Source: Sanghuangporus weigelae (taxonomy: Eukaryota; Basidiomycota; Agaricomycetes; Hymenochaetales; Hymenochaetaceae). From it: DNA of 64,000 nt. The notes under the pieces were generated by a model. It searched no databases, was not told the DNA's origin, and saw only the letters and a program-made list of their open reading frames with translations. Location of the stretch: contig CP137319.1 in assembly GCA_033182465.1 (NCBI GenBank), positions 868,001 through 932,000 on the forward strand, given 5' to 3'. Positions 1 to 64,000 of the stretch are shown in pieces (the first letter of the stretch is position 1; the number at the start of each line of letters is the position of its first letter). The position numbers were made by a program, and so were the translations under genes.

Positions 1-1921
1 TTTGCAGTACGATATTAAACAACAAGCTCTAAAGCTCACGGCGAACAGTATGTACGGATGCCTTGGGTTTGAGTATTCAAGGTTCTATGCTCGACCACTT
101 GCCGCCCTTACGACGTTCAAGGGACGTGAGATTCTTACCCATACCCGTGAACTTGCTGAGAGTCTTCAGCTCGACGTGCGTACTGCCTCTCCGATGTTCC
201 GATTCTTTCTTTGCTAAACCGTATATGCTAGGTTGTCTACGGTGACACGGACTCTGTCTTCGTCAACTCTAATGCCACGGACTTCGTTGAAGCTCTCAAG
301 GTCGCGTCTGAATTCAAGAAGCAGGTCAACGAGCAATACAAGCTCCTAGAAATTGATCTCGATGGCGTCTTTAAACGGCTGCTTCTACTACAGAAGAAGA
401 AGTACGCAGCACTTAAGATGGAGGACGCTACTAGAACTTCTGTTGAAGTGAAGGGGTTGGACATGAAGCGTCGAGAGTACTGCATGTTGTCAAAGGATGC
501 ATCTCAGTAAGTTTGATAGTGTTTCCAGACTGAGTTTGAAGTAACGTCTTGCAGATACCTACTAGACAAAATTCTGTCCGGTGAAGCTACCGAGACCGTT
601 GTCGAGCAGATCCATGAGTATCTTTCAAAACTCGGGGAAGATGTACGCAGCGGAAAGATAGGATTAGACAAGTTTATCATTTTCAAGGTAAGAAAAACGT
701 ACCAGCTTCAAAGTCAGCGTGATCGCTCATAGTCTATTCTAGCGTCTCGGTAAGAATCCAGAAGACTACCCCGACGCAAAGAGCCAACCGCATGTCACTG
801 TCGCTCTTCGCATGAAGTCGAAGGGTCAGTCAGCAAGAGCAGGCGATGTCATTCCGTATATTTTCTGTCTCAGCGATAGTGGCGAATCGAACAAGTCTGG
901 CCAAGCGGATAAGGCTCATCATCCTGACGAGTTGAGGAGGTCGAACGGGGTTTCTCAAATTGGTAAGCTTTAAGGACCCTTCAATCAGAATTGAGCTGAC
1001 TCGTTCTTGTCAGACTTCGAGTATTACCTCTCTCAGCAAATTCTCCCGCCCATCGAACGACTCTGCGAGCCTATCGAAGGTACTGACAGAGCACGTCTGG
1101 CAGAGTGCCTCGGTCTTGATCCTGGCCGGTTCCGCTCATATGTCGGAGGCGATTCAGAAGAACGGGCATTTGGTACCCTGGAATCGCAAATGCCTGATAG
1201 TGTGCGATTCAAAGACTGTGATCCATTGACGTTCCGGTGCAGGAAGTGTAGTGGTGAGATGCCGTTTACTCATATTTCTCGTCGGGATGTGAGTATAGAT
1301 TCGTCGTTTCCTTAATACTATCTCTGATACCAAACTTCACGACGTGCAGACCTCTATACTCCACACGAGTGGACCGATCTGTGCGGGTTGCCAGGCACCA
1401 TTGAACCCAGCAAGCATGCAAGTGCAACTCGAGAACCAGATTAGAGAACATATCAGTAGATACTACGAAGGCTGGACTGTTTGTGACGACGCAACATGTC
1501 GAAACCGTACACGCATGATGGGTGTCTATGGAAGACGTTGTTTGAAGCGTGGTTGCAAAGGCGCTGTTGCATTCGAGGTATATCATTTGCCCTGTGGCGT
1601 GTTTTATAGAGTTTCACTGAGTTACCTAACCCCTAGTACTCGGACAATCAGTTGTACACTCAACTGATGTACTATGCGAACCTTCTCGATGTTGAGAAGG
1701 TAAGGGAGGCTTCAAAGAGTAGTCCCCAGAAGAGTACGTAGCTAGCATTGTTCTTCAATAGGAGGGTTCTAATCATAAAATCGACAGGTACAATTGAAGC
1801 AGCTCTGCAGCAGAATCACACTCTTTTGAAAGACTTGCACGGCGTCGTGCAGAAGTATTTGTCCCAGTGCGGTAGGAGATACGTAGATTTGGGCAGTTTG
1901 TTTTCGTTCATGAAGGTGTAG
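1..1921 (+). CDS. POL1: DNA polymerase alpha catalytic subunit, 3' part (partial)
   Basis: Catalytic subunit of the replicative polymerase alpha-primase complex in the nucleus; it extends RNA primers. The 5' part lies outside the window. The first exon (to 175) carries family-B motif B ([13 protein letters not shown]). The next (232-506) carries motif C (YGDTDSV) and the KKKY motif ([11 protein letters not shown]). The C-terminal zinc module is visible as CRKC...CAGC (about 1243-1400) and CDDATC...CLKRGC (about 1485-1560). Introns inferred from GT-AG borders and frame: 176-231, 507-554, 688-742, 963-1013, 1289-1349, 1578-1636 and 1734-1787. The protein ends FMKV at 1921. The sequence ttgcag at positions 2-7 could be an intron acceptor or could encode LQ. 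Identity is firm because motif spacing and the C-terminal zinc fingers match Pol alpha rather than delta or zeta. Confidence 0.95.
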
Positions 1922-2098
1922 GATTTTAGAGTGCTTGTATTGTCTCGCTAATGCTTTGCTTGCTGTCCTTGTAATAGTCAATGCATTTATTTGTAATGTT
2001 CCCCTCTGCGATCAAATAACAGCATGGATTAGCTCCGTGCTACTGTGCGATATTAATTAAAAGAACTCACATGGGTGAATCTACATGAAAGCGTCGAA

Positions 2099-2863
2099 TT
2101 ATTGTGGGAGGACCGTCCCGTATTTTCTACGATAATAGACCAAGGGTAGAACATCGTTCTTCGAAGCAAGAGCTTCAACATTCTCTACTCGAGCAACGCG
2201 AGAAATAAACAACTCGGAAATCACGCCTCTCGAGACATCCGCATTCTCATCGCAAAGATTATGCAAGGGCATGCACGATATGAGCTCGCACGAGAGAGCA
2301 CCTAACGCGCCTGCGAGGATCGGTAAACCCTCAGCAGAGAGGGTATGAGGTATTATTCGGAATGGCTCTGGGAAGAGGTCGGCGCGAGCGAAGTGATGAG
2401 CGGTATCTGCTTGTTTGCTCGAGAGGAGATTGATTACGAGGTTCGGTGTCCGGGCTTGCGAGGCGCGGTCTTGCGTCATGCGCTCCTTCAGCGACGTTGC
2501 CATTCGCGAGGGAATGCGGAGGGAGAATGCGACGAGTGGGTCTGGATTGAGCGCAATGGAGGTGAATGAGGATAGCGTTGCGCCGTGGAATCTTTTATGA
2601 TGCGGTCGTTCGTCTCGGGATCGTGTTTCTTCACCCTCGTCCGAGGCGCCATCGAATGGATAGAATGAGGTAACGACAGCTACAGGTTGAGCGGTCTCGC
2701 GTAATAGTCGGCGCAAAGCGTCCTTTGTATCGTCCCTTGTCGAGGACATACACCGCTGTGGACGCCATGTTCTAGTGTAGATAAATTCACGCGCTCGACA
2801 ATGAGCGAGCGCAAGCATGGCGTACGCGGCGACGAGAAAGGCGACGATTCGCGTTTTCAACAT
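2099..2863 (-). CDS. Flavin reductase-like domain protein (FMN-binding split barrel)
   Basis: Single-exon protein of 254 residues. The core from FHGATLSSFTSIALNPDP through LVAFSL and LVINLLS to the later glycine/leucine-rich part is typical of the flavin reductase-like split barrel, which binds FMN and reduces flavin with NAD(P)H. The electron acceptor cannot be read from sequence. The first about 40 residues are hydrophobic, then rich in Arg and Ser, and end at a second possible start (MSSTRDD). The protein could be mitochondrial or membrane-anchored if the first Met is used, or soluble if the second is used. It lies head to head with the uL23m gene, so they probably share a very short promoter. 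Confidence 0.75.
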   Translation of the reverse strand: MLKTRIVAFLVAAYAMLALAHCRAREFIYTRTWRPQRCMSSTRDDTKDALRRLLRETAQPVAVVTSFYPFDGASDEGEETRSRDERPHHKRFHGATLSSFTSIALNPDPLVAFSLRIPSRMATSLKERMTQDRASQARTPNLVINLLSSKQADTAHHFARADLFPEPFRIIPHTLSAEGLPILAGALGALSCELISCMPLHNLCDENADVSRGVISELFISRVARVENVEALASKNDVLPLVYYRRKYGTVLPQ

Positions 2864-2954
2864 CCTAATATAGTAAAAATGATTGACGCTTGGATTGTAT
2901 CAGACTTTGTCGATCTTCTCTTTTGCTCAAACTGTGACTAGCAGCCTCACCATC

Positions 2955-3839
2955 ATGTCTATGACTATGGCATCCTGGTCAAGAGTTTCGCTTGTGTTGC
3001 GAGGCATAAGACGAACTTATGCAACAATCTCGTCCGATTCTGCTGCCGAGCTCGCGCAAGCAGCGTCCGCACCCTTAAAAATCAAAGAACGACGCGAGGA
3101 AACCGTGAAAGATTTCGCTCGTACACCACCAGAGGAACGCCGTCTCACGCTCGAAGAAAAACGGCGGCTGGTGCGTCCCCCCGTGCGTACCAAGTACGAA
3201 CGAAGTCGACTGCGCGGCGTGCGCGTCATGCGTCGGGCGGATGGGAGTATAGGAGAGCAAATCGTCGGGCAAAGAATCTACCTCCCCAATATCATCTTCA
3301 CTATGATTCCGAACCACACGCCTCCGGGTAGGCCTTACAATCCGTACGAAGCGACGTTCTACATCTCGAACTACCTTACCAAGACGGACGTGCGTTCGTA
3401 CCTACACGCGATCTACGGCGTCGAGTGCACGTACATCCGAACGGACAACTACTTCATGCCGATGAAACACCGCAAAGGCGTCGCTATCGGTCGAATGGCG
3501 AACAAGGGAAACAAGAAGACCCACAAACGCGCCGTCGTCGGTCTCAAAGAGCCGTTTTACTATCCGCAAATGGTAGAAGACATGAATGGCAAGGACCGCT
3601 GGCTCCGAGAAAACGCGATCGAGGATACGTTCCGTATAAAAGCATTGGAAGAAGCGCAGAAGGCGGTCAGCGTCAAGTCCACTACGGGCACGAGGGAAAA
3701 TAATATCTCGGCTCTTGCGCAGCAATGGGACTCGCGTAAGAAGATCATTCGGAGGCTGTGGGAGCGCAGGGAAGAGAGGGAGAGGGCCACGCGCGATTTG
3801 GCGCGGCAGTTGCAAGAAGCTCGGGAAGTAGAAAAGTAG
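2955..3839 (+). CDS. MRP20: Mitochondrial large-subunit ribosomal protein uL23m
   Basis: Structural protein of the mitochondrial 54S ribosomal subunit near the exit tunnel. One uninterrupted exon. The uL23 core is visible as YLPNIIFTMIPNH, then NPYEATFYISNYLTKTDVRSY and a basic stretch (GRMANKGNKKTHKRAVVGLK). An Arg- and Ser-rich presequence precedes it, and a long charged C-terminal extension (EEAQKAVSV onward) is usual for fungal uL23m. The frame is open from 2883, but I chose 2955 (MSMTMASW) because an earlier start would leave only 19 bp to the divergent flavin reductase gene; 2961 and 2967 are also possible. The stop is at 3837-3839. Confidence 0.85.
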   Translation: MSMTMASWSRVSLVLRGIRRTYATISSDSAAELAQAASAPLKIKERREETVKDFARTPPEERRLTLEEKRRLVRPPVRTKYERSRLRGVRVMRRADGSIGEQIVGQRIYLPNIIFTMIPNHTPPGRPYNPYEATFYISNYLTKTDVRSYLHAIYGVECTYIRTDNYFMPMKHRKGVAIGRMANKGNKKTHKRAVVGLKEPFYYPQMVEDMNGKDRWLRENAIEDTFRIKALEEAQKAVSVKSTTGTRENNISALAQQWDSRKKIIRRLWERREERERATRDLARQLQEAREVEK

Positions 3840-4561
3840 TTCTATCTCCCGATGTACGTTTTCACAACTATACGAATTCGATAATCTCCTCTTCCAGACG
3901 ATGGATCTTTGGAGTGCAATTGTATTCGATATTCAATAGCAGAGCTAAGGCATCTACAAACTTGCGGTCGTCATGAAATTGACATATTTCGCTGTAGACT
4001 TTGGGGAAGGAGGCATAAACATTCACTTGTAAGAGCTACATGTCGGTTCTGTTTTAAGTAAGCGTTCATAAGTTGCTAATGCTAACTAAATAGGAGATTA
4101 AGTCGATGGAGTTAATCTTTACCATGATGGCCGGATAAAAGCAGAGAAAACATCTATTGCAAGGGTCAAACTCGAAGTCTGCGCCTCTTCATGAGGTCTT
4201 TGGCTTGCAAGTCCGTTCGTTATTGCGGTCTTTGCAGAGACTCGTTCATCAAAAGCGACTCGGAAACGAGAAACTCTCGAGAAGGCCAATACTGAGCCAG
4301 GATTCTTAGTCGAATCGCCGTCAGTGACCATTCTTGCTCGTAAGCAAATGAAACGGAATACCGGAAGTCCAGGACGGATCATCACCGAAGGCGGGAGCTG
4401 AGGTCTGCATTAATATCCCAAAGGCAATCAATATCGGAACGTAGTATTTGTATAAGAACACTCACGGCATCACGCAGTTTACTGTAGGAGACTTCTATGG
4501 CTCACGCAAGCATGTAGGTTGTGTACCATCACACCTCTGTATCGAATGGAATCGATCAACT
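3840..4561. other. Intergenic stretch, possible terminal exon of the orphan on the minus strand
   Basis: No confident gene. On the minus strand an acceptor-like TTAATGCAG near 4408-4416 is followed by an open frame reading TSAPAFGDDPSWTSG and stopping near 4330. It could be a last exon of the proline-rich gene, but I cannot show the join. Confidence 0.3.
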
Positions 4562-5524
4562 TCACTCGTCAATAAAAGGCAAACGGAACAACCGAACCTT
4601 ATGACAACGACGACAATTCTTGCATGGTCGATTCTTATCGTTACGGACCACTCGCGCACGACGTCTCTGGGGACCTGTTGCTGCAACGACGCCGCCTTCG
4701 GTCTCTGTTCTGAGTCGCCTTTCGTCAGCTGCGCTGATCGCTTCGAAGTTGCCCGGGTCGGCCTTCCTTTTATCAGCGTTGACAAAGCCGTTTTGAGTGG
4801 TCCCTATCTCTTCTGACTGATTCTGCTCAAGCGTTGGCGTTGGCTGCACCTGTGTCCTCCACTGATGAACACGTTGTACTGCTTCATTCCTTATTGCCTT
4901 TTTCATCGGATCTTGTAACCGAGTATCATATTCACCTTTTGGCTCCTCTCCTTCTTTGAAGGCTCCGACTGGAGCGTTACAAGGGAGAAGAAAAGTGGGT
5001 CCTTCTATCTGAAGTACTTCTTGGTTAACCGTCTCATTGACTGTACCCATGGACTGGAGTGGTTGAGCGGACTGAGCAGCATAGAAATTGTTTTCGGGAG
5101 CGACAGGTGCAGGAACAGGATCCGTCCTCGGAGGTGGAACTGATGGCACTGGTGGCTGAGTATAGTCATTCCTCCAAGTTTGGTCAAAGGGCTGAGACTG
5201 AACGTCTGCGTTTGGGAATCCACGACGAGTATTGGCGCGGGCAGCGTAGAAATTTGGATAACACGTTAGGCACGGGCCATGTCGGCAGATGAGTTCTCCG
5301 TTATAAAGCTCGAAGAAATGGAGTGGTAGTCTATGAACCTCGTTCAGAATCTGATCAGCACGAATCCGAGTGCCCACGAAGCGTGGTGGTGGAGGCAACT
5401 GGTAATAAGCAAAAGAAGACGTTTGAGGGACATATGTCGGGAAGTCGCCCGGAGCACGAGGGGCCTCTGGATAAGGAGTTGTCGGATTCGGCTCGAAGCT
5501 CGGTTGTTGATTTATCGAGTACAT
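4562..5524 (-). CDS. Proline-rich hypothetical protein with C-terminal Cys cluster
   Basis: I do not recognise the family. The open frame gives 320 residues. The N-terminal third is rich in Pro, Tyr and Gln. Residues about 50-95 are more ordered and contain RADQILNEVHRLPLHFFELY and CRHGPCLTCYPNFY. A disordered Pro/Gln region follows, then a basic C-terminus ending in CKNCRRCHK, a pattern of closely spaced Cys that might bind metal. Upstream on the same strand, 5743 down to about 5677 offers a possible first exon (MEGAVVPGFSDSN) followed by a GTGAGT donor. However, its phase does not join cleanly to the frame above, so the start at 5524 is provisional. A further 3' exon is possible. Confidence 0.5.
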   Translation of the reverse strand: MYSINQQPSFEPNPTTPYPEAPRAPGDFPTYVPQTSSFAYYQLPPPPRFVGTRIRADQILNEVHRLPLHFFELYNGELICRHGPCLTCYPNFYAARANTRRGFPNADVQSQPFDQTWRNDYTQPPVPSVPPPRTDPVPAPVAPENNFYAAQSAQPLQSMGTVNETVNQEVLQIEGPTFLLPCNAPVGAFKEGEEPKGEYDTRLQDPMKKAIRNEAVQRVHQWRTQVQPTPTLEQNQSEEIGTTQNGFVNADKRKADPGNFEAISAADERRLRTETEGGVVAATGPQRRRARVVRNDKNRPCKNCRRCHKVRLFRLPFIDE

Positions 5525-5934
5525 ATCGAGGGCGAGTGGTATTAGCTTATGACCTAGTGGATTCTCTACTCAGGTACACGGTATATGAAATATGAAAACG
5601 CTTCAGTAAAAGCAAGCAAATTGTATGTGTATTGAGTACTTTCTCCTGGTGGATGAATTGTGAGAGACGTACTCACTGTGTATCCTGAGGGTCGTGGTGG
5701 TAATGGTTGGAGTCAGAAAAGCCTGGCACAACTGCGCCCTCCATAGCTTTCACGTATCGGAACCGTAATTCTTAAAGCGGAGTCTGAATCAGCGGGCATC
5801 CGCCTCCAAATGCGGCAACCGCCATTCCTGCTAAAAATATCCATGATATCGTGATATTGATGTGTAGATTAAATATTGAATACACAATAAACCTCCAACA
5901 ATGTCTGGTATAACTATTTGAGCAACAAAGCCTG
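5525..5934. other. Upstream region of the proline-rich gene and 3' flank of the zinc transporter
   Basis: Holds the possible non-joining first exon at about 5677-5743 (minus strand) and otherwise AT-rich sequence with no gene I can support. Confidence 0.4.
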
Positions 5935-8900
5935 CTAGCTTTGAGAGCCCTCGACCTGGATGGACAATTCCTCCAAGCCTCTGATCCTATTCCGCAGGAT
6001 GGTGTCTACGCGTTCCACGACACGATCGACTGGCGCATATGCCCGTTTCGTCGAAGAAAGCACAGTGCTAGGGTCGGGTGATAGGTCTGCTTTTTCCAGT
6101 TGGATGTGAATGGAACCGATTAGGCTCGTGGAGTCCTTCGGCCAAAAGCGTGGTGTGGAATAGGACGCTAGACCATTGATCATTGGAAGCTAGTGCATTG
6201 TCTTAGCAGAACGCTTATAACCAAAGGAAGATGAGGACACACCTCTGCAAGAGCTTGTTCGATGCTATCTTCCCGCTCCGATACATCAAGGCAGAGGACT
6301 TTCCCACTGTCTATTACAAGCGGGACAACACTGACAACAATGAGCACGGCGATAAATAGCGAGGCGATGGGATCGAAGCCGGTCCAGCCATAAAACTGGA
6401 TTAGCAATGTTGAGATAATAACGCCTACGGATCCAAGAGTATCCTGGGAAAACATGTCAAAAGATGTTGAACACGGCGATTCATCAAGGTACTCACAGCC
6501 ATGACATGTAAGAAAACGCCTCGCATATTATGGCTATGTCCTTCATGATCACCGCCATGACTATGACTATGATCGTGCAAGTTTGGTATATGCGCTCCGT
6601 GAGAGTGATCATGGTGTTGCTCATAGTGTGCATCATGCCCGAATTGATAACTCGGTGTTAACGGAGACATAGGATTGTTATCAGAACCTGTTGGAGAACC
6701 AAGGCCAGGAACAGGTAGGACACTTGGTGTACGCGTGTGACGCGCCGTATCTGGTACATTCGGTAGCAAGTGGCCGTGGTCAAGAGGAGAATCAAATTGA
6801 GGGCTTTGTGGTATATGCAGTGACACGGAGCGGGTATGGAAACGCGTCGTAGACGGCGGGGCAGAAGACGGGACACTGAGCCCGTTCACCTGCGGAACGT
6901 GTAACTGCCCGCCCTCGTGATGAATGAAGGAAGATAAAGCTGGTGAGGCGTGCTGCATAGTGTGTCCATGGCTGTGCCCGTGGTGATCGTCGTGACCATG
7001 ATGGTGTTCTCCTGTGCATAATTCTGGAGTATGAAATATTTCAGGAGAGTTGCCAGGTGAATGACTATGACTATGCGCATGATCATGGCCATGGTGATCA
7101 TTTTCAGAATGCGACACGCGCAATACCGGGGAGTGAGAGTGACTGTGTCCATGAGAACTCGACTCTCCACCGTGCGAGTGGCCATGCGAGTGTGAATGTC
7201 CCTACAAGGAATAGCTCAGTCTGTAGTTATAAAGACACGAGATGCATCAGGCATACATGATGATGACCTCCCATAGCAAACATTCCAAACAAGTTCACCA
7301 GAAGTCCTAGAGTACTAACCAAGAGCAACTGACTTGTGTTCATTTCGGGTGGATCGATTCTGGTAGACATTCCAAAATGAGTTATTAACGTGCTGCATCA
7401 AAAAAGTTTACTGACATGCGCTGAACAGCTTCAAAGACAATGAATATGGATATAAGGATAAGGAAGACACCATTTGCAAAACCGGACAGTGTCTCTATCC
7501 TTCCGTAACTGCGATGCGCCCCAGTCAGCCATGGAACTTCGGTGAGAAGGAAGATGCTTACCCATAAGTGAACCGTTCGTTTGGAGGCCATGTCGCCATA
7601 ACAGAAGCGAAGAGTCCCATTCCGATTGCCATGCAGTCAAATGCCATATGGATTGCTGAGAAATGCTGGGTCGAACACGGAAGAGAGTAAACGGGATCTT
7701 GAAGGGCTTACCATCAGAAATAAGCCCCAGGCTGTTCGTCCAAACACCATAGAGCATCTGGACGAGCATGTATGCAAGATTGAGCACGAGGAAATAGAAT
7801 ATCTTTCTTGACTCAGGGTTGGCCAGGACAGTCTTTAGGTACGCCTTAGCCAAACGAATCGTCGGTGTTCGAGGCGGACCAGCAAAAGATTGCGTGTCAT
7901 CCGGTGCAGATCCTTTTAATCGTACATCAATTCAGTGAATTGTAGTTCATCGCTCAGAAAAATCTACCATAGAAAAGCAGGACGCCGACAAAACAGTCCG
8001 TCAAGGAAGGTATGTGCGAGAATGCCAAAGGCCCAAGGATTAACGCCGCTATTGACGTGCTCGTATATGACATCGAGAAGTGCTTGGCTGGAAACGAAAG
8101 AGTACGAACACGTTCTCGAGTGTCCGGCACTAGATACAGGATAGAGTAGGCAAGCACAGGCAAAACTGCGAGGGAAAGCAGTGGCGGAGCAGGCGTATCT
8201 GGCGAGTGATACTTGAAGGGCTGAGCAATTTACTGATCGTGAGATGAGATCAAATGCGAACACATACCACTAGACTCTTAAAGAGATAAAATGGAAGAGC
8301 AATGATTGTTGCTCCTAGTATACAGGCCATGTTTACAGCCTTTGATCCCAAAGATGGGACAAGGACACCTTGGATCTGCTCGAGGCCAACCGTAGAAAGA
8401 CCGTACAACACGATGACCACATAACCTGGAATGACTCCTTTGATATTTGACAGCGTGAAACGCATGTCTGAAAGAAAAGACAACAGGAACGCAGCTATAA
8501 CTGCAGCCGTTTTGCGCACCTGTGACCAAGCTTTAATCATCGAAATAGCAATCATGATGTAGTCTATGAATATGCAACTTACAGAATCGCGTTGTATGAC
8601 TGCATCAATCCAGAAAGAAGCGAAATGAGAGAACAATACGACTCTATCATAAAGGATCAGCCTGATATGATTAAACTTAGGGAAAAGGGTACCTTATTGC
8701 AGATATTCTGTATAGAGCTGTGAGCAAACAGGCTTGCTGAACGAAAAGCATCAAGGATGCTATTCCGAGGACGGGCCACTGCTCGGATTCAGCAAGTTTT
8801 CAATACTAACAATTTCAACACTCACCTCAATCTTGGCATTCGATCTCCTGCTAAACTCCTGCGTCATCGCTTCCCATGCCAGGACAGCAAGTCCACCAAA

Positions 8901-9162
8901 TGCAAGGACTCGAATGAGGACCCAGAAAACACCGAGATGTAATTCATCCGCCAACAACCAATCCTTTCCGGCATCGAGGGAGGCTACGAGAAGAACATCT
9001 GATAGGACCAGACGTGATAATAGGGGGATAGGGAGGCTGCAATTAGGAAGAGTGAGAAGTCAAGACGGTGTTGCTAAATTGGAGCCGGACTTACGACGCG
9101 GAAGATACGCGAGACGGGTTGAGCGCGATTTTCGAACGCGTCTTTGAGCTTGGTGCCGGCAT
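5935..9162 (-). CDS. MSC2: Msc2-like zinc transporter (cation diffusion facilitator)
   Basis: Membrane Zn2+/H+ exchanger; yeast Msc2 and animal ZnT5 supply zinc to the ER and early secretory pathway. About 13 exons were traced by GT-AG borders in consistent frame, giving roughly 870 residues. It starts at 9162 (MPAPSSKTRSKIAL, first exon 9095-9162). The N-terminal half is a string of hydrophobic segments (such as LPIPLLSRLVLSDVLLVASL and WPVLGIASLMLFVQ), as in Msc2/ZnT5. The CDF core starts at about 7850 with NLAYMLVQMLYGVWTNSLGL. Both zinc-site motifs are present: HMAFD in the second core helix and HVMAD in the fifth, the latter split by an intron. A very long His-rich cytosolic loop (about 6501-7200) with many HGHSH-type runs sits between helices 4 and 5. 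The C-terminal domain ends VEGSQS. The neighbouring TF1 and histidine-repeat genes suggest a possible metal theme. Confidence 0.9.
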
Positions 9163-9690
9163 ATTTTGTGATCTATGAAGTTAGCAAAGTAAATATAGCA
9201 TTTCCTGCACTTTTGAGCTGATTCTAAATGGTCGACACTCGACAACAAGGACACTAGGAAGTGCCAAGTAAGGAAACGTGATCATCGATCGTCGGCAAAT
9301 CTGGGGTTCTCGAAAAAGGGATCGACGCTAGATCGACGCGTCGGTCCCGGACACATTTTTCTGACTCGAAGGTGGTGTATTCTGGCTTGTTCAGATTTCA
9401 GAACTACGTTTCCCCCATGATTCAGAATCAGCATTCCATACTGCGCATCACAGGCAGGCCATAAAACATTTCCACTACATATCTTCATCGAACTTACTTC
9501 CCCCACCCCTCTCAAGAAAGTTCAAAGCATGTAAACCGGATGGTATTGCGAGACGAAAGCGTACGTGGTAATACATCAATTTATCTAAGCAGGCCAAAGC
9601 AGTCTTCACTAAAGTTCATAAAGCGGAATAAAATACAGCGCAGAACCTGGGACCATCAAGAAACACGAACGCGCACATTCAAAGTCCTTG
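9163..9690. other. Intergenic: zinc transporter promoter and TF1 3' flank
   Basis: No supported gene. It contains the upstream sequence of the zinc transporter (minus strand) and the 3' untranslated region of TF1. Confidence 0.5.
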
Positions 9691-12600
9691 TCAACCATTC
9701 GTGTACTGCGCCTCCCAATTGTTCCAGGCGCTGTTGATATCAACATCCTGCGGAGAGATCATCTCCTGGCTACCTGATCCGTATGCTTGTTGTGCGTACA
9801 TGTTTTGCAAACCGGTCATGTCGTAGTAAGCACTCATTCCGAACTGATCTGGGTTGATGACGCCTGGGTTGTAAGCACCGCCCATCACGCCTTCCATGCC
9901 TTCCATAGCAAGACCCGGTCCAACTTGCACACCATTCCCAAAACCACTTCCTTGTGCCATACCGATTGGAGAGTACACCGACAGTGAAGGGTCGTTCTGC
10001 CACTGCGCCTGGGCCTGAGCATGCATCTGGGCCTGCAAATGAGTATGTGTCTGTGACTGAGCAAGCATTTGTTCAGGCGGTAGATTCGCAGGTCCGAAAA
10101 GAGCCATCTCAGGGGATTGGCTATAACTGGAGATCGGGCTTGGCTCCATAGGTGAAACAAATTGCTGATGGTGTTGCAGCTGATTAGGGTTACCATAGAA
10201 CGAGGTCTGGAGCTGCGACGGTCCGACGGGAGAAGTAGGTGATGCTGGCGTCTGTGGTGGAGGTGAGTTATAAGTAGCTGCAGGACTTGATGCAGGAGAG
10301 CGTGAGCCACGTGCAGAAGAGGGTGATTGAGGTTTTTTGGCCACGAGACGCGTCTTCCCGCCGAGTGTTGCAAGCTCGTCTTCGTTCTTTGGGACCACTT
10401 CCTGAGATGGCTCGCGCTTTGGAATATTGGTAATTTCTCTAGTATGATTTTGATACTCATCCATCGCGGCGTGCGCCCGGTCCCTCAATTTCTTCAAAAC
10501 GGGCTGAGAAATACGTTAGTACTAGTCTTTAAGTCGGATATGGGATAACAACGTACGAGAACTCTCTCCACGCGAGCCTTTTCTCCAAGTTGCGAGAATA
10601 AATCATACGCTTGATCCAGGTCTCTCAAAGCAGACTTTGCCAAAGCCATTCCTGGACATTTCGTCGGTATAGACCCTAATACGATCTAGAATATGACTAC
10701 GTCAGAAAGACTGTCCGGGTCTGGTCGAGGCCGTAGGGCAACATACGGCACATGAAAAGACGTGCGTAAACAAAAACCAGTTCCTCTCTGTCAGCTGACG
10801 ATACTGAATCCATAGGTTCTTAACCAGCTTGACGAAGAACGATGCGCTCTCGTGTGCTCGCAAAACCGAATGCCCATATCTCCCACTTAGCGGATCGATG
10901 GGATTGTCACTCATAGCCTTTGCGAAGAAGCCTCGATGCATGTAGAGCAGCGCTGAAATGCATCAATGATCACTGCTTCTGCTATAAGTGGGAACAAACA
11001 CCCGGGGCACTCACTAACTTCCTTGATTGCAAGGATAATATGCCGTTGCATCGTCAAAGACATCGATGGTTGCTTTCCTCCTATCGTGTACATTGATGCA
11101 CCTCCGAATCCGGGTACCTGCAATGAAGGAGGAATGTAATAAGAGCGGACACGCTTATCGAGTTCTGTGACGGTAGCGTAAGATGGCGTCCGAGCACCGA
11201 ACACCTGATCATGCACGACACTGAGGCACTCCGATGAGAATCGGTGTTTCCAGGCGCCAACTGCGTTCAGAATTTTGTTCATCAGATGCAAAATTGGTGA
11301 ACAGAGCTGCAAATGCACTGACAGGACATTTCGATATTTCCAGCTATATCTTTTGTAGTTTCGTGAGCCATTTTGCTGTCGATGTGCGCCATAGCAAGCG
11401 AAGGAGGACGTCCGTACGTTAGACTCTGCGAAAATCCGTCACTTGACGCTTGATAGAGCTTTCCAAAAGGCTTCATACCTGCCAAGAATCATACACGTAA
11501 ATCTCCCAAAACAATTCACGACGCAACTTCGTCTCCTCCGGGGAGAGCTTCCATCGAGTGCTATCACGGTCTATTCATTCTCAATAATGCTTCTGATTTC
11601 ATTTCATTCACTTCTGATGGACTTACGGAGACCAATCTGAAATTTAGAGATATATCAGCAAATATTGAAACGTATAAGGGTTGCGGACGCACACTTTGAG
11701 CTAGCTTGATTACAGTTCCCATCAGCGTCCATCTTTGCGAATCAACATCGTTCAGAAACATGTAGTGGCACATGATTAGCTATCATGTCATCATCAGTAT
11801 GTGAAGAAAAGATATAAAAGCAGCGAGTCTTACCAGCGCCTGAATTGCCGGTACGCTCGGATCTTCCAGTATCGTGTCAAGGCTGAGTGCCGCCTTCGAG
11901 AGCTGAAAGTACCGCACTGCTGCCGGATCATGCGAAGACCTTTTCAGGTCGACGAGGATTCCGACAGCGAGAACGATGTACAGGAGTGCGAGGCGGTGGC
12001 TCTCAAACGAGCCTGAGTCGCGGTCTGTCTCCGTATCGATCGGCGATTCAGCAGTCGCGTACGGATACACACGGGCGAAAATTAGCTGATCAAATTGATC
12101 CTTTGAGATTGGATGGTACATCCAAGCGCCATTGGCGAAATAAATGTCCGTGAGCTCTCGCGCAGTAGGTGCATCTGGCAACGCAGCAAGGAGAGTTGAA
12201 CGGAGGTCATCGGCAGCTGCCTGACTGAGTGACGGCGAAAAAGGAAAGGCGTGACTGAGCCATGCCATGTCCGCGGGTAGCGCAATCTCGTGAGGCTCTT
12301 CGCCTTCTGAATCGTCACTCTCTTCGTTCTGAGAATTTCATTTCATTTATTTGAAAAATGTAAAGTAATTAGTCAGATTCAAGGCGCAATTCGCTTCAGG
12401 GTCGAGAAGCAGGATGCACACCTTGAGAAGGTACTGGAAGAAGAAACTTGTTATTCTCTTTTCAATCGGAGAAAGTACAAAATATAGACTGACCCAAGCG
12501 TTGGCGGTCGTGCCGAAGAAATTTGCTTTACCGCTAGGGGAGATTGACCTTAAAGCTCCAGGTTAGGACACTGCCACACATAGCATAAAAATCAGTAATT

Positions 12601-13446
12601 TACAGAGATCCGACCGCGTCGATAGCATCTTCCTCATCCTGAAGTTTTGGAGGGTTGGCAATGACTTCTCTTTCTAATGGATTCTTGATTTTCATTAGTT
12701 CATCACTTAAGAGCGGGTGTCTATCAGCGTGAGTTGCCCTGTGTGCTACGGCAAGAGCATCTTCAAGCGCCCTGACGCGCTGACAGAGCTCGGAAATTTT
12801 CTCGTGCAGGGCCTCTGTATTCGCAAGAACAAATCTGCAGAACAAATGCAGCAATATGAGCCCTGCCAGCCGGCACAGTAAGCAATAAACAGTTCCCACC
12901 TGTTCCCTTTCCCGGTCGTCAGAGAGCCTAAAAGAGGATGAGATAACGTTCCGGTAAGTGCGGAGTCGTACAGTCTATAAGAACCGGGAAAGAACGACGG
13001 GAATAAGCGCACCCTCTGGACATATTTGACTACAGCCTCGCTTGATGCAGGCGCCTGACCAGATCGACAAACGTTAGTTAGAATTGAACGCGTTTCTTGA
13101 TGGTGATCATAAAATGAAGAGGAATGGCCACGCACTGCACGGGAATTTTCTGTTCTCCAGACATCAGCCATCACCGGGCCAAAGTATGTCAATCTTTCTG
13201 TGTGATTGAGCACATGAATGGACTTGTGCGCACCTATCGCAGCGCAGCTTTAGCCTGGAGAGGTGGATTGTACGTGTTAATCAACCGGACAAGATCGCGG
13301 AGCAGAGATTTCGGTCAATACAAAGCCAAGGTGCCTGGTCGCTAGTAAGCTGTGTCGTACCTTCTGCATTCAGCGCAAGAGAGTGCTGTGCTCCTCTTCT
13401 TATTTCTTGCCACTGAACCTACAGCCTCGTCATCGTAGGGCCCCAT
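9691..13446 (-). CDS. Zn2Cys6 fungal-specific transcription factor (TF1)
   Basis: Nuclear regulator with an N-terminal Zn2Cys6 DNA-binding cluster, a dimerisation coil and a fungal_trans middle domain. It starts at 13446 (MGPYDDEAVGSV). The cluster reads CAEC-RRLKLRC-DRKFPC-SAC and ends ICPE. It is spread over very small exons: 13361-13446, 13234-13254 (21 nt), 13136-13149 (14 nt), then about 42 and 28 nt. A coil follows (RFVLANTEALHEKISELCQR). A 12-nt exon (12422-12433) encodes YLLK. The middle domain includes GAWMYHPISK, KHRFSSECLSVVHDQVFG and LLYMHRGFFAKA. The C-terminus (9691-10497) is Gln/Pro/Ser-rich and disordered, a likely activation region, and ends NNWEAQYTNG. TF2 at 18531 is a clear paralogue. 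TF1 shares a 1 kb divergent upstream region with the histidine-repeat gene. The target genes are unknown. Confidence 0.88.
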
Positions 13447-14471
13447 GGATGTTGTCGTGGACCACACTCAAAAAGATGAAACGTTTCCAGTGCTGACGAA
13501 AGAAGCCGACAGGGCGGGGTCGCCTGTGGAAGCTGGATGTTTGTGATTGCCGAGTCTTCGAAAAGATAAGATCAACCAATGGTTGCTTCGTCGTGTTGAG
13601 TGTTACTGACGTGGTCGTCGTGCGCGACGAAGATGGACAAAGCGCGAGAGGAGACGCGAGTGGCTAATGGTAAGGCTACTCAAGGCGTTCCGAATCGATT
13701 AGGCGCCTAGACTCGTCCGAAAGCGGCGTCGACACTCCTTCCCCTTTTTACTTGCCAGGAGCGGCTTATAATCCAGAAACGACAATTGATCTCGCTGAGA
13801 AGCTGTTCACCGGTTCCTATAAGGCGTCCTCTGCTTTCGTCCTGTCTTTCTCATCGCCCTGCGGTGTGTCATCCTCTTTGACTGCTTGCTTATTCGGTCA
13901 TATGACATTCTCAGTTAAATAATAATAATAAAATAGCGGGCCATATACGATATTAGCAACGGCATGGATCAGGATTACTAGTAATGGCGGCTTCTTTTCC
14001 TTATGTCATGCACTTGATATCTGCTATCGCCTACGGGATCAATATCTTCGGCATCTTCCTTCACGCGTCACGAACGCGTCGCGTTGTCGGAGTTTAAATT
14101 ATCCTTGCTTTCTGCTACTCACTCGGGGTTTGGTCTGGCTATGTGTGTCTCTGAAAGCATTATAATATTCAATTCCTGTACTGGTGCTCAGCACTTAGGT
14201 CTCGGAAATGACGTGCTTCGTTACGGTTCAGTCTGGTCGGTCGCTGAGACCAACCATCTGAGGCTGGCATTACCTATAAAATTTGTGCTCGGCTCAGTAC
14301 TCTGCCCTCAATCTGCTCTTGCATCTCCCGTCAGGTCCTGGCGACCTACATTTCTATCTACACCTCCAATCACACCTAGCGGCAGCGCCGTCTATTCTAA
14401 CGTTCTCTCTGAACACTTGAATTACTTGCTAGTTTTATTTTTCAACTTCCGTCTAGAACCGTTTATCCGAA
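13447..14471. promoter_or_regulatory. Divergent intergenic region between TF1 and the histidine-repeat gene
   Basis: About 1 kb with no supported gene, serving as upstream DNA for both TF1 (minus) and the secreted histidine-repeat protein (plus). It contains a short ATA-type microsatellite near 13917-13934 and a TATAAAA at 14275-14281, about 190 bp before the plus-strand start codon. Confidence 0.5.
14275..14281 (+). promoter_or_regulatory. TATA box candidate of the histidine-repeat gene
   Basis: TATAAAA lies 191 bp upstream of the ATG at 14472 in a region without other genes. Position fits a core promoter with a leader of roughly 150 bp; no other evidence. Confidence 0.4.
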
Positions 14472-17122
14472 ATGGTCTACCTTACGCCTCGTTTTCTCTT
14501 CTTAGCGGCGCTGGTCGCCACTGCTGCTATGCCTACTTTCATTCTTCAGTCTAATGCTCGTGCTGTTGATCTTGTGGAACGTCATCATGACAAGTCTTCT
14601 CATGACAAACAGTCAGCTTCTTCACTTGCTTCGAAGGGTCACAACAAGGTTCAGTCGAAGCCAACTATTCCTCTTCCGCCTTCTGCGAAAACAGTTAAAG
14701 GGCAAGGAAAGAAATCCAAGAAGCATAGGAAGGCGGGAAAGAAGCATGAAAGGGTGAGATTGATTATTTCATATATTATACACTCCATTAATGCATGTAT
14801 CCACCTTCAGGACATTCTCGCGTCGAAGGATGACACCTGGGATCCGCTTGACCCCGTGGTCCAAGTCGCTGGCATTTCGGTCGGAGATGGACGCGGTGGT
14901 TCATTCTCCGATACTCACGACCTCATGTCAGGCTTAGCAGGCATTCTTCGTCGCGACCCAGAATCGGAGCATCACCACCACCATCATCACCATCATCACC
15001 ATGGACGTCAGGAACAAGAGTCGCAGACTACGTTCAGCCTGCATAGACGCAGCAGGTCGAGGATCTATGGCAAGCGCGAGCGTAAGATCGAGGAGATCGA
15101 AAGGCAGGAAATGCTAGAGGAAGCCGAAGCTAAGACTGCAACTGCTGAAGGCCGTGATTGGGACATGTTTGATCCGCTCCTCAAGGTCGGAAACTTTGAG
15201 ATCGGCGACAGACATCATGGATTGCTCTCCGAGACGCATTCTCTCCTGCCTAGATCTCCGGGACCGCATCACCACCATCACCATCACCATCATGGATATC
15301 ACGACAAAGTTGTCGTGAATGGCGATGATGATGAAGTTCATGTTCACGAGAGAAGGGATCCCCACCATCATCACCACCATCACCATGGTGATCACGACAG
15401 CGTAATCGTCAATGGTAATAACGATAAGGTTCATGTCCACGAAAGGAGGGAGCCGCATCATCATCACCACCACCATGGCCACCATGCTCATGACAAAACG
15501 GTTATAAATGGGGACAATGATGATGTCCATATTCACGAGCGCCGGGATCCACGTCACCACCATCACCACCACGGCGAGCACAAAACAGTTGTCAACGGAG
15601 ATAACGACAATGTTCACATTCATAACCGGGGCGTCGACTCTTACGATGACATATTGGACGTGTATCTCGGGCTCGATATGTGCGGAAGCAGCATAAACGA
15701 GCATGAGGTCAAGTGCAATGTTCAGCCCGGTCACCAGAAGAGGTCCGCAGCTCTTGAGAATATGCCTGGTGTTCCCGGGACGGTCGATATCATGGTAAGC
15801 ACATCTGTATAGCCTTCGCAAACCGGTTCTTCATGTTCACCTGCTATTGTCTTTTAAAGGCTGTCGGCGCCAACACGATGCAAAAACTGGCTTCCCTCAT
15901 CCTCTCTTCGGCACCTGACAATAGTTCGACAACGGATATCTCGGGCTCGTTGAATGACAGCACAAAGGCAGCTGATGATGCGAATCTGAGCCCGTTCGTC
16001 CTCGATGCGTCCAACTCCACGCAGACGCAATTCTTCCTCGTTGCGGCGGAGACTGCACCGAGCGTCCCTTCGGCGCCTAGCACGTCGTTTGCTAACACAC
16101 TCTCAGTGCTCAAGTCAGCCGCATCTAGCAAGGATGATGAGTTCGACTCGCAGGATATCAAGGTGACGTTGCAGGTCCTTGTGTTCGAGCCGTCCGAAGC
16201 AGCGATGAGGCCGTATTGTGCTACCTTCGACCCGAACCCGCCTGCCCCTGCTGCTCTGACGATGGACAAGTGTTTCTCAGACTCGGCCTCTCAGAACACT
16301 GGGAAGATGACAGAGACATCATTGCACAAGTCGCAGACGTTTTTGTATAATCCAATTTCAGGGGTTTTACGACCCAAGTGGTTCGGAGTTACTGGTGGTG
16401 TCCCGCTGAACGCGACTGAGCCGAGTGCTAGTGTTCCTATCCCATCGAATGGCACGAGTACGAGCTCGAGTTCCGGTTCGAGCCCGAGCGCGACTTCTGG
16501 TGCTAGTATGGATGCGAAGCAGATGAACTTCAAGATCCCGACGTCGAACAAGAACGCGCCTGCACACATACCGGGTCCGGTGTCAGGAATCGTCGGGAAT
16601 GTCACTCAGACGATTAATGGAACGCTTCCCGCTCCTCTTCCTTCGCCTCCCTCGCCTCCGGTCCCGAACCCGCAGAATGTGACTCTGGTATTCACGCCTG
16701 TCGGTATGGCCATCCACTCGGTCAACGGTGCCTCGGGCGTTGCTTCTTTCGAGCCCGTCAATGGCAATAGTAATGATGCCTCGGACTCGGAGTCAAACGC
16801 AGGTGACGATGCCGACGACAATGATTTCATGGACGCTTCTCTCTCTTCGTCGACGTCAACGTCTACGGACACAGACTCGGCGAGTGCGACGACAACGGAC
16901 GGTGCCAGCATCAACGGGTCCAGCGGATATGAATATGGTTATGGATACTCGGGGATGCCTGCCGGGAAGGCCGACGCAACTTCGGACGCCACGAGTGTAA
17001 GTGCTAGTGCGACCGCCTCCGCCTCAGGTACCATGACGGAATCGATGCCGACTAGCACTGGTGCTGCGACGATTGATGAAGCTGCCATGGAAAAGATGTA
17101 CCAGAATCCGCGGGATTTCTAG
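14472..17122 (+). CDS. Secreted histidine-repeat protein (orphan)
   Basis: Three exons (14472-14753, 14811-15794, 15860-17122) give 842 residues. I do not recognise a named family. A signal peptide is likely (residues 1 to about 25: basic N-terminus, then LFLAALVATAAMPTFIL). Two related blocks of about 30 residues begin at W104 (WDPLDPVVQVAG) and W211 (WDMFDPLLKVGN), and each ends in S-[DE]-T-H-x-L. Five histidine runs of 11, 9, 8, 7 and 6 residues occur. The last four head units of about 31 residues with the core V-x-NG-[DN]-x-D-x-V-H-[VI]-H. RR-[DE]-P precedes most runs, so Kex2-type cleavage is possible. The C-terminal 420 residues hold a Cys-containing domain (SQTFLYNPISGVLRPKW), then Ser/Thr/Ala/Pro-rich, probably O-glycosylated sequence. 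Metal binding is inferred from the His content only. The first intron (57 bp) has no stop and is a multiple of three. Confidence 0.85.
15264..15630 (+). repeat. In-gene tandem repeats, about 93-96 bp, encoding His-run units
   Basis: Four consecutive units inside the histidine-repeat gene. Each encodes a run of 9, 8, 7 or 6 His, then a short acidic NG-containing block and a VHVHERR-type end; the last unit ends IHNRG. The His codons CAT and CAC alternate irregularly, so the runs are not a pure trinucleotide repeat. Confidence 0.85.
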
Positions 17123-18530
17123 TTTCTTTCATCCACTGGGTCACTATTTTCTCTTCGTTTACCGTGTAGTGTACGATACTCCAGAGCCAGAGAATGAAAA
17201 TGGGCATTTCACTTTCTTTCCTTATCTGATCGCGCAACCTAATCCAATCAAACAAGTCCTTACCTTGCAGCATTTGTAAGATGCGGAGAAGTAGGAGGAC
17301 CACATCATCCTCCGACCATCAAGGACTCCGGGCCGTCGCCGAGATGAAAAGGTAACCCCGGGGTCCCCATGGACCCACAGATCGACTGTCAAAGGTCACG
17401 GTCAAGTAGATTGTTAATTTACCTCCGTTATCAAGCTGTGTCAGCATTAAGCCCCTTTTGAAGCCGGTCTCGGCTGAGAAGGGACGAAGGCGCTTCAGAT
17501 ATTAGACGCCTTTGCTTGCATTTTTTCTCCCTGTTGTCGAAGATGATTTAGTCGCGGAAGCAGAGTGAAAGGAAGTCATGACCAAAAATGGCAAGTCGGG
17601 ACAGGAGGAGACCCCGGGATGCGTGTTCGGACGAAATCAACACCGACACTCTTCTTTTCCTCACATCTTCATCAAAAAAGTAACGCTCACGAGGCTTCAG
17701 CAGGAAAAAACCACCACGCGATTCCAGCTTGATGCTTTCCTTCGAGGGATATGAAACATGTCTGAATAACGGGTCGCAACAGCAGTTAGCCGATAAACTG
17801 CGACAATGAAAGTAGTCTGGTGATCTCGTGTTACATGTCTCTCTCCGCACGACGACCGACTTGTTCTGGATGGATAGAGATCGGAGACAAAGCGCAAAGC
17901 GGAATTATCTTGGTCTAGCGCGCGTTTTATCACGCAGAATCCGGACCGTTTGCGAGGAACGAGGCGAGATACTGAGTAAGGTTGCGGCGACGAGCGTCTA
18001 GCCATGAGATGACGTACATCCGGGACGAGAAAGAGAAGGGAGAGAAAGAGAGAAAATGCAAAGCAAACCAAAAATCGACTTTCGAGAGATATCGCAGGAC
18101 AAGAGCTGTGCTCGACACCGCCTACGGCATTCAAGGCTATTTACACAGGCAGATTGATACGATAACAGGCAACCATGGCTTGATTGGATTTACGGAATTT
18201 CTCATAGCCCGTGCGGGTACTACATCGGCCTGGCGCGCCAAACACACTCAGAGAAGATCCGTATTAATGGATATATATTGACACTGCGGAACTGATCGCA
18301 CGAAATACGGCGCGTACTTACGGCATTTGGTTCATGGTTATCCCCCCATCTCTCCAATACGCTTATAATAGACCAGAGTACTGGTGTCTTAGCACTTAAG
18401 CCCGTCACTCGCCATCATCCGTCTGTCCCTGACCCTCTCATCTACCTCTCGTCTCTCTCCTCTTCCTTCCATCGTATCTTAACCTTCGCGACAACCAGCC
18501 CTGACATCGTCATTTGATTTACCGCTCGCA
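17123..18530. other. Intergenic between the histidine-repeat gene and TF2
   Basis: About 1.4 kb, including the 3' flank of the histidine-repeat gene and the TF2 upstream region. Short open frames on both strands lack start context, family signals or consistent exon structure. I see nothing else I can support. Confidence 0.5.
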
Positions 18531-21500
18531 ATGTCTGCTGCGAGGAGACCTGATCCTCTCGGACATATTGGAACAAACTCCCCAGGAGGGCCTCAGCGCC
18601 GTCGAAGAGGTGCGGCGCGTCTGTCTTGTGCGGAATGTAGGAGACTTAAACTGAGGTGTGATAGGCAAGTAAAGTTCTCGTGCACTTTGAATAGCGATGA
18701 AGCTTGTCTGACAATTGCTATAGGAAAGTACCTTGCGAGTCCTGCGTGAAGCGAGGTTGTGCTGCAATCTGTCCTGATGGTGCGTAAGGCTCATAGCTCC
18801 GAGTGCTAACGTCTGCCGCAGTTCGTTGACGAGACCGCTAGGTGCACTTACCACAGGCAAAGGAAATCGGTGAGCTTCCATTCCACTGTTCATCAGCAAC
18901 CGCAGCACTCAAATTCTGCCATGCCGAAGCAGATTCGTTCTGGCCTCAACGCAAGAACTGCACGAGAAAATCTCCGAGCTGTGCTGCCGGGTGCGCGAGC
19001 TCGAAGACGCTCTGCGAGAATCGCATTCCCAACTCTCGGGTGACACGCATCCTTTGCTAGCCGAGGAACTGCTACGTATCAAAATGCCATTGCAGCGCGA
19101 GACGTCTGATCCTAACCGCTCGGACGAAAACAAAGATGACCTCAGTCCTGACGTCGTGGACTCGTTCGGCTCTATTTCCATCAGTCAGACTGGGAGGACG
19201 AAATTCTACGGACACACTGCTAATTCTTGGGTAAGTGGAGCTCTACATTAGGCAAGAAGTAATAAATCTAATATACTCTTCCCCTCTGTTGATGCATTAT
19301 TCCTTTTGCAGTATTTCCTCCAAGTAAGTCTAATCTATTTTACATCTTGGCCCATGTGAGCGCGCATGAGAGAGCGCATCAGCGTAGCTATGGCCTCGAG
19401 GCATTGGCAATTCATATGACACCATCCTATCAGATTCGACATTAAAAGAAAAACCTGATGCTGATCAAACTTTCTTTTCTCCTTCCTAGAACGAGAGTCC
19501 AGAAGAAGAAACGGAAGACAGGACGTATGCACTTGAGCAAGTGCTCCCGCCTGAGATTCTCGCGTTGGGCGAGTCATTCCCCACATCTCCGACTGGCTCT
19601 CCGATTACACATGCGAGCAATCGCTTCAATAACTTGGTTGGCTACCTCCCGCCCCTGCAGAAGGCAGTAGAGCTGTGTGATATCTATTATCAACGCGCCG
19701 CGTGGATGTGAGTATCGTCTTGTTTCACACCCCTTGTCTCTTGTTTTTGCATCGCCTTCGTCGTTATGGCCAATATTGAATACAAATACCCCATCGTTCT
19801 TATTCGCCGCTCTGTCGTCTTTACTCCTATTCGAGTATCATTATACCCCAAAATTCACTTTAAAGATACTAAATCGAAATTCGTCTTTCTTTCGCAGGTA
19901 CAACCCAATCTCACGAGCACAATTCGACGAAGAGGTCTTCCAACACTTCTACAATGAGAACTACGCTCCTCCATCCCCTCCAAGTGACTCTGCCTCTGCT
20001 CACCGTTTAGCGCTAGTCTTCATTCTGCTGGCAATCGGTACTCTCATGGATCCGAACGAGCCACCGTACGGGCTTGAAGCGGAAAAGTATCACCAGCTGG
20101 CGCGTGCGGCGTTGTTCAAGAGTTCCATCTTTGATGACCCGACTTTGCATGCTGTCCAGGCTCTTGTGAGTTTTTCTTTTTCGGTTTCTTTGCTTCTTTG
20201 ATCTTTTTTCTGTCCTGTCCTGTCCTTTCTTTCCTTTTTCCGCTCGGCGTGTGGCGTTTTGTTCTTGTTCTTGTTTTTGAGCTTCGCGTGGGTGTGGGAT
20301 GTGTCGCTTTTTCGGCTCGTCCCATTTGCACCTCGATCAAGCGCTCAATCCGCGGATAAACATTGCCGTTTGAGAAAAAAAATTACAAACAGCAATCCTC
20401 AGCGTCCCAGTCTGCTTCTTGTGTAAATCAGACATCGCTTCATTCCGAGGCGAACCTTGAGTCTGCTGCTTCGAAACGTGCATCAACAGCCCCTGTCCTT
20501 CCATCCATCCATCCATCTATGTATCCTTCTATGTCTCTAACGAGAGACTCCGATGACTTCGTTGTTTTGATCGAGAGGCTATTTTTACGTCATTTCTCTT
20601 TTTCTTTCTCTATCATTTACCTTTGTTACATTGCATTGCATTGCTTGACAGCTGATTGTTGTTATTGATCATTTTCTTTCCCATTTATAGTTCCTGATGT
20701 CGTATTACCTGTTCTTGGCGGACCGACATGGGACGGGCAGTGGATCAAGATGGATTATCATGGGCTTTGCCGTGAAGCTGGCGCAAAGCGTAAGTAACTA
20801 GAATTAGAATATCGAGCATTCCAAAGAAACTTACTGTTGATGGTGTTTTAGATTGGCCTGCGTATGTAGCAAGGCTGTGATCCAATTGCTACTGATCGAC
20901 TAACTCTCTTTTTCCTGATTACTAGATCGAGATAGTACCAGATGGAAAATGTCTGATCAGGAGACCCAGACGCGCCGGGAGACGTTCTGGGAGCTGTATA
21001 CCTACGATTCGTGGCAGGTTAGCATACCATTTCTTCGTTGGTAGTGTCAAGTTGAATGAGACTGACGAACTGTTTAGTGCTTGACATTCGGCAGACCGCC
21101 CTCGTTCTCTTTGCCACACGTAGACTGCAAATTCCCTCATCCCATTGAGGACCCAACAGGCGAACGAAGTTGTGAGTACAGATCACTATGAGAAAAGGTT
21201 TAGATCGATGTAAAATTTCTTATTCTCCAGTCGATACCTGGAAGCACCGCTTCTCTGCAGAATGCATGAGCGTCGTGCACGACCAGGCATTCGGAGCCAA
21301 GACCCCCAGCTACCAGACTATCCTCCAGCTTGACCGCAAGCTTCGTGCCTTCCCTGTCCCATCTGTTCTTCAGGTTGCTGGCTTCGGAAATTCAGACCTT
21401 GCAGCAAATAAACTTGCTGTCGATACCCATGGATTGATCATGCAAAGACATATTGTACTGGCTATCCGTGAAATGAGTGAGTACTCTCCCTTGACGGATT

Positions 21501-22919
21501 CTTAGTAGATGATTGATTGTTACTCTCTTATAGACCTGTTGTACATGCACCGAGGATTCTTCGCTCGTGCTATCGGCGATAATCCTAAAGACCCTCTCGG
21601 CTCGCCTTTTGGTACATCCGTCATTGCAGCGTACCGTAGTGCGGGATCCCTAGTTGCACTCGTTCGTGATCTTGATTCCCAGCTACCAGAGCCAACAGAA
21701 AGGCTTTGGTTCTTGTGGACACACTTGTTCTCTTGCGCGGTACGTACTTTTCGGTATGGTTAGCTTCTGCTCGGTTGACTTGACTGTTTTGTTGTAGGTT
21801 GTGCTTGGGTCGATCGTTACCCGCTGTCCATCAATGAGTCTTGCGCCATCTGCGTTGGTTCAGCTCGATTCTGCTTGTGAGCTCTTTGATAGAGTTGCAA
21901 TCAAGTTCCGCGCAGGGAAAGTCTTGGTGGGTCCATTCAACATCACTTCTCATATAGGCTAGCTCACTAATTGCTGTACTTGACTTCAGAGCATCATGCA
22001 AACTCTACGCCAGAAGGCACATTACTCCCTACAAGAATACCGAGAAGGCAAGACTTCTCCAATGACAAGTCTATCGTACAAGATGCTCCATGAGGGATCA
22101 CCGGAGCTCGACAGCGATGACGAGCTCTCGAAACTCGGTGGAAAGACGCGGTACATCTCGCAGAAGGAGCATTCCAAATCACCGTCTCCTTTGCTTATGA
22201 CCCGCTCACCCAACACGCACAACCCCATTGTGCCGCTTCCGCTGCCTGACGCGTCAGCAGGCATACACCCAAGTGTCGCCGAGTATCTCTCGTCGTTCAA
22301 CTTCCCACAAGGCCGAGTTCAGGCTGGGCAGATGCAACAAGATCAAGGTCCTCTATTCGGTGCGCAGCAAGGATCAGCGATGTACCGCGGATATGACAAC
22401 GACGCTACAAGTCCGATGCACTTCCACTCGCAAATCGAGTTATCTTCCCCGGGTGCCCTCCCAACTCCCACATCCGCAACCTCATCCCACTCAAATCACC
22501 CACTCGTCTTGCCGAATGCGCAAAGCGGGTCAAGCTCCGGGCCTCAGCAAACCTTCCCGCAGTATTTCCCCGTATTCGACTACGGAACAGCGGGCACGAG
22601 TTCCGGGTACGGAGGCGCAGCACCAGGAGGAGGAGGGGTAGCGTCCATGCAGCTCGCAGGGAACTCCGCGGGTTTCGAGCAAGATGATTACACGATGGCT
22701 TACGGGGGCGCTTCAGCCACAGGGCAATCTGGCTCCGTTCCTGGTAGTAGCGCTAGTGGACCCAGTGGCGTCGGCCTGAACGGGATGAACGGCAACGGAT
22801 TCGGCCACGCTGTGAATGGACAGGGGAGGCGGGACATGAGAGATATTACGCCCGAGTCGAGTATGCATACTGCGTGGATTGATTTCGTTACTCAGATGAG
22901 CGCCGGGATGAGTGGGTAG
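18531..22919 (+). CDS. Zn2Cys6 fungal-specific transcription factor (TF2), paralogue of TF1
   Basis: Nuclear DNA-binding regulator of roughly 900 residues, the diverged sister of TF1. It starts at 18531 (MSAARRPDPLG). The zinc cluster CAEC-RRLKLRC-DRKVPC-ESC ending ICPDG is made by joining 18531-18664 to 18724-18779 across an intron that must use a GC donor (GCAAGT). Next come LTTGKGNR and a coil (RFVLASTQELHEKISELCCR). A 12-nt exon (19312-19323, YFLQ) matches the same micro-exon in TF1. The middle domain has AAWMYNPISRAQFDEE, HRFSAECMSVVHDQAFG and LLYMHRGFFARA. One intron (about 20167-20690) is some 520 bp, against about 60 bp at the same place in TF1. The C-terminus (21996-22919) is Ser/Gly/Pro-rich and ends VTQMSAGMSG. 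It is transcribed away from TF1. Confidence 0.88.
20167..20690 (+). other. Oversized TF2 intron
   Basis: Starts GTGAGT after VQAL and ends ATTTATAG before FLMSYYLFLADR. It holds T-rich and TCCTG- and CCAT-repeated low-complexity sequence (CCAT repeats near 20503-20518). The in-frame read-through soon meets a stop. No ORF or RNA signal was recognised in it. Confidence 0.7.
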
Positions 22920-23764
22920 TGCTGACGAAAAGGCTGACGGAGCATAACTTATACTGTGCTTGTCACTCCACTTCTCTGTTTTTTTCCTGAGTCTGCCTTA
23001 TTCGTTTGCCTTGATTCCGTTCTGGATGCCGCTATGTGTTTCTGAATGAATTAAAAGCTTTACGTATAGTACTTTTGCACTTATGCTTCTGTTTTCTTCG
23101 ACTTCTTGTTAAGGAATTATAATTTAAGCGTTTATGGTTTCTTTGCTTCGTAGAAAGTCGAAAGTCTTCTTTCTCATGCTTCTCCTGACTTCTTCTGTCC
23201 TCGGACTCCTCCTTTTTCTTAGCGCGAATAATTCGCCGGAACGCTTCTTGTACAGTACAATATCGGGAACAAAATATAGACCATTTATTTCTTTGTAACT
23301 CTAGCTTCTCCCGGAGATCAATAAAATACCTTTATTACGCTATTGAGTCTACTACCGTACATGACCGGTCATACCAACGGCTCCTACGAGCGTCAATCCC
23401 GCGCTATGAAATAGTAATGCCACCCCGGTCCATAAACGTTCACTCCCCGGTATCGGAAACCATCAAGGTGGATCTGAGCATGGACGATCGTATCGGGCCT
23501 CAAGCTCGCGATCAGTTGCTGTGCGACCGGCAAGATAGCTTATTCATTCGTTGAAATTTTTGACGACCGGAATCTCCCAGATGGGAGGATGTGGGATTGA
23601 GATAAGTCTGGCTGAAACCCCCCGGACGCGCGTAAAACGGACATAAAGAGACACCGGAGTTCTTGTGCAGGGATCCGGTCTAATAGCCACTCAGGTACCT
23701 GGTATCTGGTGCTTCCAGTTCTAAGCCAGACATACCGGGCTAGTATGTAGTAAATTTCAGTCAA
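22920..23764. other. Convergent intergenic region
   Basis: 3' flanks of TF2 (plus) and RPC25 (minus). A 74-codon minus-strand open frame at 23540-23764 abuts the RPC25 stop and looks like untranslated sequence. Nothing else supported. Confidence 0.5.
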
Positions 23765-24915
23765 TCAGCCTTCATCCATGGCGTCAGCTACGTCCTCCTC
23801 TGGTTCGTCACCCTCCTCGGCGTCGCCTTCGTCATCACCTTCGGCCTCGGCTTGTTTCCACCACGCTACTGGGCCAAGTCCTTGCTCAGCAATCGAGCAC
23901 TGCAAGTAATTATGAGTAGTCAGAAAGATGATCCGGAGAGCCGCGTGAGACCGAGGACATGATAAATTTGTAGAGGGGAATTTGATTCCAGGGAATGCGC
24001 TAAATGGATCCAGGAACAAAAGACGAGAAGAGCGAAAAAGGCGGAAAAGGATTAGAAGAACACATACGATGATAGAATATGGCGGTCTCCGGCGTTCGGC
24101 TCTCGCGAGCATGACTCCGCCCTCAGTAGCTTTGGGCGGCCCAGGTTCGTCATCATTAAACTCATCCGTCTCCACGCGCACACGAAGGACATCTCCCGTG
24201 TCGATATACATACGTTCGGAGGTGAGTGTGTCGAGTAGTTCGTGTTGTGTGCAAATGTGATTCGGGTCGGCTTCGAGAGGCGGGTGATGAGCTACCCAGA
24301 AATGTGCGCGTTCACTTGGGTCACTGGGTGAGTAAACAATAGATTAGTTTTTGATAAGAAAACGCAGCTGATAGGTCGCTCACAATGCGGAGGGGACGGG
24401 TAGGTAGGAGAGCGGGACGTGTATATCGTCGAAGAAACCGATGGATACTATACAGCTAAATGAGTTCAAGGGTTCATGCAATCGATGGTTAACCACGTAC
24501 ATCGAATCCCCTCCTCATCAGATGATTTGACCTTTGCAAGTATGACTTCGCCAGCAAATGGTCGAAATACAACCATTCGGAAAACAACTACCAGACATAT
24601 AGTTACTTTTGAGATCGCCAGACATGAACACACACATAACGCATACCTTTATGCCACAGACACCCATCTCCATACCTCACTTTCCCTTCACCGGCTTGTG
24701 CGATATCAAAAACACATATACAGAGACCGACGTCGTGCAATACGCGGTTCGCGTATTTCTTGTTCAACTCATTGATGATTGCCTGTTCTGCAGGTAATGA
24801 GAATGTTGACGGCTGAAGAGCGACCGTGTCCTGATTTAAGATCGGGCGAATGAGCAGGATTATATCCACATTGAAGCGAATAGCATCCTACTTTGACTGT
24901 TGAAAGCACGAACAT
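23765..24915 (-). CDS. RPC25: RNA polymerase III subunit RPC25/RPC8 (Rpb7-like)
   Basis: Stalk subunit of nuclear RNA polymerase III, which pairs with Rpc17 and takes part in initiation on tRNA and 5S genes. It starts at 24915 with MFVLSTVK, then an intron, then DTVALQPSTFSLPAEQ and NELNKKYANRVLHDVGLCIC, matching the Rpb7-type N-terminal domain. The C-terminal OB-fold region includes MYIDTGDVLRVRVETDEF, where the upstream residue belongs to the preceding exon, and PPYSII, then an intron, then CSIAEQGLGPVAWWK. An acidic tail rich in Glu and Asp follows and is longer than in animal RPC8. Five or six introns are present. It lies head to head with RIM2, with 229 bp between start codons. Confidence 0.9.
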
Positions 24916-25144
24916 CACGGTCGAACACGTTCTTCGTCGTCGGACGAATGGCGCGCTCAAAGTCACGGAGGCTAAAATTGCCTTAAGCCGACGACGGATC
25001 ACTGAATCACGGCAGTTTCCGATATTTTCTTCCTGTTTCCAATTTGTCAGAGCCAGTCTCTCTTTCTCTGTCTCTCGACGTTGTGCTTTCTGTGTCCGGT
25101 GCCTCTGCTCGTAGACTCTCGGCCGCGTCGCCTGCTAACTTTCA

Positions 25145-26394
25145 ATGTCGTTGAACGAAGAATCCGCTATACCTCAGCCGCCTGAGGTGAGGTCTTCCTC
25201 GCAAAGCTGGGTTCCAGCAAAGTCTTACAGACATTTTATCGCTGGAGGGTACGTGTGCACTTGAAAACATTTTTCAACGTCGACAATTAATCTCGTTGTT
25301 GTAGACTTGGGGGAATGTGCGGTGCTATCGTTACAGCTCCGTTCGACGTAGTCAAGACGCGGTTACAATCTGACCTGTTCCGCGAAAAACACACTAGCTA
25401 TGGTGTGATTGGTGCTGGTGAAGGAAGCTCTGGCTCTGCTGTTCTAATGCCGCGACGACCAGGTGGGCTATTGTATAACTTCGTTGAGACCGGCCATATC
25501 ATGCGGTACGTCCTATCGCTTTCTTCTAATATGTTGTATGTCTGACAAGATGCCAACTTTTTCACCAGAGACATATACCAGAATGAAGCTCCTCGCGCTC
25601 TCTTCAAAGGTCTTGGACCGACACTCGTCGGAGCCATCCCGTCACGTTCAGTGAACTTTTTCACGTACGGCAATGGCAAGCAAATTATCGCCAACACTTT
25701 CAACCACGGGGAAGAAAACACCTACGTTCATCTCAGCGCCGCCGCACTAGCCGGGATCGTCACCAGCTCCGTTACGAACCCTATCTGGGTCGTCAAGACG
25801 CGCATGCAACTTGTGAGCGAACGGGTAGGCTCGGATGCTTCTACGCGCCGAATGGCGAGCAGTTGGGCTGTTATTTCGAGGATTGTTAGAGAAGAAGGGA
25901 TAAGAGGGTTTTATAAGGGACTGTCGGCGAGTTATTTGGGCGTGACGGAGGGAACGATTCAATGGACGCTTTATGAAAAGCTGAAGCGCTTGACGGCGAA
26001 TACAGAAGGCCGCGGTGGATTTTCGGAGTGGTTGGGTATGCTTGGGAGCGCTGGTACAGCGAAGTGTGTTGCTACGTTGATAACGTATCCTCATGAGGTA
26101 TGTCTGTCTTTTTCATCCTTCATAATCTGCTTCAATCTAACTTTACCTTCTTTCTCTGCACGACAGGTCATCCGAACACGTCTCCGACAACCACTTGTGA
26201 ATGGCAAAATGAAATACACGGGCCTCCTACAAACACTCCGACTAGTCATCGCAGAAGAGGGTGCACGATCTCTATACGGTGGGCTTTCGGCGCATCTTAT
26301 GCGAGTCGTACCCAACGCAGCTGTTATGTACGCAATTTATGAAGGCGTATTACAATGGGGTGCTGCGAATGATAGACTAGAGGCGCAGCGATAG
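25145..26394 (+). CDS. RIM2: Mitochondrial pyrimidine nucleotide carrier (Rim2/SLC25A33-36 type)
   Basis: Inner-membrane carrier of the SLC25 family; yeast Rim2 exchanges pyrimidine (deoxy)nucleotides for mitochondrial nucleic acid synthesis. It starts at 25145 (MSLNEESAIPQPPEV). All three carrier signatures are visible: APFDVVKTRLQ (repeat 1), NPIWVVKTRMQ (repeat 2) and YPHEVIRTRLRQ (repeat 3). The Trp in the second signature is typical of the nucleotide/folate/FAD carrier branch. A long insertion after repeat 1 (about GEGSSGSAVLMPRRPGG) is also seen in Rim2-type proteins. Three introns (near 25250, 25505 and 26097) join in frame. The total length, about 350 residues, suits the family. Confidence 0.92.
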
Positions 26395-26866
26395 CCTTTG
26401 TAGGTTTTCTTTAATTCGGTTCTTGCTTTGCCTTGCCTATCCTGTCTTTACGTAGTCGTACCTTCTTGCTTTGCATCCCTCTTCCGCCGTCATTCATAAT
26501 CCGTTCTCGCTACCTGACAACAGCATGTAGCTTAACCCGATCATCCCCTCAACTCAAACTCATCAATTACCTCGAATCCATTCTAATTGCGCGACTAAAA
26601 TTCTACATACTTATGGCCGCTTACAATATTCCTCGTATATTCCGTCCGAATCATGCAGAACTGTATTCTAGATATAATGCACCATATCCACATGTCTAGA
26701 TAGAATTTTTTGACATCCTAAGCCCCGAGCCCAAATCCCCCCGTGTTAACAAATCGCCAGTTTTCATTATTATCGCTTGGAACGTCATGTTATCGGGGGT
26801 AAGTATGCTTGATCTTCATCGGTGACATAGTTGATTTGTATATGCTAAGGGCATGTGAGACAGACA
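26395..26866. other. Convergent intergenic region
   Basis: 3' flanks of RIM2 and the thioesterase. An 88-codon plus-strand open frame at 26433-26699 lacks any family signal. Confidence 0.5.
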
Positions 26867-28086
26867 TCAAGTCCGAATTCGTCCCGCAAGCAGGGCATGG
26901 ATTTCTGGTCCAGGATCGCACTTCTTCAACTGGTCGTAGTCGTACCTGCAAGCGCATGGAAACACAGACATATCACGTATAAGAAACATAATAAAATGAA
27001 AGATATAGTGAACGTGTGGACTGACCAAACGAGCTTGGAATCGGACGTAGCAACGACGGTATTCTGCGCATACGACCAAATCTCTGCTGCACACCCAAAG
27101 TGTGTCGAATGGGGATCATGCACACGATGGGCGATCAATAGCTACGAACAATGTTAGTGTCTATTAATAGAGCCAAAGATGCGAGAAGACGTACTGTATC
27201 TGGATAAGTCACAGGCCGACGGAACTTGATTGAAATCTCCGCAAGTATGAGCGAGACGCCTTTGCCTGCGATCATATCTCGAGCTCTTTGCTCTCCGCCG
27301 AGTTCTCGTCCGAGACTCAACATCCAGTGTATCCTAGCCTAGCCCTAAGATTAATCACAACAGATGCAATATCTACATCGAAAATAGTAGGTGACCGTAC
27401 AGATTCAAGGTATCGTACTGGGAGAGACAATCAGTCTTCTATTGCCAGTACTGTGATTTAAGCGACCTACGGTAGCGGACATTGTTAACATGCCTTGAAA
27501 GAGCTCACGCTTTAATTATACAAATCTAGGTGGTGTTGAATGAAACACACCTGAATGAATCTTGATCTCCCCATACAACCCTCTGCTCATAGAACGACTC
27601 TGGATCAAATCTATATCCGGGAATAGAGAAAATTTGGAAGTAAGATTGCTGTCTTGTATGATACACCACATGGCGACGCACCCAGAGTCAGCGAGTTTCT
27701 TCCTACCTTGCTCCGCAGAACGCTCATAATCTACCGGAGCAGCATCCGTGTGGAATTCCCGAGAACCGTGTAACGTATAAACCTGCTCTGGAATAATGAA
27801 TCCTTCTCCGGGTGAGGCTGGCCCTTGCGTTCCAGGCTCGAGGTAGAACGGAGACGACTTGTCGCGGAATGCAGCTTGAAGTTGCTGTGAAATTGTCGTT
27901 TCTTTCAGAAAACGGTGCAGTTATACAAGTAATCAAATGATTTCGAGGACTGACCTCGACAGTACTAGTTCGCGCGGACGATGTCAGATGTCTGCTCTGC
28001 ACCGCTGCTGAAAAAGCATACGCTTTTCTCAAGTTTTGAAATTGAACCCTCAGTTTCCGAGCCGCCTGAAGCGTTGAGGTGAACAT
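26867..28086 (-). CDS. Hotdog-fold thioesterase (thioesterase/thiol ester dehydrase-isomerase)
   Basis: Probable acyl-CoA thioesterase of the 4HBT type; the substrate is unknown. It starts at 28086 (MFTSTLQAARKLRVQFQNLR), an Arg-rich and Ser-rich leader that suggests mitochondrial import. The catalytic core reads WGDQDSFR, intron, HVNNVRY, intron, a 22-nt exon (27396-27417, RYLESVR) and then IHWMLSLGRELGG. The WGDxD...HVNN arrangement is the active-site signature of the family. KFRRPVTYPDT and HFGCAAEIWSYAQNTVV follow. The last exon encodes YDYDQLKKCDPGPEIHALLA and stops at 26867. Seven or more introns were found by GT-AG borders and frame. Confidence 0.85.
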
Positions 28087-28153
28087 GGCCAGGGGGAAGT
28101 GAGGGATGATCTCAATCAGGGCTCCGCGCGTATCCGTAAATTACGGATGGATA

Positions 28154-28970
28154 CAGGCATTTACTGGTCCTTTAAACAGTACCCTTCCTTTGAACACTCT
28201 GCATTTACTCACTCAAACCTCTGATTTTCAACTTAAAATTTTTACCATAGGTGCATAGAATACACGTGAATCACGCTGTGAAATTGCAGCAAAATACCAT
28301 GTCCCGTTAAATCCAGAGAAATTATTTACTACTGAATTTCAGTAAAACTCAATGAGAAACAATGAATCAGGTGAATTTTGCTACTCCTTCATGCTTTGAG
28401 CATGGCTCAAAAGTAGATATATTTATACTATGCTACTGTAAGTACATGCAGCCCAGTTTTTGTGGCAAAAGAGCTATCCAATGAATTAATATAAGACATA
28501 CAACAAAGGTGACTTGAAAAGCGTGACAGGCAGGGTGATCAACATTATTACGTAATCGGGCGGATTTCATCTCGCTAATTCTCCCTATTATTTTGCTAAA
28601 TATTCAACAATTTTTTCTCCTCCCTTTACCATCCTCTACGGCATAATGGGTGCAGAGGGATGAGAGGGCAGCAGGGGAGACGGTCATGAGAGGAGAGATA
28701 GGGGCAGAAGCACGACGACGGGCAGCAATTATGCACTAGCGTGACAGTTGTGTCACAAGGTGTTCAAAGGAGTTAATTTCGTGACATTTACCCTACTTTT
28801 TTCACACGCATAATTTAATTTTTCCTGCACATTTTACAGCTCAAAAAAAATTCAGCATGTAGCCTCCATAGCAGGCTACTCAGATATGTAATTAGTTTTC
28901 TCTAAAAGTGCTTGTTGTGTTGTGTACGAGTGGATCTGTATTGGGTGTTCAAAGAACCAGTAAATGCCTG
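28154..28970 (+). mobile_element. MITE family A, copy 1 (TA-flanked, Tc1/mariner-like)
   Basis: Non-coding 817-bp element. Its left end CAGGCATTTACTGGTCCTTT is inverted at its right end (..AAAGAACCAGTAAATGCCTG), and it is bordered on both sides by TA (28152-28153 and 28971-28972). The body is AT-rich and aligns along most of its length with copy 2 at 29663-30330. Copy 1 carries about 150 bp extra (about 28565-28735). The superfamily assignment rests on the TA duplication only. Confidence 0.75.
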
Positions 28971-29198
28971 TATGGCCCGCATCATATATGCATACGGCCG
29001 TGTCCATAAGTACTGCTGCTCTTTGGAAGCAAATATACAGGCCGTAAAAATATGGCCATCCCCATATGCGGACCTTGTTACGGGTACGCACGGAGACCTA
29101 TCAGCTTCTAATGCATCATGTGATCAAATTTTGCTATTTCTGGGTACTGATCGACTTCTTTCTCTATGAGTGTTTTGACAATTAATTGGAACAGTTTA
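28971..29198. other. Spacer between transposon copies
   Basis: About 225 bp with no gene. It contains GGCCGT/ATATGG palindrome-rich sequence (about 28973-29090) loosely similar to the hAT-like MITE at 61188, possibly a decayed relative. Confidence 0.35.
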
Positions 29199-29651
29199 GG
29201 CCCTGATCGGTAAAAAAAATAACGGGTGGATAAGGGCGGATAACTGGATAACGAGTTAACGACGTGGGATCCGGCATTTTCCCTCTTTATTTGTTCCTAT
29301 TTGTTCAGATAGTGTAATCATCACTTCCGTAATGTTCCGGTACCAAAATGGCAGGGATCTGCCTCAATCATACATTTGCAATAAATCATCCAGTTGGGAT
29401 ATGTAGACTTTGACTTGCATGCTGACAGAGTAAAGCTACTTTTATTATTACCAAGTAATTCTAAGTCACCATCAGCTGTTGGGACATGTAACTTCTAAAT
29501 GTGGCAAGTGTGTCGATCGCGTTTGTAATCCAGTGATCAGCAGATGCCGAGTGCTGCCGACTAAATTACCTCACAACAGGTAGCCTCCGAGTCGCACGAT
29601 CTTAATCTTTGGATAAGCTATCCGCCGTTATTTTTTTTACCGATCAGGCCC
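29199..29651. mobile_element. Harbinger/Tourist-like MITE
   Basis: A 453-bp non-coding element with 27-bp terminal inverted repeats beginning GGCCCTGATCGG (left) and, on the reverse strand, GGGCCTGATCGG (right). Both continue with a run of eight A and then TAACGG. It is flanked by TTA on both sides (29196-29198, 29652-29654). The GG-C-rich terminus and 3-bp TTA duplication fit PIF/Harbinger-derived MITEs. Confidence 0.75.
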
Positions 29652-29662
29652 TTATAGTACTA

Positions 29663-30330
29663 CAGGCATTTACTGGTCCTTTAAATAGTACCCTTCCTTT
29701 GAACACCCTACATTTTCTCACTCAAACCTCCGATTTGCAACTTGAAAATTTTATCATGGGTGGACAGAATACACATGAGTCATGCTGTGAAATTTCAGCA
29801 AATTACTATGTCCCGTAAATACAGAGAAATTATTTACTGCTGAATTTTAGTGAAACTCAATGAGAAACAATGAATCAGATGCATTTTGCTATTCATTCAT
29901 GCTTTGAGCATGGCTAAAAAGTGGATATATTAGTACTCCACTACTGTAAGTACATGCAGCATAGTTTTTGTGGCGAAAGAGCTATCCAATGAATTAATAT
30001 AAGGCATACAATAAAGGTGACTTGAAAAGCGTGACAGGCAGACTTATCAACATTATTATGTAATCGGGTGGATACACAAATACAAGCGCTAGCATGACAG
30101 TTATGTCACAAGGAGTTCAAAGGAGTTAATTTTGTGACCATGACATTTACCCTACTTTTTTCACACGCACAATTTAATTTTTCCTGCACATTTTACAGCT
30201 CAAAAAATTTTCAGCATATAGCCTTCATAGCAGACTACTCAGATATGTAATTAGATTTTTTTTTAAATGTTTGTGGTGTTGTTGTACGAGTGGATCTGTA
30301 TTGGGTGTTCAAAGGACCAATAAATGCCTG
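29663..30330 (+). mobile_element. MITE family A, copy 2
   Basis: A 668-bp copy in the same orientation as copy 1, bordered by TA (29661-29662, 30331-30332), with CAGGCATTTACTGGTCCTTT at the left and its inverse at the right. It lies only a few bases after the Harbinger-like MITE. The body lacks the 150-bp segment present in copy 1. Confidence 0.75.
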
Positions 30331-30332
30331 TA

Positions 30333-31260
30333 GTGTCATTTTTTTTGCATACTTTTCTTTTTCATATGCATTCCTTGTTGCCTCCGGGAACAAAATGTCA
30401 AAATTTTCATTGTAAAGACTCATTTTTGTACACTTTATACCTTTTTAATGCTAAATTCTGCCGACTTTTGCATTTAAAGAAATTCTACTTCCAGACAAGT
30501 GTTCCGAGTAGTCAAATACATATATTTCATGCTTTGATATGGTCTACATGATGTTGTGTAAGCCTACACATTTCTCTTATGAAATTCTTGTCAAGTTTTT
30601 TTGAAGCTCCGACAGGATTTCCTATAAGCGGCATCGTGGGAACGATCGCAAGTTGCACTCTACGTTCTTGGCACGGCAACTTTTGTGTTTTGTGGGAGTT
30701 TGTGGGTCGCTTCCTTTTGATGCCTTGATGAAGAACTTGGCAGCTGGAGGATCGATTTTCAACCTTTTTAGCATGTTATTTTTTTATCGATCACCGCCAC
30801 TGCCGATCGAGCTAAGACTCAAAAGTTCCTCGCGACAGCATATCCTGACCTCCTCAGATGAGGATTCTGTACCCGTATGCAGATGCAGAGAGGGGACTGA
30901 CTGGAAAGGGGAATAGGAGAATCGTGACCCTGCACACCGTACTCCGGTACATCAACTTCGGTGATCCGTTCACCCACCCGATGGTGGAAATTTGTCGGTA
31001 AATGCTGATAAATGAATAAGTCTCTGCTCAGCGAAATCTCGATGAGGTACACACAGCAGCCTTGCATACCTCAAATTTCTTATCTCCCAAACTCAAATAT
31101 TTCTCTATTCTGCTCTGCTCCAACATATAAAGCACCCGCTTCGCTCCGGCAATGACTCTTTGCCTTCTTCTCCTACCTTTACTTTCTGTCCCTCGGGTCG
31201 TGCACTTTGCATACGATTTGCTTCCCGGTTCGGTAGCTAGAGCAGCTTGATAGTTACGCG
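30333..31260. promoter_or_regulatory. Upstream region of the amino acid permease
   Basis: No supported gene. TATAAA at 31126-31131 lies 130 bp before the permease start codon and is the best core-promoter candidate. Short open frames at 30653-30916 and on the reverse strand have no family signal. Confidence 0.45.
31126..31131 (+). promoter_or_regulatory. TATA box candidate of the permease gene
   Basis: TATAAA in the sequence CAACATATAAAGCACCC, followed by C/T-rich DNA before the ATG at 31261. Confidence 0.45.
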
Positions 31261-33510
31261 ATGTCGTTTAAAGACAAAGACGCAAGTTCGAGCAGCGAAA
31301 AAGTCACCCTCGAGAAGGGTCTCGGTGGTGATGCCCTCACCCACGCCGCTAGTGAGTGATGGCTCATAAACTGACCCCCTGGTTTCGCTCAATCCCCTAT
31401 ACAGTCGTCGATGACGAGCGTTATCACTTTGATGCTTCTGATCTTGACCGCGTACAGCGTAAACTGAAGCAGCGTCATGTCCAGATGTATGTGTTACTTT
31501 ATGGTTTTGACATGTCCCTCGGTTCCAAGTCCTTCGTGGTATGCCTCGTCCTGACTGTTGATGTGATGTTTGCAGGATTGCTGTGAGTAATGTCTTCCAG
31601 ATGGGACGCGGGCATGTGACCATTTGGTCGGAATACACGCCCAGTTAACATGAATCGATTGACCAATCTGTTGTATCTATTTATAGATTGCTGGAACTCT
31701 TGGCACAGGTCTTTTCCTTGGCTCTGGTGGAGCTCTAGCCGGAGCTGGTCCACTTGGTTCCCTCCTCGCCTATGCCCTCGTCGGATCTGTTGCATACTCG
31801 TCAGCGTCTATTTCCCAAGTCCTGTCCTGCGATCCTTACAGATACACAGATCACTATGCGCTGTCGGTGAAATGACCGCGCATGCTCCAGTTTCTGGCAC
31901 ATTCCCGCATTTTGCTACTCGTTGGGTAGATCCTGCGCTTGGTTTTGCGACCGGCTGGAATTACTTCTATGTAGGTAGCCGACAATCGAATAAAGTGCGT
32001 TCGGGATCTGATTGTTCGTTTGCATAGTCGAACGCCATTTCAGTCCCCGTCGAGGTTACTGCCGCGCAGATTCTTTTGACATTCTGGGATAATAATGTTT
32101 GTTGTCAAGTATCGATACCTTGGATAGAGTGCTAATAATTTTCTTGCTCGACTAGGAAGACCACGTAGCGATTTACACCGCTGTGATTGCCGTCTGCACT
32201 TGCTTGATCAATATCTTTGGGGTGCGATGGTTCGGCGAATCTGAATTTGTCTTCTCGATCATCAAAAGTACGTCCAAATCTGCTCATTAGTCCATAGTCC
32301 TTCCGTATTAAGTCCAGACGTACAGTTGCTTTGATCACTGGTCTTATCATCACCGGTCTCGTCATCGACCTTGGAGGTGGACCAGATGGTGACCGTCTCG
32401 GTTTCCGATACTGGAAGCACCCAGGTGCCCTCGCGCAATCTGATTTGGTCTCCCCCGACAAGGTTGGCCTCGGCCGCTTCCTCGGTATGCTATCTGTCCT
32501 AGTCCAGGCGGCGTTCTCATTCCAGGGTATGGAGCTTGTCGCAATCGCAGCTTCTGAGACGCAAAGCCCTCGAAGGAATATTGCAAAGGCTGTTCGCCGT
32601 GTGTTCTATCGTATCCTTGTCTTCTATATGTGTGGTCTCTTCATCACGGGTTTACTCGTCCCATACGATGACCCGAATCTACTCCAGGACACGGGCAATG
32701 CTGCGGAGTCACCGTATGTCATTGCGATAAACCGTGCCGGAATCAAAACTCTCCCTTCCATCATTAACGCTGCGATTTTCACGAGCGCATTCTCCGCGGG
32801 AAATTCGTTCTTGTTCTGTGCATCGCGTATCTTGTATGGTCTATCAATCCGTGGTCAGGCGCCGAGATTTTTAGCATACTGCACAAAGAACGGTCTTCCG
32901 ATTGTATCCGTTCTGACTGTGAGCTGTTTCTCATTCCTTGCGTTCATGAACACGTCCGCAGATTCCGCGGAAGTCTTCAAGTAAGTCAAAACTTCATCGT
33001 CTCCTTTCGATAATCGTGTTCTGATCTTTGCATTTGTAGCTGGTTTGTTAATTTGTCAACCGTTGCAGGCTTCTTCACCTGGTTTTCCCTCAACCTGACG
33101 TTCCTCTTCTTCTGTGTGTATTAAGCTTGGCTTTAGGAATGATCGAGACTGATGTACGAAATACAGACCGCGGAAAGAAAGCGCAAGGTTTCGACCGTAC
33201 GAAGAGCGCGTATTACAGCGGATTGCAGCCGTGGCTATCGATATGGGGATGTTTCTGGTGTGCCTTATTCATCCTTATCAACGGCTTTGACGTCTTCTTC
33301 GACTTCAATGCCTCTGGTTTCCTCACATCGTACATCAACATCCCATTGTTCTTCATCTTCTACGTTGGATGGAAGTTCTACAAGCGCACCAAAGTATGGA
33401 AGCCACACGAGATGGATTTCGTCACTGGCATTCCGACGGTAGAGGAGACCGAGATTCCAGAGGACCCGCCTCGGACGATTCTCGAGAAAATTGCAGCTGT
33501 TTTATTCTGA
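31261..33510 (+). CDS. Amino acid permease (APC superfamily, fungal YAT type)
   Basis: Plasma-membrane proton-coupled amino acid importer with about 12 membrane segments. It starts at 31261 (MSFKDKDASSSSEKVTLEKG), a polar Lys-rich cytosolic tail. The family signature around helix 1 is IAGTLGTGLFLGSGGAL, followed by GEMTAHAPVSGTF, FATGWNYFY, FSFQGMELVAIAASETQ and the ASRILYGLSIRGQAP region. Exons 31261-31351 and 31405-31486 are joined through a 7-nt exon (31576-31582, GATTGCT) to 31687 onward, giving QMIAIAGTLG in frame. A later intron from 33113 to about 33165 joins LFFY to RGKKAQGFDR and removes an in-frame TAA. The C-terminal tail ends KIAAVLF. Substrate range cannot be read from the sequence. 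Confidence 0.92.
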
Positions 33511-34216
33511 GCAGCGGTTTTCCCTCCTTCCTTCTCTCTTGCTTCGTCTCGTTTTGTTCGATCGCACTCTTGTTATTCAGTTTGGTTAGCTGATGGTCAA
33601 GTTTCCATGAACACGATACGATAAATTAGAATGACCTAATCCGATAAGTAATGTTCACGGCCCCTCTATATATTCTCCGGTATCTATCTATCCAGACCCC
33701 TCTCCTCTCCGCTGCTTGCTCCCCGGCGGCTTGCGCCGGCTGGCTCCTTACTTATTATGACCTTGGTATCCATCCCAAGAGTGATCTGTCTTGACTATTG
33801 TTGTTGTACGATTGGACTGTAATGCCCTCCATGCAATTGAAGTCGATGAACTACGTCATGATAGGTGAAATAGGCTCAGTAAGTAACAACAACTCAAAGC
33901 AAGTTGGATATGGAAATCAAGTGAAGTATGGCTTTTTGCTGTGACACAAAAATTCCTGAAGAGCTGCTTCACGAACGAACGACCTGCACTGCAGAGTGAA
34001 AGTTGACTTTGTCATCGAAGGTTACACAACATCTGCATTACGTAATTTTAGACTTCATTTTCCCTTTTTTTTATTGGTCAGCTCATTATTTCACGAGACG
34101 CGATTGCGACACGTGATGTAGCAAAAAGACTTGACTTTCTTTCTTCCACATATTTCATTGCCAATATTAATGCTATTTCGTGAGTATCAGTCACATTATC
34201 TTCTTTCCAGTCCAGG
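33511..34216. other. Intergenic between permease and TSR4
   Basis: 3' flank of the permease and the upstream region of TSR4; no gene, repeat or RNA recognised. Confidence 0.5.
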
Positions 34217-36279
34217 ATGATTCTAGATGACGAGTCCGATCTCCTTGCTGGGTACGGTTTCCGTGTTCAGCAGGCTCCGTGACGATACATCTTTAAATTT
34301 TTACCATTCATGCTTATCTGAACATTCCTCTCTCTATTCGCTATTGCGTTCGTCCATCTGACTTGTTCTGTTCTTATACAGGATGGCTATACCAACGAAA
34401 CATGAAGAGGACTGGTCAGACTCTGATGAAGAAGACGAACGCTCAGACGTCGAGACTTCTGTTCTTCTGGGCATTCCAGATGGCCAGATAGAAAAGCAGG
34501 AGGATCTGGACGATGCAGCTGTGTCACGCATAGGCGGACATCCTGTACGCCTCTTTCCTTGCTCGGACCATGTACAATTGTTAATTACAATATATTTATA
34601 TTATGTGTATAACTTGCCACCACTATACCCTCGCGTCTGGCATCTAAAGGCGTTTCTAACGACTATTGAACCATCGATCGCAAGCTCGCAATGCAAACAC
34701 TGTTCATTCCCAATGGAGCTTCTCGTCCAACTCTGGTGTCCGTTCGAAAACAGTCCCATGGACCGGGCATTATACGCCTTTGGCTGCTCTCGAGGGGAGT
34801 GCCAACATAAACCAGGCAGGTCAGTTAGTACTTGAGACTCTCATCAACCGGGATGTTCACCGATCCGGTCTTTTTCTTTTCTTCTTTTCGATAGCATCCG
34901 TGCATTTCGCGGACTACGGTATAATCCCACATACGCAGCCAAATTGGAGAAGAAACGAGCTCGCGACAGGGAGAAAGAAGCTGCTCGATTAAAAGCGAAA
35001 GAGGAAGAGGAAAAGAAAAGGTCTACTGCGAAGGTTAATCCGTTTTCTGTGAGTACCGACCTGAGATGCGCTGCTCTCGCTTAGGTTGAACAGACGATTG
35101 ATGTGTCTTTCTTAGATGAACTCAAGCGCCGTCCCTTCTGGAAGCCTATTTGGTACTGCACCAACATTCGGAGACGGGCTGGGCACTCAACTCTTTGCTA
35201 CTTCAGAGCCCGATTCTTCCAAAATATACCCTTCTCCTAAGAAAGACGAAGACGAAGAAGCATCCCCACCTCCAGAATCCGAGTCCGAGTCCGAACCAGA
35301 GGATGCCGACGCAGAATCTACCTCTGAATCCTCAGAAAAATCCATCCTCGCTGCCCCAGCACACGCACCCTCTTCTTCCTCTCCTTGGCTCGCTGCACCC
35401 GCATACACACCTCCTTTCTACCTCAGCACCGCGCAAGAATACGTACCTCCTGCTCCGAAGCCTCCTAAGCTATCCTCTGTACAAGAGGAAGACGAAGGAG
35501 ACGAAGATGAGAAAGGTCGCGGGAAGAGTAAAAAAGCCGAGTTAAGGAGAGCTGAAAAAGAAAAGGAAGACGATAAGGATAGGAAAGCCTGGGAGAATGC
35601 TATGGAGGGGTACGAAGATAGCCTTGAAGTTGATAAAGTGTTTGAGAAGTTCGCGCGTGTTGCGGGGTACGAAGGCGAACAGTGTATCCGGTAGGCTGCT
35701 TCAAGACGCGTTTCCTCCGAAGAGTTCAAAAGGAACTGACGATTACTTTCTTTTTATACTTGCCTGTCTGCCTGTAGATACGAACTCGGCGGGACGCCTC
35801 TCCCATACTCAAACGACACGATCTTCAAATCTCTCTTTCCCTCCCCATCTGCTTCTTCCTCTACTATGATGCCCGTCTCATCCAGCGCGAAGTTCGCTCC
35901 TTCCACCATTACGCCCATCCGAAGGATGTATGATCCAAAATCCAGTCTCATAACTTCCTGTCCACGATGCGGCGGCCCACGAACGTTCGAATGCCAGCTG
36001 ATGCCACACCTCATCTCCGTCTTGCACAGCAATCACTCTCAGAAACAGAAGCAGGGACAAGCGCCGGCGTCGAGAGACCCCGAAGCTCGTAAGAAAGAGC
36101 TAGAATCCCTCATAAGTGGAAGCAGTCAGAGCGGTGGGGGGGAGAAAAGAAACGGAATGGAATGGGGAACGTTTATGATCTTCTCGTGCTCTCAAGATTG
36201 CTTTCTCGATCCAGAAAATAAAGAAGAGGCGAAGGAACTCTGGGCGGAAGAGCTCGTGCTTGTTCAGTGGGACGAGTAA
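34217..36279 (+). CDS. TSR4: PDCD2/Tsr4 family protein
   Basis: Cytosolic chaperone-like factor; yeast Tsr4 binds ribosomal protein uS5 (Rps2) and is needed for 40S subunit assembly. The first exon is probably 34217 (MILDDESDLLAG), with an intron from about 34252 to 34381 joining in frame to MAIPTKHEEDWSDSD; a start at 34383 is the alternative. The N-terminal part has the paired Cys motif of the family (CKHCSFPMELLVQLWCP, then YAFGCSRGECQ). The middle is a long acidic, Ser/Pro/Glu-rich insert. The PDCD2 C-terminal domain is clear: RVAGYEGEQCIRYELGGTPL, CPRCGGPRTFECQLMPHL and WGTFMIFSCSQDC. It stops at 36279. Introns near 34545, 34819, 35050 and 35692 all join in frame. Confidence 0.88.
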
Positions 36280-36897
36280 CATGGGTGAGTGTGACGGAGG
36301 CACTATGTAGGGATACGCATTTAAAATGAAGAAAAAATAATGTATTGTTTGCTTGTCAGCTTTTGGTTTCATTGCGTATAGAGGTCATGAACGCCTTGCT
36401 GCGGTTTTATATATAATAATGATGAATACCCATTCGTCAACGAAACAGAGCATGTTCAGTACGTATGCTTCACCCGCAGAAGAAAATCGAAAGAAAAAGT
36501 CTATTGGTATATACATACATGAACACAATAATACACAATAATACGTGTGCTTAACAGCTTCACGTGTGTAGGTCGGTGCGTCTGGTCACAGTCAAAGCAT
36601 AAAGGCATGCATACCAGTAATCCAGGGAAAATCACTTGGACTGAAAGGTGAGTTCGTAACATCGTCGAAAATGGAGAAACTAGCGGAAAGAAGGACGGCT
36701 GGAAGGGAATTATCCGATAATAATTTACGCTAAGAGAAGCGGAAAGGGTTGATGAAGTATGGATTTGGACTGATTCGAGTTGGGGTGAGGTAGAGGTATG
36801 CGAGGTATGCGAAGACAAAGGTATACAGACACTGAAATGTCTTCCAGAGAACGAAGCGAAAGCAGATCCACATTCATGTCTTTGAAAAGCATAGGTC
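36280..36897. other. Convergent intergenic region
   Basis: 3' flanks of TSR4 and the coiled-coil gene. A 161-codon minus-strand open frame (36501-36986) overlaps the neighbouring gene's end and has no family signal. Confidence 0.5.
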
Positions 36898-38861
36898 CTA
36901 AGAGGCAGGAGCACCTTCAAGTTGTCCAGACTCTCTTTCCTTCTCCCTCTCCTTAACGGAATCCAGCGAGACCCTCTCCATTCCATTCACGCCTACACCA
37001 GCCTCCGAGTTGGCACTCGAAGCCTCCGAAGCGTTCCTAATCCAAATCTCACTCACCCGACTCACTCGTTCCGCATCGTTATCCATATCATGCGGGCTGA
37101 CAGGACCAGTAGAATCAATCGAGTCTTCCGCATCAGCATCATTCGCATCTTCTTCGTCCGACCCGAGCCCGTTCAGAGTTGGCTCTTGTTGTCCGTGTGC
37201 CGTTGGTGGACGCGGTGGAAGGGTCGGCTTCGTTTTCACAGCCGTATTGTTCGCGTTGGAGTTAGGATTAGAATTTGAATTTGGACTCACGGAGCCGATC
37301 GAAGTTATGCTTGGTGCTTTTCCACTGAAGAACCCTCCGAATGTACGGGAGAAAGCTCCGCCCGGCGTAGCAGTACTTGGACTCGGAGAATGCGAGGAGT
37401 TCCCGGAATTCGTATTAACCACACCTGTAGGTGTATCGGGCGCGTTCGCAACACCAGCTTGCTTAACATTCGAAGCGCCGTCCAAGGAAGTGGAGCCGCT
37501 CGATTCTGCGCGGAAGAGCTTCCCAAAGGACCAGCCAGCACCCATAGTAGGTTTCGCACCTTTCTTACTCGGTGCGGAAGCAGCAGCGGACTCATCGACG
37601 TCCTTCTCCGTAGGCAGAGGCGGTAGTTTCAAGATTCCAGACATATTCGAACCACCGTTTCCATTCGCATCTATGGCAGACTCCGCTTGCGCAGAGATGA
37701 ACGACCGTAAGGCAGCGACGCATTGTTCAGATGCCTCGCGCGCTTCCTGAGCCTCAGCCAATTCCTGCTTAGCACTAGCCAACTCTGCACGCGTCGCATC
37801 GCGTTCCTTCCGTAGTGTTTCGATTTCTTCGAAGTTGAAGCCATTCTCCGCGACGAGTTGGCGTTGATGCGTAGGCGGAGAAGGCGTCGTCGACCGTGCG
37901 AGACTCGCATTCATGTTCACAGGCATGCCACCGAAGAACGCTGACGATCGTCGAGCTTTCTTCGTATCAGCATCAGCAGGCCAGGATACCGCTTGTCCAG
38001 CGCCCGGAGGCGAAGATGGTTCCGGGGAGTCAAAAGCAAATGATGGCTCGCTGATTGAGGAAATGCGACGATGGTTCTGCATGCGCTGAGAGGCACCCGA
38101 GCCTGTCAGAGGCGTGAATGAAGCGCGCTTCGAGCTTGACGGTGCGCCGCCGAAGAGGGAGTTTGCGCGCGAGATGTCCACACTCATTTGGCTCATGCGC
38201 TTGCTTTCCGTCTGGAGGCGCATCAACGCGCGTCTGTGTAAAGAAATTGTTGTCAGTATATCTTGTAACGCACTTTGCAACATCACGCTAAAGAGTGTCT
38301 GGTTGTATCACAACGAACGGAACGCGAAACTCACCTGCTCTCCTCAAGCTTCGTTCTAAGCATCTGAATCGCGTCTTCGTCATCCTGACTCTTCCTCCTC
38401 AGACTCTCCAACTCCTCCTCGCTCTTCGCGCTCTTCTCCGTAAGCAGATCCAACGCCTCTCTAAGCTCCCTCTCACGCGTAGGCGCACCCGCGAGAGCCT
38501 CCGAAAGCGCGTCCCGCTCAGACTGCACCCTCGACAACTCAGAACGCAAGTTCGTGACGATACGCTGGAGGACCTGCGGGTCCAGCGAGACGCGTCTATC
38601 ATTATTATTCAAACTGTCTTCCGAGTCCATGTTCGCGAACTCTTGGCCCGAAGAGAGAGAAGCTTCGATTGATGTTGATGAATGCCTCCCGTGTCCGTCT
38701 CCGAAATCATGTTCATCATCAAGTTCTCTTTCCAAGTTGAGCGCCATGTCGATTGAGGCGGGTCTGTTCTGGCGCTCGTGCATACGGCGCGCGAGGTCCA
38801 AGTCGTCGTGGTCGTGGTCGTGGTCGTGGCCGGCCCCTACTTCAACGTGTGGATCCGACAT
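36898..38861 (-). CDS. Coiled-coil, Ser/Pro-rich hypothetical protein
   Basis: Two exons (38335-38861 and 36898-38233) give about 620 residues. I do not recognise the function. The N-terminus (MSDPHVEVGAG) has an HDHDHDHDD run encoded by a GTGGTC-type hexamer repeat. Residues about 90-190 form a strong predicted coil (LRSELSRVQSERDALSEAL; SEEELESLRRKSQDDEDA). A second coil lies near FEEIETLRKERDATRAEL. The rest is low-complexity Ser/Pro/Gly with short conserved-looking islands (GWSFGKLFRAESSGS; FSRTFGGFFSGKAP). These W/F-containing islands may be binding motifs. The C-terminus is charged. Such proteins in fungi are often scaffold or transport factors, but that is only a guess. Confidence 0.7.
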
Positions 38862-39481
38862 ATTGTCAACTACCTATACAGTATCCCTATTTGTATTTGA
38901 ATGCTTTATGGTCCTCGTTGCTGCTGCTGTCGTCAAAGAGGTGGAAGTGGAATGCGTGAGAGTAGCAAATATTGAAGTAGCAGTGGCATGGGAACCTGGG
39001 CTGCTTAGCCGCGGCTTGTGTGACAGCAAAGCAGTTCCGCACCGCAAACCTAGCTCCAGCAAGCAAACTGCGGCCAACTCCTGTTTTATATTCATTCATA
39101 TACGTACATCGTATATATACTATACAGTCTTTCGCTAATTCAGTTATATATCTTTCCTTCTCCGTCTATACACCCCGCGAACCACAAGCCAGATCGGAAT
39201 CAAAAAAGAAAAATAATAAAGGGGGGAGATGACACCGGCTATACTCATATGTGTGAGGCCGTCACCATGCTTTGCAGCCGCAAAGTCAATCTCGTCTTAT
39301 CTGTGGAAGTTATATGGAAAGGTGGGCGGAGCAGAGTGAGTCCGTCGGATCTGGAAACGAGGCCTCGAGCAAGAAAGATTATGACAAAAAGGAACATAAA
39401 AAAGTAAAGAGAAAAACTTCGAAAATCCGTTTCTACATCTCTTTCCTCACCTCTCGCATAGACATAATGTCATTGCCGTCG
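38862..39481. other. Intergenic: upstream of the coiled-coil gene, downstream of the SMR gene
   Basis: No supported gene; AT-rich. The open frame at 38554-39138 on the plus strand is antisense to the coiled-coil gene and is not credible. Confidence 0.5.
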
Positions 39482-42400
39482 TCATTGCATATGTGTGAGC
39501 GGGTCAACGCAAATAATGCCATCGCGTTCCATCCAGGGGTATCCCCAGTTATGCAACCACTCTCGGATGCCAGTAGCAAGTCGCTGCCTTGATGCACCGC
39601 GTCCGGGGTCATGAGTTCCGGTATGCTTCTCTTCGCCGACGATGACGAACGCGAGTCCGAAGAAGTTTTCCTTCTCCAACTGGAAAAGTCAATCAGTATC
39701 CTGGGAAGAGCGGTAGGAAGAGGTAAAGTACACCTACAGCGAGTAAGAACTCCTCAAGCACCTCTGTTGCCTCGTTCGAATGCAACCCATGCAAATCAAG
39801 GGCAGCCTCCGTTCTCTCCTCCTGCGTAAGCTTAACCATCTCATCACTGCCACCTCCACCTCCATCCTTACCCGCAACACCCAAAAGCACGCCCAACCCT
39901 GCACCACACGTCTTCCCGCGAACACCCCGATCTGCCGGATCGCTGGACCACGACGCATCCCGCGCACGGACGGCTGCTTCAGCGCTCTTAGCACGTTCAC
40001 GGACAAGTTTGGACGCAGCTTCAGCAGACTCAGCTGCCATACGCGCGTTGAGGTCGTGTCCCTCCCGGGAGAATCGCTTTGCGGCCGCGCCGTCTCCACG
40101 TCTCCAAGCATCCGCAGCGCGGGCCAGACACGCGTTACGCGCCGCTCCAAGCTGCAAAGCTCTCGAGCGATAAGCCATGTACAACGCGCTCACGGCCTCA
40201 CCCGTGAGCAGGGTCGGTAGCAACATCGGTCCGCGTAAGCGAATACGCGGTGAAGGGCGAGGTGCAACGACTGTCGGCCTTGAGAACACGCTATCTCCCA
40301 GCGCAGCTTTAGCTTCACGCCGGTTCACCAATTGTGCTGCTAGTCCTCCTGCACCACCACTGCCGGGTGTGAAAGGAGCAGACTTCTTCACTGCATTAGC
40401 AAAGCGAGTTCGACTGGGATCGTATCCTGCACCTCGTCCGTATCCGCGACGTGTACCACCGTGCGCAGCTTCGTTGCTGAGAGTCGGAAATTCATCTAAC
40501 ACGGGATCGCCTAAAGAGCTCTTGTTTTCATTCAGAGTAGTCTGAGACATGACACTCTGGAGTCCCTGCACATCTACCTCGTTTGGAAGGCGATGCAAGA
40601 ATTCGCAGGTCTCGCCTTTAGCACATGTTCCTCTCAGCCAAAACCGACACAGGGCTCTGTCAAGATCATGACTGTATGAAGATGGAGTTAGTATCTTGAA
40701 GAAGTTGGCACTTCTAAAGGAAATCGCCTCACCTGAATCGACAATCTGCCCGCAGGCATTCGCCTTGCAGGAAGTATCGGCATACTCTGTTATTGGTCTG
40801 CGTAGGTGGACGTCCGCTCCCACTCCCATTGCCATACCTCCCAGTAGCACCACGCCCACCACCGAACCCTCCTCTCCCACCTCTCAAAACTCCACGAGGA
40901 ACAACATGCACACCATCTCCAGCGTACACATAATTCTGCTGTCCATGCACGCGTGCAGACCCAGACGATGGCGGGGCAGGACGGGCACGGTCGACTAGCC
41001 ACTGCATAGCGCGCTCAAAGTCGTATCCGTTCATCGTGAGTGCTTCTTCTAGTTCGCTTGGCGCGAGTGTTGCTCCGAAGACACTTGAGAGAACGTCGAA
41101 AGGCGTCATACCATCTGTTAGCGCAGCTGCTTGATCTGAGTCGAATTCTTCAGTACCAGCGCCATTGCTACCTGCTCCATTCCCAGCAGCACCTTGCATT
41201 TGCATTTGTTGCTGGTCCGAGTAATACATCGGTCCATATACAGGATCGGCGACTTTATCGAACTCGCCAAACATGTCAGGATAGGAAGTCGATGGATGCG
41301 GGTACGCGCCTCCCCAAAGTACACCTTCCTCAGACATACTTGAACTCGACTCGAACTCCGTCGAGTTCGTCGAAGTACTAATCGAATGGAAGGTAGGTGC
41401 CGTATTCAGTTTGTCGGACTGAGCGAATGGATCAAACGGATCCTCCTCTTCATCCTCCTCTCCAACCTGTGACGATATGCGCAGCGGAGAAGTTGGAGTA
41501 TGAGCCCGCGGGGGTGTACCAGGTGGTAAAAGCGAATTGTCTGGTATTAACGGACTGGCAATCGCGAGCCTCGATGCGCCTCTCAGGGACCCAGGTCCAT
41601 GCGCCCATAAATCCGGAGAAGGCGTCTCATTACGCCTCCCGATGAAACTACCGGACGTCCCAGGGATAGTGGAAGCAGCTGAAAGTGGACGAGGCGCAGG
41701 TCTGAATTCCGCCGCCTTTGCATTTAGGAGCCGCGGAGACGAAAGCGGACTGGCAGGTAAGCTCGTAGCGAGAAACGCTGACGGTTTATGCGGGAACGTC
41801 GGTGAAGAGCTGGGCGAGTTCGTCACAGGCGCATTTATATAAGATGTAGGACTGTGACCGCCTGTTGCGAGTGGTGACATAACAGGTGTGTGAGGACGGC
41901 GGATGGGTCCCGGGCCAAGCAGGGACGGAGAACTTGGACCAGAGACAATCGAGCTCGGAGAATCTGCCCGTGGAGGACCTGGTGCCAGTCGGAAAGAATG
42001 ATTTGATGTACGCGAGGAAGGCCGGGAAATTGGGCGACGTGTCGGTGTCAAGAACAAGAACGGTACACCACTAATGTCGTCTTTGTGTGCGTGCATCAGA
42101 TCGAGCACGGGTGCTTCCGTCTACATTGCATATTTGATGATACGCGAGAGAAACGCAATTATCAGTAGACTGTAAGCGATGGCCAAAGAGCGGGGGAACG
42201 ACGATAATCCCCATACTGAAAAGAAACGAACTCACGGACTCGTCGTCCATCTCAAAGGTCTTCTTTAACAACTCCTTTACTTCATCTTCCTTCTCCTCGT
42301 CAAGCAGAGCAGCGACCTGACGCACAAGATCAGAGCTAATCTTGTTCTCAGGCTCCTCGTCATATCCTTGAAGGTCTCTGTCCCCTGCTTCGCTCTCGCT

Positions 42401-42628
42401 CCCATTTGAGTTTGAACTAGCGGAGTTTGCAGAGCGAAACCGATGTTCGCGTGCGATGATCGCAAGCTGCGCTCGCGTATGCGGAAATTTCTGCGTCTGC
42501 AATATAGGCTGTCGGTGCGCGATGCTGCTGCGCAGTCCAGAGGAAGGTTCGTAATCCGACAAGTTACCATCACTCATCGCAGAGCGGCTCTTGGCCAGGC
42601 CTGGTGCGGCTGTTGGTGCTGCAAGCAT
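39482..42628 (-). CDS. CUE-like, CCCH zinc-finger and SMR domain protein
   Basis: Putative RNA-binding protein with a possible SMR endonuclease-type domain. It starts at 42628 (MLAAPTAAPGLAKSRSAM) and ends at 39482, with introns near 42236, 40734 and 39692. Domains in order: a charged N-terminal helix region, a long Ser/Pro-rich disordered part, then a CUE/UBA-like segment (DVLSSVFGATLAPSELEEAL...YDFERAMQWLVD). A glycine/arginine-rich patch follows, then two C-X7-C-X4/5-C-X3-H fingers (CRYFLQGECLRADCRFSH and CRFWLRGTCAKGETCEFLH), the first split by an intron at its His. A DUF1771-like helix follows (YRSRALQLGAARNACLARAA). The SMR domain is ALDLHGLHSNEATEVLEEFL plus GREHxTGxHDP-like GEEKHTGTHDPGRGAS. 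Ubiquitin-binding plus SMR recalls yeast Cue2, which cuts mRNA at stalled ribosomes, but the CCCH pair sets this protein apart. Confidence 0.8.
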
Positions 42629-44359
42629 TCTGCATACACTAGCAACAGTAAGGCCAAGGTCGTCGCAGTCGTCGCAGTCGATGGAATAGAGAGTATGAAC
42701 AAGAAAAACGTTATACAGGGATTATTTAGCCCGAACCAATTGTCTGTTCTTGGTACAAGAGCAAAAGCGGAACCGGCTACAGGTCCTTGTGAGAGACAGA
42801 CACTGTCTCACTTCAAAGTGGATGCGCTCGTCGAGTAACGCGCAAAGACGCGAAAAGGCGTCAAAGTCGAAGATAGCTTATGGTTGCTGCGGAACGGGAA
42901 CGCCTTCGTTACACTCCCGTGCCAGTTCCACTCTCAGAGATGATGTTGCTCGTCACCCACTGCTAATCCTAGGCCTCTAGATTGATAATGCACTGCACAG
43001 CAAAGCGAGCACGAGCGTTGCCCGTCGTCCTTGAAAACAACGCGAACAAGATAATACAGTTAAAAAATAAGCAGAGGGAGAAGGCGGGGTAGTAAAGCGG
43101 AGGGCGAGCTGAGGTGAACGAACGACGACGGTTGTGCCGAACACAAATCGATTAATTTCTCACGGTCAGAATACATCCGTGAGTGAATTTATTCTAGATC
43201 ACAATTCTTCAACAAGACGGACGACGAGTCAGACTCGCAGGTTTGGATTGCTCAGAGACATCCGAAGGTTCATGCAAAGATGCTTTCTACGCAATCAAAA
43301 AATTGTCTTCTTTCAATCCTTACCTTGCCTTGCTTTGTACTTTCAGAAACTATACACGAATTGTACTCAGAACAATTACTTAGCTAGGATAGTCTCTTCG
43401 CTTTGACGCCGTACGCATTAACTACGATCGCTCGTTCTACAAAGTGCATTATCAATCAGGAGAACCCAAGCCTTCAACATATGAACAAGAACAAGACAAT
43501 TAGTAAATAACCTTATGGATCGATCTTCACTATGTCAGCGTTATATTGCTTACATCAATGTGCTTGATTTTGATTAGTAATGTCAGCTGTATATGCATCA
43601 CGTAACTATACATACAGTTGTCTGTCTGTTTGTATCTTCGTCGAGGCACAGTTTAGACAATCGCGAATGCATCCGTTATACAGTAATTCACCACTACTCT
43701 AAACACTCACTGTCCTCCCTCATTTTTCCATTCCTTCTCTTGAAAAAATTCACGGAAACTTTCACATGTAGACTCAGTATACTCATGAATTTTGGTAGCA
43801 ATAGGTGGTAGAGGGACCATGAAAACTCAAATACAGAGGGAATTCAATAATTATTCACCTTAGTATACACTTTCCAGATTATCCTCCGATTTAAATTACA
43901 TTGTGCTGAAAGTCTTAGCCACACAGGCAAATTGCATGGCATCTTAGGAACGGAACCTATTGCATGTTTTAGGAGAGGAGTTGGGCATGAATTTATATTC
44001 ATATGGGGCTTACACTTGACAAAACTTCATAAGAAAATCAGATGACGTAAGCGATTCGGCGGGTTTTTGACTCGGGAACCCTCCATTCCTCCTCTCTGTA
44101 ATCTCAACTAAAGTGTTTTCCGGGCTGAGAAATTATCTTACATGTACTTTGAGTATGTGGTTCCAAACATGTAAATTCTCGAAGGATAAGGAATTTCAGA
44201 GTATTTGGAGTGAATTTACTGTAACCGATAGCACTTTAGTTAGTCATCCCGGTTGCTTATCTGCGACACTGCAAATTATTGCGGTGGCCGACTTTGGAAA
44301 GATATATAAAAAGGGGTTCTTCGGCAGACGAAAAACTCACTGAAGCTCATCGTCAAAGC
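42629..44359. other. Long intergenic region between SMR and Old Yellow Enzyme genes
   Basis: About 1.7 kb. Near 42655-42685 there is a GTCGTCGCA-type short repeat. Open frames (for example 43134-43406, 44113-44343) show no family signal. The last 60 bp contain the core promoter of the oxidoreductase. No tRNA or transposon ends seen. Confidence 0.5.
44303..44310 (+). promoter_or_regulatory. TATA box of the Old Yellow Enzyme gene
   Basis: TATATAAA lies 50 bp before the ATG at 44360, giving a very short leader. A strong TATA suits an inducible gene; inference from position only. Confidence 0.55.
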
Positions 44360-45875
<1,516 letters not shown>

Positions 45876-46126
45876 CATCGTAGACAGGCGGAACTACGGT
45901 AACTCTGTAATTTAGAAGCATCGAGGAAATAGTATGCAATGTCTGATATGAGATGTTTCTTGTGTGATAGCCCGTGGACGAGAACAAGTGCATCGCAGGT
46001 CTAAATGACGCAATGGGCTGAACAAGAAAATAAATAATAGTATCATTAAAAGATAAGAGAAATGGGCAAACAGCGACGTTCGAGAGACAGGAATACTACG
46101 AGATCTTGAAATATTGTTGATGAGAT

Positions 46127-48041
46127 TTATTCTGAGTCGCTCTGATCACCCAGAAAGGCCATAATACTTCGATGTGCATTCTATGAATCGCACAAGGTCA
46201 TAAGTATACCATCCGGGTGTAATTGTTCATAAATGCCATACCTTTGGTCGGCGAAACGTCTCCCCTTTCTCATCCTCTTCTTCATCCTCATCTGAGACAT
46301 CAGCAATGGATGGCTCCTGACCTGAACGCTTCGGGCGGTCCTCTGCGTATCTCTGCGCAAACTCTTGCACATCCGCTGCAAATGCAAGGTGGTCTTAGTT
46401 GGAAGCGTTGGAAACAGACTATGTAGTAGCTCACCCATCTCCTTTTCTAAGTCACGTTTTGTCTTTATCGACTTCGCCTGCTCAGGACTGAAGCGTCCTC
46501 TCATACCGAGACTTGATAATATGTTACGCAAATGTGCAATCTGACTCGCTGGAGTCTCGCAGTCCTTGAGCTCCTTGCTCCAGACCTTGCGAACGCCACA
46601 GGCAACTACCAGGCTCTGTCATATGGCCAGGAAGAATGTGCATAGAACATTATCTCATTATCGCCTTTATCGTACCTTTAACTTCTTGATCTGCTCTTCA
46701 TCTGGGGAAGTTTCTTTTGACTCTTTCTTCGATCGAGACTTCTTTTCGGTGCCATCTTTAGATTTCTGAAAATCGCCACAAAGTCTCCTCATTCCCAGAA
46801 CATACAGATGTATGCGAAGTATGGCTCACCTTCTTCTTCGACTCCTTTTTCTTGGACGGAGGCTCGTCAATCAACACTGAAAGCTCAGAATCGCTTTGTA
46901 CCTTTTCAAGATCAATTAACGTCCTGCCTATTCCAGATATTTAACAACGCACTTGCGTATCATTACCGACCTTTTCCTCGATATGCAGGGATGCATTGAC
47001 ATTGTTTATCTTCGTCCGTTTGGAGTCGGGCTTCTTATTTGACTTCGGGCCCTTATCTTCGGATTTCCGGCGTCTCTTGGGCGAGGCGCTTGAGTCTGCC
47101 TCATCCTAGTGAAGAAAGAGAACACCTGAACAACGAAACTTTGAATAACAGTTCATGAACAGACCTCAGAGTCAGATATAATCGGCCGCTTCCCTTTCTT
47201 TTTACTTGAAGATGGTGAAGCTAAAGAACCATATGTTCGTCTCTTTTCGTCCTGATCTTCTTTATCAGAAAGAACCACCTCCTGGATACACGTTTAGTGA
47301 CACATTTATAATCGAAGGAGAGTCATATTCATACCTTTGACTTGAAGTCAGATTTCCTTCCCGGTGAGCTGGGTCCAGCCTCATCGACAGTTTCTTTTTT
47401 TTCTTCTCTTTTCTCCTTTGACTCGTCCTTCTCTTTGTCCTTCTTTCCTTTGGATTTTGGCTTAGATGCAGGTTTACTCTTTGCATCTTTGACCTGTGAA
47501 GGGTATTATGGTAAGGTAAGAAACAAGTGCTTTCTTGCGTAGAACTTGCCCCATCATCGTTCCGCGTGGGTGACTTTCTGGAGGAAGCTGGCTTGGATTC
47601 CGTTCCTGTGCTTTCTGCACCAGTAGATTTTCGCTTCTTGGCAAAGGAGCCAGGCTTCGCTGTACTTGAATGTCCTTTCTTGTCAGTTTCGCCGATTCCA
47701 TTCGCGTTCTTCTGAGCTTTCACTTGTTCCTGCCGTTAGATAAGTATAAGACGTACGTACTTAAACGCTGATACCCACAACTGTCGTTTCAACAGCTTCG
47801 TTAATGCGTTTCTTATATGGTTTTTCGCCAAGCGTTCCTCCTTCAAGACCCAGTTCCTGCTCTACCCGTTGCCGCACTTTAGCTTTAGTAAGTTCTCTGT
47901 AGAGACGGAGACAAAAGTTAGCAGACACGTTGATCGAAGAGTTACGGTGAAGACGGCATACTGAAGTTTGTGTTGAGCGTGTGCATCACGAACAACATCA
48001 ATCGCAGCCTCAACGGCCTTATCAATGTCAACAGAGGCCAT
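46127..48041 (-). CDS. HIRIP3-like chromatin/histone chaperone-type protein
   Basis: Probably nuclear. It starts at 48041 (MASVDIDKAVEAAIDVVRDA) with a helical N-terminal domain resembling the DEK-C-like fold (LTKAKVRQRVEQELGLEGG). The middle, spread over many small exons, is extremely Lys/Glu/Ser-rich with repeated basic stretches that look like nuclear localisation signals (KKRKST; SPKRRRKSEDK; SKKKGKRP). The C-terminal part carries the HIRIP3-type motif: KKLKSLVVACGVRKVWSKEL, ILSSLGMRGRFSPEQAKSIK and the following RDLEKEM...DVQEFAQRY. It then ends in an acidic tail (AFLGDQSDSE). HIRIP3 binds H2A-type histones and HIRA in animals; the fungal role is inferred. About ten introns; exact borders in the lysine-rich part are uncertain. 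Confidence 0.72.
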
Positions 48042-48310
48042 GATCGATATAAAATGCCAGTAGAACTTGGAGAGGTGAGAGCAGAGTAACTCTGAGAACG
48101 TGTTGTAGTATCAAGGACGCGATGATGATCATCGCCATGTGACGCGACGCGTTTCCGGCGCGTTCCGGTTCAACACTATTGATAATTTAACAGATTATAC
48201 ATGCGCATTGTTCAGTATACAAGTGAGAAGTGCGTGTGGGAATAACAAAACAGTTCCAAGATAGCATGAAAGGCAGTATTGTCGGGTATCGCAAATAGTC
48301 TATGCCGAAA

Positions 48311-51300
48311 TCACCACATTTCATTGTCAAACCGATCCAACACCGCGACAGCATCTTCAACATCCTTTTGCGCCTTCTTGCGCATGTAAAAGATAGGACA
48401 GTCTTTGCTTGTGCAAAGTACATCTTGATGCAGTGACCCTTGACATCGTTGACATTGCGTCCAGAGCCGCGAGAAAGATACTTGCAGTGCGGAGGTAGTC
48501 GCCGTCTGCTTTTGGTAGAACTCGCCAAGCCTGGGTTTACAGTTTTTGCATACAACGCCATCTTAATTTACAGAAAAGCTGTGAATAATGTATCGACTCC
48601 ATGGAGAAAAGACTCACTGGGAGTGCTGTTTGTGGACTTGAGGACTGTCTTGCATCCAAGACAAGTCACAGACTTCACTGCGAACTTCATCAAACCTCCT
48701 ACGGTAGGCGTCGCAATTTGAATTGTTCTAGTGTGATCCCCGGATACTATGCAGCAAATTAATCAAGGTGTCTTCAAATGCGGGGAGAGTAGCTCACATA
48801 AGGAGGCCGCTTTGTCACCAAGAACTGGTTCGAAGATTCGCATGAGAGGCTTTGACAGTTGGTTTTCCAAGTAATACTTGGTATCAATGGGGATGTTATT
48901 CTCGAGAACGTAAATGGGATCTTCTGATTTCTCATATGCGGCGGCATCTTATCAACCCATCAGCACCGAGGGTTATTTTGAAATAAATAAGATAGAGACA
49001 AACAACTCACTCTTCATTCCTTTGACGACCACATAAGCAACTCGGTCTCCGACATTCGGCGCTGAACCAGCATCTCGTTCCTTCATACGTTCCGCAAGTA
49101 CAACATGCGCTTGCTTTGCGGCATAATCTGAAACAAGTAAATAATGGGAGTACACTCAATGTGGGAGCAAACGCACCCGTCTTTGCCAATGCTTTTGTGA
49201 TCACGAGTTGCGACATGTCAATTTTGTTCTGAAGAAGCTCGGATATAACTTGTTTTGTATACCTAGGGATGTAATCAATGAGATCGTTCTTCCGGTATTA
49301 CAGCTCAGCACATACTCTTCAGCGCCTTTCACATCTCGGTCAATTAGCATTTTATGCAGACAAGTCTCGATGACCGTTGAGACGAGTCGACAATTGTCTC
49401 GTCGAACAGTCTGCGTAAAAGGATTTGAATAGCAATCTCTAAACCAAGAATCGACTGTTCGCACCTCAATACCCTTCGAGTCCATCTTGTCGTACTTTTC
49501 CGGTTTAGTCCAATAAAGGCCTGCATATCTCTTCTTGTTGATCAATAGGTACGGAAAGTAGACTTTTTCGAACTCTAGCTTGATGGGCTTAATGAACTTT
49601 GCGGTCACAAATTCTGCGGCCTCGCTGCCCATTTGCATTACAGTCCTTAGGTCGGATGGTCCGAACTTCACCATCACGGAATCAGTATCGCCATAGATGA
49701 TTTCCGCGTTATGTTCCCGACCATTAGCAATAGAATATTCGGCTTCAACCTCCTGTTTAGTCTTTTCGATCATTTGTCGCCCGTAGGCAGTGACGCTTGA
49801 GGAAATCGCCAGACATGGTAGCTTTCCAATCGTTGCTCCGGTGAAACCATAGACCGAATTCGCAGAAATCTATGCAATGAGAGTCAATCTGCAAATTTCT
49901 TGACGTAACAAAGAGATCTCACTTTCAGAGCCAGCTGACGTCCGTCAAGTACGGCACGTCGAAAGGGGTCTGTCTCCTTCTTCAGATCTGCCTTTGCCCT
50001 CTTCCGAGCAGCAATCAGATCTTCCAAAACGGATGGCAGCAAGCCTTTCCGCTTTTCCTTCGTCGCGAAGAAATCTAGATAACAGTTTGAGCATAATCTG
50101 ATCGCCAGTCTTAGTGCAACGCACCATTATTAGGTGTCTGGATATAATCCTTGCCCTTCTCCAGATTTAATCGGTTGATTGTGTTCAGATCCAAGAGCGT
50201 CGTGTAGCACAGATTGTGTGCCATCATGATTGATGGATACAAGGAACTGAAGTCCAGAGTCGCAATAGGAGCATCGTAATAGCCTTTTTTCGGCTCAATG
50301 ACAGTAGCTCCTTCGTATTGCTCGTCGGATCCTTCGCTCTTCATTGAGGGGACTAGATATCCCTCTTCGTTTGCTCGGCGGAAGAGCTGAGAAAGGACTT
50401 TAATTGACTGCCCGCGAGATAATAAGTAGTTGAAAGGCACGCCCGTCACACGAGCCATCTCAATGTAGTTGACAAGGCACATGAGCTTATCCATGAGACG
50501 TTGCGGGAGATAAGCATCCTGTATCGCAGGTCATCAGCAGACGTGTAAATCTACGAGTTGTCCACATACTTTCAAGCAGTATACTGCTAGTCGACGTCTC
50601 GCTTCTGGCGTACCATTCTGGAGTTCAGTGATGACAGAGTGGTGCACGTCCTCTTTCTGCTCCCCGAGAAACTGTGCGCAAACTGCATTGAGAGTATAAC
50701 TACGTAACTTATGCTCGCGATGCATGTGTTGCAGCAAATCTAGTTGCAAACGTCCGTCCATTACTGTTTCCTTCGAATCACGCTGACCGTAGGCCTTTGA
50801 GGAGAAATGTGTGTCTTTTACGACAGTCTTGACTCCTAGGCAAGACAGATCAGCGAAAGTCACAGCCTTATATTATGCTATTACCTTTCAAACGCCCTAA
50901 GAACATGAATTTTTTTGATTTGAGAGCAGTTGCGCGATCAAGTAAATACGGCAAATCGAAGTTGGCAATGTTATATCCGATGACCACATCCGGGTCGACC
51001 TGTTCCACAAAATCGCGCCACGCTTCCAAGAGCTCGAGCTCAGACTTATATGAAAGGACTTGAGAACCGACAATATGGGAACAAGTATTGAGTGTGAAGA
51101 CGTTTCTTATGAACGGTTTTGACTCTCCTACAAACGATCATCAGTCATGAGAAATAGTTAGGTGAAATCAATTACCCTGTCGCGTCACCATATTTCCGAT
51201 TTGAATGACCGGGTCGATTTGAGCCTCAGGAAAAACTCCCTTACGACCAGCGCATTCTATATCAAAACTCAAGATCCGCAGAGGTGCGATTCTTGACCAT

Positions 51301-52534
51301 TCTCCGTCAGGCGCGTGCGATATGAACTCATTCCAACTGGCCGAGCCCAATTGTCAATCAGAGATCAGCAATGCAAAACAAACCACGTACGCAACGTTGA
51401 ATTCCAGCTGGCATTGCGAACGCTTTTTCTCTCCGGTTAAGATGTTATACCTTCCCGCGGGTACTTCAATCCAGTTCATCCCGACGACCTATATAATGGT
51501 CAGTTGCGGTAAGAACCAGAAATAATCACGTACTTTCGCATCAATCATAAACCGCAACACGTACGGAATATTGCTTTCATATGTTGAGGTCAGGCCATTG
51601 AAGAGTCCACCATATGCGCACTCGCCCCTTTCAAATAATCGTAAATATCGAAGGAGAGTTTAGCTACGTTTTACTGTTAGAGAATCGAGTAGACTTATCT
51701 CGAACGCGAGGGACATTATTTGGGTGTGTACAAAATATCTTGATGAAAGGTACCCAGTCGTCGCCTCTGTAGCCCCAAAGGCTCCTCTTTTTGACAAGCT
51801 TAGCATGGTCGACGCTCCTCCCTTCAGTCATGCGCTACAGAAAATTTCCAGCGTCCAACTTCTAACGTGGACGATTTGCGGCTCACATTTAGCTCATCGC
51901 AAAACGATGACAAATCATTCTCGGTGAAGCCACGGGGAGCCGGAACGAAGAAATAAGGTAAAAACCCGTGGATACGCGCAAGCACGCTGTTTCCGTCCTA
52001 GAGGCTTATCTGAGCGATGTATCCATAGATTGATAGTTGTACTAAATCACCTGAGTGACTCCAAACATCCTTAAGTGTGTACCAGTTACGTCGGTCGCTG
52101 GCTCGACGTCTATTTGCTGGAAGACTGAGACGAATGGGTCAGTTACGACGAATTTAGAAAAAGACGCTTCATGTTACCTATCGGGTCTCTCTTGGAGTCA
52201 AAATTCCGGAGAGGGAGACGAGTCCAGCTATTAGAACCGCCTTCTGCCTCTTAGTACAGGAGAGATGTCAAGACGAGCTGTATGGTTAAAATATTTCTCA
52301 TACCTCCGGTTTCTTTTGCCTCTTCTTTAAGCTTCTCCAAAACTTCAGTGAATGAGACATTTCGTTTCTCTTGAGAGGCAGAAGGATTTGACAATCCTAA
52401 TCTGCGTTTCTTTGACGCAGGTTCAGAGAATGTCTGAGGAGAGGCCCTATACAATCATGAGCAACAGTCGCCTAAAGGGATTCACAGCGTACACACTTTA
52501 CTGATAGTAGATTTCCCTTATCTGTTAACGCCAT
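48311..52534 (-). CDS. POL3: DNA polymerase delta catalytic subunit
   Basis: Replicative polymerase and proofreading exonuclease of the nuclear replisome. It starts at 52534 ([11 protein letters not shown]), followed by a basic PKKRRLG-like region. All active-site motifs are intact: exo I FDIECAG, exo [12 protein letters not shown], exo III YCLKDAY (across an intron), polymerase [24 protein letters not shown] and C IYGDTDSV. The C-terminal Cys modules are CLGCKTVL...CKNCKP and CQRCQG...CTSKDC, the second being the iron-sulfur type CysB site. It ends RFDNEMW at 48311. More than 15 introns are present. One (about 49411-49464, 54 bp, GTGCGA..ACGCAG) has no stop and is a multiple of three. It would insert 18 residues between KMDSKGIE and [10 protein letters not shown], where the family is contiguous, so I treat it as an intron. 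Confidence 0.94.
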
Positions 52535-52700
52535 TGTTGCTGAAGCAAGTTGGTGGGGTATGTGTCGCGGTCGGTGAGTCTCCGAGTCGCGTCTGGTACA
52601 ACTACACTGTGACAGAGGCGTGATTCAGACGCGTAACGTGATTTTCCCACGTAACGCTTTCGGATTCAGTTCTCAACTCAGCCCGACCTTTCATGCAGCC

Positions 52701-55700
52701 ATGACGAGTAGACTAAAGCGCAAGCTCAATGATCTGGGTGTTGATACCAGTGGCTCAAAAGCAACCGAGAACTTCTGCTTAGTAAGTCTCTACCTCCCTG
52801 ATCCATTTTACTATCCTTCTATGGCCCTTTAGATTGGCACACCGCTCCCACCGCTTGAGAAGTCCAAGGATACAGGAGAATTTGTTCCGCTTTGGAAACA
52901 AGATGTCTGGCTTTATTCTCTCAATGCCTTCTGTACTTTCTGATTGTGTCACAGGTCAGAGATGAGAAGGGTCGCAGACGACTTCACGGCGCCTTCACGG
53001 GGGGCTTCTCTGCAGGCTACTTCAACACAGTCGGATCTAAAGAAGGTTCGTTTGATATTTACGTAGTCAGTACCGGTAACCGCGACACTATCATCCAGGA
53101 TGGGCACCGTCGGAATTTAGGTCGTCACGGGTCGAAAGAGCCAAAAAGAAGGCGGCCAGACCGGAGGACTTCATGGACGAAGAGGATCTTCGTGAACTTC
53201 GCGATAGTCAAAAGCTGGTCGACACGACAGAGGAAATGGACCTAGATTTCTGGCAGAGAAAGGCTACGGGAAATGGAGAAGAGAAAGGGTCAGTTACTCC
53301 GATCATCGTGAAGTTTATGTTTATTCACATAGTTTTTTTTTTTTTTTTTTTCGGGGGGGGGCAGAGAGATTGAAAATGCTCTGGCAGCAGCTCTCTTGCC
53401 TGCTCCACGAGATTCTGTCGGAGCGCAAATACTTAAGAAGATGGGCTGGAGAATTGGGCATGGTATTGGACCGAAAGTTACATATGAACAACGGAAACGC
53501 CAAGACGCATTATTCCACGGACTCACTGGCTCTGAGGGTGCCTTGCCGGAACCGGAGGATCACGAGGAAGCGACGAAGCATCTTTACCCTCCTCGAGATA
53601 CTAAAGTGCCAGTATTCAAGCGCAAAGACGACAAACGCGGACTCGGCTACGAGTCAGGACCTGGATTGTCGCAGCTCGTTGCAACTGAAATATCTGCCAA
53701 GGACAGAAGCACATCAGGCCAGGGTCCAAAAATTAGTGGTTCGTCTATTTTCCATTTGTTATTCCTCTTATTTGTCTCATTTTCTGTCTGTGACTTTTGA
53801 CTTACGCAGCGGGATTCGGACTCGGAGCACTCAATGACACCGACGAGGATGACCTTGATGTCTATGATGGTGGACCCAGCCAGACTAGCCGAAGACTTGC
53901 TTATGACGCCGATGAAGATGACGAAAAAAATATGATGAGAAAAACTACACGGGTAAGCTGTCAATTCTCAAAAGTGGTTAATCGCTCATTACTTCAGGAA
54001 GCCTTCTTCGCAGACTCCCAGGAATGCACCGATCTCCACCTCTAGGTCATACTTCAGCAATGGTTCACCATGTTTGCCCGGCTTCGTTGTAGCTGATAAA
54101 CCTGTATCGGAAGAAAATCTGTAGGAATGCAGACTCCCAACTGTTACAGATAGCGCTGACATGTGCGCAGATTTCCCCCTCCGGTCGTTCCAAAGGATTG
54201 GGCATCTGATCCTCGTCGGGTTTGGGGGCAAGACAAGGAGAATTTCAGAGTTGATTCGGATACTCAAGATGTTGCACGGCAAACATCTCCCAAAGATGGA
54301 CAGGCCTGGAGACGAAGTGAATTGTCTGCCAATCAGGTTCGTCTCTGATTACGCTATTTTCGCTGTGCTAATATATTGCAAACTAGCGCGGTAATCTTCT
54401 CGGAGAAGCACCACTTCCTGCCGCTCCACGCTCAGTGTTCGACTATTTGAAACCAAAGGATCGTGACCGTCTCAAGAACTTATCCACTGGTCATGCCCAA
54501 AAGGATGCGTCAATATCTGAGGATTCGCAACGCGATTCAGGCCCGACAGTTCCTGAGCAGGCTCCCAATGTTCCTCCGCTAGACCCGCAGGTCGCAAAGA
54601 TGGCTTTGCAAGGCTTCCAACCATTCACAAATGATCCAATAAAGCAAACTCGGTACACAGCCTATCTACAGGCGCAAGCTGCTGGTGAAGACAGTGTGCC
54701 ATTCTCGCGCATGCCCGGACAGGCTGCTGATGCCTTCATGCGTGAGCTTGAAGACTACGCCCGTAGCGCACGTATTTTCAAGCCTGTAAGCGGTGCCATG
54801 GCGGGTCGTTTTACGCGTGCAGCGGTAATGGACACGAGTGCTCAAACTGCTGGGGGGTTACATCGTCCAGCAGAGGAAGGTTCATATCTTTCCATGCCTG
54901 GAGAAACTGAGAAAGAGGCAGAGCCGGAGAAGGAGGAAAGCCCGAAGGAGAACGCTGCTCGGTTAGGCATGTATGGTCCGTTGACGCGGGAAGTGAAGCC
55001 ATGGATTCCAGCCCGATTGCTGTGCAAACGATTCGGAGTCAAGGAGCCGGAGGTAGAGCTGCCTTCGGAAGCAGAGGCCAGCGGTGTGGCATCAGGGAAG
55101 GATAATTGGCAAAAGGATGGTGTACTTCCAATTGCCGAGGCCACGGAAGCAGGATTTACCGGATCCACGCGAATAGGCGAGAACGGAACAGCAAATGAGA
55201 ATGGGTCAACTGATATTAGCAACACGCCTGGAAGACGAGACATTGGCAACATTGGACTAGGCGACGAAGATGAAACGCAAGGACAGGACATACTGACGTA
55301 TGAGCGACCGGGAATGGATATTTTCAAGGCCATCTTTGCGAGCGATGAAGAGGATGCAGGCCAAGATGAAGAAAATACAGAAGACGATGATGCGGTTGGG
55401 CACAAGAGCGGCGCTCCCAGTCAGACGGACGGAATCCTTACTGCAGCACCCGGTTCTGAGATTGCTGACTCTGATGCAGGGCCTTCACATGTCGCCCCTG
55501 TCGACTATAATAATATGGCAGGAAAAGTCGACATATCAGAGTTCAAGCCGACTTTCGTATTACGTTCTGATCGTGCGAAGGTCAAGGATAAAGACAAACG
55601 TGACAAAGGGAAGGACAGGGGGAAAGAAAAGAAAAAGAAAAAGCATAGATCGGCGCTCGTCTCGTTCGAAGTCGAAGAGGAGAGTGGGGATCGCGAGCAA

Positions 55701-55931
55701 ATCAGAGAACGAGGTTCGGAGAAGAGGAAGAAAAAGAACAGCGAAAAGAATGAAGATATTTCACGATCGGATGATGCCGATGACGAGGGCATGTGGATAG
55801 AGAAACCTCCTTCAGAGACGGTGCAAAACTTTGTCGCCACTACCAGCGTGCCTGTACCCAGTGCGGCCGCTGAGGAGCATATCGAAGCAGGACCACCGAG
55901 GGGTAGGAAACGAGCGGTTGACTTCCTGTAG
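52701..55931 (+). CDS. G-patch domain protein (GPATCH1/TGH type)
   Basis: Nuclear RNA-processing factor; GPATCH1 relatives act with DEAH helicases in the spliceosome. It starts at 52701 ([19 protein letters not shown]). The family N-terminus is [20 protein letters not shown], then [20 protein letters not shown]. The G-patch is [19 protein letters not shown] (about 53414-53470). Later parts show [18 protein letters not shown] and the [20 protein letters not shown] block typical of GPATCH1 proteins. The C-terminus is acidic, then Lys-rich ([14 protein letters not shown]), and ends KRAVDFL. The intron before the G-patch exon ends in an odd acceptor: 19 T, C, 9 G, then CAG. The exon 54435-55931 is single and long. 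It is divergent from POL3, with 166 bp between start codons. Confidence 0.88.
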
Positions 55932-56019
55932 CTTATAATTTATGTCACGATCTGTATACCGTAATCTATCCAGCATACAATCCCCTTCGTCGTAGCCATG
56001 CTTCATCTGCCCCATCACT
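55932..56019. other. Short convergent spacer
   Basis: Only about 90 bp separate the stop codons of the G-patch gene and MAK11. Confidence 0.6.
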
Positions 56020-57704
56020 TTACTCATCCTCCCACTCATCCTCGTCAGCAACACCATTCATATCTTCGTTTTCTTCCGGTACATCATTACGATCTTCTGT
56101 ATCAGCATCGCTTTCGTCGCCGTCTTCATGCTTGCGCTTTCGTGTAACACTTTGAACGGGAGTTTCACCGTCTGCAAGCGTACAACATGTGAGCCGGCTT
56201 CCTTTCGTGTCATAAGACGCGATGGCTTCTAGTTGTATGACACCTTTTGAAGCAGTGGTACTACCTATCGAGTCGAGTGTGCCGAGATCAAATATTCGTA
56301 CCCAACCATCAGAAGAAACGGTGCTCATGATGGTAGTCCATTTTTGTTCCTCTTTCATCCGCGTTGTCGCGACAACGAGTGTATCTAACGATTTCACTCT
56401 GGGATAGAGTGACAGAATCGCGAGGTCTACTGAACAAATAAACGTATGGCAGAAATAAACGGAACACACCGATTTTGATGGCCAATTGCCTCAGCAATGA
56501 TTGGAAGCGTCGTGTTGTCTTCACTTTTCGTACTGTAGATGGTCACCTTCTTGTCTTCAGATGCGACGAGAAGATATTCTTCTCCGGACTTGGCTCGATG
56601 GAAGCGTACATCTTGTATGCGCTTTGAATGTCTTACTGTATATAGTAATGACATTTCCTACAGAATTGAATAAGTTAAAGATTCAACGGCTGTTACGCGT
56701 CGAGGTAACGTACTGTTGAGTAAATATCCAAACATGAATCTGTCTGCACTACGAAACGACTGCCATCGGAAGACCACCGTACAATTTCTCCCTCTATTGG
56801 TGGGATTTTGAGTGAAGGTTGAAATCATAAAAACATATGAAAGCCGACCTTTTCCTAGCTTCGTGCTCGCGCTCCCCTTACCGCGCATCAGATCCCACAT
56901 CCGCAATGTACGATCTTTACCGACACTGAGACCGACTTTACCAGAGGGATGTACGGCAACACAATTTACGCGGCCCTTATGTCCCTTCATGGATCGAAGC
57001 AGAATCCAGTCCCGCGAGCGAAAGATGCATATAGTACCGTCTTCGGAAGCACTCACAAGATGAGTGCGAGTCGGGAAGTCGAGATATGTAATTGATCCTA
57101 ATGAAAATAATAAGTTGGAGATCTCTAATGCGCATGAAAATAAATACAACATGCCTTCATGGTGCACAAGATCACCAACTTCTTTTCTCCTGCGCAAATC
57201 CCACACTTTGATAATCTCATCTGCGCTCCCAGTAGCGAGCCATTTTCCACCTTCGGGAGACGCAGCAACCGCCTTGACGCATGCCACATGAGCAGGGAAG
57301 ATGAAGACAGGCTTCAAGATCGGCCTGTCTAATGTTGTGCCGTCTTCTCCGACGAATGAGCCCTCCAGGCCGTACAATAACTTCTCGTACGTGCCCGCAA
57401 CGACCTTGAACGTCGACGGATAGATCTTCGGAGACGGCTCCGGAGCTGCTTTCCCCTTTCCCTTGTCTACTCTCGATATCCTTTTGACGGGAGGTGGGGT
57501 AGGAGCTCGCTGAGAAGGCTTAGACTTTTTGCTCGAATTTTTGTTGACAAGGTCACTTTTCGGATTCGCGCCGGATGAAGACTTGATTGAAATTTTGTTA
57601 GAAACGGCGGGAGGTACTTTCGGCTTCCTGAGGGCAGATTTCAGAGGCAATGCAGCCGTTTTCGCCTTCTTGTGAGGTTCCTGCGCTTTGTTTGCATGCC
57701 CCAT
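56020..57704 (-). CDS. MAK11: WD40 ribosome-biogenesis factor Mak11/PAK1IP1
   Basis: Nucleolar WD40 protein needed for 60S subunit maturation. I chose the start at 57704 (MGHANKAQEPHKKAKTAALP); eight further codons are open upstream. After a Lys/Pro-rich tail, the family hallmark VVAGTYEKLLYGLEG begins the propeller. The repeats visible are HVACVKAVAASPEGGKWLAT with IIKVWDLRRRK, ITYLDFPTRTHLVSASEDGT, HKGRVNCVAVHPSGKVGLSV with TLRMWDLMRGK, and a later IVRWSSDGSRFVV. Further C-terminal blades are VRFHRAKSGEEYLLVASEDK and TIMSTVSSDGWVRIFDLGTL. It ends with a long acidic tail (DADTEDRNDVPEENEDMNG). Four introns. It is divergent from the GatA gene, with 121 bp between start codons. Confidence 0.88.
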
Positions 57705-57825
57705 TGTAAGGTCGAGTAGCCTGAACAATGACAGAGAAAATTGAAGTTTCGAGCACGTGCAACGTGTCGCAAAGTCAATAAATACAAATTACAATACATA
57801 CTGAATTATATTTATACGGTTACTC

Positions 57826-59776
57826 ATGACCAGCAAGCATCTAAACGCGACTTTATGCTCTTTAAAGAAGTTTTTGCGTTCTTCGCATATTTCTGGCTCC
57901 CGAAGGCGGCATAGTGATCTAGCTTCAACGTCGGAACACTTCGCAGAATGGACAAACGCGTATGTTTCCTATGATGATTGTGTGTTTCCTAGCTAGCTCT
58001 GTCACTTGTATTGTTCTATTCTTACCGAAAACCCAGCCCTTTTGGTCGCCGATTCTAGCTCATCGGGTCCTCTGCGGAGTATGAGCATCGCTCTTAAAGA
58101 CAATATTTGTACGAAGTCCTTTAAGACAACCTGCTCTTCTGCTATGCTACAGGGTGAGTGCTTCATGGTCCGCTCTTTTTCTACGGCTGACATATCTTCA
58201 GATTTCGTATCTCCTTACGATGCGACTGTAGTTCGGCTGCTTCGTGATGCTGGTGCGACAATCTTAGGAAAGACAAATTGCGACGAGTTTGGTATGGGGT
58301 AAATAATCGTCTACTGTTCACAATGAAAGACGACTTATATTATCTTCTGCAGGTCGTTCAACGTTCATTCGATCCATGGGCCCGTCGTGAATCCGTTTCA
58401 AGCTCTTTTATCTCAACCCGATATCGAAAGAGAACGGCGTTCCGCGGGAGGGAGCTCTGGAGGGAGCGCAGCTGCTGTAGCATCCGGGTCGTGTTTCGCG
58501 TGAGATGCATTTTTTTCAACAGGACTGTGATTGATGCTAAATCATTCAGTAAAGGGCACTAGGTACAGATACTGGCGGTTCTATTCGTTTACCAGCAGCT
58601 TACTGTGGAGTTGCTGGTCTGAAGCCTTCCTATGGTTTAATAAGCAGGTTACCCGTTTTATGATTGTCTAGAGGGGAAGTTACTGAAATCATGAGTAGAC
58701 ATGGAATTGTCTCTTATGCTGATAGCCTTGACTGCGTCGGAGTTTTAGCAAGGGAAGCGGGAGATATAGAATCTGTTTTCAGTGGGCTTTACTAACTTCT
58801 CAAGTTTGTAAAATAACCTGACAGGTCGCAGAGGTTTTATCGATCCATGATCCAAGAGATCCCAGTTCTGCAAGCGAGGACACCCGAACGAGGGCGGCCG
58901 AATCAAGCTTTAGAAGTCTTCCTCAAACAGACTCCTTGCAAGGTCTGAAGGTTGGTATACCGCAGGAGTATTTTCCCAGAGAACTTGATGAGTCGGCAAT
59001 CAGACCGTTACGGGAATTGGTTGAGAGGCTAAAACTTGCGGGCGCAGAAGTTGTTCCAGTTTCATTACCAGCGACGCGATATGCGTTGAGCGCGTACTAC
59101 GTCATCGCAAGCGCGGAAGCAAGTAGTAACCTGGCAAGATACTCCGGAATTCATTACGGTAAGCTTTCCTTCACGAGGATGCAGCATGAACTAAAGCTTA
59201 GCTGTATCTTAGGACTGCGTATTGCTCCGCCTCCGGATGCAAACCGGAAGAGGGTATCAGACGTCTATTCTTACAGTCGTTCGAAAGGCTTTGGTCATGA
59301 AGTACAAAAGCGCATTCTTCTGGGGACATATGCTTTGACAGCCGAGTAAGTACGGATTAGTATCATATTGCACTACACAGCTGACTTGTATCAGTGCTTT
59401 TGATAATTACTTCCTCCAGGCACAGCGCGTCCGGAACTTGTTGAAGGCAGATTTTGACCGCGTGTTTCGAATATCAAATCCACTTTCCCCGAGTTGCCAC
59501 AGAGCGACGTCCCTCGGCGTGGATGTTCTCCTGCACCCATCGGCTATTCGATCGGCGCCACTTCTTTCAGAAACTGGGGAACTGAGTACACTTGAGGCGT
59601 ATGTACAAGACGTGCTCACTGTTCCTGCATCGTTGGCTGGACTACCGGCTTTGTCGATTCCCGCCGGATTGGCCAAAGATGGCTGGCCTTTGGGCGTGAG
59701 CGTCGTGGGCCAATGGGGACATGACGAAATGATTCTTAAAGTTGGTGAAATTATACAGAGGTTTGTCAAAGAATAA
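57826..59776 (+). CDS. HER2: Glutamyl-tRNA(Gln) amidotransferase subunit A, mitochondrial
   Basis: Amidase subunit of the mitochondrial GatFAB-type complex that converts Glu-tRNA(Gln) to Gln-tRNA(Gln). I place the start at 57826 ([20 protein letters not shown]), which gives a basic mitochondrial-type leader. The frame then runs to about 57981, where a 57-bp intron joins to [15 protein letters not shown]. The amidase triad is complete: Lys in IALKDNI, cis-Ser in [15 protein letters not shown] and the nucleophile Ser in [38 protein letters not shown] and the C-terminal [14 protein letters not shown]-like motif ([15 protein letters not shown]) follow. About eight introns. The protein ends FVKE. 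Confidence 0.9.
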
Positions 59777-59837
59777 AACATTATTATTTGTATTTTATAT
59801 TCTGGTATTGTATAGAATGACCTGGAACCAAGACTAG

Positions 59838-60079
59838 TACAGTCATTAACCGATCCTTTGAACACCTATTACAGATCCACTTATAGCTCACTACGCAGCG
59901 CTTTTCTCAAAACTGAGCACATACTCCAATTTTCTACCATGAGATACACCTGCTGATTTTTTTTCCAAAACTAGTCGTAATATAGACATGAAAAACTAAT
60001 ATCGCCAACTGAAAAAACATAGGTCACAAAAACGGTCCTTTGAACACCGTGTGACATTAGAAAACGCCAGCCTGGCATA
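59838..60079 (-). mobile_element. Diverged MITE family A fragment, interrupted by the CACTA-like element
   Basis: In reverse orientation the sequence from TACAGTCATTAACC through GATCCTTTGAACACC and TTACAGATCCACTTA matches the right end of family A copies. Near 60023-60055, GGTCACAAAA...CTTTGAACACC...GTGACAT matches their interior. The 3.3 kb element begins at 60080, so this is probably a truncated or split copy. Parts of 63377-63440 may be the other side, but the similarity is weak. Confidence 0.5.
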
Positions 60080-60513
60080 CACACCGGGCAAAGAGTTATT
60101 ATAATCTAAAAGAAATTTATAATTAGCTGACAAACAAGATTTGAAATTAAATACTGCATTTAATTACGTGAAATATTTCATGTTTGTTCCTTGATAGAAC
60201 TTGAAATAACAATAAGGATTTAGATTCGGATTAGGAAAACAAAGAGATTTCAAATAATGTCGTGTGAGGAACACATAAAGAAACTTGAAGTCTTAGAAAA
60301 GCAAAAATGGTTAAGTTTAGTTATTGCCGAAATTTTATGTCTTTGATAGGAAGAAATTTAAAATTCTTTTTATTATTCTGACAAAGAAAAAATAAGTTTG
60401 ACTCTCAGTGGGCGCTCAGTGGGCGATCGGCGGGCGATCCGAGGGCGATCCGAGGGCGCTCAGCGGGCGCTCAGAGGATGCTCAGCGGGCACTCAGAGGG
60501 CGATCGGCGGGCA
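60080..60513 (+). repeat. Left inverted arm of the CACTA-like element
   Basis: 434 bp. The outer 324 bp are AT-rich and match the right arm in inverse. The inner 110 bp (60404-60513) are ten 11-bp units of the type CTCAGTGGGCG / ATCGGCGGGCG. Confidence 0.9.
60404..60513 (+). repeat. 11-bp tandem array, ten units
   Basis: GC-rich units with consensus [AC]TC-[AGC]-G-[TCA]-GGGCG. The inverse array at 62987-63052 has six units. Four units present here are absent there. Confidence 0.88.
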
Positions 60514-60692
60514 ATAGGAAGGAAGCCACCTTCGGATCTGTAACATCGACACGGTAGCGATGCTCGAATTCGCGATCATTGATACCGAACGTTTTAATGC
60601 TCTGTCTCTCAATGAAAGTCTCATCCATGCCACCTTTGCCATAGACGAACTGTATGAGATTACCCAACGAGTTCCGAACAGTCCCGTCATAA

Positions 60693-60822
60693 CACACCGG
60701 GCAAAAACTCATTTTCGAACCGTGAAAATGTTACCCAGAATGGAAAAAGAGCCAATCGGATGAGAGCTCACCCGTTCCGATCAAAATTTCTAAGGGCGCG
60801 GAATGAGTTTTTGCCCGGTGTG
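60693..60822. mobile_element. 130-bp MITE with the same termini as its carrier element
   Basis: Perfect 21-bp inverted ends starting CACACCGGGCAAAAACTC, flanked by TAA on both sides (60690-60692, 60823-60825). It sits in the RPB1 fragment between LEDHGT and CYDGTVRNS, an exon position in normal RPB1. The first 13 bases are the same as those of the 3.3 kb carrier. Confidence 0.85.
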
Positions 60823-61187
60823 TAATGTACCATGGTCTTCTAGAGTCTTGACAAGCCGCCGTTGGATGTAGCCAATCTCCGCCGTCTTGACAGCCGTGTC
60901 AATTAATCCCTCGCGACCCGCCATGGCGTGAAAGAAGAACTCTTGCGGTGTTAATCCACGCAAGTAGGAATTCTCAATGAAAGCCGGCGCCTCTGGACTG
61001 AAATCATCCTTCATGAAGTGCGGTAGTGTTCGATGTCTGAAGCCGAACGGGATACACTTCCCTTCCACGGATTGCTGACCGACGCAAACAGACATCTGGG
61101 AGATGTTGATGAAGGAACCCTGGGAACCAGCGACTACCATCTGCTTGGCATTATTGTCCTCTTTGTGGTTCTCCTGAGCATATTGAC

Positions 61188-61816
61188 TAGGGCTCCGACC
61201 GTATGCGTATAACCCGTATACGGGCTGTCCGTATACGGGTACGGCCGTATCCGTATGACACAATAAGAGCAAAATATACGGGCCGTATATATGCGGCCGT
61301 ATCCGTATTCAAAGGTTTAAAAATTTGACGTTTACGGCTTATACGTCGTATACGGGAGCTGAGGTCCCGTGTCTCCCGGTAGCATAGAATTAGGTATATT
61401 TTATGCCATTTTTGGTGATTTGGTAGATCACTTACTTGAAAAATATATTCCCGGGCTACCAAAGTGAGGAAGGGACTATACAGTACTGTTCCCACGCATC
61501 TCCTTTCTATCGCGGTCCACTGAATTTGCCTCAGACTCCGCTGCGCCCTTCCTGGCAGGGGTGAACAACCTGAAAGTGCTGTATTTGCGCTATGTAAGGT
61601 CCAGATAACTCGAAATGAACAAGTTCAACTCATTTTATTTCCATTCTACAGTTTCTGCTCTGTAACTGCCGTATACGGCGTATTCCCCGTATACGGGCTG
61701 TCCGTATCCGTATAACGGTCTGGTGTGCCATATATACGGGCGTATATATACGCCCGTATCCGTATGAAGCTTCTTTTATACGGCCGTACCCGTATACGGA
61801 TACGGTCGGAGCCCTA
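61188..61816. mobile_element. hAT-like MITE inserted in the RPB1 fragment
   Basis: A 629-bp element with inverted ends TAGGGCTCCGACCGTAT and an 8-bp duplication ATATTGAC on both sides (61180-61187, 61817-61824). The subterminal sequence is full of CCGTATACGG-type palindromes. The TA-N-GG start and 8-bp duplication match hAT elements. Removing the element and one duplication restores the RPB1 reading ...[14 protein letters not shown]. No transposase. Confidence 0.88.
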
Positions 61817-62986
61817 ATATTGACCAGAGGGATCACGAGCCAAATTGAGCTCCCGTTCGACTTGACTCTCGAAGGATTCGTGGATAGTCATACCCGGAGC
61901 TGCTTTCAGGCGATCCATGGCCGCATCTTCTATGACTTTGGCAATATTCTGTTTCCGCATCTTAATCTGCTCCGTGATGTACGCCATCGTTTTTCTGTCT
62001 GCAACCGTATCGCCGATACCGATACTGAATCCATTGTGGAACAGCCAATAATTGACGATATTCTGCAGACCCATAAAGAGCGATCGTGTAGCTTCAGGAC
62101 CTTTCTCTCGGAAAACAACGTGCATCAGGCCGCCCTGGGATGCGCCAACGGTCTTCTTTCTCAACAATACCAAAGATGATCTCGCCATTCTCGATCAGTA
62201 TGCCATCATCGAAGACAGGACTCCATGACTTGTTCTCGGGCGACCGGAAAATGTTGATCCCACGCGGGATTGTCATGCTAAGAATTTGCTTGCCCGTCCA
62301 TAAAAAATTGGGTTTCAAAATGGTTGGTGTTGGGATCGTGCCGTCCCAATTCGGTACCCAAAGCAGTATATTCTGTACTTGTTGCCAATCAAGGGAACAA
62401 CCTCGCAAGGTGAACTTGCGGATACCGCAAAGAGTATCCTGCACGATACCAATAACGGGCTTGTTCGCTTGGGGCGAAATGATCTGCCTGGGGACCCATT
62501 CTATTTGACTGAGCTCGGCCCGAGTCTCCTCGCTCTGGGGGACACTACACGAAGATGAGAAACGGCAGCACAAGGCGGCAGTGATACGACGTACTGCATG
62601 TTCATTTCATCACCATCGAAGTCGGCGTTGTACGGAGGAGTAATGGAAAGATTGAGACGAACGGTTGCATAGAATTGGTCAGAGTTCAGACATGAACATA
62701 TAGGTCGAGCACGCACTTGAATAGGGCATTAGTCGGATCCTGTGACACATCATAGACCTTTGTGCGTGCAATTATGGCTGTCTGTTGAAGAGGACATAAC
62801 TGCGTTGATAGATAAATGAGACTAGATCAGGCGCTACTGAATGGTAGACTTACTCTCCGTTCATTAAGTGCCTTTCAAAGATCCATCCATACTGAAGAAA
62901 TGCATCTGCATGCTTATTTTATTGAAGAGCTATATAGAGGATGCATGGACTGGTTAAGCATTGTATGTATGGTGAAATATCAGGAT

Positions 62987-63376
62987 TGCCCTCTGAGTGC
63001 CCGCTGAGCATCCTCTGAGCGCCCGCCGATCGCCCACTGAGCGCCCACTGAGAGTCAAACTTATTTTTTCTTTGTCAGAATAATAAAAAGAATTTTAAAT
63101 TTCTTCCTATCAAAGACATAAAATTTCGGCAATAACTAAACTTAACCATTTTTACTTTTCTAAGACTTCAAGTTTCTTTATGTGTTCCTCACACGACATT
63201 ATTTGAAATCTCTTTGTTTTCCTAATCCGAATCTAAATCCTTATTGTTATTTCAAGTTCTATCAAGGAACAAACATGAAATATTTCACGTAATTAAATGC
63301 AGTATTTAATTTCAAATCTTGTTTGTCAGCTAATTATAAATTTCTTTTAGATTATAATAACTCTTTGCCCGGTGTG
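62987..63376 (-). repeat. Right inverted arm of the CACTA-like element
   Basis: 390 bp, inverse of the left arm. The inner array (62987-63052) has six 11-bp units against ten on the left, which accounts for the whole 44-bp length difference. Confidence 0.9.
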
Positions 63377-64000
63377 ATAACAACGTCGATCACATTATGT
63401 AAATAGACTAATTGTGCATCTGTCACATTTCTTTGCTTGTTTGGCTTGCATTAATTTACTGAGAGCATAATCCTCCATGAAAATAGAAAATAAGACACTT
63501 CTAATAGAGTGATATTAGCTTATAAATTTAGAAGCTATATATTTGTTGACAGAAAAATGCACAGGATCAATTTCATCAGAGTGAGGTTACCAGTTTGAAA
63601 GGATCCGCTCAAAATCTTGCATCAGGATCGACACGATCAACAGATCTACATGATCAACAGATCTACACGATCAGCTTTCCAAACGCGACCGGTAACCAAG
63701 CCAGCTATCACAGGCCCAAGCAATCGAGCGGCCTAGGCAACAGTAACCCGTTACCACCCGAGCGCTAGAAGCACTGAAGCGGTGAAGAGTAAGACTAAAG
63801 CTTGGGAGCGTACGAAGTCGTTACGACCAGTTCCGCGGTATTCCGACTGGTTTCGCCCGGTTCCGACGGGTTTCGCTGGAGCGAGTGGACTTAGCAAGAA
63901 CGCCATAGTCTAAATGGCACGTGCACCGTTCCGTGATCGGCCATCATATAAGACACGGCAGAAGAATCACGCGACGATCCTACACGCGTCAATCACAAGT
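63377..64000. other. Unassigned sequence at the window end
   Basis: No gene. About 63377-63600 is AT-rich. Near 63627-63675 a 17-18 bp unit (GATCAACAGATCTACA-like) occurs about two to three times. From about 63680 the DNA turns GC-richer with TTTCGCCCGGTTCC/GGTTCCGAC-like short repeats (63837-63880) and a CATATAAGA at 63945-63953. It could be the start of a transposon or LTR that continues outside the window, but no end can be shown. Confidence 0.4.

Follow-up and report, generated by a model that had tools for sequence, protein, structure and literature searches.

Plant Pack-CACTA and other Pack-TYPE elements are described (PMC8903248; PMC13317346; PMC8616336) as non-autonomous, with CACTA-type ends, terminal inverted repeats, target-site duplications (TSDs) and a piece of a host gene, and as present in more than one copy; for Pack-CACTA, these papers propose capture through neighbouring insertions and aberrant excision. 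The element reported here shares all of these characters. It differs from the plant Pack-CACTA described there in that pieces of one essential gene occur in several classes, and transposase-bearing relatives hold a piece as well. The words "fungi" and "fungal" are absent from the main texts of PMC8903248 and PMC13317346, and PMC8616336 treats plants.

Amplification of a housekeeping gene by a fungal DNA transposon has been described as histone H3 transduplication in Pyrenophora and Pseudocercospora (PMC3538342; PMC6710886). As in the present case, the Pyrenophora gene is carried by both long transposase-bearing and short forms, and Pseudocercospora has an intact original gene besides its dead copies. 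These elements are hAT transposons (with 8-bp TSDs in Pseudocercospora) of ascomycetes and the gene is H3, not RPB1; the Pseudocercospora copies have no introns, a transcript or retrocopy having been captured, whereas introns are retained here. Fungal EnSpm families with a TET/JBP gene (PMC12730594) have CAC..GTG ends, 3-bp TSDs, a CMC-type transposase and an extra gene, similarly to our element, but theirs encodes an enzyme that likely aids escape from silencing, whereas ours holds a dead fragment. Helitrons of Pleurotus ostreatus (PMC4289320) are also fungal transposons with captured gene sequences, although they are rolling-circle elements without inverted repeats or TSDs. No report of RPB1 capture or of a fungal Pack-CACTA was found in the literature covered, which consisted mostly of titles and abstract openings and lay largely outside subscription journals. 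Within that literature, the closest known systems are plant Pack-CACTA and the ascomycete hAT transduplication of H3; the CACTA type, RPB1, the retained introns and the several RPB1 classes are new.

Coordinates without a contig label are positions in the window, the whole stretch of 64,000 nt that was analysed; labels such as C1 and C2 denote contigs of the genome. The element lies at 60080-63376, with CACACCGGGC ends, inverted arms, subterminal repeats and a 3-bp ATA duplication. The features are as follows.

60077-60079, no strand: left target-site duplication ATA, single at the paralogous empty site
60080-60468, plus strand: left inverted arm, terminus CACACCGGGCAAA, 389 nt, 97% complementary to the right arm
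60404-60512, plus strand: subterminal array of 11-bp units (CTCAGYGGGCG-like), a repeat family in the left arm region
60516-60692, minus strand: RPB1 cargo, 3' piece of the captured stretch, matching the reverse complement of the intact RPB1 locus (L070) at 5162-4985
60693-60822, no strand: nested 130-bp MITE with the same CACACCGGGC termini, TSD TAA at 60690-60692 and 60823-60825
60823-61187, minus strand: RPB1 cargo, middle piece, encoding a 24-residue stretch, matching the reverse complement of L070 at 4987-4621
61188-61816, no strand: nested hAT-like insert of 629 bp, inverted ends TAGGGCTCCGACC, 8-bp TSD ATATTGAC
61817-62934, minus strand: 5' piece of the RPB1 cargo, spanning three introns, containing the NADFDGD motif and matching the intact RPB1 locus
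62988-63376, minus strand: right inverted arm, 389 nt, complementary to the left arm, with a subterminal 11-bp array at about 62990-63052
63377-63379, no strand: right target-site duplication ATA, matching the left one
29655-30332, minus strand: outside the window element, the empty paralogous site for sister copy C2:1032062-1034687, with a single TSD copy, TGC

The preliminary description had recognised a transposon with inverted arms and an ATA duplication, and the arms and the ATA on both sides bear this out; over the outer 322 nt the left and right arms differ at one position. The arms and ends are not products of chance, because the genome holds 46 arm matches, a good number of which extend over the full length at 97-100%, and 182 exact copies of the terminal 13-mer, compared with 1 for the reversed pattern. 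The space between the arms is filled entirely by RPB1 sequence, both nested inserts and short spacers. About 2.4 kb of RPB1 had been claimed; RPB1 exons and introns are indeed present, but their content is 1.65 kb, and 2.4 kb is the span including the 130-bp MITE and the 629-bp insert. The superfamily, the nested transposons, the transposase-bearing relatives with their own RPB1 piece and the other RPB1 classes go beyond that description.

The intact RPB1 gene was located on C1, around 3991799-3997799, with an open frame of 1,216 aa; its best match among solved structures is 3h0g, annotated rpb1. Three pieces of the window cargo, together 1,649 bp, match this locus, and the cargo retains introns that are 54, 52 and 50 nt long in the gene, the third at 62545-62594. 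The DFDGD motif noticed earlier is found as NADFDGD within an 11-residue stretch encoded at 62595-62629. An ORF at 60793-61308 contains Pfam RPB1 domains 4 and 5, and the 24-residue stretch of the middle piece is presumably the bridge helix. That the window locus might itself be the intact RPB1 gene was rejected, because frameshifts interrupt the window copy and the open frame is the one on C1.

Judged by its sequence, the window element is a non-autonomous, Pack-type CACTA/EnSpm element. Subterminal short repeats are typical of CACTA/EnSpm, and the 11-bp array of the left arm has a partner in the right arm. The termini have the form 5'-CAC...GTG-3' (CACACCGGGC...GCCCGGTGTG), by which fungal EnSpm elements have been recognised (PMC12730594), the literal plant pentamer CACTA being absent. 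The TSDs are 3 bp long, with single copies at empty sites. A piece of a host gene lies between the ends, the parent gene is elsewhere, and the element is found with its cargo at 15 loci, with empty sites. Genome-wide searches for two transposase families, Transposase_21 and Plavaka, gave no transposase in the window element. Transposase_21 (tnp2) was found at three loci, L072, L073 and L074 (Pfam E-values 2.4e-12, 1.3e-11 and 4e-10), whose ORFs contain the C(2)C motif as CSHC in the first two and CSVC in the third; L073 and L074 also have the H(3-4)H motif HMATH and FPFERLIG. Two of the three loci lie between mapped arms, one inside C1:195805-215722 (arms 97% alike, TSD TTT, terminus CACAGCGGGCAAA) and the other inside C6:2027145-2045731. 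These elements with matching ends are about 19-20 kb long and hold a different piece of RPB1. Their arms resemble those of the window element only in the terminal 13-mer, which differs by one base, and in the subterminal repeats (about 76%), an array related to the 11-bp one being present in a transposase-bearing element. We infer that the Transposase_21 elements may supply the window element's transposase.

The mobility of the family was examined from its TSDs, which are varied in sequence. An exact 3-bp TSD flanks 12 of the 15 elements with both ends seen (7/10 RPB1 carriers and 5/5 others); two have none and one has a 4-bp TSD, CATT. The pair C5:276986 and C5:290119, considered as the ends of one 13-kb element, was rejected and left out of this count since the flanks do not repeat (ATA and TAA) and both contain MITE-like sequence. 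C11_244, a 4.9-kb element with arms about 72% like those of the window element and TSD TTC, has no RPB1 match. Empty sites were found for three RPB1-carrying elements, the window copy and two sister copies; these are paralogous repeats, not alleles, compared within one assembly. For the window element, a repeat on C1 shows the unfilled target, where ATA occurs once, as the preliminary description had asked for; this site and a further RPB1 element, itself without a TSD, are about 22 bp apart. Past mobility of the family is thus evident at the sequence level.

Both searches that had been suggested, with the arm and with the cargo, returned multiple copies, and the cargo was the same one. It ends on the right at 3559-3561 of the RPB1 query at all 15 loci and on the left at 1914 in 10 of the 11 that reach that end. 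A +1 frameshift is present in 11/11 copies covering its site, and the two downstream frameshifts, -2 and -1, in 15/15. Since the right boundary and these two frameshifts are common to all, the 15 loci descend from one old capture, whose cargo had already died when its spread began. Only 0.3-0.5% separates the window copy from the four copies nearest to it, which points to a recent movement, so the earlier suggestion of a recent move of a decayed cargo agrees with the data. Arm homogenisation, also suggested earlier, is seen in several elements, where an arm resembles its own partner far more than it resembles other arms; three elements lack this pattern. The exchange between arms is presumably gene conversion.

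We consider it very probable that this is a Pack-type CACTA/EnSpm element whose single old RPB1 capture decayed and was spread in trans to at least 15 loci, with no function required of the cargo. An ancestor would have taken up 1.65 kb of RPB1 from the genome, introns as well as exons, so that it lay between a pair of nearly identical inverted arms, either by neighbouring insertions, as in the published Pack-CACTA model, or by faulty gap repair. The piece would then have decayed to a pseudogene, and CACTA transposase acting in trans would have carried the dead cargo between its arms to these loci, the window copy belonging to the youngest group; exchange between the two arms would keep them alike in several elements. 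The cargo is most likely passenger DNA. Because one assembly of a fungus-like genome holds the family with its sister copies, empty sites, likely autonomous partner and intact parent gene, one can follow how capture, decay and spread succeeded one another.

A search of the genome with the whole gene gave 33 non-gene RPB1 loci by our grouping, in several boundary classes: 1914-3561, 1499-2449, 760-2000 and 1185-2394, the last joined by us. These pieces are scattered, some of them inside the related transposase-encoding element; profile searches of the genome for RPB2 and HSP90 showed no scatter. The several RPB1 classes offer a way to test whether transposons capture at random, in a targeted manner or to their own benefit. 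Fungal taxonomy uses RPB1 as a marker gene, so transposon copies could mislead PCR and gene prediction. Instead of repeated captures, a single ancient event might have taken in a large 5' stretch of RPB1, which internal deletion later cut into these classes. All 45 non-gene matches listed fall in the 5' part of the gene, at 70-3561 of the 6001-nt query and none beyond, as this would predict, but the class boundaries differ on both sides. Moreover, at the sites where the gene alone differs from the window class and the transposase-element piece (6 synonymous, 10 intron and 0 nonsynonymous in 513 columns), the two have no nonsynonymous change in common, which argues against a long shared decay; we regard a single large capture as possible but doubtful.

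It may be speculated, although we think it unlikely, that CACTA elements capture RPB1 repeatedly and keep the dead pieces as a shield, because homology-based silencing of sequence shared with the Pol II gene would harm the host itself. The silencing meant comprises small RNAs, methylation and C-to-T mutation of repeats. An RPB1 piece is held by the transposase-bearing elements as well.

Improbable, too, is a functional cargo, i.e. a piece of RPB1 that is expressed as protein or RNA, acts on Pol II or silencing and is kept under selection. A young copy still has stop-to-stop frames of 245 and 170 aa, RPB1 pieces exist in several classes, and young copies compared pairwise with the gene give dN/dS of 0.19-0.22. 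This low ratio, however, stems from fixed differences between cargo and gene (33 synonymous, 9 nonsynonymous), a result that change in the gene itself would produce. Among the cargo copies, nonsynonymous (221) and nonsense (16) changes together exceed the synonymous ones, 237 vs 104, a pseudogene pattern that led us to reject protein-level selection on the cargo, and the frameshifts common to the copies also speak against function, though an RNA might still have a role.

Assignment to Plavaka, hAT or PIF/Harbinger instead of CACTA/EnSpm is very improbable. Plavaka has 8 matches in the genome, 6 over the cut-off, one Transposase_21 protein weakly matches the Plavaka model, and Plavaka is described as a related lineage (PMC12730594). 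Its ends as published there are TGT..ACA or CATCA..TGATG, whereas ours are CAC..GTG; the TSDs are 3 bp and varied in sequence, the 8 bp of hAT being found only at the nested 629-bp insert, and the transposase between matching ends is Transposase_21. Segmental duplications of RPB1 flanked later by transposon arms are hardly credible: inverted arms can in principle arise around duplicated DNA, but the equal cargo boundaries at 15 loci, the 3-bp TSDs and the single-TSD empty sites contradict this origin.

We take the 629-bp nested insert to be hAT-like from its TSD length and ends. The sister cargo C2:1032 is an empty site for both nested inserts, with one TAA at the position of the MITE and without the 629-bp insert.

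The element at 60080-63376 is real, well formed and once mobile, recently so. Its arm termini read CACACCGGGCAAA, the arms carry an array of an 11-bp unit at their inner end, and ATA stands on both sides, which agrees with the duplication claimed in the preliminary description. The main features are as follows:
60080-60468 and 62988-63376: inverted arms, 389 nt each, 97% complementary
60693-60822: nested element 1 in the cargo, 130 bp, ends CACACCGGGC as in the outer element, TSD TAA
within the cargo: nested element 2, 629 bp, ends TAGGGCTCC, TSD of 8 bp

About 2.4 kb of RPB1 had been proposed between the arms. This is correct as a span, but only 1,649 bp, in three pieces, match the intact gene (L070 on contig C1), and the remainder consists of the two nested transposons. 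The sister cargo C2:1032 (elements are named by contig and start in kb) is uninterrupted at both nested-insert sites, where each TSD is present in a single copy. The presence of exons and introns was borne out; since three introns are retained (54, 52 and 50 nt in the gene), the piece was captured from genomic DNA. Intron divergence of the window cargo from the gene amounts to 19 differences in 156 sites, and exon divergence to 96 in 1,489. The ORF at 60793-61308 gave Pfam matches to RPB1 domains 4 and 5, and for a longer frame in a sister copy the match to Pol II RPB1 was far stronger than those to the Pol I or III subunits. Among solved structures, 3h0g, annotated rpb1, matched the intact RPB1 frame best. 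The 130-bp MITE seems abundant, as many plus/minus 13-mer pairs spanning 130 bp occurred among the first 100 places listed.

An exact 3-bp TSD was seen in 12 of the 15 elements with both ends seen: seven of ten RPB1 carriers (TAT, TGC, ATA, TAT, TTT, TGA, ATG) and all five others (ACT, TTC, TAA, TGG, TTT). The exceptions were C8:1532, with the 4-bp duplication CATT, and C1:776 and C5:2640, at whose ends no TSD was found. All empty sites are paralogous repeats. The expected site with one ATA was identified for the window element in the right flank of C1:776, which reads CTTGGCATAACAACGTCG; its left contiguity is just ~22-30 bp, because the C1:776 element occupies the same repeat just beside it, and the right side aligns onward. 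For C2:1032 the empty site is a repeat copy with a single TGC (window 29655-30332), and for C10:45 it is a repeat copy on C5 that is 89% alike across 240 bp and has one ATG. The window element (flanks 59838-60049 and 63377-63588) and C1:776 lie ~22 bp apart in copies of one repeat, as two insertions at nearly the same place. Window 28152-30332 itself comprises two direct repeat copies, spaced 1.35-1.5 kb, with matching pieces 88-96% alike; a further copy on C2 contains the sister element.

In the assembly searched (33.87 Mb, 13 contigs), where the window occupies C2:868001-932000, the arm gave at least 46 matches (40 of 64 candidates scored). The same cargo, sought in several copies, was found at 15 loci with common boundaries, each adjoined by at least a partial arm. 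The right boundary is common to all 15 within 2 bp; the left boundary, position 1914 of the 6,001-bp RPB1 query, is common to 10 of the 11 loci reaching it, C7:1780 running 23 bp beyond. A +1 frameshift occurs in all 11 copies covering the site, and -2 and -1 frameshifts in 15 of 15. The window-class piece was therefore captured once and was already broken when spreading began.

The cargoes on C3, C8 and C9, that of C2:1032 and that of the window differ by 0.1-0.5% (window versus the other four, 0.3-0.5%), and the C7 cargo differs from these five by 11.6-11.7%. Fixed differences, which set the gene apart from all copies having a base at that position (33 synonymous, 9 nonsynonymous), look like those of a constrained gene changing after capture; differences among copies (104 synonymous, 221 nonsynonymous, 16 nonsense) look like those of a pseudogene. 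The capture is old, because the fixed synonymous set reaches ~10% of ~325 synonymous sites. Private changes in the older copies were C-to-T or G-to-A in 27 of 28 cases (C10:45), 14 of 15 (C11:235), 35 of 44 (C5:2640) and 60 of 85 (C7:1780), against 2 of 7 (C1:1000) and 5 of 9 (C1:776). Sequence contexts vary, and in some CpG is frequent. The excess in older copies fits methylation-driven or RIP-like mutation, which would alter the numbers of nonsynonymous and nonsense changes counted in the affected copies.

Homogenisation of the arms, suggested earlier from their near identity, was seen in part. Among 12 elements compared, arms of one element differ at 0-16 columns, and arms of different lineages at up to 112. 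The arms of C5:2640, which has the same capture, are 16 columns apart, share 29 private states and lie 37 or more columns from all other arms; those of cargo-free C2:3932 are identical and at least 59 from others; C11:244 shows 4 columns against 84; and in C1:776 the two arms are identical, with 9 private columns common to them. Because arms never exchanging sequence would differ about as lineages do, those of these four elements were homogenised. The process is not complete, since the arms of C1:1000, C10:45 and C12:718 are at least as distant from their partners as from the arms of sister elements; five young elements (0-5 arm differences) are uninformative.

Transposase_21 (PF02992) was found at three loci genome-wide:
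C1:206309, within C1:195805-215722: arms ~425 nt, 97% alike, terminus CACAGCGGGCAAA, TSD TTT
C6:2034737: between arms at C6:2027145 and C6:2045731
C5: without mapped ends

The C1 copy carries an insertion of ~1.5 kb relative to the transposase stretch on C6. These arms share with the window arms the terminal 13-mer except one base and subterminal repeats (~76%), and no likeness beyond these was found. The ORFs contain CSHC (L072, L073) or CSVC (L074), and HMATH and FPFERLIG (L073, L074), motifs interpreted here as the C(2)C, H(3-4)H and E signature that PMC12730594 describes for the clade. Both C1:195805-215722 (~19.9 kb) and C6:2027145-2045731 (~18.6 kb) carry an RPB1 piece beside one arm. 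The two pieces are 100% identical over the 740 bp compared and 96% identical there to that of the 3.5-kb element C6:173602-177092. Introns are retained in the C1 piece, whose likeness to the gene is 86%; inspection by eye showed an in-frame TAG as well as two deletions, of 18 and 4 bp.

The RPB1 DNA query gave at least 46 matches (40 of 48 candidates scored), the gene and at least 45 others. Manual grouping placed these others at no fewer than 33 loci, of which 15 belong to the window class and at least 18 do not. Boundaries recur at 1914-3561, 1499 (or 1508)-2449 and 760-2000, and, after manual joining of interrupted pieces, 1185-2394. Eighteen non-window-class loci comprise 3 between two mapped arms, 2 near one arm and 13 not tied to an element. 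Just two control genes were searched, by protein profiles that detect decayed DNA less readily than the RPB1 DNA query does: RPB2 (PF00562) gave 7 matches at three places and HSP90 (PF00183) 7 at two places. The comparable RPB1 profile (PF04998) gave 21: the gene, 15 in cargo copies and five at two C4 places, presumed to be the genes of Pol I and Pol III.

The closest known kind of element is the plant Pack-CACTA (PMC8903248, PMC13317346, PMC8616336). Histone H3 transduplication by hAT elements is described in fungi (PMC3538342, PMC6710886), and among the papers listed in literature searches on gene capture by fungal or CACTA transposons no fungal Pack-CACTA or RPB1 capture appeared. What is surprising is that RPB1 pieces are present repeatedly, transposase-bearing relatives included.

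All these pieces might descend from one capture: none of the 45 non-gene matches listed extends past query position 3561, and this shared limit speaks against separate captures. The three-way comparison of the gene, the window class and the C1 transposase-element piece over 513 columns argues the other way. Sites at which one of the three alone differed (synonymous/intron/nonsynonymous) numbered 6/10/0 for the gene, 11/11/15 for the C1 piece and 8/7/14 for the window class; three sites differed in all. A long shared pseudogene history would have left some nonsynonymous sites in the gene-alone set, so the comparison favours separate captures, or one capture splitting at once, for the window class and the C1 piece.

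More diverged pieces from the gene's 5' part lie at C2:2767179-2768149 (75%) and C10:1797852-1798718 (78%), neither tied to an element. C5:2639307-2650927 (L065, L066) is an RPB1-carrying element interrupted by what looks, by eye from its frames, like a Ty3-type retrotransposon.
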